From Acidobacteriota bacterium (GTDB lineage: Bacteria > Acidobacteriota > Terriglobia > Terriglobales > Acidobacteriaceae): 43,110 nucleotides of DNA. The number at the start of each line of letters is the position of its first letter. Within the stretch, counting starts at the first letter, position 1. Where the stretch lies: contig JAHFUA010000010.1 of assembly GCA_023265315.1 (NCBI GenBank), positions 1-43,110 of the forward strand, written 5' to 3'. The translations under genes and the position numbers were made by a program. Positions 1 through 43,110 of this stretch are shown one piece after another. The notes under the pieces were generated by a model. The model made no database searches. It was not told the DNA's origin and saw nothing but the letters and a program-made list of their open reading frames with translations.

Positions 1-85
1 CGGTAGCCAAGGCTCGTTCATAGTAAGGCCGAACCCGCCGAGCAAACTCCTCGCCGTAAAGCCTGTCTTCTTCTGTGCGCTTCAT
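1..85 (-). CDS. 5' end of an unrecognised gene, cut by the window edge
   Basis: An ATG at 83-85 on the minus strand opens a frame that stays open to the window edge (28 codons). The peptide begins MKRTEEDRLYGEEFARRVRP and is charged, as expected of a soluble protein or helix. An AAGGGA stretch about six bases before the ATG makes a reasonable ribosome binding site. Too little is visible to name a family. It diverges from the aspartyl-protease-like gene on the other strand. Confidence 0.4.
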   Translation of the reverse strand, partial: MKRTEEDRLYGEEFARRVRPYYERALAT

Positions 86-193
86 CGATTTCCCTTGACT
101 GCTGGCCAGCGTGGGTAAGTGGGGCGTCGACACCGATTTCCTGGTTAGGAAAGTCGTCGAGCACGAACCGATATTCGTCGTGTACTAGCACCA

Positions 194-664
194 GTGGGTA
201 AATTCACCCTTTCCTCTCACGGTCGCGGGGATCTCCTAAGAGTGGGACCTCGCATCCCCGTTGCGATTGCCCGGCCTGCCGTGACGCCAAACGACGACTT
301 CAGTGTCCCGACAGAAGGGTTCACTGACACCGAGGCCATAATTGACACGGGAGCATCGAAAACCGTCATTGAGCCAGATTTTGCGCTTCGCATCGGCCTC
401 CGACTTGTCGATCCCGCCGCTAAGGTGGCCCGGGTTGGTGGAATCGACACGGTCGCGGTCTATGTCGCGGCTATTCGCTTTCCTCCAGGATTGCCCACGG
501 TGCGTCTTATTAGGGTGTTGGCAGCGCCTCTGCTGGAGCAACCAGTCAGGTGCCTGGTTGGGCGGGACATCTTGCAGAGGTGGCGTATGGTGTATGACGG
601 TCGGACGGGAGAAGTAACGCTGGAAGAAGACGAGGGTGGCCAGCCACTGGTCGAATGGGATTAG
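194..664 (+). CDS. retropepsin-like aspartyl protease domain protein
   Basis: 156 residues from a GTG start. The central motif AIIDTGASKTVI (catalytic Asp about 51) is the D-[ST]-G-A-[ST] signature of retropepsin-like aspartic proteases. CLVGRDILQRWRMVYDG near residues 119-135 matches the second conserved block of the fold (hydrophobic-G-R-D-I-L). Such single-domain proteins act as homodimers, each chain giving one Asp. There is no signal peptide, so the protein is probably cytoplasmic. The start is uncertain: the ribosome site before the GTG is weak and the frame stays open a little upstream. The substrate cannot be inferred; small proteins of this type are often orphan genes. It converges on dnaN with a 60-base gap. 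Confidence 0.75.
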   Translation: MGKFTLSSHGRGDLLRVGPRIPVAIARPAVTPNDDFSVPTEGFTDTEAIIDTGASKTVIEPDFALRIGLRLVDPAAKVARVGGIDTVAVYVAAIRFPPGLPTVRLIRVLAAPLLEQPVRCLVGRDILQRWRMVYDGRTGEVTLEEDEGGQPLVEWD

Positions 665-724
665 CGCCGGCGACATTCGGCCGAGGTGCGGGGACGCCAT
701 TCAAGAACCCCGTCGTGCTCTAGG

Positions 725-1876
725 TCAGATCCTCATCGGCATCACGATATAGCGGTACTTGAACTCGTCGCCGTTCTCGGCGGGGCGGAGCTGGCCGGCG
801 GACTGCGGGTCTTTGAACTCGAAGCGGACGTCCCCGGCTGAGGAAGCCTTGAGGAAATCAAGCAAATATGCGGAATTGAAGCCTATGGTCAGCGGGTCGG
901 CGGCGTAGGCGGTCTCGATGGAATCTTCCGACTCGCCGGCCTCGCTCGAGGAAGACGACACTTTGATCTCGTTCTTGTCGAGGCGCAGGCGGATGGCGCC
1001 CGAGCGCTCGTCGGCGAACTGGGCCACGCGCTGGATGGCCCCGGCGATATCTTCCGAGCGCACGGTGACCGTTTTGGTGTTGTCGCGCGGCAGCACGGCT
1101 TCGAAGTTGGGGAACTGTCCGGTGAGCTGGCGCGAGGTCAGCAGGCGGTCGCCGACGCGGAAGAACAGCGTGGACTCGTCCTTGGCGAAGTCGATGGAGT
1201 CCTGGTCGAAATCCTGCAGCAGCGAGTTCAGCTCCGCCATGCACTTCTTCGGTACCAGCACGCGCATCTCGGTGCCGGGACCGGCGAATTTGCCGGCGCT
1301 GTTCTCGATGTGAGCCAGGCGATGGCCATCGGTGGCGACCATGGTCATGGATTCCGCCTTCAGCACCAGCAGCGCGCCGTTCAGCGTGTAGCGCGACTCT
1401 TCGTTCGAGATGGCGAAGATGGTCTTGGCGATCATCGTGCGCAGCACCTGGGCTGGGAGCTGGTAGCTGGTGCCGGTGGGGAACATGGGCAGCGCGGGGT
1501 AATTGGCGCGCGCCATACCCACCATCTTGGTATTAGAGCGGCCCAATCGAATGTTGACCCAGTGGTTCTCCAGCAGCTTAATGGTGATGTCGCCGTCGGG
1601 CAGCAGCTTCACGTAGTCGTGCAGCTTGCGTGCCGGGATGGTGCAGGAGCCTTCCTTCTTGACCTTCGCAGGACACGACGTGCGCAGGCTGAGGTCTAGA
1701 TCGGTGGCGGTGATGGTGAGCCGGTCGCCCACCGCCTCGAACAGAAAATTTGAGAGGATCGGGATGGTGGTCTTGCGCTCGACCACGCCCTGGGTAGCAG
1801 TGAGCTCTTTGAGTAGATCGGATTTGCTGACGGTGATTTCCATGGCAGCACCCGCCTGAGCCCCGGTCGATTCCAT
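725..1876 (-). CDS. dnaN: DNA polymerase III beta subunit (sliding clamp)
   Basis: 383 residues. The clamp encircles DNA and tethers polymerase III. The three clamp domains are recognisable: the N-terminal block MEITVSKSDLLKELTATQGVVERKTTIPILSNFL, the middle FAISNEESRYTLNGALL block, and the C-terminal end YRYIVMPMRI, where the conserved M-P-M-R-[IL] terminus forms part of the peptide-binding pocket. The first ATG has an AGAGG eight bases upstream. An internal ATG (MEITV, at 1843) matches the usual family start better, so the extra 11 N-terminal residues are doubtful. It lies downstream of dnaA on the same strand with a 296-base gap, the common dnaA-dnaN order. Confidence 0.97.
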   Translation of the reverse strand: MESTGAQAGAAMEITVSKSDLLKELTATQGVVERKTTIPILSNFLFEAVGDRLTITATDLDLSLRTSCPAKVKKEGSCTIPARKLHDYVKLLPDGDITIKLLENHWVNIRLGRSNTKMVGMARANYPALPMFPTGTSYQLPAQVLRTMIAKTIFAISNEESRYTLNGALLVLKAESMTMVATDGHRLAHIENSAGKFAGPGTEMRVLVPKKCMAELNSLLQDFDQDSIDFAKDESTLFFRVGDRLLTSRQLTGQFPNFEAVLPRDNTKTVTVRSEDIAGAIQRVAQFADERSGAIRLRLDKNEIKVSSSSSEAGESEDSIETAYAADPLTIGFNSAYLLDFLKASSAGDVRFEFKDPQSAGQLRPAENGDEFKYRYIVMPMRI

Positions 1877-2172
1877 ATGTGGCGCCTCTATTAACTTCTC
1901 TTATATCAAAAACCCAAACTTCTAAACAGTAGTAGCAGTAGGGGCTGGGGAAAAGTGGAAATTCGAGCCATTCTGCTGATCGTGCTCCGGATATGCGACC
2001 GGAGTTCGCGGGTATTCCGTCCCTTCGTCTGTGGCTGGTCAGGAAAACACGGCGAGGGAAGAAAACCGGACCTGAGCCCTACACAGCTTCCACAGCGCAT
2101 CCACAGGGCGGGCCGAGGGAAACACACCGTTTCGGTGGAAAACCCCGTGGCGCCGACGGAAAGCTCTCGGAT
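1877..2172. other. dnaA-dnaN gap with a cluster of weak DnaA boxes
   Basis: No gene is seen in these 296 bases. Three DnaA-box-like nonamers cluster near dnaA: GCTTCCACA (2086-2094), GCATCCACA (2097-2105) and, inverted, GGTGGAAAA (2134-2142). They match the relaxed consensus TTWTNCACA at 7, 7 and 8 of 9 positions. The dnaN-proximal end (about 1890-1925) is AT-rich. This could be an origin part or DnaA autoregulatory sites. No perfect box is present. Confidence 0.4.
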
Positions 2173-3573
2173 TCATCCGCCCAACTGCTCGGTCAGCTTG
2201 TTCAGCAGCCTATTCAAATCCTTGTCGGCCTTACGTACTTGCTCAATCTTGTCCACCGAGTGCATGACGGTGGTGTGGTGCTTGCCGCCGAACTGGCGGC
2301 CGATCTCCGGCAGCGAAGCCTCGGTCAGGTGCTTGGCCAGATACATGGCGATCTGCCGCGGATAGACGATCGAATGGGAATTGTTCTTGGCCTTGAGTTC
2401 GGTGACTTTCAGCCCGAACTGCTCGCCTACCGCCTTCTGAATGGCTTCGATGGTCACCTTGCGGCTCTGGGCATCGATGAAATTCTTGAGCACCTGCTGG
2501 GCGGTGACCAGGTTGAGTTGCGCGCCGGTCAGCCCGCAGTAGGCGATCAGGCGGATCATGGCGCCTTCGAGTTCACGCACGTTGGAGCGGATGTTCGACG
2601 CGATATAGAGGGCCACATCGGTGGGCAATTGGACGCGCTCAGACTCCGACTTCTTTTGCAGGATAGCGACCTTGGTTTCGAGGTCGGGCGGCTGGATATC
2701 GGCGATCAAGCCCCACTCGAAGCGGCTGCGCAACCGGTCCTCGATCTCGGCCAGCTCCTTGGGCGGACGGTCGCTGGCAATGACGATCTGCTTTTGCGAC
2801 TCGTGCAGCGCGTTGAAAGTGTGGAAGAACTCCTCCTGGGTGCGCTCTTTCTGGGCCAGGAACTGGATGTCGTCGATGAGCAGCACGTCCACGTTGCGGA
2901 AGCGGTCGCGGAAGCTGCTCATGCGGTCGTAGCGCAGCGAGTTGATCATCTCGTTGGTGAACTTCTCGCTGGAGATGTAGCAGATGGAGAGCTGCGCCTG
3001 GTGCTTTTTGACCTCGTGGCCGATGGCCTGCATCAGGTGGGTCTTGCCCATGCCGACGCCGCCATAAAGGAACAGTGGGTTGTAGCACTTGGAAGGATTC
3101 TCGGCGACGGCGCGGGCGGCGGCGTGCGCGAACTGGTTGCCGGCCCCGATCACAAATCCGTCGAAGGTGTACTTGGGATTGAGCTGGGCGGCGGAGTCGA
3201 AGTCGAAGCGCGACTGCGACCCGGGGCGCGCGCCGCCGGCCGCTGTGGAGCTTCCCCCCGGCGCCGGCTTGGCCGGAAAGGTGTGGCGCACGGAAGTGGC
3301 CGTGGGATCTTCCTCTTCGGTGACGAACTTTACATCTTGCAGGTCGAGCCCGAGATTGTCGATCGCCTCCAGGATGAGGTCGGAGTACTTCTCCTCGATC
3401 ACGCGGAATTCCGGCCGGGGCACACGGATGTACAGCACCTGGCCCTCCGTATGGCTGAAGCGTGTGGGCTTGAGCCAGGTGTCGAAGGAGGTGCGATTGA
3501 TCTTTTTCTCCAGGGCCCCGAGGATACGGATCCAGGGATTAGCTGCGGCGGTTGCGGATGATGCGAGCGACAT
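2173..3573 (-). CDS. dnaA: chromosomal replication initiator DnaA
   Basis: 466 residues from [14 protein letters not shown]. The frame runs further upstream, but only from this ATG does the protein match DnaA length. Domain I (about 10-85) contains [21 protein letters not shown]. Domain II is a Pro/Gly/Ala-rich linker (about 90-130). The AAA+ domain has Walker [10 protein letters not shown] (171-179) and Walker [11 protein letters not shown] (230-239). Domain IV near the C-terminus carries the DnaA-box signature [19 protein letters not shown]. DnaA-ATP binds 9-mer boxes and melts the origin. The ribosome site before the ATG is poor. Genes transcribed leftwards (dnaA, dnaN) and rightwards (rpmH onward) diverge from this side, as expected close to an origin. 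Confidence 0.98.
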
Positions 3574-4295
3574 TTTTCTGCGGCCACTAGCTGCCGGCTC
3601 CGAAGGGCAGAGACGGCGGAAAGAAATCGTAAACGAAAACACTATGAAAGGGCGCTGCCGGACAGGACGTGCTGTGCGCAATGCCCGGGCTGAAAAACCT
3701 GGGTTGTGCCGAAAAACTTCGGCAGGAATTGCGGAACCGGAAAACCGGACGAACCTGGCGACTGCTCGGCATACTAGCACGAAAAATTTTCGCGTGGAAA
3801 ATTTCCTGCGCTGAGTTGCGCCGAGTCCTTACGCAGACAACGACGGCGGCGGAAATCTGTCAAGTAGTTAGTTGGTTATGAAGCAAGAGTGTTGCAGTTT
3901 TTCCTTGCCACACCAATTGGGCAAGTCCGTCGCATCACTGTGTTCATGAGTTGCTCAGGCGTCTGGCTACAGGGGAATGGCTTGCGCCGGACAAGTTTGG
4001 TTCGAGTGAGACGTGGTTACAAAGTTTTTACATTTCTTGCTTGGTTGCCTGTGCAAGAGAATGGCTGAAACCCAAGCGGGGTGCTGGATTCCGGGCACGC
4101 ACCGCCCCAAAAAACTTGCAAAGAATCCCTTGACAATCTGATTCCAAAGTAGCAGGATTCCCGGCCTTGGCGGATGACCGGCCGCACGCTGAGCCGAGGG
4201 ACAGGCCAAAACATCCCCCGACTTCAAGGTAGCGTCCCCTCCCCATCTTCCCGTATCCGGCATTGCGCAGCCGAGGCTCTCTCAGGAGGAACAAC
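3574..4295. other. 722-base gap upstream of dnaA; possible origin/promoter region
   Basis: No convincing gene is seen. The gap lies at the strand switch between leftward dnaA-dnaN and the rightward genes, where an origin or the dnaA promoter would be expected. Only one good DnaA-box-like nonamer was found: inverted CGTGGAAAA at 3793-3801, 8 of 9 to the relaxed consensus, embedded in an AT-rich patch (about 3780-3805). Repeated GGAAAACCGG-like words occur near 3735-3750. Another AT-richer patch is near 4015-4045. The origin assignment is inference. Confidence 0.3.
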
Positions 4296-6071
4296 ATGAC
4301 CGCCCCAGCCACACGCATTCTCCTTAGGGCAGCTCTGCTGGTGTCCACTTTGGCGACAGCGCAGAACGCCCTGCCCGCACCCGCTATTCCGACGCAGTTC
4401 AACGAAGCTACGGTGGCCGAACTCCAGGCGCAGATGGCCTCCGGCAGGCTCACCTCGGAGGAACTGACCCGGTATTACATCACCCGCATCCTCTCGCTGG
4501 ACCGGGCCGGCGCGGGGGTCAACTCCATCATCGAGCTCAACCCGGACGCGATCACGATCGCTAAGCAACTGGACTCCCTGCGGAGGCGCGGCATCGTGCT
4601 CGGGCCCCTGCACGGGATCCCGGTGCTGCTCAAGGACAACATCGACACCGGCGACAAAATGCATACCAGCGCAGGATCGTTCGCGCTTGTCGGCACGCCC
4701 GCGCTGCGCGACTCCACCGTGGCGGCGAACCTGCGCGCCGGCGGCGCCGTGATCCTCGGCAAGACCAACCTGTCGGAGTGGGCGAACTTCCGCTCCTTCG
4801 AATCGATCAGCGGCTGGTCGGGCCGCGGCGGGCAGACGCACAACCCGTACGGCATCGATCGCAACCCCTGCGGCTCCAGCTCCGGCTCGGCCGCGGCCGC
4901 GTCGGCGAACTTCGCCGCGGTGTCGTTCGGCAGCGAGACCGATGGCAGCATCGTCTGCCCCGGCAACGCCAACGGTGTCGCCGCCATCAAGCCCACAGTC
5001 GGGCTCACCAGCCGCGCCGGCGTGGTGCCCATCTCGCACACGCAGGACACCGTCGGTCCCCACGGGCGGACGGTGGCCGATGCGGCAGCGGCGCTGAGCG
5101 TGATCCAGAGCCGCACCTCCGACGGACGCGATCCGGCGACGGGCGGCGTCCCGCTGGGCTGGCAGGGAACGGGCAAGACCCGTCCCACGAACATCCCCAC
5201 CGACTACACCCTGTTCGTGAACCCGAACGGCCTCCAGGGCGCGCGGCTTGGCGTGACACGCGTAGGGTTGGGCGGATTCGACCCGTTCGTCCCGACGCCG
5301 CCGGCGGTGCTGGACGCGTTCGAGACGGCAGTTGATGCGCTCGCGGCGGCAGGCGCCACCGTGATCGACCTGGATGCGGAAGGGTTTGCCTTCGCCTCGG
5401 CTGACGGCGAGTTCCTGGTGCTGCTCTTCGACTTCCGCAACGACGTGCGGGCGTACTTCGCCACGCGCCTCGGCGTGCCGGTGGCGGGCGGGACACTGCA
5501 GAGCGCCATCGACTTCAACAATGCCCATGCGGACGTCGAGATGCCGTTCTTCAACCAGGACATCTTCGACCTGGCCAACGCGCTGGCGCCCGGCCCCAAC
5601 GATCCCCAGCCGATCTTCGGGGGGATGACCTACAACCAGGCGCTGGCCATCGATCACAACGCGGGCGTGAACGGCATCGATGCCGCCATCAGCCAGTTCC
5701 ACCTCGACGCGGTGGTGTCGGCGACCGACAACCCGGCGTGGGCCACCGACCTGCTCTACGGCGACCACTTCATCTTCGGGACGTCCGGCCTGGCGGCGGG
5801 TCCGGGGTATCCGATCGTGCAGGTGCCCGCGGGCGGGGTGTTCGGTGTGCCGCTCGGGATCAGCTTCTTCGGAACGGCGTTCAGTGAGCCCACCCTGATC
5901 AAGCTGGCCTCCGGCTTCGAGGCGGCGACCCAGGTGCGGGCGCACAACCTGCCGACGTTCGCGGCGACGGTGCCCTTCAACAACATCCAGGGCACGACGG
6001 TCACGCGGCCGACCCGGCGGGCCGCTCCGAAGGCAACCGGCACCGGCCACAGGGTGCCGCACCACCTGTAG
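4296..6071 (+). CDS. secreted amidase (amidase signature family)
   Basis: 591 residues; ATG at 4296 has a perfect AGGAGGA six bases upstream. The N-terminus (RILLRAALLVSTLATAQNALPAPA) looks like a cleavable signal peptide, so the enzyme is probably exported. The Ser-cisSer-Lys triad of amidase-signature hydrolases is visible: Lys113 in PVLLKDNID, cis-Ser about 194 in NPCGSSSGSAAA, nucleophile Ser218 in SETDGSIVCPG. The family hydrolyses amide bonds; the substrate cannot be read from sequence. The nucleophile motif is slightly short of the usual TD-x-GGS spacing but is seen in exported members. It sits between dnaA and rpmH, an unusual place for a metabolic gene, suggesting insertion into a normally conserved block. 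Confidence 0.93.
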   Translation: MTAPATRILLRAALLVSTLATAQNALPAPAIPTQFNEATVAELQAQMASGRLTSEELTRYYITRILSLDRAGAGVNSIIELNPDAITIAKQLDSLRRRGIVLGPLHGIPVLLKDNIDTGDKMHTSAGSFALVGTPALRDSTVAANLRAGGAVILGKTNLSEWANFRSFESISGWSGRGGQTHNPYGIDRNPCGSSSGSAAAASANFAAVSFGSETDGSIVCPGNANGVAAIKPTVGLTSRAGVVPISHTQDTVGPHGRTVADAAAALSVIQSRTSDGRDPATGGVPLGWQGTGKTRPTNIPTDYTLFVNPNGLQGARLGVTRVGLGGFDPFVPTPPAVLDAFETAVDALAAAGATVIDLDAEGFAFASADGEFLVLLFDFRNDVRAYFATRLGVPVAGGTLQSAIDFNNAHADVEMPFFNQDIFDLANALAPGPNDPQPIFGGMTYNQALAIDHNAGVNGIDAAISQFHLDAVVSATDNPAWATDLLYGDHFIFGTSGLAAGPGYPIVQVPAGGVFGVPLGISFFGTAFSEPTLIKLASGFEAATQVRAHNLPTFAATVPFNNIQGTTVTRPTRRAAPKATGTGHRVPHHL

Positions 6072-6206
6072 TCAGCTGTCCTTGCGCACGATCTCCTTCA
6101 GGAGCCACCGCTGCTGCTTCTGGTGAATCTGAACGGGCGCGTGAAAACGTCGGCGGCGCCGATGGCTACCACATCGGTGACCAATGTGGATTGCTGGCAC
6201 TTGGAC

Positions 6207-6248
6207 GGGCTTGCACATCGAGGCTCCAGAAGCAGTTCGTGCAAGCCC
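6207..6248. repeat. inverted repeat in the gap after the amidase gene
   Basis: A perfect 10-bp inverted repeat (GGGCTTGCAC at 6207-6216 and its complement at 6239-6248) with a 22-base loop. It lies between convergent genes (amidase, plus; PQQ lipoprotein, minus). It may act in transcription termination, but there is no T-tract, so this is only a structural observation. Otherwise nothing is seen in 6072-6313. Confidence 0.4.
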
Positions 6249-6313
6249 CTCCAGGCGCAGAGTGTTCAGCGTTCGCCCTCGCACTGCGCTGCCGGTTGTT
6301 CGTGACGTGATGC

Positions 6314-7507
6314 TTAGGGCGCAGCGACCAGGCGCAGCACCGCGCCGTTGCCGTAGTCGAGCAGGTAGAGTTCGCCGGCGGCGTCCTGGCCGAAGGAGCT
6401 GACGGTGAGAGTGTGGGTGAGCACCAGCGTCTGGCTCCAATTGCCGCTTACGTCCCGCACGCCGGCCCAGACGTGCCCGCTGAAGAGGTCGCCAAAGACG
6501 TAGTCGCCCGCCAGGCCGGAGATAGCGGAGCCGTGATACACGAAACCGCCGATGATGGCCTCCCCTCCGGCAGTATTGTGGGCATACTCCATGATGGGCA
6601 GGATCAGCCCGGTCGTGCTGCACGAGCTGCCCGGCGGATAGCAGTGGGCGCCTTCCATCCTGTTCCAGCCGAAGTTGCCGCCCTTGGTGATAATGTCCAC
6701 TTCTTCGAAATTGTCCTGGCCGACGTCGCCGGCGAAGAGCTTGCCGGTGCCGCGGTCAAAAGAAAAGCGCCAGGGATTGCGCAAGCCGTAAGCCCAGATC
6801 TCAGGCAGGCCGCCGCCCGCAGCAAAAGGATTGTCCGGCGGGATCGCGTACTGCTTGCCGGGAGCGAAGGCGCCAGCTACGTCGATACGCAGGATCTTGC
6901 CTAGCAGCGTTTGCAGGTTCTGTCCGATCCCCTGGGGATCACCCTCGCTGCCGCCGTCGCCCAGAGCGATGTAGAGGAAACCGTCGGGTCCGAACGCGAG
7001 CTGGCCGCCGTTGTGGTTGCCGAAAGGCTGGTTGACCGCCAGCAGGATGCGTTCACTGGCCGCATCGGCCTGGTTAGCATTGGCAGCGGAGGCCAGGTAC
7101 TCGGAGAACACCGACTGCAGCTGTCCGCTCACGCGCCGCGTGTAATAGACGAAGAAGCGGCGGCTGGTGCCGAAGCTGGGGTGAAACGCCAGCCCGAGCA
7201 ATCCCTCTTCGCCGCCCGATTCCACCTTGGAGGTAATGTCGAGAAACGGCGTGGCAACCAAAGCGCCGCTCTGGGTAATGCGAATCCGTCCGGCCTGCTC
7301 CAGCACGAACAAGCGTCCCGTGCCGTCGCTCGGAGTTTCCATTCCGATCGGCGCCGTCAGCCCGCTGACGAATGCTGCGAGCGCCAGCGTCGGCGGGCCG
7401 CCGGGCGGCGGCTGAGACACGGCCGTCATGCCGCCGCAGCCGGCGAGGGCGGCCAGCAGCGCCGCGCACAAGAGCAGGCAGCAGATCGGGGCAGTCCGGG
7501 TATTCAT
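6314..7507 (-). CDS. PQQ-dependent sugar dehydrogenase-like lipoprotein
   Basis: 397 residues from ATG 7507. The start MNTRTAPICCLLLCAALLAALAGC ends in a lipobox (L-A-G-C), so the protein should be lipid-anchored outside the cytoplasm; longer starts would bury this signal. The body matches the soluble glucose/sorbosone dehydrogenase beta-propeller family: GEEGLLGLAFHPSF, LYIALGDGGSEGDPQG, EIWAYGLRNPWRFSFD and LFAGDVGQDNFEEVDII are its typical blades. Members use PQQ and calcium to oxidise sugars, but many are of unknown substrate. Its stop lies near the hairpin that separates it from the amidase. A second family member is encoded at 22360-23469. Confidence 0.9.
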   Translation of the reverse strand: MNTRTAPICCLLLCAALLAALAGCGGMTAVSQPPPGGPPTLALAAFVSGLTAPIGMETPSDGTGRLFVLEQAGRIRITQSGALVATPFLDITSKVESGGEEGLLGLAFHPSFGTSRRFFVYYTRRVSGQLQSVFSEYLASAANANQADAASERILLAVNQPFGNHNGGQLAFGPDGFLYIALGDGGSEGDPQGIGQNLQTLLGKILRIDVAGAFAPGKQYAIPPDNPFAAGGGLPEIWAYGLRNPWRFSFDRGTGKLFAGDVGQDNFEEVDIITKGGNFGWNRMEGAHCYPPGSSCSTTGLILPIMEYAHNTAGGEAIIGGFVYHGSAISGLAGDYVFGDLFSGHVWAGVRDVSGNWSQTLVLTHTLTVSSFGQDAAGELYLLDYGNGAVLRLVAAP

Positions 7508-7638
7508 CTGGGATTGGATGCGTCGACGGGCGAGATGATGTTGAGATTTGGGCCGAGTCCGTACAAGCAATGGGACAGAGACGCAAGTGCGAGGGAGGCT
7601 GCGACACGGTCCCGCTGCGCAGGGTGGCCGGCGCGCGT

Positions 7639-7667
7639 TTGCCGCCGATGAAGGTGTCATTTATACT
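7639..7667 (+). promoter_or_regulatory. sigma70-type promoter of the rpmH operon
   Basis: TTGCCG (7639-7644), a 17-base spacer, then TATACT (7662-7667). This matches TTGACA/TATAAT at 4 and 5 of 6 positions with ideal spacing. Transcription would start near 7674, about 40 bases before the rpmH ATG. Confidence 0.65.
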
Positions 7668-7714
7668 TTGATTTCGTTTATCGGAAAACTTTTTCAGCAG
7701 GAGCGCCCTCGTAC

Positions 7715-7870
7715 ATGCCGAAGCGCACATTCCAGCCCAACCGCCGCCGCCGCTCCAAGACGCACGGGTTTCGTGTCCGCATGCGGACCAAGGGAGGGCA
7801 GGCGGTGCTCAAGCGCCGCCGCGCCAAGGGACGAAAGCGCGTCTCGGTGAAGCCGGGCTTCCGCGAGTAG
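7715..7870 (+). CDS. rpmH: 50S ribosomal protein L34
   Basis: 51 residues, highly basic: begins [20 protein letters not shown] and ends VSVKPGFRE. This is the full L34 pattern (KRT[FY]QP-N-x-R-x-R-x-x-HGFR-x-R-M-x-T-x-x-G). L34 is part of the large ribosomal subunit. AGGAG lies about 12 bases before the ATG. It heads the conserved rpmH-rnpA-yidD-yidC-jag-mnmE string; rnpA starts 11 bases after the stop. Confidence 0.98.
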
Positions 7871-7881
7871 GGGCTCTCGCC

Positions 7882-8313
7882 ATGGCGCGCCCGGATGCAA
7901 CTCGCGTGCCGGTGGATGGCATTTCAGCCCGGTTGTGGCGGCCAGCGCGGCTTCGCAAGCACGCCGACTTCGAGAAGGTGTACCGCAACGGCCGGCGGCT
8001 TTTCTCCGCCCACATGACGGTGTTCTTCCTGCCGCGGGAGTCAGGCCCCGGTTCGGCGCGCGTGGGCTTTACGGTCCCACGGGCGATGGGCACGGCGGTG
8101 GAGCGCAACCGCATGCGGCGGCGGCTGCGCGAAGCGGTTCGCCTGAACCTGGGCGCGGCCGGCGGCGCGGTGGATGTGGTGATCCATCCCAAGAAGTCTG
8201 CGCTGTCGGCAGAGTTCGCGGTGCTGGGTGAGGAGATCGCGCGGGCGTTCCAAAAAATGCAGTCGTCGGTCGTCGGTCGTCGGTCGTCGGCGGAAAGCGG
8301 CGGGGGCGAGTGA
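7882..8313 (+). CDS. rnpA: ribonuclease P protein component
   Basis: 143 residues. RnpA binds the RNase P RNA and helps process tRNA 5' leaders; its RNA partner rnpB is encoded in this same window at 27332-27769. The fold is recognised by LRKHADFEKVYRNGRR (about 24-39) and the RNR signature AVERNRMRRRLREAVR (72-87). The C-terminal tail after about residue 126 (SSVVGRRSSAESGGGE) is not part of the family: it is encoded by four perfect copies of a 7-base repeat (8262-8289) and looks like an inserted low-complexity extension. The stop overlaps the GTG start of yidD. Confidence 0.96.
   Translation: MARPDATRVPVDGISARLWRPARLRKHADFEKVYRNGRRLFSAHMTVFFLPRESGPGSARVGFTVPRAMGTAVERNRMRRRLREAVRLNLGAAGGAVDVVIHPKKSALSAEFAVLGEEIARAFQKMQSSVVGRRSSAESGGGE
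8262..8289 (+). repeat. heptamer array inside the 3' end of rnpA
   Basis: Four perfect tandem copies of GTCGTCG in coding sequence. The same heptamer recurs in mnmE (12035) and between mnmE and ruvA (12387-12483). No inverted second arm is seen here. Confidence 0.9.
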
Positions 8314-8567
8314 ATTCAATGATGCAGGAGATCGTGCTGAAAGTGTTACGCGCCTACAAGTGGCTGGTATCGCCGCTGCTCGGCCCGGCGTGTCGTTACG
8401 TTCCCAGTTGCTCGGAGTACGCCATGGAGGCGGTGGCGCGCTACGGCGTCCTGCAGGGCGGACTCAAAGCGGCGTGGCGGCTGGCGCGTTGCCATCCCCT
8501 GGCTCGGGGCGGGTTTGATCCAGTTGCCAGTGTGAACACGCCCCCACTGAAAGAGTCCACACGTTGA
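8310..8567 (+). CDS. yidD: membrane protein insertion efficiency factor YidD
   Basis: 85 residues from a GTG that overlaps the rnpA stop by three bases; two internal ATGs at codons 4-5 are alternatives. The family hallmarks are present: YKWLVSPLLGPACRYVPSCSEYAMEAV (three conserved Cys among CRYVPSCSEY and later RCHP) and RLARCHPLARGGFDPV. YidD is a small membrane-associated protein thought to assist YidC-dependent insertion. Translation is probably coupled to rnpA on the left and yidC on the right, whose start overlaps its stop. Confidence 0.95.
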   Translation: MNSMMQEIVLKVLRAYKWLVSPLLGPACRYVPSCSEYAMEAVARYGVLQGGLKAAWRLARCHPLARGGFDPVASVNTPPLKESTR

Positions 8568-10363
8568 CCGACTTCCAGAATCCCCAGCACGAACCCGGCA
8601 GCGAGAAGCGGATGCTGCTGGCCTTCGTGCTGACCATGCTCATCCTGCTGGTGATGCAGCCGTTCATCAGCCGCTTCACCAAGCAACAGGCTCCTCCTGC
8701 CGCACCCACGCAGCCGGCGCCGCCACCTGCCTCCACGGCCGCGCCCGCCGAGGCGAAACCGGCCATGCCCGCTCCGGCCGCGCCGGCCGCGAAAGTAGCT
8801 GGCACAGAGAGCGAGACCGTGGTGGAGAACGATCTCTATAAGATCACCTTTACCAACCGCGGCGCGCAGGTGAAATCGTGGATCCTGAAGAAGTATCGCG
8901 ACGACAAGGGCAATCCGCTGGAGCTGGTCAACCCGCCGGCGGCTTCCAAATACGGCTACCCGCTTTCGCTGTGGAGCTACGACGAGGGCCTGCGCAAGAA
9001 ACTGAACGACGCGCTCTACGTGGCCAGTGCCACCGGCGCGCAGCATGCGCCGGCCTCACTCACCTTCGAGTATTCCGACGGCGGGACCATCGTCCGCAAA
9101 ACCTTCAGCTTCGACCACTCCTACGTAGTGAAAGCAGAGACTTCGGTTTACGTGAACGGCAGCCCGGTGCAGGCGTATCTGGCGTGGCCGGCGGGCTTCG
9201 GTGACCAGACGACGCCCGCGTCGTACGCGGCGGCACGCATCGATTACCAGGCGGGCGACACGATCGAGCGCATCGACGCCAAGAAAGTCAGCGGCCGCAA
9301 CACCATGCGCGGCCCCTTCCACTGGGCGGGTGCGGTGGACCAGTACTTCGCCGCCGTGTTCCTGCCCAGCCAGCCGGACGAAGCGGCCATGGTGACCTTG
9401 CATGAGTCGCTGGAGATCCCCAAGGACCTCGACAAGCCCGACCCGACCAAGGTCGATAAGGTTACGGTGCTGGGCGCGGCCGTGGGCAACGTAAATGGTC
9501 CGACTGAGGAGCGAATATTCGTCGGCCCCAAAGCGCTGGACGTGCTCAAGACGGTGCACGCTTCCCTGAGCAAGGAAGAGCTGGCGCGGCTGTCACCACC
9601 GGCGCGCGCCTCGGCGGAAGGTCCCAACCTCGAGGGCCTGGTGGATTTCGGCAAGTACCTGGGGTTTATCGCCAAGCCGCTGTTCCTGTGGCTGAAGTGG
9701 ACGCACGACCACTGGGTGGCGAACTTGTACAGCGGCTGGGGATGGGCGATCGTCATCCTGACCCTCATCATCAACATCGCCATGTTCCCGCTGAAGTGGT
9801 CGAGCATGAAGTCGTCGCTCAAGATGGCCAAGATCGCCCCCCAGATCAAAGCCATCCAGGAGAAGTACAAGAAGTACAAGCTGGCCGACCCGCGGCGGCA
9901 GGAGATGAACCAGGAGATCTCGGCGCTGTACAAGAAAGAGGGCGCGAACCCCATCGGCGGTTGCGTGCCCATGGCGCTGCAGATGCCCTTCCTGATCGCC
10001 TTCTACTCCATGCTGGGTGTGGGCATCGAGCTGCGGCAGGCGCCGTACCTGTGGATCAGCGATCTCTCATCGGCCGATCCCTATCACATCCTGCCCATCG
10101 CCATCATCATCACCATGTACCTGCTGCAGAAGATGACGCCAGCCGGCGGCATGGACCCGGTGCAGCAGAAGATGATGTCGGTCACCATGCCGATTTTTTT
10201 GGGGGTCATCAGTTGGTCGCTTTCCGCGGGGCTGTGCGTGTACTGGGTGCTGGGCAACGTGATCGGGATCGCGCAGCAGATGATCGTGAACCGGACGAAA
10301 TTCGGCCGCGAGATGCGCGAGCACATGGAAAAACAGGCGCGGAAAAAAGCGCAGAGACAGTAA
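8564..10363 (+). CDS. yidC: membrane protein insertase YidC
   Basis: 599 residues from a TTG overlapping the yidD stop. YidC inserts and folds inner-membrane proteins, alone or with SecYEG. The layout is that of diderm YidC: first membrane helix at about 17-35 (MLLAFVLTMLILLVMQ), a Pro/Ala-rich linker (about 43-70), a large periplasmic P1 domain (about 75-350), then the five-helix core with GWGWAIVILTLIINIAMFPLKW, the hairpin loop EKYKKYKLADPRRQEMN, and GGCVPMALQMPFLIAFYSML. The C-tail is basic (EKQARKKAQRQ). The size and P1 domain support an outer-membrane-bearing host. Confidence 0.97.
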   Translation: MTDFQNPQHEPGSEKRMLLAFVLTMLILLVMQPFISRFTKQQAPPAAPTQPAPPPASTAAPAEAKPAMPAPAAPAAKVAGTESETVVENDLYKITFTNRGAQVKSWILKKYRDDKGNPLELVNPPAASKYGYPLSLWSYDEGLRKKLNDALYVASATGAQHAPASLTFEYSDGGTIVRKTFSFDHSYVVKAETSVYVNGSPVQAYLAWPAGFGDQTTPASYAAARIDYQAGDTIERIDAKKVSGRNTMRGPFHWAGAVDQYFAAVFLPSQPDEAAMVTLHESLEIPKDLDKPDPTKVDKVTVLGAAVGNVNGPTEERIFVGPKALDVLKTVHASLSKEELARLSPPARASAEGPNLEGLVDFGKYLGFIAKPLFLWLKWTHDHWVANLYSGWGWAIVILTLIINIAMFPLKWSSMKSSLKMAKIAPQIKAIQEKYKKYKLADPRRQEMNQEISALYKKEGANPIGGCVPMALQMPFLIAFYSMLGVGIELRQAPYLWISDLSSADPYHILPIAIIITMYLLQKMTPAGGMDPVQQKMMSVTMPIFLGVISWSLSAGLCVYWVLGNVIGIAQQMIVNRTKFGREMREHMEKQARKKAQRQ

Positions 10364-10364
10364 T

Positions 10365-10434
10365 TTCGGGAGGGCACGGCTTCAGTCGTGCCGCTGAAGC
10401 AGGCTTGAGATGTGCGGGCTTTAAGCCCCTGAGG
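10365..10434. repeat. REP-like double-hairpin element (copy 1)
   Basis: A hairpin of type GCACGGC-TTCA-GTCGTGC (10374-10390) is followed after about 25 bases by a second palindrome GGGCTTTAAGCCC and the tail CTGAGG. The same order recurs at 26931-26993 and, inverted, at 39241-39355. It fills most of the yidC-jag gap. Confidence 0.75.
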
Positions 10435-10488
10435 ACCACCAAGACAGCGTTACAGCTTTCTGGCCTCACGCTTCGTATAATCTGACCG

Positions 10489-11001
10489 ATGCCCCTCGAG
10501 GACAAAGTCGCCGCCGCCAAACGCATTGATCAATTGCTGCGCGATCTGCTGAGCGCCGGCGGCTTCCTCCTGAAGTATCGCATCATGGTGGATCCCCCTG
10601 TCGAAGATCGCGACTGGGAACGCCCGCAGATCCTGGTGGCTTTCTCCGGACCGGACGGGCCGCTGCTGCTGGAGCGTGGCGCCGAACTGCTGCGCTCCCT
10701 CGAACACGTCACCCAGAAGATGCTGCGGCTGGAGTCGGACGACCACGACAAGGTGGTCTTCGACTGCATGAACCACCGGGCGATGCGCCTGGAGGAGCTG
10801 CGCCTGGCGGCCAGCGTGGCCGCGGAGAAGGTGCTCAAGACGGGCGTCCCCTACGAGTTCGCTCCCATGACCGCGCGCGAGCGCCGCAGCGTCCATCTGG
10901 CGCTGCGCGACCATCCCGAGCTGAAGACGGAGAGCTGCGGGGAAGGCCCGCAGCGCTGCGTGGTGGTCCTGCCGAAGAACGCCAAGCCGCAGAAAAAATA
11001 G
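10489..11001 (+). CDS. jag: Jag/KhpB-type KH-R3H RNA-binding protein
   Basis: 170 residues. It lacks the N-terminal Jag domain of longer homologues and consists of a KH-like part (about 15-95, including the WERPQILVAFSGPDGPLLLERG and LRSLEHVTQKML segments) and a C-terminal R3H domain (about 100-165) with the defining R-x3-H in TARERRSVHLALRDHP. Such proteins bind single-stranded RNA or DNA and sit with yidC in many phyla; their exact role is still poorly defined. It is 21 bases before mnmE. Confidence 0.9.
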   Translation: MPLEDKVAAAKRIDQLLRDLLSAGGFLLKYRIMVDPPVEDRDWERPQILVAFSGPDGPLLLERGAELLRSLEHVTQKMLRLESDDHDKVVFDCMNHRAMRLEELRLAASVAAEKVLKTGVPYEFAPMTARERRSVHLALRDHPELKTESCGEGPQRCVVVLPKNAKPQKK

Positions 11002-11022
11002 TCCCTCGGCTAAAATCAAGCC

Positions 11023-12387
11023 GTGGAGTTAGATGACACCATCGTGGCCATCTCCACCCCGCCGGGCCGGGGCGGGATCGGCGTGGTGCGGCTGGCCGGC
11101 TCTGAGGCGAAGGCCATCGCCGCGCCCCTGCTCCGGCTGAAGCGCGAGCTCGAGCCCGGCCGCGCCGTCTTCGGCGAGCTGATCGAGCCGGTCACCGAAG
11201 AGCGCATCGACGAGGTGGTGGTCACCTTCTTCCAGAAGCCGCACTCCTACACCACGGACGATATCGTCGAAATCTCGGGGCACGGCGCCCCGGTGGTGTT
11301 GCGACACGTGGTGGAGCTTGCCGTGGCGGCGGGCGCGCGCCTGGCCGAGCCCGGCGAGTTCACCATGCGCGCCTTCCTGAACGGCCGGCTCGACCTGACG
11401 CAGGCCGAGGCGGTGCGCGACCTGATCGAATCGCAAACGCTCTATCAGGCCAAGGTGGCGGCGCAGCAGCTCGAGGGCGTGCTCTCGCACCGGCTGCAAC
11501 CCATCAAGCAGAAGCTGGTGGAGCTGATCGCGGTGCTCGAGGCGGGAATCGACTTCGCCGAAGACGACGTGCCGGTGGCCGCGGTGGAAGACATTCAGCG
11601 GCGACTGGCCGAGGCCCGCGAGCCGCTGGCGGCGCTCGAGGCCTCGTTCGCTTACGGCAAAGTCGTCCACGAGGGCATGACGCTGGCCATCGTCGGTCGG
11701 CCGAACGTGGGCAAGTCGAGCCTCTTCAACCGGCTGGTGGAGCGCGAGCGCGCCATCGTCACCGCCACGCCGGGCACCACGCGCGACCTGGTGAGCGAAA
11801 CCGTTTCGCTGGGCGGAATCCCGGTGAAGCTGGTGGACACGGCGGGGATCCGCGCGGCCTACGACGAAGCCGAGAGCATCGGGGTGAAGAAAGCGTATGA
11901 GGCGCTGGCCGACGCCGATCTGGTCCTGGTGGTCATGGACCTAGCGCAGCCGGCGGCGGAGGAAGACGCGCGCCTGGTGGAGATGGTCGGTCCGCGGCCG
12001 AAGATCGTGGTGGAGAACAAGGCGGACTTGGATGGTCGTCGGTCGTCGGTCGTCGGCCATCGGCCAGACAACGGCCGCGTCCGGACTTCGGCGATCACCG
12101 GGGAAGGCATTGAGGAGTTGCGGCAAGAGATTCTTCGCCACGTCGCCGGCGAGGCTGCCGGGCAGCGGGAGAGCGGCTTCCTGACCAACGTGCGCCACCA
12201 GGGGCTGGTGCGGGAGGCCATCGCCGGGCTCGACGCCGGGCGGCGCGCGCTCGACCAGAACATCCCGCACGAGATGATGCTGCTCGACCTCTACACCGCT
12301 CTGCACGCGCTGGACGGCATCACCGGCGCAACCACCACCGACGACATCCTGAATCTGATCTTCAGCAGCTTCTGTATTGGGAAGTAG
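11023..12387 (+). CDS. mnmE: tRNA uridine-5-carboxymethylaminomethyl GTPase MnmE
   Basis: 454 residues from GTG. With MnmG it modifies wobble uridine 34 of certain tRNAs. The N-terminal folate-binding domain starts DDTIVAISTPPGRGGIGVVRLAG. The G domain has G1 GRPNVGKSS (225-233), G3 DTAG (272-275), G4 NKAD (332-335) and G5 SAITG (356-360). The C-terminus is the catalytic CIGK. Odd feature: the stretch between G4 and G5 (about 337-351, GRRSSVVGHRPDNGR) is encoded by a 7-base tandem repeat, the same heptamer as in rnpA, and looks inserted. The TAG stop forms the start of another heptamer array. Confidence 0.97.
   Translation: MELDDTIVAISTPPGRGGIGVVRLAGSEAKAIAAPLLRLKRELEPGRAVFGELIEPVTEERIDEVVVTFFQKPHSYTTDDIVEISGHGAPVVLRHVVELAVAAGARLAEPGEFTMRAFLNGRLDLTQAEAVRDLIESQTLYQAKVAAQQLEGVLSHRLQPIKQKLVELIAVLEAGIDFAEDDVPVAAVEDIQRRLAEAREPLAALEASFAYGKVVHEGMTLAIVGRPNVGKSSLFNRLVERERAIVTATPGTTRDLVSETVSLGGIPVKLVDTAGIRAAYDEAESIGVKKAYEALADADLVLVVMDLAQPAAEEDARLVEMVGPRPKIVVENKADLDGRRSSVVGHRPDNGRVRTSAITGEGIEELRQEILRHVAGEAAGQRESGFLTNVRHQGLVREAIAGLDAGRRALDQNIPHEMMLLDLYTALHALDGITGATTTDDILNLIFSSFCIGK
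12035..12069 (+). repeat. heptamer array inside the mnmE G domain
   Basis: Three perfect GTCGTCG units followed by GCCATCG and GCCAGAC. It is in frame, adding about a dozen residues between the NKAD and SAITG GTPase motifs. Confidence 0.85.
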
Positions 12388-12483
12388 TCGTCGGCCTTCG
12401 GCCCTCGGTCGTCGGCAAAGGCAGACTCCCATTGGCGCTGATTATCCGTTGCGGCCGAGGGCCGACGACCGACAGCCGACGAC
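12387..12483. repeat. inverted heptamer element between mnmE and ruvA
   Basis: Left arm 12387-12414 and right arm 12456-12483 are each four 7-base units; the theme is GTCGTCG with variants such as GCCCTCG. The right arm is the complement of the theme, so the arms can pair in several registers. The left arm starts on the last base of the mnmE TAG stop and the right arm ends four bases before the ruvA stop. It therefore fills the gap of a convergent gene pair. Confidence 0.9.
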
Positions 12484-12487
12484 GTTT

Positions 12488-13069
12488 TCACTTCGACAGC
12501 GCCGCCAGCGTTTCCCGGAATAAGACATCGAAGGACGCCGACTTACCTTTTCCCGCTGCGGCCAGGGCGCGCTCGGCGGCGGCGCGCTGGTAGCCGAGGT
12601 TCATCAAGGCAGAAAGCACGTCTTCCTCGACCGGCGTGGCCAGCTTGGGAGGCGGGGTTTCGCCGAAACCCTCCAACTTATCGCGCAGCTCCAGCACCAT
12701 GCGTTCGGCGGTCTTCTTGCCGATGCCGGGGATGCGCGTGAGGCGCGCGAAGTCTCCCGAGCGGATGGCCGCCACCATCTCCGGCGCCGGCATGCCGCTC
12801 AGGATGGTGATGGCCAGCTTGGGTCCGATGCCGCTCACCTGGATCAGCTTTTCGAAAAGCTTTTTCTCCTCGGCGCGCAGAAAGCCGAACAGGGCGATGA
12901 CGTCCTCGCGCACATGGGTGTGGATGAAGAGCGCCACCTCGCTGCCGGTGGCGGGGAGGTCCGAAAACGTCGGGATGGTGATGGTCACGTCATAACCAAC
13001 GCCCGCGGCCTCGACGATGGCCTGGTTGGGATGCTTCGAGATGAGCCGTCCGCGCAGGTGGGCGATCAT
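12488..13069 (-). CDS. ruvA: Holliday junction branch migration protein RuvA
   Basis: 193 residues. RuvA tetramers bind four-way junctions and load RuvB. Domain I (OB fold) starts MIAHLRGRLISKHPNQAIVEAAGVGYDV. Domain II has two helix-hairpin-helix motifs: LIQVSGIGPKLAITILSG and LTRIPGIGKKTAERMVLEL. Domain III is the C-terminal helical part (VLSALMNLGYQRAAAERALAAA) that contacts RuvB. Length is normal. No ruvB or ruvC is next to it here; the upstream neighbour is an unrecognised gene. Confidence 0.97.
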   Translation of the reverse strand: MIAHLRGRLISKHPNQAIVEAAGVGYDVTITIPTFSDLPATGSEVALFIHTHVREDVIALFGFLRAEEKKLFEKLIQVSGIGPKLAITILSGMPAPEMVAAIRSGDFARLTRIPGIGKKTAERMVLELRDKLEGFGETPPPKLATPVEEDVLSALMNLGYQRAAAERALAAAGKGKSASFDVLFRETLAALSK

Positions 13070-13081
13070 CGATGTCCTGGT

Positions 13082-13101
13082 CGCAGATTAGCGCAGATGG
13101 A
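13082..13101 (+). repeat. 10-base repeat, two units
   Basis: CGCAGATTAG then CGCAGATGGA, upstream of ruvA. The same decamer theme (CRCNGATNNN) recurs at 14156-14185 and 21455-21484. Confidence 0.55.
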
Positions 13102-13134
13102 TGAGGAATGGAACTGCTTAGCCGGTCGACGGGG

Positions 13135-13872
13135 TTACGGCCGTCTACGGTAGTAAATCGCGAACTCGAATCCCGCGTTGGGCGGAAACAGTTCGGCGAC
13201 GGCGCGCAGGCGCTCGGCCAGCGCCGCGGGGGCCAGCAGCGGATACTCGCGCTCGCGCAGCTCGAAGTAGTCCACGTCGAGCGAGAGAGTGAGCAGGTAG
13301 ACGGCGATGGCGTCGGCGAAGGTGGCGGAGAAGTAGTCGTTGCGCGCTTTCTCGGCGTCGGGGCCGTTGCCGGTGGAGAGCTTGCGCAACTCGTAGGCGT
13401 CGAACGAGGTCTCGCCGCGGGCCTTCTCCTGCACCTGCCGCCAGACCAGGTCGGCAAAAGAATGGGCCACCCCGGCGCGCTCCACGAAGGCGTGTCCGAC
13501 GTTGATGTAGAACTCGAAGGCGACGGAGAACTTGTCCTCGGTCAGCCGGGTGGAGATGAAGACGCACTGCGAGTCGCCGACCCCGAAGTTGCGGTGGCAG
13601 ACGGCCTGGTCGCTCAGGGCGACGTCGTAGCGGTCGGCGATGAGGGTCTCGTCCCCCTGGCTGACGGTGAGCGGCACGAAGTAGTAGGCCTTGCGCTCGA
13701 GCGCGGCGGCGATGGCGCCCGGCACGGCCGCCACCGTGCGCTCCAGGTCGCTGGGCGAGAGCGAGATCTGTCCCACGCTGGCGAAGCAGACGCCATTCGG
13801 CGCCTGTGAGACCTGCGTCTGGCGGATCACCTCTGAAGCCGGCTTGGTAATAGCTTGGGCTGCCTGGGACAC
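13135..13872 (-). CDS. unrecognised conserved-looking protein, 245 residues
   Basis: GTG start at 13872. I do not recognise the family. The composition is that of a soluble, well-folded protein with no signal peptide or membrane helix. A small Cys/His cluster is visible at QAVCHRNFGVGDSQCVF (about 89-105). Most of the chain alternates strands and helices. A TACAAT hexamer lies at 13880-13885 reading leftward, only about seven bases before the GTG, so the message could be leaderless; this is inference. It ends 65 bases before ruvA on the same strand and may be co-transcribed with it. The start is only 23 bases from a divergent start at 13896, which leaves little room for two promoters. Confidence 0.75.
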   Translation of the reverse strand: MSQAAQAITKPASEVIRQTQVSQAPNGVCFASVGQISLSPSDLERTVAAVPGAIAAALERKAYYFVPLTVSQGDETLIADRYDVALSDQAVCHRNFGVGDSQCVFISTRLTEDKFSVAFEFYINVGHAFVERAGVAHSFADLVWRQVQEKARGETSFDAYELRKLSTGNGPDAEKARNDYFSATFADAIAVYLLTLSLDVDYFELREREYPLLAPAALAERLRAVAELFPPNAGFEFAIYYRRRP

Positions 13873-13895
13873 GAGAAGTATTGTAGCGTAGGGGC

Positions 13896-14174
13896 GTGCT
13901 CAAGACCGGATGGAGGGGTGCGATCGCGAGGAGCGGCCTGCTGGCGGTGGTGGCGGCGGCGCTGGCCGCGCCGCTCTCGTTGCTCGTGGGCAGCGTCGTC
14001 TTCTATGCGCAAGCGCGCCTGGGAAGGGTGGATCCGCATGCCGGCTTCGAGCCCAACCTGTTTCTGCGGCAGGTAGGATTACCGGCCAGTGCGGCGGTGT
14101 TGGTGGTAACTTTCGTAATGGCGCTGTGGCGGCTGAGAAAGGACGAAAAAGCAGCCACGGATTTTCACCGATGA
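13896..14174 (+). CDS. small two-helix membrane protein
   Basis: 92 residues from GTG. There are two hydrophobic segments (about 11-37 and 59-80), separated by a polar stretch that contains ARLGRVDPHAGFEP, and the protein ends in a charged tail. No family is recognised. The last codons and the stop lie inside a 10-base repeat (14156-14185), and the next gene starts within the stop (ATGA overlap). The two are therefore likely translated together. Confidence 0.6.
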   Translation: MLKTGWRGAIARSGLLAVVAAALAAPLSLLVGSVVFYAQARLGRVDPHAGFEPNLFLRQVGLPASAAVLVVTFVMALWRLRKDEKAATDFHR

Positions 14175-14185
14175 ACACGGATTCC
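14156..14185 (+). repeat. 10-base repeat across a stop/start overlap
   Basis: Three units of the form CAC[GC]GATNNN (14156-14165, 14166-14175, 14176-14185). The repeat supplies the final codons of one small gene and the ATG of the next. Confidence 0.65.
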
Positions 14186-14452
14186 AGCGCGATGGCTCGA
14201 AAGCTCGCTACGGTGAAGGCGGCGGTGATCGCGGCGCTGTTTGCGGCGCCGCTGGGCGCGATGGTGTTCGTCCCGCTGTGGTTCGTGCTGGCGTTCCTGA
14301 GCCGGCTGCTCACCGGGCAGATTCATCGGGCCACCTTCGTGCTGGCTGGGGCCGCCGCGGCAGCGTTCATGGTGTGGGTGTTCCGGCTGGCGTTCGGATA
14401 CTTCCGCAAGGGATTCCTGCACATGAGGGATCATTCCTCGCAGCGTTTCTAG
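14171..14452 (+). CDS. second small two-helix membrane protein
   Basis: 93 residues starting at the ATGA overlap; an internal ATG (MARKLAT, 14192) is an alternative. Hydrophobic segments lie at about 16-47 and 54-76, and a basic tail follows (FGYFRKGFLHMRDHSSQRF). No family is recognised. The similar size and topology of the two neighbours suggests a duplicated or paired unit. The TAG stop is within the first heptamer of an inverted heptamer element, so the C-terminal residues are partly repeat-derived. Confidence 0.6.
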   Translation: MNTDSSAMARKLATVKAAVIAALFAAPLGAMVFVPLWFVLAFLSRLLTGQIHRATFVLAGAAAAAFMVWVFRLAFGYFRKGFLHMRDHSSQRF

Positions 14453-14539
14453 TTTCTCGTTTCCAGTTTCTCGACAGAGGCTTCGGCCGGAATGCAATCG
14501 GCGATTCTTTCGAGAAACGAGGAACCAGCAACGAGAAAC
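14445..14539. repeat. inverted heptamer element between convergent genes
   Basis: Left arm 14445-14472 is four units of theme GTTTCTC (first unit GTTTCTA contains the TAG stop of the membrane protein). Right arm 14512-14539 is four units of the complement (GAGAAAC). The arms are exactly 28 bp and separated by 39 bases; the site-2 protease stop follows six bases later. Confidence 0.92.
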
Positions 14540-14544
14540 GGCCT

Positions 14545-15678
14545 TCACACCTTGAGCTCGCTCCGGGTACGAAGGATTTCCAGCAGATGAGCGCGGGAGA
14601 GGGTGCCTTCCAAATGGCCGTTGGAAACGACCGGCAACTGGTTGATGTTCTCGCGGGCCATGGTTTCCAGCGCCTGCATGACCGGCGCCTCCGGCGCCAC
14701 CACCCGGAGCTCAGCCAGCGGGCGCATGGCTTGCTCGACCGTGGTCAGCGGCCACATCCGGCGCTCGACCCGGCTGATGTCCGTCGGTGTGATCAGGCCG
14801 GCCAGGTGTCCATCCTTCTGCACAATGAAGCAGCGCTGGCCGCTGCGCAGCAAGTGCTCGTCCACCAGCGATTGCAGGTTGGTGGTGGCGTCGACGATGG
14901 TACAGTTGCGCTCCATCACATCGCGCACCTTGACGCCACGCAGGGCGTGCATAATTTCCACCTGCATCCGGCTGGAACGGGCGGCATCGAGCAGGAACCA
15001 TCCGATGAAGGCGATCCACAGGCCACCGAAGCCTTGGCCATGGAAGAATTGCCACAAACCTGCCAGGATGAACAGGAACGCGAACACCTGGCCTACGGTT
15101 GAGGCGATGCGCGTGGCGCGTTCCATGCTGTGCGTCACCCACCAGGCAGCGGCGCGCAAGACGCGCCCGCCGTCGAGCGGGTAGGCGGGAACGAGGTTAA
15201 ACCCGCCGAGGATGAAATTGATGTAGCCGAGCCATCCCACCAGGGCCACCAGCGGAGATGGTGCGGGAGCCATGATTCCTACCCAGCCCAGGCTGTGCGC
15301 GACTCCCAGACAGAGAAACCCGATGACGAAACTCACCGCGGGCCCGGCCAGCGCCATCCAGAATTCGGTTTTGGCGTCGGGGCTCTCGCGCTCCATCTGG
15401 GAGATGCCGCCCAGAGCAAATAGCACGATGGACGGCACGCGGATGCCACGGCTCTGCGCGACCAACGAGTGCCCCAGTTCGTGCAGCACGATGCAGACGA
15501 AGAAGAGGACGGCGGTGAGGATTGCGGTACCCCAAACGACGGCGAGCGGCCACTCCCGATTCGTGCGGTGAAACAAGTCTGAGAGGGAAAAAGCGATCAA
15601 GATGGCGATGATGATCCAACTGTAGTGCAGGCCGATGCGGATACCGAAGACCCGTCCGAGCTTCACCTGGGCTTGCAT
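14545..15678 (-). CDS. M50 site-2 protease with paired CBS domains
   Basis: 377 residues. An intramembrane zinc metalloprotease: HELGH at 66-70 supplies the zinc ligands and catalytic Glu, and NLVPAYPLDGGR (161-172) supplies the third ligand. Four to six membrane helices cover residues 15-235. Two CBS domains follow (about 246-300 and 305-370), including VKVRDVMERNCTIVD and LAGLITPTDISRVERR, which in this subfamily sense adenylyl ligands or regulate access. The family cleaves membrane-bound regulators or remnant peptides; the substrate is unknown here. It is divergent from the propeller lipoprotein and converges on the small membrane proteins. Confidence 0.94.
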   Translation of the reverse strand: MQAQVKLGRVFGIRIGLHYSWIIIAILIAFSLSDLFHRTNREWPLAVVWGTAILTAVLFFVCIVLHELGHSLVAQSRGIRVPSIVLFALGGISQMERESPDAKTEFWMALAGPAVSFVIGFLCLGVAHSLGWVGIMAPAPSPLVALVGWLGYINFILGGFNLVPAYPLDGGRVLRAAAWWVTHSMERATRIASTVGQVFAFLFILAGLWQFFHGQGFGGLWIAFIGWFLLDAARSSRMQVEIMHALRGVKVRDVMERNCTIVDATTNLQSLVDEHLLRSGQRCFIVQKDGHLAGLITPTDISRVERRMWPLTTVEQAMRPLAELRVVAPEAPVMQALETMARENINQLPVVSNGHLEGTLSRAHLLEILRTRSELKV

Positions 15679-15859
15679 GACTACTTACTAGGATGTTTGC
15701 CTCCCTGTACGCGTTCCAGCTTTTTTGTGCGTCTAATGAGGCAGGAGCAGATCTCCGGCAATCGTTGGTCCAGAAAAGCGCTCGCAACTTCCGTCCAGCT
15801 CCGGGGTTGTTGCTGGTCGGAGGGTGTTCGTTTCCGTGAGGCAAAGAGGAGATTGCGTC

Positions 15860-16966
15860 ATGAGAGTCGCCGGTAGCAGGGCCTGGGCAGCCTGTGCGGC
15901 ATTGCTGGCGGTGTTGGTGGGATGGGGCGTGGCCGGCTGCGGGAATGGCAGCAGCAGCGTCCCTCCGGGACCGACGCCTTCCCCTGGTTCGGAATTCGTC
16001 TTCATCCCCGATGCCGCCAACAACATCATGTCGGTGCTGGTGATCGGTCCTGATGGGTCGTTCAATGATGGTCCGGTGCCGCTGGTCGCGACCGGCTCCG
16101 CCCCGGTGTGGGCCGCGGTCGATCCCACCAACCATTTCGTCTATGTGACCAACTTCAACAGCAATACGGTGTCGGCGTTTACCCTCAATACCACGTCCGG
16201 CGCAGTGGCCGCGGTGAGCGGTTCGCCCTTCGCCGCCGGGACCAATCCCGGCGCGGTGGTGGTGGATCCCTCGGGGAAGTTCGCGTACGTGGCCAATGAC
16301 GGCAGCAACAACGTATCCGGGTACGCGATCGGTGCCACCGGCGCCCTGACGGCGGTGACGGGTTCGCCGTTTTCGGCCGGAACGACGCCGCAACAGGGCA
16401 TCGCGGCGACCGCGGGCTTCGTCTACGTGAGCAACCTTGGGAGCAGCAACGTAAGCGCTTACAGCTTCGATGCGGGCACGGGCGCGCTGACCCCGCTGGC
16501 GGCTTCCCCCTTTGCCACCGGCTCAGGCCCGGAGTCGCTGGCCGTGGATCCGGCGGGCAAGTTCCTGTTCACCGCCAATCTGAATAGCAACAACGTCTCC
16601 GCCTTCACGGTGAACGGTGATGGTTCGCTCAGCCCGGTGCCAGGCTCGCCCTTTGGCGCCGGCAACTCGCCGCAGTATTTGGTGACCGACCGCACCGGGA
16701 CGCATCTCTACGTGGTGAACGTCAACGACAGCACGCTCAGCGCCTACAACATCGCCGGCAACGGCGCCCTGACGCCCCTCGCCACTTACTTCACGGGCAT
16801 CGGCCCTGAAGGAGTAGCCGTGGATGCTGCTAATAAGTTCGTGATGGTGGCCAACTGCACCGCCGGATCGCTGTCGGTATACAGCATTAACGGCGACGGG
16901 TCGCTGAGTTCGCTGGGCGCGCTTTTCCTCGGCGGCTGTCCGCAAGCCGTGGCCACCTCCCACTGA
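15860..16966 (+). CDS. YVTN/lactonase-like beta-propeller lipoprotein
   Basis: 368 residues; ATG 15860 has AGAGGAG nine bases upstream. The N-terminus ends in the lipobox GWGVAGC (Cys27), so the protein is lipid-anchored. The rest is a seven-fold repeat of about 45 residues (FVYVTNFNSNTVSAFTLN..TSGAVAAVSGSPFAAGTNP and variants), the pattern of lactonase/YVTN beta-propellers. These are often called 6-phosphogluconolactonase-like, but an exported lipoprotein is unlikely to be that enzyme; a binding or structural role is as likely. Common in Acidobacteriota, often in many copies. Confidence 0.88.
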   Translation: MRVAGSRAWAACAALLAVLVGWGVAGCGNGSSSVPPGPTPSPGSEFVFIPDAANNIMSVLVIGPDGSFNDGPVPLVATGSAPVWAAVDPTNHFVYVTNFNSNTVSAFTLNTTSGAVAAVSGSPFAAGTNPGAVVVDPSGKFAYVANDGSNNVSGYAIGATGALTAVTGSPFSAGTTPQQGIAATAGFVYVSNLGSSNVSAYSFDAGTGALTPLAASPFATGSGPESLAVDPAGKFLFTANLNSNNVSAFTVNGDGSLSPVPGSPFGAGNSPQYLVTDRTGTHLYVVNVNDSTLSAYNIAGNGALTPLATYFTGIGPEGVAVDAANKFVMVANCTAGSLSVYSINGDGSLSSLGALFLGGCPQAVATSH

Positions 16967-17034
16967 TCTAGGCGGCCGTGCGACTTTCCGCGGCGAATGA
17001 ACTTCCGGTCGATTCTGCTAAACTCGTTGGTTCG

Positions 17035-18999
17035 ATGCCGGAAACTGTACAGAGCGCACAGACCATCCAGGTCAAGCTTCCCGATGGAAGCGTGAAGGAA
17101 GTTTCCAAGGGCACCACGCCGCTGGCTATCGCGCGCGAGCTCTCGCCGCGCTTGGCCGAGGCCGCCCTGGTGGCCAAATCCAACGGCACGCTCATTGATC
17201 TGACTCGTCCGCTGGAGAAAGACAGCGAGCTGCGCATCCTGACCAATCGAGACCCGGAGGCGCTGCCGGTTTTCCGGCACTCCTCGGCGCATTTGATGGC
17301 CGCGGCCGTGCTCGAACTTTTTCCGGAGACCAAGCTGGGCCATGGTCCGCCGACGGACACCGGTTTCTTCTACGACTTCTACCGGCCTACGCCGTTCACC
17401 CCCGAGGACCTGGAGAAGATCGAGAAGAAGATGCAGGAGCTGGTGGAGAAGGACATCCCCTACGCGCAGGATTTCCTGCCGCGCCAGGAGGGCCTGGAGC
17501 GCTTCAAGTCGGAAGGCGACTTCATGAAGTGCCACTTCATCGAGCAGTTCACCGCGCCCGATGAGAAGATCTCGCTCTACCGCACCGGCAGATTTGTGGA
17601 CTTCTGCCGCGGGCCGCACCTGCCTTCCACCGGCAAGATCAAGGCCTTCAAGCTGCTGAGCATCGCCGGTGCCTACTGGCTGGGCGACGAGAAGAACCCG
17701 CAGCTCCAGCGCATCTACGGCACCTCGTTCTACACCAGGAAAGAGCTGGACGACTACCTGCACAAGCTGGAAGAGGCCAAGCGCCGCGACCACCGCGTGC
17801 TGGGCAAGCAGCTCGACCTGTTCTCCATCCAGGAACTGGCCGGCCCGGGGCTGATCTTCTGGCATCCCAAGGGCGGCATCCTGCGCAAGGCCATGGAGGA
17901 CTGGCTGCGCGACGAGTACCTGAAGCGCGGCTACTCGCTGGTCTTCACCCCGCACGTGGCGCGCGTAGACCTGTGGAAGACTTCGGGGCACGAAGGCTAT
18001 TACGCTGAGAACATGTTCACCCCCATGGAACTGGACGACGCGAACTATCGCATCAAGCCCATGAACTGCCCGTTTCACATCCTCATTTATAAGGACCAGC
18101 TCCGGTCGTACCGCGATCTGCCGGTCCGCCTGGGAGAGCTGGGGACGGTCTACCGCTACGAGCGTTCGGGGGTGATGCACGGCCTGATGCGGGTGCGCGG
18201 CTTCACCCAGGACGATGCCCACATCTTCTGCACCCCGCAGCAGATCGAGGACGAGATCGTGGGCTGCATGGATTTCGCTCTGGCCGTCCTGAACACCTTC
18301 GGCTTCAGCGAATACCAGGTCGAGCTTTCTACCTGGGACCCGAAGGACCGCAAGAACTTTCTGGGGAGCGATGAGCAGTGGGAGCTTGCCAACCGCTCGC
18401 TCGAGAACGCTCTCCAGCGGCGCAATGTGCAGTACAAGATCATCCCCGGCGAAGCGGCGTTTTACGGCCCCAAGATTGACGTGAAGCTGGTGGACGCGAT
18501 CGGGCGCCTGTGGCAGCTCTCCACCATCCAGTTCGACTTCAACTTGCCGCAGCGCTTCGACCTGGAATACGTAGGCGAGGACGGGCAGCGCCATCAGCCC
18601 TTGATGGTCCATCGCGCACTCTGGGGATCGGTGGAGCGCTTCTTCGGCGTGCTCATCGAGCACTACGCCGGCGCGTTCCCACTGTGGCTCTCGCCGGTGC
18701 AAGTGGTGGTGGTGCCCATCAGCGAGCGGCATCACGAGTACGCGGAAAAAATCGGGGCGGAGTTGCGCGAGGCCGGGGCGCGCGTCCATGTGGACAGCCG
18801 CAGCGAGAAGATGAACGCCAAGATCCGCGAGCACGCCCTGCAGAAGGCGCCCTACATCGTGGTGGTCGGGGACAAGGAGTCGCAGGCCGGCTCGGTCAAC
18901 GTCCGCACCCGCGGCAAGGAGAAGACCGCCGACATGCCGGCGGTGGAGTTCGTGGCCAAGGTCTGCCAGCTCATCGCTGAGAAGGCGACCACGCTCTAG
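17035..18999 (+). CDS. thrS: threonyl-tRNA synthetase
   Basis: 654 residues from MPETVQSAQTIQVKLPDG; the frame extends 19 codons upstream, but this start gives the usual length. A TGS domain (about 10-70) is followed by the editing/SAD domain with HSSAH (82-86) and CRGPHLP. The class II core carries the zinc-ligand segment PMNCPFH, motif 2 around YRYERSGVMHGLMRVRGFTQDDAHIF, and motif 3 near the dimer end. The anticodon-binding domain covers about the last 110 residues. It charges tRNA-Thr. The ribosome site is weak. A period-8 inverted element follows the stop immediately. Confidence 0.98.
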   Translation: MPETVQSAQTIQVKLPDGSVKEVSKGTTPLAIARELSPRLAEAALVAKSNGTLIDLTRPLEKDSELRILTNRDPEALPVFRHSSAHLMAAAVLELFPETKLGHGPPTDTGFFYDFYRPTPFTPEDLEKIEKKMQELVEKDIPYAQDFLPRQEGLERFKSEGDFMKCHFIEQFTAPDEKISLYRTGRFVDFCRGPHLPSTGKIKAFKLLSIAGAYWLGDEKNPQLQRIYGTSFYTRKELDDYLHKLEEAKRRDHRVLGKQLDLFSIQELAGPGLIFWHPKGGILRKAMEDWLRDEYLKRGYSLVFTPHVARVDLWKTSGHEGYYAENMFTPMELDDANYRIKPMNCPFHILIYKDQLRSYRDLPVRLGELGTVYRYERSGVMHGLMRVRGFTQDDAHIFCTPQQIEDEIVGCMDFALAVLNTFGFSEYQVELSTWDPKDRKNFLGSDEQWELANRSLENALQRRNVQYKIIPGEAAFYGPKIDVKLVDAIGRLWQLSTIQFDFNLPQRFDLEYVGEDGQRHQPLMVHRALWGSVERFFGVLIEHYAGAFPLWLSPVQVVVVPISERHHEYAEKIGAELREAGARVHVDSRSEKMNAKIREHALQKAPYIVVVGDKESQAGSVNVRTRGKEKTADMPAVEFVAKVCQLIAEKATTL

Positions 19000-19047
19000 A
19001 TTGAGCCATTGAGCGATGGCCCAATGACTCAATGAATCAATGGCTCA
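19000..19047. repeat. period-8 inverted element after thrS
   Basis: Starts one base after the thrS stop. It begins with ATTGAGCC, ATTGAGCG and continues as an 8-base repeat in complementary orientation (CAATGACT, CAATGAAT). The two halves can pair; there is no T-tract. Its architecture resembles the 7-base elements but with an 8-base unit. Confidence 0.8.
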
Positions 19048-19153
19048 ATTCATTCGGGGAATGACCTGATGACGGAAGTGCTGTGGCCGGATTTCCACCC
19101 TGTGCCTAGTTCGATACCGTTGCAACCCGGCCGAACGAGATTAGAGTATTGGT

Positions 19154-19801
19154 ATGCGTCTGGTTAGGCTTGCGTGGATATTCATTGCTCTCTTCTTCGT
19201 AACCTGGGGATGGATCTTATGGAAGGCGCCAAGAGGCCAGGCACAGGATCACGCGCAGCCGCCTGCCGATCTCGCCGAGGTCGTGAAGAAGCAGTTCGGC
19301 CCCTGCTTTGAAGTCGCCGCCGAACGCTCTGCCGTCAAGGTGAAGTATCTGCACCCCCAGACGGGAGGGCTGCCTTGGGTGACGTTCCTGGAGGCTGACC
19401 TGGACGGCGACGGCGTGGAAGACGCCGTCATCGTCGCGCGCTGCAAGACGCCGCTTGCCGATCAGGTAACCCGGAACTACCGAGTGATCGATCCCTACTA
19501 CACGAATTACGGGTACGGCAACCCCAAGATCACCACGCAATTCAACGCCGCCGATCCCAACCGCCAGAACCTGGTCCTGGTGATCCATGGAGCGGGAACA
19601 GAAGCCTGGCGCGCGGCCACACCCAAAGCCAAGTTCGTCATCATCAACCTGCCCTTCGACAGCCTCGCGCTCACCCAGGTCACGCACCGCAAGCGGCCCG
19701 TCCCCGCGCTCAGTCTGGTGGAAGACGAGCAGCAATTAAGCTCGGCCGTCTACTGGGACGGCAAAAAGTACCGGTGGGCGAATACCGGCAGCCCGCAGTA
19801 G
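19154..19801 (+). CDS. membrane-anchored or secreted protein of unknown function
   Basis: 215 residues. One N-terminal hydrophobic segment (LAWIFIALFFVTWGWILW, about 6-23) serves as a signal peptide or anchor. The body contains EADLDGDGVEDAVIVAR (about 81-97), a DxDxDG calcium-type loop of the FG-GAP/EF-like sort seen in exported proteins. It also has a Tyr/Gly-rich run (DPYYTNYGYGNP). I do not recognise a family. The TAG stop leads straight into a 70-base heptamer array. Confidence 0.7.
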   Translation: MRLVRLAWIFIALFFVTWGWILWKAPRGQAQDHAQPPADLAEVVKKQFGPCFEVAAERSAVKVKYLHPQTGGLPWVTFLEADLDGDGVEDAVIVARCKTPLADQVTRNYRVIDPYYTNYGYGNPKITTQFNAADPNRQNLVLVIHGAGTEAWRAATPKAKFVIINLPFDSLALTQVTHRKRPVPALSLVEDEQQLSSAVYWDGKKYRWANTGSPQ

Positions 19802-19870
19802 CCAGTCGCCAGTAGCCGGTTAAGGCCAAGAGGCAAGAGCCAACAGCTAGAAGCTAGCAGCTAGTAGCAG
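19801..19870 (+). repeat. heptamer array, ten consecutive units
   Basis: A 7-base register runs unbroken from the last base of the upstream stop. It opens with GCCAGTC, GCCAGTA and drifts through AGAGCCA to GCAGCTA-type units. It ends about 28 bases before the next ATG. The arms are less clearly inverted than in other elements, but the late units contain the self-complementary word TAGCTA. Confidence 0.8.
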
Positions 19871-19897
19871 CACCCCGCCTTCCTTATAATCCCCTGC

Positions 19898-21448
<1,551 letters not shown>

Positions 21449-22359
21449 CAACGCCGCAGATTTGCACCGATCAGCACGGATAATTATCTTGATTCTTGAT
21501 CCGTTTGGGGATTCACGAAACAGGCCCGTGGCTAACCACGGGCCTCCTGGGGGAGGGGGCCGAAGCTGATGTTGCGGGTTGCGGATTAAACAAGAACCCC
21601 GAGGTTATGGCCCCAATCTCCTCGACCGGCGGCTCGCGATTTGACCCTTGCCGACCTGCAGCCATCACGACCTTTGCGGGTCGCGACGTGCGATCTTTAA
21701 GAAGGCGTGCGCCTCCAGCTCGGGCTCCGGGCTCACCGCCAACCGGAAAAACCGGTTACCGCCCCGGGGTTCTATCTGGTCTTCGACAGCTTCTCGTTCT
21801 CCTCGACCAGGAGGCTGCTCCGACCCTCACCAGCCCTCCGTTCTTGTCCGCCGACGGCGGATGTACGGTGACTTGGCTTGAGCCCCGGACGCGCTCCCAA
21901 CCGGGAAAACTTAAGTAAGCGTCAAAGAACGATGAGCGTTTTACACCCGCCGAAGACGAAGTCAACCGATTTGCAGTAATTTTATGTGGTTATTTTTCAG
22001 CAACTTGAGGCCTGTCCACAGGCCTATGGCGCAAAACGAGTGCAATGTATCTCGACCTGCCATCGCGGCCGCCACGCGGCACCCCTGGCAGAATTCGCAC
22101 AATTTATGAAAAACTCGAAAACGATAAGCGCTTTTGCCAGCATTAACGCTGTTAAAGTTTTCCACAGCAATATGTAGCCAAAATGAGGCAGTAGAAAATT
22201 TGCCGCGCACCGCGAACCCTGCTAGTTGAGCCAATTCCTGCAGTTTGACGCTGTGGAAAACTAGGCCCAGCCCGCTTTTTATGCGGCTTCGGGAAAACCG
22301 CCTGCCGGACCGTAATGCCTCCTGTGCAGTTCCTGGAATTCGCTATTTCCTGCGCCGCG
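21449..22359. other. 911-base gap with hairpin and DnaA-box-like sites
   Basis: No gene is recognised. From left to right it holds a 10-base repeat (21455-21484), a perfect 10-bp hairpin AGGCCCGTGG/CTAA loop (21522-21545), and about 400 GC-rich bases with no clear content (including an AACCGG-AAAAA-CCGGTT hairpin near 21750). It ends in an AT-richer stretch (21950-22290) with TTTTCCACA at 22158-22166, its inverse at 22252-22260, and CTGTCCACA at 22012-22020. The first two match the relaxed DnaA-box consensus TTWTNCACA fully. A secondary DnaA-binding region or the real origin are both possible. Confidence 0.4.
21455..21484 (+). repeat. 10-base repeat, three units
   Basis: CGCAGATTTG, then CACCGATCAG, then a CACGGAT unit, right after the carboxyltransferase stop. 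Same theme as 13082 and 14156. Confidence 0.6.
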
Positions 22360-23469
22360 TCATTTCCCCGTGTATGTGACCCGGTAAATGGCGCCGTTGG
22401 CGTCGTCGCTGATGTACATCGACCCGTCGGCGCCGATCACGATGCCCACCGGTCGTCCCGACGGCTTGCTGCCCTTAGTCGCGCCCGCGGGCATCCAGCC
22501 GGTGATGAAGTCCTCGACGCCCTCGGGTTGCGTCTGGTCCTTGAGTTTTACTCTCACTACTTTGTAGCCGGTGGGGACGCTGCGGTTCCAAGAACCGTGG
22601 AAGGCCACGAACAAGCTGCCCTGGTACTTGGGGAACATGCTTCCGTTGTAGAACGCCAAGCCGAGCGGGGCGGAGTGCGCCTGCAGGTTGACCTTGGGCA
22701 GGACGATGTTGGTGCAATGCGCGGGCGCAGCTTTGGAAAATTTCGTGTCGGGGACGCGATCGCCGTAGCACCAGGGCCAGCCGAAGTCGCCGCCATTCTT
22801 GCCCAAGTCGAGGATCTCGTCGGGAGGAAGATCGTCGCCCAGCCAGTCGCGGCCGTTGTCGGTCGCCCACACGGTCTGGGTCTTCGGGTTATAGGCCAGT
22901 CCAACGGCATTGCGTATCCCGTGGGCGAAGATGCGCGCGCCCGAGCCGTCGTCGTTCATTTCCGTCACCGCGGCGCGGCGGGGGTCGCTTTCCACGCAAA
23001 CGTTGCAACTCGATCCCGCCGAGGCGTAAAGCTTGCCGTTGGCGAACAGGAGCGTACGTGTGATGTGCCCGCCGCCGCTCGACGGCAGATCGGCGATATG
23101 CCGCGGATTGGAAGCGCGCAGGTGGGCCTCATCCCAGTCATAGCGCACGATCCTGCTGACTTCGGCGATGTACAGCGCGCCGTTGTGGAAGGCGATGCCG
23201 TGCGGGCCATTGAGGTCGCTGAGCACGGTCACGACTCGGTCGGCTCTGCCAGCGTGGCGGGAGTCCGGCAGGGCCAGCACCGTACCTTGGCTGGTAGCGG
23301 TTGCCATCAACACGCCGCCGGGGCTGAAAGTTAGCATGCGCAGAGACTGTTCCGTGTCCGCGAAGATGCTGATGTGGAACCCCGGAGGCAGGTGGAGCTT
23401 GCCCGTGTCCATCTGGGCGCACCCGGCAACGGGAAAGAGCAGGAAGAGCAGCCAGCCAGTGTTGCGCAT
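22360..23469 (-). CDS. second PQQ sugar dehydrogenase-like lipoprotein
   Basis: About 369 residues from ATG 23469 (an in-frame TTG at 23487 would add six). Lipobox FPVAGC after a short hydrophobic stretch (LLFLLFPVAGC). Blades typical of the glucose/sorbosone dehydrogenase family: GPHGIAFHNGALYIAEVSRIVRYD, VWATDNGRDWLGDDLPPDEI, NGGDFGWPWCYGDRVPD, GSLFVAFHGSWNRS, PVGIVIGADGSMYISDD. The NGRDWLGDDLPPDE and HGSWNR blocks are characteristic of the L-sorbosone dehydrogenase-like group. The substrate is unknown. The ribosome site is poor. Its upstream region is dominated by a 32-bp inverted heptamer element. Confidence 0.9.
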   Translation of the reverse strand: MRNTGWLLFLLFPVAGCAQMDTGKLHLPPGFHISIFADTEQSLRMLTFSPGGVLMATATSQGTVLALPDSRHAGRADRVVTVLSDLNGPHGIAFHNGALYIAEVSRIVRYDWDEAHLRASNPRHIADLPSSGGGHITRTLLFANGKLYASAGSSCNVCVESDPRRAAVTEMNDDGSGARIFAHGIRNAVGLAYNPKTQTVWATDNGRDWLGDDLPPDEILDLGKNGGDFGWPWCYGDRVPDTKFSKAAPAHCTNIVLPKVNLQAHSAPLGLAFYNGSMFPKYQGSLFVAFHGSWNRSVPTGYKVVRVKLKDQTQPEGVEDFITGWMPAGATKGSKPSGRPVGIVIGADGSMYISDDANGAIYRVTYTGK

Positions 23470-23484
23470 AACAAAGTTTAGACG

Positions 23485-23578
23485 CAAAGAGCAGGGAGGA
23501 GGAGGCAGGACGCAGGAGAAGGAGGCACGAGGAGTTGTCGGGTTTCCCTGCTTCCTGCCTCCTCCTCCCTGCTCTTTG
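23485..23578. repeat. inverted heptamer element, 32-bp arms
   Basis: Arms 23485-23516 and 23547-23578 pair at 31 of 32 positions across a 30-base spacer. Inside each arm the 7-base theme is GCAGGAN (for example GCAGGGA, GCAGGAC). It lies between divergent genes, just before the PQQ lipoprotein start. The rest of the 23470-23805 gap shows only a GGAGGA ribosome site for the next gene and an imperfect GGCTACC/GGATAGCC hairpin (about 23613). Confidence 0.95.
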
Positions 23579-23805
23579 TCAAATTTACCCGCGCCATCTA
23601 TTTCCTACCTATGGCTACCTGGATAGCCAGCTACACCCGCGTTAAAGCAAAGGACTTAGAGGGAAAAATCAGCGCCGAAGTTTGGCCCTTCAGTTGATAC
23701 AAAGGGGGCGCGACCTGCTCCCAGGTGCTCGCGGAGAGGCGTGTTAGTTCCGGTGGTGAGCTCTAAGCTCGGATGCTCCCCCATTATTTCGGAGGAAACT
23801 AGATC

Positions 23806-24807
23806 ATGAAAAGCAAGCTCCTGTTGACGCTGCCGCTGGCTGCGGCTCTGGCTGTGCCCGGCTGGGCGCAGCAGGCGCCTCCCAGCGATTCCAGCAACAC
23901 CCCTCAGACGGATCAGAGCCAGATGGCTGCGTCCCAGAAAACGGACCGGAACGCGGAGGCGAATCCCAATGGCCGCCAGCCCCTGGTCTACGAGCGGCAT
24001 GAAGGCTTCTGGGGCCACCTGAACCCGTTCGCCCGCAAGCGGTACGTGCAGAAGCAACTGGACCCGGTGCGCGGTCGGCTCAACGAGCTGGATGAGATTA
24101 CGGCGCAGAACGCCAAGGCCATCAAAGACGTGGATGCCCGCGCCCAGGAAGGGATCCGCATCGCTTCCCTCAAGGCCAGCGAGGCCGATATGCACGCCGT
24201 TGACGCCGGCAACCGCGCGCAGCTCGCCAACCAGACGGCGCAGCAGGCCACCACTCGTTTGAACACGGTCGAGCAGGTGGTGGATAACATCGACCAGTTC
24301 CAGCCCGTCACCCAGGCCGAGATCCACTTCAAGCCCGGACAGATGGCCCTGAGCAGCAAAGCCAAGCAGGCGCTGGATGACATGGCCACCCCGCTCAAGG
24401 ACCAGAAGGGATACATCATCGAAGTGCAGGGCTTCTCCGCCGGACGCGGCCAGGAAGCCGTCCAGAACTCGCAGCAGATGGCACAGTCGGTGGTGCGTTA
24501 CCTGGTGCTGAACCATGACATCCCCGTGTACCGCATCTACACCATCGGCATGGGGAACGCTCCCGCACCGGCTTCAGCGGAGGGTGCCAAGGCGCGCCGC
24601 ACGCGCGGCGGCCGGGTGGAGATCGCCTTGCTGAAGAACGGCGCCGGCGACCTGGGCCCGCAGGAGCAGCAGACCGCTCCCAGCAGCTCCAACACCAGCG
24701 GCATCAGCGGCGCAACCACCGCCATGCCCATGAACCCAAACTCGACGCCCACGCAGCCCTCCCCCGGGATGAGTGCACCGGCGCAACCGCCGCCCTCAAC
24801 GAAGTAG
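23806..24807 (+). CDS. OmpA-family outer-membrane/periplasmic protein
   Basis: 333 residues; GGAGGAA about 10 bases before the ATG. A signal peptide (MKSKLLLTLPLAAALAVPGWAQQ) is followed by a Gln/Asn-rich linker, an Ala-rich coiled-coil-like helix region (about 85-165, NELDEITAQNAKAIKDVDARAQ), and an OmpA C-terminal-like domain (about 170-285). The last shows AEIHFKPGQMALSSKAKQALDDMATPLKD and GYIIEVQGFSAGRG, and ends ARRTRGGRVEIALL. OmpA domains bind peptidoglycan. A Pro/Ser/Thr-rich tail ends the protein. It supports a diderm cell. A strong terminator follows. Confidence 0.88.
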   Translation: MKSKLLLTLPLAAALAVPGWAQQAPPSDSSNTPQTDQSQMAASQKTDRNAEANPNGRQPLVYERHEGFWGHLNPFARKRYVQKQLDPVRGRLNELDEITAQNAKAIKDVDARAQEGIRIASLKASEADMHAVDAGNRAQLANQTAQQATTRLNTVEQVVDNIDQFQPVTQAEIHFKPGQMALSSKAKQALDDMATPLKDQKGYIIEVQGFSAGRGQEAVQNSQQMAQSVVRYLVLNHDIPVYRIYTIGMGNAPAPASAEGAKARRTRGGRVEIALLKNGAGDLGPQEQQTAPSSSNTSGISGATTAMPMNPNSTPTQPSPGMSAPAQPPPSTK

Positions 24808-24827
24808 GGGCCTGGTCCAGACTGTTT

Positions 24828-24885
24828 CTCTCCGAGCCGCAGGGGCTCGGAGAGAGCCTCCCGGTGGAAACACCGGGAGGCTTTT
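24828..24885 (+). terminator. tandem hairpins with rho-independent terminator
   Basis: First hairpin: 11-bp stem (24828-24838 with 24844-24854), loop of five. Second: 11-bp stem GCCTCCCGGTG with GAAA tetraloop and its complement (24856-24881), followed by TTTT. The second is a textbook intrinsic terminator for the OmpA-family gene. Confidence 0.9.
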
Positions 24886-24932
24886 CATTGATCGCCGGAA
24901 TCGCCGGAATCGGGTACGCCCTCATGTATTGT

Positions 24933-25104
24933 CATTCTGAGACCCTTCAGAGTGTCTGAGAACTCCAGCAAGCATCCGCTGTCATTCTTCCGCCGAACAA
25001 AGCGAGGCGGGAGAATCTGGGAAAGCAGTTAACACGACCAGTTTGGGTAGTGCAGGCGTTCTTGCCAGATCCTCCGCTCGCCTTCGGCTCGCGAAGGATG
25101 ACAA
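24933..25104. repeat. composite intergenic repeat (TGTCATTCT...AGGATGACA type)
   Basis: Two TGTCATTCT-like words (near 24931 and 24979) and a terminal AAGGATGACA (near 25094) in opposite orientation frame GC-rich segments such as CGAACAAAGCGAGGCGGGAG and CTCGCCTTCGGCTCGCGAAGG. I recognise the style from acidobacterial intergenic DNA. No gene is seen in 24886-25221. Confidence 0.5.
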
Positions 25105-25221
25105 CCTCAACCAAACTATCTCCGGCCGAGAATCAAAAGGTAGAAGCTCTCACAAACGCTCTCATAGCTTCGAGGAATCTGCTTTTTCCTCCGCGTCTCG
25201 TGCTAGGCTGATTTCGCAGCC

Positions 25222-25707
25222 GTGCCCGAAACCCTCTACTACTCGCGCATCGACTCCCCCGTTGGATCCCTGCTGCTGGCCGTCTCCGATCGCGGACTGG
25301 TCGCGCTGGAGTTCGGCTGCGGAAAAATCGCCGCCGGATGGGTGGAATCCCCGGAGAGGACCGCGCCCTACGCTCGCCAGCTGGAGGAGTATTTCTTAGG
25401 CCGCCGGCGTCGCTTCGATCGGCCGCTCGACCTGCGTGGCACCGATTTTCAAAAACGCTGCTGGGAAGAGCTGTTGCAAATCCCGTACGGCGAAACGCGC
25501 TCCTACGCCGAGATCGCCCGCGCCATCGGCAATCCGTTGGCGGTAAGGGCCGTGGGATTGGCCAACGGGCAGAACCCCATTGCGATCATGGTGCCGTGCC
25601 ATCGGGTGATCGGCTCCGACGGTTCGCTCATCGGCTACGGCGGCGGCCTGGAGGTCAAGCGGCGACTCTTGGAGTTGGAAGGAGCCCTGAGCGGGTCGTT
25701 GGTATAG
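25222..25707 (+). CDS. methylated-DNA--protein-cysteine methyltransferase
   Basis: 161 residues from GTG. The C-terminal alkyltransferase domain has the active-site motif IMVPCHRVIG (Cys126) and the conserved GTDFQKRCWEELLQIPYGETRSYAEIARAIGNP, including the recognition helix and the Asn-Pro turn. It repairs O6-alkylguanine by irreversible transfer to Cys126. It is not fused to an Ada regulatory domain, so it is an Ogt/MGMT type. It lies just upstream of recA with a 131-base gap. Confidence 0.95.
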   Translation: MPETLYYSRIDSPVGSLLLAVSDRGLVALEFGCGKIAAGWVESPERTAPYARQLEEYFLGRRRRFDRPLDLRGTDFQKRCWEELLQIPYGETRSYAEIARAIGNPLAVRAVGLANGQNPIAIMVPCHRVIGSDGSLIGYGGGLEVKRRLLELEGALSGSLV

Positions 25708-25723
25708 CGGCGTTACATAGAAG

Positions 25724-25747
25724 ATTCGCTTTTTATTCGCTATATTC
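25724..25747 (+). promoter_or_regulatory. ATTC repeats upstream of recA; possible operator
   Basis: ATTC at 25724, 25735 and 25744. The first two have the 7-base gap of the known GTTC-N7-GTTC LexA direct repeat, with A instead of G. The stretch is AT-rich and includes TATATT near 25741. No lexA gene is in the window, so the assignment is tentative. Confidence 0.3.
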
Positions 25748-25838
25748 TAGTTTCGGGGTATACTTACTTCCACCGGTCATCCTACTCCTAACCCGACCAG
25801 CCGACAGGGTGTAGGCTATCGCATTCTGAGAGGTCATT

Positions 25839-26921
25839 ATGGCGGACGAAAAAGCACGTGCGATCGAGCTGGCGGTGTCACAAATCGAGAAGCAGTTCGG
25901 CAAGGGCTCCATCATGCGCCTGGGGACGAAGGAGGCCATCGTTCCCATCGCGGTGATCCCCACCGGGGCGCTGTCGTTTGACGCGGCGCTGGGCGTGGGC
26001 GGCTTCCCGCGCGGGCGCGTAGTGGAGGTGTTTGGGCCGGAGTCTTCGGGCAAGACCACCATCACGCTGCAGGTGATCGCCGAAGCGCAGAAGGCCGGCG
26101 GCATGGCGGCGTTCGTGGACGCCGAGCACGCGCTCGATCCCGCCTACGCCAAGAGGCTGGGCGTGGACGTGGACAACCTGCTGGTCTCGCAGCCGGACTA
26201 CGGCGAGCAGGCGCTGGAGATCGCCGAGGCCCTGGTGCGCTCGGGCGCCATCGACGTGCTGGTAGTGGACTCGGTGGCGGCGCTGGTCCCCAAGGCCGAG
26301 CTCGATGGCGAGATGGGCGATAGCCACGTCGGCCTGCAGGCGCGCCTGATGTCGCAGGCGCTGCGCAAGCTCACCGGCATCGTCTCCAAGTCGCGCACCT
26401 GCCTGATCTTCATCAACCAGATCCGCGAGAAGATCGGCGTGATGTTCGGCAATCCCGAAACCACCACCGGCGGCCGCGCGCTGAAGTTCTACTCCACCGT
26501 GCGTATCGACATCCGCCGCATCGCCGCCATCAAGGACGGCGAAACCGTCGTCGGCTCCCGCACTCGCGTCAAAGTCGTGAAGAACAAAGTGGCAGCGCCC
26601 TTCCGCGAGGCCGAGTTTGACCTCATGTACGGCGAGGGCATCAGCCGCGAAGGCGACTTGATTGACCTGGCGGTTACGCACGAGATCGTCGAGAAGTCGG
26701 GCTCGTGGTTCAGCTACAAGGGCGAGCGCATCGGCCAGGGACGCGAGAACGCCCGCCAGTTCCTCAAAGACAACCGCGACATCGCCAGAAAGATCGAAGA
26801 TGAGGTGCGCAAGAAGCTGGGCATGCCCACGCCGGGCGAGAAGACCCCGGTCCCGATGCCGGCCCCAACCCCGACCGACGGCCACGCCGCCCGGGTGCCG
26901 GTGGGGGCAGGACGGCGGTAG
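25839..26921 (+). CDS. recA: recombinase RecA
   Basis: 360 residues; AGAGG about six bases before the ATG. RecA forms filaments on single-stranded DNA, performs strand exchange and triggers LexA cleavage. Walker A is GPESSGKT (66-73) and Walker B is [12 protein letters not shown] (about 140-151). The L2 loop region [20 protein letters not shown] is intact. The C-terminus is Pro/Ala-rich rather than strongly acidic. It probably belongs to the SOS regulon; the upstream ATTC repeats are a candidate operator. Confidence 0.98.
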
Positions 26922-26930
26922 GCCGGGGTG

Positions 26931-26993
26931 GAAGCCCACGCCTTCAGGCGTGGGGAAAAGGGCTTGGTGCAGAACCGGCTTTAGCCGCTGAGG
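26931..26993. repeat. REP-like double-hairpin element (copy 2)
   Basis: A perfect 8-bp stem CCCACGCC-TTCA-GGCGTGGG (26935-26954), then CCGGCTTTAGCCGCTGAGG near 26975-26993. Same layout as 10365-10434: a TTCA-loop hairpin, a spacer, then a TTTA palindrome ending CTGAGG. Confidence 0.7.
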
Positions 26994-27331
26994 TCATCTT
27001 CCGTGCACGCCGCCTTCGGGTTGCTCGCTTTCGTCCGCCGCAGCGGGCGGCCGTCCCCCCGTGAGTCTGGGCTAGGCCGGGGGATGGGTGGGCCGGTTGG
27101 GGTTCACGGTTTGCCTCGCGGCAGTCGGATGAAGCCCCGTCGAGCTGTGCGGTAAGTCCTCACCGTCCGCAGCGGCGAAAAAGGCCAGCCCCGCGCAGCC
27201 CGGAGCGGCGCGCGGTGTACGGACGGCGCAAGTCCACGCTGGAACCAATGTTAGGGGTGCTGAAACAACAACGCGGGACTAGCCCCGTGCCGAAATCCTG
27301 AGCCAAGCGAAGAACCCTGCAAGAACAAAGT
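26994..27331. other. GC-rich gap between recA and rnpB
   Basis: No gene, tRNA or named RNA motif was recognised. The stretch is rich in G/C runs. With rnpB reading toward recA, it is the downstream flank of both genes. It could contain a terminator or an unrecognised structured RNA. Confidence 0.3.
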
Positions 27332-27769
27332 GACAGCCGGACCTGTAAGCCGAATTCTGTCTGCTCGCCTTGCGGCGGGCAGGACGGTCATTCCTCTGGG
27401 CCGCGCATTGCTGCACGGCTCTAGCGACCTACCCGGAGGTGAAGCGCGCCGAGTCAGCACGCGGACGCCGAAGCGCCGCTCCCTCCCTATTTGGTCTTGC
27501 TCCGTGTGGGGTTTGCCCTGCCCGCCCCATTACTGGAACGGCGGTGCGCTCTTACCGCACCTTTTCACCCTTACCCGGCACAGCGGTTACCCGCGCGCCT
27601 GGGCGGTATGTTTTCTGTGGCACTTTCCGTCAACGCCCCTTTGAGAGGCGCCGCCCGGACGTTATCCGGCACACTGCTCTGCGGAGTTCGGACTTTCCTC
27701 CCCTGCTCCCGCGCAGCCTGGACGAATCCAGCGTTCGCGGGGCAGGAGCGACCGTCCGGTCCGGCTGTC
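27332..27769 (-). ncRNA. rnpB: RNase P RNA (bacterial class A)
   Basis: About 438 nt on the minus strand. The 5' end GACAGCCGGACC (27769 downward) pairs perfectly with the 3' end GGTCCGGCTGTC (27332-27343), forming helix P1. Conserved regions are present: GAGGAAAGTCCGAAC (27686-27700), the GGTAAGGGTGAAAAGGTGCGG-type core in the middle, and ACAGAATTCGGCTTACAG (27343-27360). The RNA is the catalytic part of RNase P, cutting tRNA leaders; its protein partner rnpA is about 20 kb away in this window. Confidence 0.95.
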
Positions 27770-27778
27770 AACCTTATT

Positions 27779-27784
27779 ATTATA
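27779..27784 (-). promoter_or_regulatory. -10 element of rnpB
   Basis: A perfect TATAAT on the minus strand, about ten bases before the predicted 5' end of RNase P RNA (27769). No clear -35 is visible. Confidence 0.7.
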
Positions 27785-27846
27785 GTAGATGTGCGTCGCA
27801 TGGCGCGGATTCTCGCCGATCTCCGGCCGTCGCGGCTGGTAAACTG

Positions 27847-27940
27847 GATTTGTAATTTGCGATTTGTGATTGAAAAAGCTGGGGCGGAATGGCGGCGCAG
27901 ACCGTCCAATCACTAGATCACAAATCAGAAATCGCAAATT
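27847..27940. repeat. inverted heptamer element before the permease pair
   Basis: Left arm 27847-27872 with theme GATTTGT; right arm 27907-27940 with the complement (ACAAATC, GCAAATT). The right arm ends five bases before the permease ATG at 27946, where a ribosome site would normally be; no Shine-Dalgarno is seen. Confidence 0.88.
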
Positions 27941-27945
27941 CCTTC

Positions 27946-29172
27946 ATGACCACCCTGGAAGCAGTGCGGATCGCCCTGCAATCGCTGTGGGCCAACAAGC
28001 TGCGCTCAGTGCTGACGCTGCTGGGCGTGGTGATTGGTGTGGCGGCGGTGATCGCGGTGGTCACCTTTGTCAATGGCATCAACGGCTACGTAGCGGAGAA
28101 GGTCTTCAATCTGGGCGCCGACGTGTTCATCGTGGCCAAGACTTCGCCGGTCATCACCAACGTGGACCAGTACCTGGAGGGCCTGAAGCGCAAGGACATG
28201 ACGCTGGAGGACTACGAAGCGGTGCGCGACGGCTGCATCAAGTGCCGCTATGTCGGCGCCACCACCTTCAACGCCAACGGCCACGTGAGCTATGGCGAGC
28301 ACACCGTTACCGACACCTGGGTGCGCGGGTTCACGCCCTCCATGCTGCCCATTCTGGATACGGAGATCGTTCTCGGCCGGCCGCTGAACGAGACCGACAT
28401 GCGCATCGCGGCGCCGGTGGCCATCATCGGCCAGGACATCGTGGACAACGTGCTGCCCAACACGGATCCCATCGGCAAGGAGATCCGCCTCGACGGATCC
28501 GCCTATACCGTCATCGGGGTGGGGAAGCGCGAGGGCAAGACGCTGGGGCAGAGCCGCGATAATTACGTGATCATTCCGATCACCGCCTGGCAGCGGCAGT
28601 ACGGATCGCGGGTCAGCATTCGCATTGTCGGCAAGGCCTTCGGCGTGGACCGCCTCAGCGATGCGCTGGACGAAGCGCGGGTCATCATGCGCTCGCGGCG
28701 GCATGACCCGCCCGGCCAGCCGGACAGCTTCGCCGCCGAGACCAACGAGAGCTTCCTCTCGCTGTGGAGCGACCTGAGCAGCAACTTCTTCATCGCCATG
28801 GTGGCGATCGCGTCGATCTCGCTGGTGGTGGGCGGCATCGTGATCATGAACATCATGCTGGTGTCGGTGACCGAGCGCACGCGCGAGATCGGCATCCGCA
28901 AGGCGCTGGGCGCGCGGCGGTTGGACGTGCTGCGGCAATTCCTCATCGAATCCAGCACCATGGCGCTGGTGGGCGGGGTGATCGGCGTGCTCTTCGGGGT
29001 CGCCATCGCCAAGACCGTCACCCTGCTGATCGGAATGCCCTCGGTGATCAAGCTTTGGGCGGTGCTGGCGGGGCTGGCGGTCTCGGCATCGGTCGGCATC
29101 TTCTTTGGCGTGTATCCGGCGCGGCGGGCGGCGCGGCTCGACCCCATCACCGCCCTGAGGTTCGAACTGTGA
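27946..29172 (+). CDS. MacB-type ABC transporter permease (first of a pair)
   Basis: 408 residues. Matches the MacB/FtsX permease family: an N-terminal helix with [35 protein letters not shown], a periplasmic core domain (about 50-270), then a three-helix C-terminal part with [41 protein letters not shown]. It ends with the [16 protein letters not shown] coupling segment. These transporters move peptides, lipoproteins or toxins, or act as mechanotransmitters. No ATP-binding subunit is encoded nearby. It overlaps the second permease by four bases (GTGA). Confidence 0.93.
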
Positions 29173-30431
29173 CGATCCGCAAACGCGATTTCGGCGAGAT
29201 CCTGCGCATGGCCATGGACACCATTCGCAAGAACAAGCTGCGCTCCGGGCTCACGGTGCTGGGCATCGTCATCGGGGTGACCGTGGTGGTGGGGATCTCC
29301 TCGGTGGTCAGCGGGCTGAACGACAACTTCAGCCAGGCCATCAGCCAGTGGGGATCGGATCTCATCTTCGCCTTCCACATGCCGGCCATCAACTTCGGGC
29401 GCCCCCCCGAGGCGATCCGCAAGCGCAAGGAACTGACCTACGAAGATGCCATGGCCATGAAAGACCTTCCGCATGTGAAGGCGGTCACCGCCGGCGTGCG
29501 CTACTTCCTGCCGCAGTTCGGCAGCGGCTCCTACGTGGTGGACTACAAGGGCAAGAAGGCGAAGAACGTAATCCTCGAAGGCGACACCGCGTCCGTCAAG
29601 GACGTTTACGATCTCGAACTGAGGGCCGGCCGCTGGTACGGGGAAGTAGAAGAGCAGGAGCGCGAGCCCGTCATCGTTCTTGGCTCGGAAACTGCCGACC
29701 AGCTCTTCGGCAACGCAGATCCTCTGGGCAAGGAACTGGAGATTGAAGGCAAAGCCTTCCGCGTGATCGGCGTCACCAAGCCGCGGCGCAGCATCACCGG
29801 CGGCGGCAAGAATCCGGAAGACAACATTGTGGTCTTTCCGCTCGCCACCTTCCGCAAGCTGCATCCCGAGCTGAAGACCTACTGGATCACGGTGAAAGCC
29901 ACCTCGCATCCCGACATGCAGAAGGCCATGGACGAGATGCGCGAGCTGCTGCGCCGCCGCCGCAAGGTTCCGTTCAACGCCCCCGACAATTTCGAAATTT
30001 TCACCCAGGACTCGATCTCCGACGTGTGGAACCAGATCACGGGCGCGGTCTTTATCTTCATGTTCGCGGTGTCGAGCGTGGGGCTGATCGTGGGCGGGGT
30101 GGGCGTGATGAACATCATGCTGGTGTCGGTGACCGAGCGCACCCGCGAGATCGGAGTGCGCAAGGCCATCGGCGCCCGCCGGCACGACATCCTGCTGCAG
30201 TTCACGCTGGAGGCCATCACGCTCACCGCTGTGGGGGGCGTGCTCGGGATCGTCCTGGGGGCGCTGGTGACGCTTGCGATCCGCCTCTGGTCGAGCCTGC
30301 CCGCGAGGATGTCGGTTTCCTGGACGGTGACGGCATTCGTTGCTGCCGCTATGGTGGGGCTGGTCTTCGGCATCTACCCGGCGTGGAAGGCGGCCAACCT
30401 CGATCCCATCGAGGCCTTGCGATACGAATAG
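29169..30431 (+). CDS. MacB-type ABC transporter permease (second of a pair)
   Basis: 420 residues from a GTG overlapping the upstream stop. Same architecture as its neighbour: [29 protein letters not shown], a periplasmic domain (about 50-285), then [38 protein letters not shown] and the end [16 protein letters not shown]. The two are clearly paralogous and probably form a heterodimer, which would explain the tight coupling. The missing ATPase must be supplied from elsewhere. Confidence 0.94.
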
Positions 30432-30467
30432 ACCGCTCGCCGCCCGGCGCGCTATAAACACCCGAGC

Positions 30468-31637
30468 ATGGTCCGCACCATTGTCGAGATCGTGGCCGCA
30501 GCCTGCACAGTGTTCGGCACAGGGTTCTATCTGTTTTCGATCATCAGCGTATGGCGCTTTCTGCGGCTGCCGCGGCTGACCGACGACTTCCATCCAGCGG
30601 TCTCGATTCTGAAGCCCGTGCGCGGCGCCGATCCGCATGCCTACGAATGCTTCCGCAGCCACTGCCTGCTGGATTATCCCGAGTACGAGATTATCTTCGG
30701 CGTCCACGACCCGAGCGATGCTGCCGTTCCTCTCGTCGAGCGATTGAAGCAGGAGTTCCCGGAGCGGCGCATCGAGCTGGTGGTCTGCCCGCGCGAGCTG
30801 GGGACCAATCGCAAGGTCAGCAACCTCATGCAGATACTTCCCGCAGCCCGCTACGATCACTTGCTGGTCAACGACGGAGACATCCGCGTTCCACCTGACT
30901 ATCTGCGGCGCATCATGGCGCCACTGGCACATTCGAAGGTTGGGCTGGTGACGGTTCTCTACCGAGCCGTTGCCGGACGCACTTCAGGCTCGAAGCTGGA
31001 AGCCCTGAGCATCAGCGACTTTGCGACCGCGGTGCTGGTCTCCTACGCAAACCGGCGCTATTTTCATTACGGGTTCGGATCGACACTGGCGTTCCCACGG
31101 CGTGTTCTGGAGGGTATCGGCGGCTTCGAGGCGCTGGCCGATTACCTTGCCGACGACCACCAGCTTGGCACACTGATCGCCCAGGCCGGATACAGCATTG
31201 TTATTCCCGATGTGGTGGTCGAGACAACTCTGCCCGAGTATTCGCTCCGCGAATTCTGGAATCACCAACTGCGCTGGGCGCGCACCCTGCGTGACGCCAG
31301 CCCGCGCGGGAATCTAGGACTGGTGCTGGTCTTCGGAGTGCAGTGGGGGGCGGTGGCGGTGATCGCGGCGGCGGGGGCTGCCTGGGCGTGGGCGCTGTTT
31401 GCGGCCGCATATGCTTCGAGGATTGCGGCCCTTCTGGTAACCGCGCTCGGCGTGTGCCACGATCGCGGCACGCTGCGCCGGCTGTGGCTGCTTCCGATTC
31501 GGGATGTGCAGGCCGTCCTGGTGTGGGCGGCGTCGTTCGCAGGCCACACCGTGATTTGGCGCGGCGAGCGGTTCGTCCTCCAACACGGCCGCCTGCTGCG
31601 GATTCAACCTCCTGCTGTAGACGAGTCAGAATTGTAA
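30468..31637 (+). CDS. hpnI: ceramide-glucosyltransferase-like / hopanoid HpnI-type glycosyltransferase
   Basis: 389 residues. An N-terminal membrane helix (about 5-28) precedes a GT-A catalytic domain of the GT21 type: HDPSD (about 80-84), the D-x-D-like NDGDIRVPPDYL (about 134-145), YGFGSTLAFPRRVLEGIGGF, and the acceptor-site HQLRWARTLR ((Q/R)xxRW). Two or three C-terminal membrane helices follow (about 284-375). Bacterial members include HpnI, which adds N-acetylglucosamine to bacteriohopanetetrol. The HpnI name rests on similarity of layout; no other hopanoid genes are in the window. It follows the permeases by 36 bases. Confidence 0.8.
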   Translation: MVRTIVEIVAAACTVFGTGFYLFSIISVWRFLRLPRLTDDFHPAVSILKPVRGADPHAYECFRSHCLLDYPEYEIIFGVHDPSDAAVPLVERLKQEFPERRIELVVCPRELGTNRKVSNLMQILPAARYDHLLVNDGDIRVPPDYLRRIMAPLAHSKVGLVTVLYRAVAGRTSGSKLEALSISDFATAVLVSYANRRYFHYGFGSTLAFPRRVLEGIGGFEALADYLADDHQLGTLIAQAGYSIVIPDVVVETTLPEYSLREFWNHQLRWARTLRDASPRGNLGLVLVFGVQWGAVAVIAAAGAAWAWALFAAAYASRIAALLVTALGVCHDRGTLRRLWLLPIRDVQAVLVWAASFAGHTVIWRGERFVLQHGRLLRIQPPAVDESEL

Positions 31638-31680
31638 GCGGGGGCTAAAACACAGCGCTGTGCGATGTGACACGCCTACG

Positions 31681-31696
31681 AGTGACGGCCGTCACT
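31681..31696. promoter_or_regulatory. CRP-type palindrome before resB
   Basis: AGTGACGGCCGTCACT, a perfect 16-bp palindrome containing GTGA-N6-TCAC. It lies about 88 bases before the resB ATG. A possible -10 (TTTAAT, 31722-31727) would place the site centre about 45 bases upstream of the start. Confidence 0.7.
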
Positions 31697-31784
31697 TATT
31701 CTCCTCACTAACCTTTGTAGTTTTAATGGCGTAACCCTGGGGATGCTCTGGATAACAAGATGCATGTCACCCCTGGGAGGTCTT

Positions 31785-33233
31785 ATGGCTCCACAGGCGC
31801 ACTCAACAAGGCGTCAGCTCTGGCAGCTCCTGGGATCAGTCCGTACAGGAATCATCCTCTTGATTATTGTGGGGCTGGCGGTGATGGCGGGAACGCTCAT
31901 CCTGCAACGGCCTATCACCGAACCCGCCAAGCTGCACCAGGCTTATTCACCGCAGACTTTACGCTTGCTCGACACGCTGCGACTCACCGACGTGTTCCAC
32001 AGTGGGTGGTTCGTTCTGCTGCTGTCGCTGCTGAGCGCGAACATCGTGGTCGCCTCGATCAACCGATTCCCCATCGCGTGGCGCTACTTCTCCCGCCCGA
32101 TGCGCCGGGCCGAACCTCATCTTTTCACATCGCTGGCGATGAAGCAGGCGATCCCGGTGCAAGGCTCGCAAGTGGATATGGAGAAGGTGGAGCTGGCCTT
32201 CCGCCGCGCCGGGTGGAAGCCGCAATACGTCAGCGACGACCGTGGCTCGGTCTCACTTTACGCGGAGCGCTTCCGCTTCGCGCGCCTGGCGCCGTTTGTG
32301 GTCCACGCCAGCCTGCTGCTGATCCTCGCCGGCGGCATCATCGACGCCGTCTGGGGCTACAAGGGGTTCATCGCGCTGGGGCAGAACGAGAGTACTAACC
32401 AGCTTGAACTGCCCGACGGCACTCACAAGGCGCTGCCCTTCGCCATTCGTTGCGATGGGGCCGGCCAGGAGAATTACCCGGACGGCACCCCCAAACGCTG
32501 GTGGTCGCGCCTGACGGTGCTGGAAAACGGGCGCCAAGTCCAGCGCAAGGAGATCGCGGTCAACGATCCCCTCACCTATCGCGGTTTGCGTTTCTACCAA
32601 GCGAGCTACGGCGCCACCGGCGAAGTCGCGGGCGTAAGACTGCTGGTCACGCCCAAGAATGGCGGCGCGAAACAGGAGTTCTGGCTGAAGCTCGACGAAA
32701 CCTTTTCGCTCGACAAGGATGCCACGGTCCGCATCACCCAGTTCATCCCCGATTTTGTGGTGGTGGAGAACCATATCGAGAGCCGCTCCGACCAGCCCAA
32801 CAATCCTGCCGTGCAGATCAGCGTGCAATCGAAGCAGGCGGCAGAGAACAAGATATGGCTCTTCCCCAAGTTCCCGGAATTCACTCACGCCAATAACACC
32901 GGATTCGACTTCCGGGTCCAGGACCTGCAGATGGGTTACTTCACCGGACTGCAAGTCTCCCACGAACCGGGGCAGTGGGCGGTGTGGGCGGGCGTGATCG
33001 TGATGGGGCTGGCGCTGGCGCTGGTGTTCTATTTCGTCCACGTGCGCCTGTGGGCGCTGCCGGTGGACGACGGCCCGGGACGGCTGGTGCTCTGGCTGGG
33101 GGCCTCGGCCAGCAAGAACCGTGAAGATTTCGAGCGGCGCTTCGGCGATCTGGTGGACGTGGTCAAGCAAGATCTCAAAGCACAAGCCTCAGCCGCGAAA
33201 CGGCAGCGCGCTGAGCTGATGGCCGTAAAGTAG
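31785..33233 (+). CDS. resB: cytochrome c biogenesis protein ResB/Ccs1
   Basis: 482 residues from ATG 31785, with GGGAGG about seven bases upstream. ResB with CcsA forms the System II haem lyase that attaches haem to apocytochrome c outside the inner membrane. N-terminal membrane helices include SVRTGIILLIIVGLAVMAGTLILQ and SGWFVLLLSLLSANIVVASINRFP, then RFARLAPFVVHASLLLILAGGII with the conserved VVH haem-ligand region. A large periplasmic domain (about 200-400) and a final helix (WAVWAGVIVMGLALALVFYFVHVRLW) follow. It ends in a basic cytoplasmic tail. ccsA follows after 15 bases. A CRP-type palindrome lies upstream. Confidence 0.95.
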   Translation: MAPQAHSTRRQLWQLLGSVRTGIILLIIVGLAVMAGTLILQRPITEPAKLHQAYSPQTLRLLDTLRLTDVFHSGWFVLLLSLLSANIVVASINRFPIAWRYFSRPMRRAEPHLFTSLAMKQAIPVQGSQVDMEKVELAFRRAGWKPQYVSDDRGSVSLYAERFRFARLAPFVVHASLLLILAGGIIDAVWGYKGFIALGQNESTNQLELPDGTHKALPFAIRCDGAGQENYPDGTPKRWWSRLTVLENGRQVQRKEIAVNDPLTYRGLRFYQASYGATGEVAGVRLLVTPKNGGAKQEFWLKLDETFSLDKDATVRITQFIPDFVVVENHIESRSDQPNNPAVQISVQSKQAAENKIWLFPKFPEFTHANNTGFDFRVQDLQMGYFTGLQVSHEPGQWAVWAGVIVMGLALALVFYFVHVRLWALPVDDGPGRLVLWLGASASKNREDFERRFGDLVDVVKQDLKAQASAAKRQRAELMAVK

Positions 33234-33248
33234 GGATCGGAGGAAACA

Positions 33249-34661
33249 ATGGCACGAGTGCGAGTGATGGGACGACCCCCCGCGGCTCCCGCAACCCCCA
33301 GCGGCAATCTGCTGTTGGGCCTGGTCGCGCTGGGCACCGTCTTCATGCTGCTGATGGGATTCTTGGGGACGGTCAAGACGGGAGTCCTATTCAACGAGGC
33401 CAACCTGCTGTTCGCTGCGCTGACCTTTTACGCGGCTTCGACCGTGCTCTACATCGGCTTCGCCATGACCGGCACGGAGCGCTTCGTGCGCTTCGCCTGG
33501 CTGGCGACCTGGGCCGGGTTCGTCAGCAACACGCTGGCGGCCGCGCACCGTTGGTACACCGCCGGGCATGCGCCTTTTTCCAACATCTACGAGATGCTGC
33601 TGGCCTTCATCTGGGCAGTGGCCGCGCTGACGTTATTCGTGCAGCGCAAGTACGGTGTCAAGGTGATCGGTACCATCACCATGCCGGTGGCGGTGGTGGG
33701 CGTGGTGCTGATGCAGTTGCTGCCTTCGGATGTGCATCCGCTGGTGCCCGCTCTGCAATCCACCTGGCTGCACATCCACGTGACCCTGGCGATGCTCTCC
33801 TACGCTGCCTGTGCCGTCAGCTTTGCCCTCGCCATGATGTTTCTCATCCAGGACAAGATGCGCACCGAGAGCTTCCTCGCCAGTACCAGCGCGCTGATCG
33901 CGCTGGTCTATGCCGGCGCGTTGAGCCGGTTCGCGGGCGGCGGGCTGAAAGTCGTGGCGCAAAACCCCGAGACCGGCGGCGATCTGTTCATCCAGCGCGG
34001 GGTGCCGCTGATGGTAGTCATCCCCGAGCTGGGATGGCTGTTCGCGATCGTGCTCGCCGCTCTGCTGGCTCCGCTCGCTCTGTACGCCTGGGCGCACTGG
34101 AAGCATGACGACCGCGGCTACGCGTGGGCCAACCGCGCTTTCGTGGTAGCGATGATCCTGCAGGTGCTGGCAGCGGCGGCGTTCGTGCTCCGGGCGCGAG
34201 GCGGGCAATACGCCTCGCCCATGGCCGACGGCATCTTCCCGACCGCCCTGGCCAACAGCCCCTTCATCCTGGCCGGTTTGCTCAGCGGGCTGCTGGCTTC
34301 CGCACTCTACCTGATGCTCGCCTGGCGCCGCGAGGGATTGCAGCAGATGCTGCCCTCGGCCGACACCCTTGACCGGCTCACCTATAAGACCATTGGCGTG
34401 GCCTTCCCGCTGTTGACCCTGATGATCGCTGCCGGCGCCTACTGGGCCAACCAGACCTGGGGATCGTACTGGAGCTGGGATCCCAAGGAGACTGCCGCGT
34501 TGGTCACCTGGCTGGTCTATGCCGGGTACCTGCACATGCGCATTGCGCGCGGCTGGCGCGGTCGTCGCGCCGCCTGCTTCGCGGTGCTGGGCTTCGCCGT
34601 GGTGATGTTCACCTTCTTCGGCGTGACCTACCTATTGCCGGGGCTGCACGCCTACGCCTGA
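33249..34661 (+). CDS. ccsA: cytochrome c biogenesis protein CcsA/ResC
   Basis: 470 residues; GGAGG eight bases before the ATG. A multi-helix integral membrane protein of the haem-handling (HHP) family. The tryptophan-rich WWD motif WANQTWGSYWSWDPKET (about 398-414) presents haem, and conserved His residues flank it (TWLHIHVTLAMLSYAACA). It is longer than the usual 320-400 residues, because of an extra N-terminal helix region and a loop (about 210-280). Together with ResB it makes a complete System II machine. Confidence 0.95.
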   Translation: MARVRVMGRPPAAPATPSGNLLLGLVALGTVFMLLMGFLGTVKTGVLFNEANLLFAALTFYAASTVLYIGFAMTGTERFVRFAWLATWAGFVSNTLAAAHRWYTAGHAPFSNIYEMLLAFIWAVAALTLFVQRKYGVKVIGTITMPVAVVGVVLMQLLPSDVHPLVPALQSTWLHIHVTLAMLSYAACAVSFALAMMFLIQDKMRTESFLASTSALIALVYAGALSRFAGGGLKVVAQNPETGGDLFIQRGVPLMVVIPELGWLFAIVLAALLAPLALYAWAHWKHDDRGYAWANRAFVVAMILQVLAAAAFVLRARGGQYASPMADGIFPTALANSPFILAGLLSGLLASALYLMLAWRREGLQQMLPSADTLDRLTYKTIGVAFPLLTLMIAAGAYWANQTWGSYWSWDPKETAALVTWLVYAGYLHMRIARGWRGRRAACFAVLGFAVVMFTFFGVTYLLPGLHAYA

Positions 34662-34711
34662 GGGCGGCTGGGCCTACGTGATCCTTAACTGTGTCTGCAA
34701 TCACGACCGAC

Positions 34712-34755
34712 TGTGATTGTGGTCACACCCTACACCGGTGCCCTGCGCCCATAAT
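34712..34755 (+). promoter_or_regulatory. CRP-dependent class II-like promoter before the histidine kinase
   Basis: TGTGATTGTGGTCACA (34712-34727) is a perfect match to the CRP consensus TGTGA-N6-TCACA. A CATAAT -10 element (34750-34755) puts the start near 34762, so the site is centred about 42 bases upstream. That is the class II activation position. Confidence 0.8.
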
Positions 34756-34784
34756 GGGACGTAATCAGCGGGGGCTTCACGATC

Positions 34785-35948
34785 ATGGAGTTGCGCGTCA
34801 ACTGGCGACTGAAGGCCATCCTGCCCGTCCTGGTGGTGCTAGTGAACGGGCTGCTGGTGTTTCTGCTGGTCACGCTCTCCCTGGAGAGTCCGGCTCGCCA
34901 CCAGGTGCGGGTAGTCGCCGTCGCTGGCGCGGTGGTCATCTTCGCCGTGATTGTTGCGGTCATGTCGCTCCTCCTCCAGCACCCGCTGCGTGAGTTGCAG
35001 GAGAAGATTGCGCGTGTGCGCCAGGGCGACCTCAACGTCGCGGTGAATTTTGCCGGACGCCACGACGACATCGGCGACCTGGGCCGCGATTTCAACGAAA
35101 TGGTCCGGCAACTTCGCGAGAGCCGGGAAGAGATCCAGCGCCTCTACCGCACGCAGATGTCGCGCGCCGAGCATCTGGCGACCCTGGGTGAGCTGGCCAC
35201 CGGCCTGGCGCATGAGATCCGTAACCCGCTGGCGGGGATCGCCGGAGTCATGGACATCATCGCTCGCGACCTGCCCGAGTCCAGCCCGGCGCGCGAGGTG
35301 CTCAGCGAAGTGCAGCAGGAGATCCTGCAGATCAAGCGCATCTTATCCGACCTGCTGGAGACGGCGCGTCCCAAGCCGCCTGATTTCCGGCCCGCAGACC
35401 TGAACTCCACGGCGGAACACGCGGTCGCGCTGGCGCGGCAGCAGGCCATCTCGCGGCCGATTGAGATCAGACTATCGAAGGCGCACGAACTGCCGCCGGT
35501 CGAACATGACGCCGCTCAGATCCGGCAGGTGCTGCTGAACCTGCTGCTGAACGCCATCCAGGCGATTGACGATGCCGGCAACATTCGCGTGCGCGTCGGC
35601 TCCGAAGATAGCTTTGCCACGGTGGCGATTTCCGATACCGGCCGCGGCATCCCTCCCGAGCACCTGGCCAACATTTTCCGCCCGTTTTTCACCACCAAGA
35701 AGAGAGGCACAGGGCTGGGGCTCTCGCTGGTTTCCCGCATCGTGGAGGCCCACGGCGGGCGGGTGCAGGTGGCGAGCACTCCGGGAGAGGGAAGTCAATT
35801 CATGGTGTGGCTGCCGTTCCACCACGCGGAGGCGCCCCACCCCAGCGGGCCAACATCGGGCGTCCACCCCAGCGAAGCAAAACTGGCTTCGTTGGGGACC
35901 TCGGGCGCGCCGGGGAGCGAGAGCGCCGCGCAAGGCGTCCTGATTTAG
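34785..35948 (+). CDS. NtrB-like membrane sensor histidine kinase
   Basis: 387 residues. Two membrane helices (about 10-32 and 42-64) with almost no periplasmic loop, a HAMP domain (about 65-118), a HisKA domain with LAHEIRNPLAGIAG (His143), and a HATPase domain with the N-box LNLLLNAIQAIDDA, G1 DTGRGIPPEH and G2 GTGLGLSLVSRI. The short outside part suggests sensing in or at the membrane. After about residue 352 the tail (HHAEAPHPSGPTSGVHPSEA onward) is not kinase-like: it is encoded by a hairpin repeat (35867-35897). Its partner regulator starts 10 bases later. Expression is probably CRP-controlled. Confidence 0.95.
   Translation: MELRVNWRLKAILPVLVVLVNGLLVFLLVTLSLESPARHQVRVVAVAGAVVIFAVIVAVMSLLLQHPLRELQEKIARVRQGDLNVAVNFAGRHDDIGDLGRDFNEMVRQLRESREEIQRLYRTQMSRAEHLATLGELATGLAHEIRNPLAGIAGVMDIIARDLPESSPAREVLSEVQQEILQIKRILSDLLETARPKPPDFRPADLNSTAEHAVALARQQAISRPIEIRLSKAHELPPVEHDAAQIRQVLLNLLLNAIQAIDDAGNIRVRVGSEDSFATVAISDTGRGIPPEHLANIFRPFFTTKKRGTGLGLSLVSRIVEAHGGRVQVASTPGEGSQFMVWLPFHHAEAPHPSGPTSGVHPSEAKLASLGTSGAPGSESAAQGVLI
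35867..35897. repeat. hairpin repeat inside the histidine kinase 3' end
   Basis: CCCCAGCGAAGC (35867-35878), seven-base loop, then GCTTCGTTGGGG (35886-35897), with one G-T pair. It resembles the CCCCAGCAAACC hairpin within the repeat at 39241-39355. Confidence 0.75.
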
Positions 35949-35958
35949 AGTAGGGGAT

Positions 35959-37425
35959 ATGGCGGAGGAGACCGTCCTCATCGTTGACGATGAGAAGCTG
36001 GTGCGCTGGTCGCTGCGCCAGAAATACGAGGAGTGGGGCTTCACCGTTCTGGAAGCGGAGAACGGCACGGCCGGGCTGCGCCTGGCGCACAGCGGAAATC
36101 CCGGCCTCATCCTGCTCGACGTCCGCCTTCCCGACCTCAGCGGCCTGGAAGTGCTGGAGCGGCTGAAGGACAGTGGTGACGCCCGGGCGGTGATCATGAT
36201 CACCGCCGACCCGCAACTGGACGACGTCAAGACCGCCATCAAGCTCGGCGCCTTCGACTTCATCGGCAAGCCCATCGATTTCGACGAACTCCACGTGACC
36301 ACACAGAACGCACTGGAGGCCACGCGGCTGCGCAGCGAAGTAGAGTCGCTCCGCAGCGAGATGCAGCGGCGCGTCGGCTACCGCGACGTGGTCGCGGTGT
36401 CGAAGAAAATGTCCGAGCTGATGGGGTTCGTGCACAAGGTGGCGGCCAGCGAGGCTTCCACCATCCTGATCCAGGGCGAGAGCGGCACGGGAAAAGACCT
36501 GATCGCCAAAGCCATCCACTACCAGAGCTCGCGCCAGGACAAGGCCTTCGTCGCCATCAACTGCTCGGCCATCCCCGAGACCCTGATGGAAGCCGAGCTG
36601 TTCGGCCACGAGAAGGGCGCCTTCACCGACGCCAAGGCGATGAAGAAGGGCCTGTTTGAGATCGCCGACCGCGGCACCTTGTTCCTGGATGAGATCGGCG
36701 AGCTTTCGCCCTTTTTGCAGGCCAAGCTGTTGCGGGTGCTCGAAGACCAGGTGATCCGCCGCGTGGGCGGGGTGAAGGACATGCAGGCGGATGTGCGCGT
36801 GATTGCTGCCTCCAACCGCGACCTGGAGCGGGCCGTGCAGGAAGGCCGCTTCCGCCAGGACCTCTTCTACCGGCTGGCCATCATCAGCATTTACATCCCG
36901 CCCCTGCGCGAGCGCAAGGAAGACATTCTCCCGCTGGTGGAATTCTTCATCGAGCACTACAACACCAAGTTCCGCAAGTCCATTCGCGGCATCGCCGACG
37001 ATACTCGCCGGCTGCTGCTCAACCACGACTGGCCGGGGAACGTGCGCGAGCTCAAGAACGCCATCGAGCGCGCCATGATCCTCGAGGACGAGCCGGTCTT
37101 GCGTCCCGCCTACTTGCCTTTCTCCGTGGCCCAGCAGCACGCGCACCTCACCGCCTTCGAGCACATGTCGCCCAGGGCTAGTTCCAGCGGCGCGCTGCCC
37201 AATGGCCGCAGCCTGCCGCGCCTCTTCATCCCAGAGGGCGGCACTTCGCTCGAGGAGGTGGAGCGCGCGCTGGTGGAGATGGCCTTGCGCCAGGCCAACG
37301 GCAACCAAACCCATGCCGCCAAGCTGCTCGACATCAGCCGCGATGCGCTGCGCTACAAAATGAAGAAGTTCGGCCTGATGCATGCCGAAGAGGAAGAGCA
37401 ACCGGCATCCCAGCCGGAGCCGTAG
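35959..37425 (+). CDS. NtrC-family sigma54-dependent response regulator
   Basis: 488 residues. The receiver domain has VLIVDDE, phospho-acceptor Asp54 (ILLDVRLPD), Thr82 and Lys104. The AAA+ domain has Walker A GESGTGKD (173-180), the sigma54-contact loop GAFTDA (220-225), Walker B LFLDEIGEL (241-249) and an arginine finger region FRQDLFYRLAI. The C-terminal helix-turn-helix (about 420-470) shows NGNQTHAAKLLDISRDALRYKMKKFGL, like Fis. It activates sigma54 promoters when phosphorylated by the adjacent kinase. Confidence 0.97.
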   Translation: MAEETVLIVDDEKLVRWSLRQKYEEWGFTVLEAENGTAGLRLAHSGNPGLILLDVRLPDLSGLEVLERLKDSGDARAVIMITADPQLDDVKTAIKLGAFDFIGKPIDFDELHVTTQNALEATRLRSEVESLRSEMQRRVGYRDVVAVSKKMSELMGFVHKVAASEASTILIQGESGTGKDLIAKAIHYQSSRQDKAFVAINCSAIPETLMEAELFGHEKGAFTDAKAMKKGLFEIADRGTLFLDEIGELSPFLQAKLLRVLEDQVIRRVGGVKDMQADVRVIAASNRDLERAVQEGRFRQDLFYRLAIISIYIPPLRERKEDILPLVEFFIEHYNTKFRKSIRGIADDTRRLLLNHDWPGNVRELKNAIERAMILEDEPVLRPAYLPFSVAQQHAHLTAFEHMSPRASSSGALPNGRSLPRLFIPEGGTSLEEVERALVEMALRQANGNQTHAAKLLDISRDALRYKMKKFGLMHAEEEEQPASQPEP

Positions 37426-37637
37426 CCTGCAAGCGTGAGAAGGGGCGAATGAATGTCGCCCGGCACGCCAGTGCCGGGAATCGGGCAGCCATCGCTATTC
37501 GAGTGGCCGGTCTTGAAGCATCTGCCGCAGTCGGGTACCCTTCCCAGGATCGCTCCAGACTTCAGATTGGGTCTCTTGAGGAAGGAACCCCCACCCCCCG
37601 CCCCGATTATTCTCTGCTCTGCCCCAGGGAGCTACAT

Positions 37638-37673
37638 AAAGTGTGGACATCACAGAAAGTGTAGACATCACAG
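37638..37673 (+). repeat. tandem 18-bp repeat before a small gene
   Basis: Two copies differing at one base: AAAGTGTGGACATCACAG then AAAGTGTAGACATCACAG, followed by AAAGG, which may be the ribosome site for the gene at 37688. A CCCGGCA/TGCCGGG hairpin is near 37459-37480. Nothing else was recognised in 37426-37637. Confidence 0.8.
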
Positions 37674-37687
37674 AAAGGTAACTGGAT

Positions 37688-37945
37688 ATGTTCAAATATG
37701 CCGACCTGCGAGGTAAGCCGATAGTCATTAAGTGTTCTGGTTTAGCCTTGCCCGTGGTCGCTGAAGTTGTTGAAGTCGAAGAAGAAGGTCTATGGCTCAA
37801 GGCAGACATCTTGGGCCTTCGCCAGAAGAAGAATGATGATTCTTGGCCAGAAGCATGGCCGGAAGACCTCAAGATGTTTCTTTCGGCTCGAATTGAGTCT
37901 CTGGTGTTTGTTCCACGGGAACAGATTAGTTACATCGTGAGCTAG
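37688..37945 (+). CDS. small hypothetical protein, 85 residues
   Basis: MFKYADLRGKPIVIKCSGLA begins a short protein with alternating hydrophobic residues (VVAEVVEVEEEGLWLKADILGL and IESLVFVPREQISYIVS), the look of a small beta-barrel. An Sm-like or similar fold is possible, but no motif proves it. It has no signal peptide. The codon usage is less GC-rich than its neighbours (many TTT, TCT, GAA), which hints at a different origin. AAAGG lies about 10-12 bases before the ATG, inside a tandem repeat flank. Confidence 0.6.
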   Translation: MFKYADLRGKPIVIKCSGLALPVVAEVVEVEEEGLWLKADILGLRQKKNDDSWPEAWPEDLKMFLSARIESLVFVPREQISYIVS

Positions 37946-38120
37946 CGCTCAAGCAAAAAGCAAATCCAAGGTGCTGCCCATTGCCTGCATGTTTCTCTGG
38001 GCATCGCTTTTGCATGGAACAGGCTCCCGCAGACCGCCAGCCCCACAGAGCGCACGACGATTCATCGGTGGTTGATGATGGCCAGGAGCACACGGCAGAA
38101 GTGAGAGTATCTGCAGGGTA

Positions 38121-38282
38121 ATGACATTGCTGTTACCGGGCAAGGAACAACACACGCGAAAAGCGGCGGCGGTTCGGTCTGAGGTGAAAGGGCCGATTCG
38201 GTGCCATAAGTGCCAGTTGAAGTGCCGCGCCGCCGCCGAGTATTCAGCCGACACATGCGAGCCTAAACCACAAGACCTCTAG
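38121..38282 (+). CDS. small Cys-rich protein, likely zinc-binding, 53 residues
   Basis: A 54-codon frame from ATG 38121 to TAG 38282. It begins MTLLLPGKEQHTRKAAAVRS and ends with a cysteine cluster IRCHKCQLKCRAAAEYSADTCE: C-x2-C-x3-C-x10-C plus an adjacent His, the look of a small zinc ribbon or knuckle. AGGG lies just before the ATG, a little close. The reading frame is clean and the peptide is far less repetitive than a random shadow. A second small gene starts 14 bases after the stop. Function unknown; nucleic-acid binding is a guess. Confidence 0.55.
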   Translation: MTLLLPGKEQHTRKAAAVRSEVKGPIRCHKCQLKCRAAAEYSADTCEPKPQDL

Positions 38283-38296
38283 GAAACGGAGCCGCC

Positions 38297-38458
38297 TTGT
38301 CAGAGCGCAACGGTGATAAGTCGAGATTCGGACGAGAGCGCAAGCAGAAGGCCCTGCGGCGGAAACGCAACCGAGAGTTGCGGACAACACTTGGGCTCGT
38401 CAAACCGCCAGCAGCGAGTCACCCGAAATTGGGCGGCGCAGCGCGGCCGAGCGCGTAA
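38297..38458 (+). CDS. small Arg/Lys-rich protein, 53 residues
   Basis: TTG start with CGGAG five bases upstream. The peptide begins SERNGDKSRFGRERKQKALR (after the start) and continues with further K/R-rich residues, then LRTTLGLVKPPAA. This is a strongly basic helix followed by a short tail. It looks like a nucleic-acid- or ribosome-associated protein. I believe similar short basic proteins exist in Acidobacteriota, but could not check. It is probably in an operon with the Cys-rich gene upstream. Confidence 0.6.
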   Translation: MSERNGDKSRFGRERKQKALRRKRNRELRTTLGLVKPPAASHPKLGGAARPSA

Positions 38459-38560
38459 GCGCGCACCAGAGATCCTGCCTATTTCCAAAGAAGGTAAAAC
38501 GGCCACCTAGTACGGCTTGCTACGTTTGGCCAGGATTTCCAGCAGGAGCGGCGAATTCTT

Positions 38561-39175
38561 CTAGCTCTTGCCGGCCTTGGTCTCGGCAATCAGGCTTTGC
38601 ACTTTCTGGACCTGGTCCGGCGGCAGGTTGGGATTGTTCTTTAGCAGCTTTTCCCACGCGGCCAGGGCGCCGGCGTTGTCTTTGTAGGCGTCACGCCGCA
38701 CGATTCCCAGGTTGAACAGAGTGTTGGGATAGTTCGGGGAGACCTTCAGCACCTGGTTGAACTGCTCGATGGCCTTGTCGGGAAAGCCGGAGTAGAAGTA
38801 AGCCGTGCCCATGTCGGTGCGCACGTTGGGGTCGTCGGGACGGAGATCCAGCGCCTGCTGGTAGTAGCGGATGGCTTCCGACCAGAACTTGTGGTCGTAG
38901 TAGACGTTGCCCAGTTTGATCAATGTAGGCACATCCTTCGGATTCGCCTTGACCGCGTCCAGCAGAGGTTGCGCCTCCTGGTTGAGCGATGCCACCGACT
39001 GCATGGATTCGCTCGACGAAGGGCTGGGGGCGGCGGCCGCAGCCGGTGCGTTGGCCACCGGCGAAGACGATCCCCGGAAGAGCCAGCCCGCTATCAATCC
39101 GGCGAACAGGCACACCATCGCCAGCAGGTAAGCCTCACGGCTGCTCCAGGTCTTGGCGGAGGTCGGCGGTTGCAT
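38561..39175 (-). CDS. membrane-anchored TPR protein
   Basis: 204 residues from ATG 39175; an AAGGAG lies about 14 bases upstream, and a start at 39211 is also possible. One membrane helix (AYLLAMVCLFAGLIAGWLF, about 15-33) is followed by an Ala/Pro/Ser linker and about three tetratricopeptide repeats (about 70-200): KLGNVYYDHKFWSEAIRYYQQALDLRPDDP, DMGTAYFYSGFPDKAIEQFNQVLKVSPNYP, then NLGIVRRDAYKDNAGALAAWEKLLKNNP. TPRs mediate protein contacts. Similar proteins serve in cytochrome c assembly or secretion, but the role here is not shown. Confidence 0.88.
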   Translation of the reverse strand: MQPPTSAKTWSSREAYLLAMVCLFAGLIAGWLFRGSSSPVANAPAAAAAPSPSSSESMQSVASLNQEAQPLLDAVKANPKDVPTLIKLGNVYYDHKFWSEAIRYYQQALDLRPDDPNVRTDMGTAYFYSGFPDKAIEQFNQVLKVSPNYPNTLFNLGIVRRDAYKDNAGALAAWEKLLKNNPNLPPDQVQKVQSLIAETKAGKS

Positions 39176-39240
39176 GGGCAAAATCGATGCTCCTTGAGAG
39201 GCCCATCTCATAATGAGCCAACGGCGTAAACCCTCAGATC

Positions 39241-39355
39241 CCTCAGGGGCTAAAGCCCGCGTTTTTCGTGGCCCTGTACGGCACGGCTCCGCACCCCAGC
39301 AAACCAAGATCGGGTTTGCTGGGGACCCCGCTGAAGCCGTGCCCTCCCGAAAAGC
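39241..39355. repeat. REP-like element (copy 3, inverted) with an extra hairpin
   Basis: Read on the minus strand it repeats the order of 10365-10434: CGGGAGGGCACGGCTTCAGC first, later GCGGGCTTTAGCCCCTGAGG. Between them sits a perfect 12-bp hairpin CCCCAGCAAACC/GGTTTGCTGGGG (39294-39305, 39313-39324), related to the repeat within the histidine kinase gene. It lies between the TPR gene and the crp-like gene; nothing else is seen in 39176-39506. Confidence 0.75.
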
Positions 39356-39506
39356 ATTTATGAGATAGCTAGATAGCTTCTGAATCAGACTGCTCTTCGG
39401 CAGCGTTGCCGGTGCACGTTGTAGGCGGACAAAGTCGCCCGCCGGAAACACCGTATCTTATCGTGTTTGAGGGACTCGCGACGAGGCGTGACTGGCTGCG
39501 CAAGCT

Positions 39507-40262
39507 TCAGATGGCGGCGGCCCGCAGTTCCTCAGGAACCAGGTACACGGAGCTGCCCTTCACGCGGATGAGGCGGCGTCGCTTGAAGTCCGACAAAAGC
39601 CGGCTCACCGTCTCCCGCGAGGCGCCGATAATGCGCCCGATCTCCTCGTGGGTCATGTGGAAAGGCACGCAGACGCCTTCCTCCTCAGTCTTACCGTGCT
39701 CGTTCGCCCACTCCAGCAGCAGTTGCGCCAGCTTGGAGCGCGTGCTGGGTGCCAGCGCCAGCAACCGGGCCTGCTCCCAGGACTTGTGCAGTTCCATGCT
39801 CAAGTGCTCGGCAACGCGCAGGGCGACGTCCGGATGTGTGCGCAGAAAACGCTGGAACTTGCGCGCCGGAATGAAGGCCACCTGGGCCGGAGTGAGGGTT
39901 TCGGCCGTGGCGGCGTAGGACGAACCGGCAATCAGGCTGCTCAGGCCCAGCAACTCTCCCGCCTCAACCAGCCGGAGAATGATGGCTTCCCCCTGCTTGG
40001 AACCGGCGGTGAGCTTGGCTTCGCCGCTGCACAGCACAAACAGACCGCGTGGCATTTCGCCTTCGACGAACAGCACCGCACTCGCGGGGTAGAGCGCCGT
40101 CTGCCGGATCATGTTCAGCTCCCGCATGGTTTCCACCGACATGCGGCAGAACAGCGTCTTCTGACGGGCGCTGCAGTCCGCGCAGTTCTCCACCACCCGC
40201 AATCCGTAGGGAGCTGCCGAGTTCGCGACGGACAATGAGGCCTTACTGGTTGCGGTCTGCAT
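39507..40262 (-). CDS. Crp/Fnr-family transcription regulator with FNR-like cysteines
   Basis: 251 residues from ATG 40262, where GGAGGAA sits about six bases upstream; an upstream ATG at 40301 lacks one. N-terminal cysteines ENCADCSARQKTLFC (Cys27, 30, 39) plus Cys78 resemble the iron-sulfur ligands of FNR. A cyclic-nucleotide-binding-type beta-roll follows (about 45-140), then a dimer helix and a winged helix. The recognition helix ASRETVSRLLSDF has R216-E217-x3-R221, the exact spacing of CRP R180-E181-x3-R185, predicting GTGA/TCAC binding. Two such sites lie upstream of the gene, and others before resB and the histidine kinase. Oxygen or redox sensing is inferred. Confidence 0.92.
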   Translation of the reverse strand: MQTATSKASLSVANSAAPYGLRVVENCADCSARQKTLFCRMSVETMRELNMIRQTALYPASAVLFVEGEMPRGLFVLCSGEAKLTAGSKQGEAIILRLVEAGELLGLSSLIAGSSYAATAETLTPAQVAFIPARKFQRFLRTHPDVALRVAEHLSMELHKSWEQARLLALAPSTRSKLAQLLLEWANEHGKTEEEGVCVPFHMTHEEIGRIIGASRETVSRLLSDFKRRRLIRVKGSSVYLVPEELRAAAI

Positions 40263-40477
40263 CGCTACTTCCTCCGTCGAGGGGCCATCGCAGCACTCCA
40301 TCGACCCGACCGGCTTCTTTGACCCATCGGTGGCTCCCCGCCCAATCCCTCAGAGTGTGGGGTCTCAAAGAACTGAGACTAGGAACCACCGTCAAGGCTT
40401 GCAGGCCCAACTCCGCCAGGAGCCGGCCTGACCACCTGTGCTGACTGCTAGTGTCGAATCTTTGCCGCAACCCGGGC

Positions 40478-40515
40478 TGTGATGCGCATCACGTTGTTCG
40501 GTGACAAGAGTCACG
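40478..40515. promoter_or_regulatory. two tandem CRP-type sites upstream of the crp-like gene
   Basis: TGTGATGCGCATCACG (40478-40493) and GGTGACAAGAGTCACG (40500-40515) both contain GTGA-N6-TCAC. Their centres are 22 bases apart, about two helical turns, so bound dimers would face the same side. They are about 216 bases before the regulator ATG and 270 before the DinB-like gene. Confidence 0.7.
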
Positions 40516-40542
40516 GCTCGCTCACGCCCGCAACGCGCCACC

Positions 40543-40675
40543 AGATCCCTCGCTGCGCTCGGGATTTCGGCTGCGGCTCAGGTTTTAGCCTGCCCTGAGT
40601 AGCTGAGCGAAGCGAAGCTGCCGAATGGGCCGCGGGAAGCGCCTCAAGATCCCTCGCTGCGCTCGGGATTTCGGC
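40543..40675 (+). repeat. 29-bp direct repeat pair in GC-rich intergenic DNA
   Basis: An identical 29-bp word starting AGATCCCTCGCTGCGCTCGG occurs at 40543-40571 and 40647-40675. Flanking CACGCCCGCAA[AC]GCGCC words are also duplicated (about 40522 and 40715). No gene is seen between 40263 and 40785; besides these repeats and the CRP sites there is a GTCTCA/TGAGAC hairpin (40363-40380) in the likely leader of the regulator gene. Confidence 0.75.
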
Positions 40676-40785
40676 CCGCGGGCTCATGCTTCTCCTCGCT
40701 TCGCTCGGCTCCGCTCACGCCCGCAAAGCGCCTCAAGTTGCAATTCTTCCCTCGCCGGTCTATAACACTCCCTCCCGGAGGGCAC

Positions 40786-41307
40786 ATGAGAAAACTTACC
40801 TGGCTCTTTGTGTTCGCGAGCCTGTTGTGTTCCATCCTCTTCGCCCAGGAAAAGAACCCGGTCGCTGCTGCTATCCGCGAAGCCGAACAGGGACGCAGCA
40901 AAACGATAGTCGCGGCCGCCGAAGAGATGCCGGCCGACAAATACGGTTTCAAAGCCACGCCGGATCAGATGACATTTGGCCACCTAACTCTTCACATCGC
41001 CGAGGGAAACTATCTGTTTTGTTCGAAGATCGGCGGCGTCGCCGCGCCGCAACTCCCCAAGCTCAGCGAAACCGACCCCAAGGACAAGCTGGTGGCGCGC
41101 ATGAAGTCTTCGTTCGATTTCTGCGCGACGGCGCTGGCCAAGCTCGACGACTCCAATCTGGGCGAGACGTTCACCTTGTTCGGAGAGCGGAAGGCGTCAC
41201 GGGCGATGGCGATCCTGATGCTCGCCGGGAGCTGGGCTGACCATTATTCGCTGCAAGCCACCTACCTGCGGCTTAACGGACACTTGCCGCCCACGGCGAA
41301 AAAGTGA
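40786..41307 (+). CDS. exported DinB-like protein
   Basis: 173 residues; GGAGG about five bases before ATG 40786. A signal peptide (MRKLTWLFVFASLLCSILFA) precedes a four-helix bundle of the DinB/YfiT type. The putative metal ligands are His66 and His70 (TFGHLTLHIAEGN) and His153 (SWADHYSLQATYLR), matching the usual H-x3-H plus later His. Intracellular relatives include bacillithiol- and mycothiol-dependent transferases, but an exported version has no known reaction. Such secreted DinB proteins are frequent in Acidobacteriota, to my knowledge. Confidence 0.85.
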   Translation: MRKLTWLFVFASLLCSILFAQEKNPVAAAIREAEQGRSKTIVAAAEEMPADKYGFKATPDQMTFGHLTLHIAEGNYLFCSKIGGVAAPQLPKLSETDPKDKLVARMKSSFDFCATALAKLDDSNLGETFTLFGERKASRAMAILMLAGSWADHYSLQATYLRLNGHLPPTAKK

Positions 41308-41312
41308 AGAGG

Positions 41313-41380
41313 GGCTGTTGGCTATTGGCCATTGGCCCGTAGCTCAAGAGCCAAAAGCTAACAGCCAAGAGCCAACAGCC
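41313..41380. repeat. inverted heptamer element between convergent genes
   Basis: Left arm 41313-41340, four units of theme GGCTNTT; right arm 41346-41380, five units of the complement (AACAGCC, AAGAGCC). A few bases further, ATCACAA-type units run into the stop of the next gene (41392). It sits between the DinB-like stop and the synthetase stop. Confidence 0.92.
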
Positions 41381-41391
41381 GGTGTAGCAAA

Positions 41392-43110
41392 TCACAAATC
41401 AATGAAGGCTCTCACCAGCGGCTCGTCCAGGGCGCGCGCTAGCTTCATCCCCAGCTTTTTGGAAATGCCCTGCATCTCATAGTTCTCCTCCAGGAAGCTT
41501 CCCAGCACGCGCGCGATCTTTTCCTGGCGGGCGATCTCCAGCATTCTGCGCAGCAGCTCCGTCCCCAGCCCCTGCCGTTGCCACTGATCACTGACCAGCA
41601 CCGCGAATTCGGCTTCGTTGATGCCGTGCAGGCGGCTGAGCCGTCCCACGGCCAGCAGCTCCTGCGCCCCTGTCGCCGGATCGGTTCGTACCGCCACCAG
41701 CGCCATCTCGCGGTCATAATCGATGAAGCAAATGCGCATCAACCGGTAGTGCGCGATCCGCTGGCTGAGCTTCAGGGCGTTGAAATAGCGCAGGTAGACG
41801 CTGCGTTCCGAGAGCGTCTGGTGGAACTGCACCATCAGCGGCTCGTCCTCGGGGCGGATAGGACGGATGGTCACCCGCTCGCCGCTCTTCAGGGTCCAGT
41901 CCGCGACGTACTGCGCCGGATAGGGACGCACAGCGGAGTGCGGCAACAGGTCCTCGCTCATCTCCGGGCCGTGCACCACCACGCGCGCGTCCAGCGCCAG
42001 CAGACGTTCGGGCGACGCCAGCAGCGGGTTGACGTCGATCTCCTTGATCCAGTGTTGCTCCACCACCAGTTGGCTGAACCGCACCAGCAGCTCTTCCAAA
42101 GCGGCAAGGTTCACCGCCTTACGACCGCGCACACCTGTGAGCGCTTTGAAGATGCGGGTCTGCTCCATCATGCGGCGGGCGAGCGTGGTGTTGAGCGGTG
42201 GCAGCGCCAGCGCGCGGTCCTCGAACACTTCCACCAGTTGCCCGCCGGCGCCGAAAAGCAGCACCGGGCCGAACTGCGGATCGATGGAGCTGCCGAGGAT
42301 GAGCTCGTAGCCTTCCAGCTTGACCATCGGCTGCACGGTCACCCCCTGGAAGTGCTCAGGCCCGGCCTTCTCGCTGACCGACGTCCGGATGGCATGCCAG
42401 GCGCGGCGCACCTCGCCCTCATGGTTCAGGTTCAACTGCACCCCGCCGACATCCGTCTTGTGGGTGATGGTTGCCGAGTGGAGCTTCAGGACCACCGGGT
42501 AGCCGATCCTTTCCGCCAGTTCGACAGCGGCGTCCTCGCTGGAGGCGATTTGCGTCTCGATGGTGGCAATGCCGTAAGCAGCCAGCAACTGCTTGGACTC
42601 GGCTTCCGTCAGCAGGGTCCTGCGGCGCCGGCGCGCGTCCTGGATGATCTTCTCGGCGGCCGCCCGGCCGGGAGCGCCTTCCGCGCCCGCCGAGAGCACC
42701 GGCGTCTCGTACAGCCCGCGCAGGTTATAACTGTAGCGCCACATGTAGTTGAACATGCGGATCGCGGTCTCGGGATAGGGGAAGCTGGGGATGTTGGCGC
42801 GGCTCAGGATGCTCTCGCCGAGAGTCGCGCTGGTGCCGCCCATCCAACTGGCGAGCAGGGGCTTGGACCAGGCAGTGGCACTGGACTTCAGCTTCTCCGC
42901 CGTTTCCCCGGGCTCGGCCATGCCCTGCGGCGCCAAAATCGCCAGCACGGCATCGCAGTTCGGGTCTTTGCCTACGGTTTCCACCGCTTTCACGTAGCGA
43001 GTCGCATCGGCGTCGCCGATGGTATCCACCGGGTTGGCATGGCTCCAGTGCGGCGACAAGAGCTGGTCCAGTGCCTCGATAGTCTCGGCGGAAAGCTCGG
43101 CCAGTTCGCC
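41392..43110 (-). CDS. acyl-CoA synthetase (NDP-forming)/GNAT protein acetyltransferase fusion, 5' end missing
   Basis: 572 codons are visible; the frame is open to the window edge, so the N-terminal CoA-binding part is missing. The visible part has a succinyl-CoA-ligase-like segment (PHWSHANPVDTIGDADATRYVKAVE), an ATP-grasp domain (ESKQLLAAYGIATIETQIASS onward, with VVLKLHSATITHKTDVGGVQLN), and a C-terminal GNAT domain (about the last 165 residues: VTIRPIRPEDEPLMVQFHQTLSERSVYLRYF, then WQRQGLGTELLRRMLEIAR, which is the acetyl-CoA loop). This is the layout of PatZ/Pat-type lysine acetyltransferases that modify acetyl-CoA synthetase and other proteins. The stop lies beside a heptamer element. 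Confidence 0.93.
   Translation of the reverse strand, partial: GELAELSAETIEALDQLLSPHWSHANPVDTIGDADATRYVKAVETVGKDPNCDAVLAILAPQGMAEPGETAEKLKSSATAWSKPLLASWMGGTSATLGESILSRANIPSFPYPETAIRMFNYMWRYSYNLRGLYETPVLSAGAEGAPGRAAAEKIIQDARRRRRTLLTEAESKQLLAAYGIATIETQIASSEDAAVELAERIGYPVVLKLHSATITHKTDVGGVQLNLNHEGEVRRAWHAIRTSVSEKAGPEHFQGVTVQPMVKLEGYELILGSSIDPQFGPVLLFGAGGQLVEVFEDRALALPPLNTTLARRMMEQTRIFKALTGVRGRKAVNLAALEELLVRFSQLVVEQHWIKEIDVNPLLASPERLLALDARVVVHGPEMSEDLLPHSAVRPYPAQYVADWTLKSGERVTIRPIRPEDEPLMVQFHQTLSERSVYLRYFNALKLSQRIAHYRLMRICFIDYDREMALVAVRTDPATGAQELLAVGRLSRLHGINEAEFAVLVSDQWQRQGLGTELLRRMLEIARQEKIARVLGSFLEENYEMQGISKKLGMKLARALDEPLVRAFIDL

Follow-up and report, generated by a model that had tools for sequence, protein, structure and literature searches.

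NGDK, a conserved family of small basic proteins in Acidobacteriota with a putative link to RNA

Introduction

Synechocystis requires single-RRM proteins, of the cyanobacterial Rbp1/Rbp2 kind, in order to adapt to cold (PMC9333190). Here we describe a family of small proteins whose genes often have a single-RRM protein of this type (PF00076) as a neighbor, although the family itself contains no RRM and the link is genomic only. Bacterial cold-shock proteins (PF00313) offer a second point of comparison, as a cspA-like gene is divergent from or next to the family's genes at 10 loci; unlike cold-shock proteins, the family lacks the CSD fold and is predicted to form a helix instead. Its members are short and rich in Arg and Lys, as are bS21 and bTHX, but they have no profile match to these proteins, and bS21 is present separately. 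A second, Cys-rich family shares with classical C2H2/C2HC fingers the C-x2-C-x12-H-x-C pattern and the spacing of hydrophobic positions, and differs from them in an extra invariant Cys and, in the copy described here, in having Asp for His.

Both families are encoded in a window of 43,110 nucleotides from an Acidobacteriota genome (GCA_023265315.1, contig JAHFUA010000010.1), by which we mean the whole stretch of DNA that was analyzed. Elsewhere, the window carries dnaN-like and dnaA-like genes (minus strand) followed by rnpA-, yidC-, jag- and mnmE-like genes (725-12387), which we take to be an order of the replication-origin type, and a bacterial class A RNase P RNA (27330-27767, minus strand, 275.7 bits).

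Results

The locus lies between a gene for a sigma-54-type response regulator, which ends at 37425, and a convergent gene for a TPR protein with its stop at 38561. A sequence-only reading had proposed a tiny operon of two 53-residue proteins here, and all of the coordinates, lengths and signals it named are found in the sequence. A Cys-rich frame (38121..38282, plus strand) runs from ATG to TAG, with some uncertainty about its start codon, and contains C-x2-C-x3-C-x10-C. It is followed, after a 14-base spacer (38283..38296, plus strand) that holds a GGAG ribosome site, by a basic frame (38297..38458, plus strand) with a TTG start and a TAA stop. Upstream, a 35-codon frame (38014..38121, plus strand) overlaps the Cys-rich frame in a TAATG at 38119-38123, and an 85-residue frame (37688..37945, plus strand) has a ribosome-site-like AAAGG. 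This intergenic stretch contains seven plus-strand frames of at least 53 residues, compared to 3.2 +/- 1.4 in Markov-shuffled sequence. Because shuffled sequence already yields about three, such frames are unremarkable by length, and length alone is weak evidence that they are genes. It is conservation that tells the real frames from the chance ones.

The basic frame is a genuine gene, and its protein is conserved. With 10 Arg and 6 Lys residues (net charge +12), the protein belongs to a family of highly basic, 40-75 residue proteins of Acidobacteriota, for which we have coined the name NGDK. The family motif is MSxxNGDK[SA]RFxRxRKxKixRRxRxREL; M1, S2, N5, G6, D7, R15 and R22 are invariant in the alignment, while K8, R10, R13 and R26 are nearly so. 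The window protein has the N-terminal MSxxNGDK[SA]R and the Arg-rich helix after it by which we recognize members. Single-sequence searches found matches in 51 of 150 relatives' genomes including its own, and a profile search found the family in 18/297 genomes of a phylum sample. Its distribution is patchy, with many genera represented and usually one copy per genome. All database contigs matched in a scan of 84,980 species, which reaches close relatives only, are acidobacterial. The sequence-only reading had named conservation and a Ka/Ks comparison as the checks on these frames, and the basic frame passes both, with relatives in 50 other genomes of the 150 and a pN of 0.05 against a pS of 0.56-0.60 in comparisons to the closest relatives (0.56 for genome G058). 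Across the family, pS exceeds pN in 99 percent of 1,431 pairs, variation is concentrated at the third codon position, and a Shine-Dalgarno-like motif precedes 51/54 members. The family is under strong purifying selection.

No model in Pfam, NCBIfam or PHROGs matches the NGDK protein, and no chain matches the NGDK profile in a PDB profile search. The suggestion that small genes of this kind are easily missed thus holds for at least one real gene here, which has no model in the family libraries. The gene is chromosomal, and searches of plasmids, phages and viral contigs returned no relatives at the sensitivity used; a phage or plasmid origin was rejected at that sensitivity. AlphaFold2 models NGDK as one helix, residues 5-31 (pLDDT about 87), plus a disordered tail, and the pTM is only 0.42.

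In relatives, NGDK genes recur beside genes for RNA-binding proteins. An RRM gene lies within 2.5 kb of 12/20 NGDK positions (19 genomes), against 0.05 expected; as each genome has only 0-4 RRM genes, this proximity is far from chance, with the qualification that related loci share ancestry and are not independent. About 29 of some 48 NGDK loci contain a gene for a single-RRM protein, nearly always downstream and on the same strand, and many loci have a gene for a receiver-like protein in between. By tblastn, a cold-shock (cspA-like) gene occurs at 10 loci, either divergent and about 450-600 bases upstream or adjacent. Pfam confirmed the RRM (PF00076) and CSD (PF00313) domains of these neighbors, and the RRM association involves two RRM subfamilies and extends across several families of the class. 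After the RRM gene, about 19 NGDK loci encode a second small basic family, BAS (MPRGRSTFTKRQKEQxRQQKQRDKAERR). BAS has no Pfam model and is found at L014:2187-2297, L009:2703-2807 and about 17 other loci. In another subgroup (L047, L051, L022 and L064), an uncharacterized protein (RLVKDLGGYGLDQRIREAGWTFFSMAVTVEATGLG...) is encoded immediately upstream of the NGDK gene.

This usual neighborhood is missing at the window locus, as no RRM or cold-shock gene lies within the 43 kb. An RRM neighbor is common rather than universal in the family, and the window copy is among those without one. Elsewhere, the same genome has three RRM genes and five cold-shock genes. G058 has one NGDK gene in a canonical locus (L101) and another in a copy of the window type; the window gene is therefore a second type whose original context has been lost here.

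Upstream of NGDK genes of the RFHRERK-type subgroup, we observed a conserved leader, TTAACC[AT]CGAAGACAC-N-TTGCGCCTTCGCGATTGAGA-N-AGGCG, which comes after a -10-like TATAAT or TATACT and lies 140-265 bases before the start codon. At L014:1294-1370 and 27 similar loci (L122-L149), it reads TTAACCxCGAAGACAC...GCGCCTTCGCGATTGAGA...AGGCG, right after the -10-like box. A model of the leader (R1), built from 17 copies, matches in about 30 genomes. Of the 28 strong matches that we opened, 26 have an NGDK gene downstream, including 9 of about 11 outside the model-building set; of the remaining two, one comes after a cold-shock gene. An Rfam search of the leader and the window region gave no match above threshold, and the window genome contains no strong R1 copy. 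Changes in a predicted hairpin, GCGCCUU/AGGCGC, are one-sided only, and since no compensatory pair was seen, it stays a candidate structure. We consider the leader a candidate 5' regulatory RNA.

The Cys-rich frame represents a second unnamed family, and it too has no model in Pfam, NCBIfam or PHROGs. Among 250 relatives, intact members occur in seven other genomes (two copies in G010), along with one relic, and pN is 0.15-0.26 against a pS of 0.53-0.96. The family core is VKGPIRCHKCQxxCxDAxxYLSHxC, of which the window copy retains the VKGPIRCHxC part. The family has the spacing of classical C2H2/C2HC fingers, C-x2-C-x12-H-x-C or in full C-x2-C-x3-(C)-x5-(Y)-x2-H-x-C. In line with this, an AF2 model of one member consists of a beta hairpin plus a helix, and Foldseek returned weak matches, mostly C2H2 fingers, all with E-values above 1. 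A PDB profile match to viral E6 covers only 8 residues and was taken as chance. The window frame had been likened to a zinc knuckle. This label does not fit, as its C-x2-C-x3-C-x10-C differs from the CCHC spacing C-x2-C-x4-H-x4-C, no Pfam model matches, and the family is one of C2HC fingers in which the window copy is without the His. Eight other members keep Y-x-x-H-x-C, whereas the window copy has YSADTC in place of YLSHKC, with Asp for the His ligand, and so lacks the full C, C, H, C set. It differs from L035 at five of the last twelve finger positions. The window copy is probably decaying. In G058 (L041), a relic ahead of the NGDK gene has lost its CxxC half, and only DAAEYLGLKCEPKPQRQ, also without the His, is left; L042 and L043 retain no more than the final codons of the Cys gene, fused to an unrelated upstream gene. 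Cys-family genes also occur in neighborhoods like those of NGDK, divergent from a cold-shock gene (G444 and G468) or from an RRM gene (G470).

The two upstream frames had been put forward as further parts of the unit, a proposal that finds no support, with relatives of neither found. The 35-codon frame has no significant match in 150 relatives, is missing from all of the relatives' loci examined, and is probably not a gene; a match to STEEP1 in the Pfam, NCBIfam and PHROGs searches fell below the cut-off and was taken as chance. The 85-residue frame is an orphan, with no match in 200 relatives, no Pfam, NCBIfam or PHROG model, and no evidence of membership in the unit. Just before it, at 37642-37678, is a tandem of TGTGGACATCACAGAAAG / TGTAGACATCACAGAAAG, which resembles an operator or the end of an element. 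We rejected a mobile-element reading of the TGTGGACATCACAGAAAG tandem, which is single-copy in the genome.

Discussion

The adjacency of the Cys-rich and NGDK genes invites the idea of a functional two-gene operon, for instance a zinc-finger protein paired with a basic RNA-binding protein. The genes share a strand and are separated by only 14 bases, the G058 relic shows that the arrangement is older than the window lineage, and in G470 both genes flank one RRM gene. We nevertheless find this very doubtful. The window Cys copy has no His ligand, a Cys gene is missing from most NGDK loci, and three relatives have kept NGDK intact while the adjacent Cys gene has been disrupted or lost. The sequence-only reading had gone as far as a two-protein complex; with the Cys gene a fragment or gone in these three nearest relatives (L041, L042 and L043), the pair does not qualify as a conserved complex, and in G037 the two genes are at separate places. 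The adjacency appears to be ancestral to this small clade and now in the course of being lost, while NGDK stays intact. Two small adjacent genes, one of them basic, might also bring to mind a toxin-antitoxin module. Here the odds look very slim: the pair lacks the joint conservation and mobile distribution of such modules, members usually occur without the partner, the location is chromosomal and syntenic, and plasmids, phages and viral contigs yielded no relatives at the sensitivity used.

For NGDK itself, the best reading, drawn from its charge and from its neighborhood in relatives, is a link to RNA. The earlier suggestion of a ribosome- or RNA-associated function therefore survives in part: the RRM and cold-shock neighbors in relatives support the RNA link for the basic protein, a link to the ribosome itself is only conjectural, and bS21 is encoded separately. 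Like bS21 and bTHX, NGDK is small, Arg-rich, Shine-Dalgarno-led and usually single-copy, and by this analogy it could be a lineage-specific ribosomal or ribosome-associated factor. We judge that distinctly unlikely, since the family is patchily distributed, no PDB chain matches its profile, and bS21 has its own gene in 7/7 genomes tested. A displaced bS21 was rejected outright, with no match to PF01165 (Pfam) and the genome's own bS21 at C121. An unlikely but somewhat more credible alternative is a nucleoid-associated or DNA-binding small basic protein, in which case the RRM and cold-shock neighborhood would reflect only shared stress regulation. The net charge of +12 and single predicted helix would suit such a role, and cold-shock domain proteins can bind single-stranded DNA too; what points to RNA instead is the recurrence of RRM proteins as neighbors, drawn from two subfamilies and found across several families of the class. 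Gene neighborhood does not prove RNA binding, and basic proteins can bind DNA too.

Our preferred explanation, to which we assign a probability of roughly 0.55, is that NGDK is an Arg-rich peptide that binds RNA and acts with RRM and cold-shock chaperones, and that the Cys gene is separate and degenerating. The peptide, disordered or a single helix on its own, would bind mRNA or rRNA by charge and fold on it, and it would work together with RNA chaperones of the RRM and cold-shock types, most likely when cells adapt to cold or stress. The Cys-rich frame would then belong to a separate small C2HC family that occasionally shares the same neighborhoods and is dispensable for NGDK function. More speculatively, NGDK could be a new class of RNA-chaperone cofactor within a set comprising a divergent cspA gene, the leader RNA, NGDK, the receiver-like protein, the RRM protein and a small basic protein, and the leader could be an undescribed cold-responsive RNA element.

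The main novelty lies outside the coordinates of the proposed operon, in the NGDK family, its RNA-binding neighborhood and the leader. Among the papers available to us, we found none on RRM or small proteins of Acidobacteriota. Two small-protein families are added here to those in the libraries searched, one of which, NGDK, is strongly selected in a phylum that is abundant in soil. NGDK is linked to genes for RRM and cold-shock proteins, and what these do in such bacteria seems to have received little study. The conserved leader of its relatives offers a directly testable entry point to cold regulation beyond Proteobacteria and Cyanobacteria.
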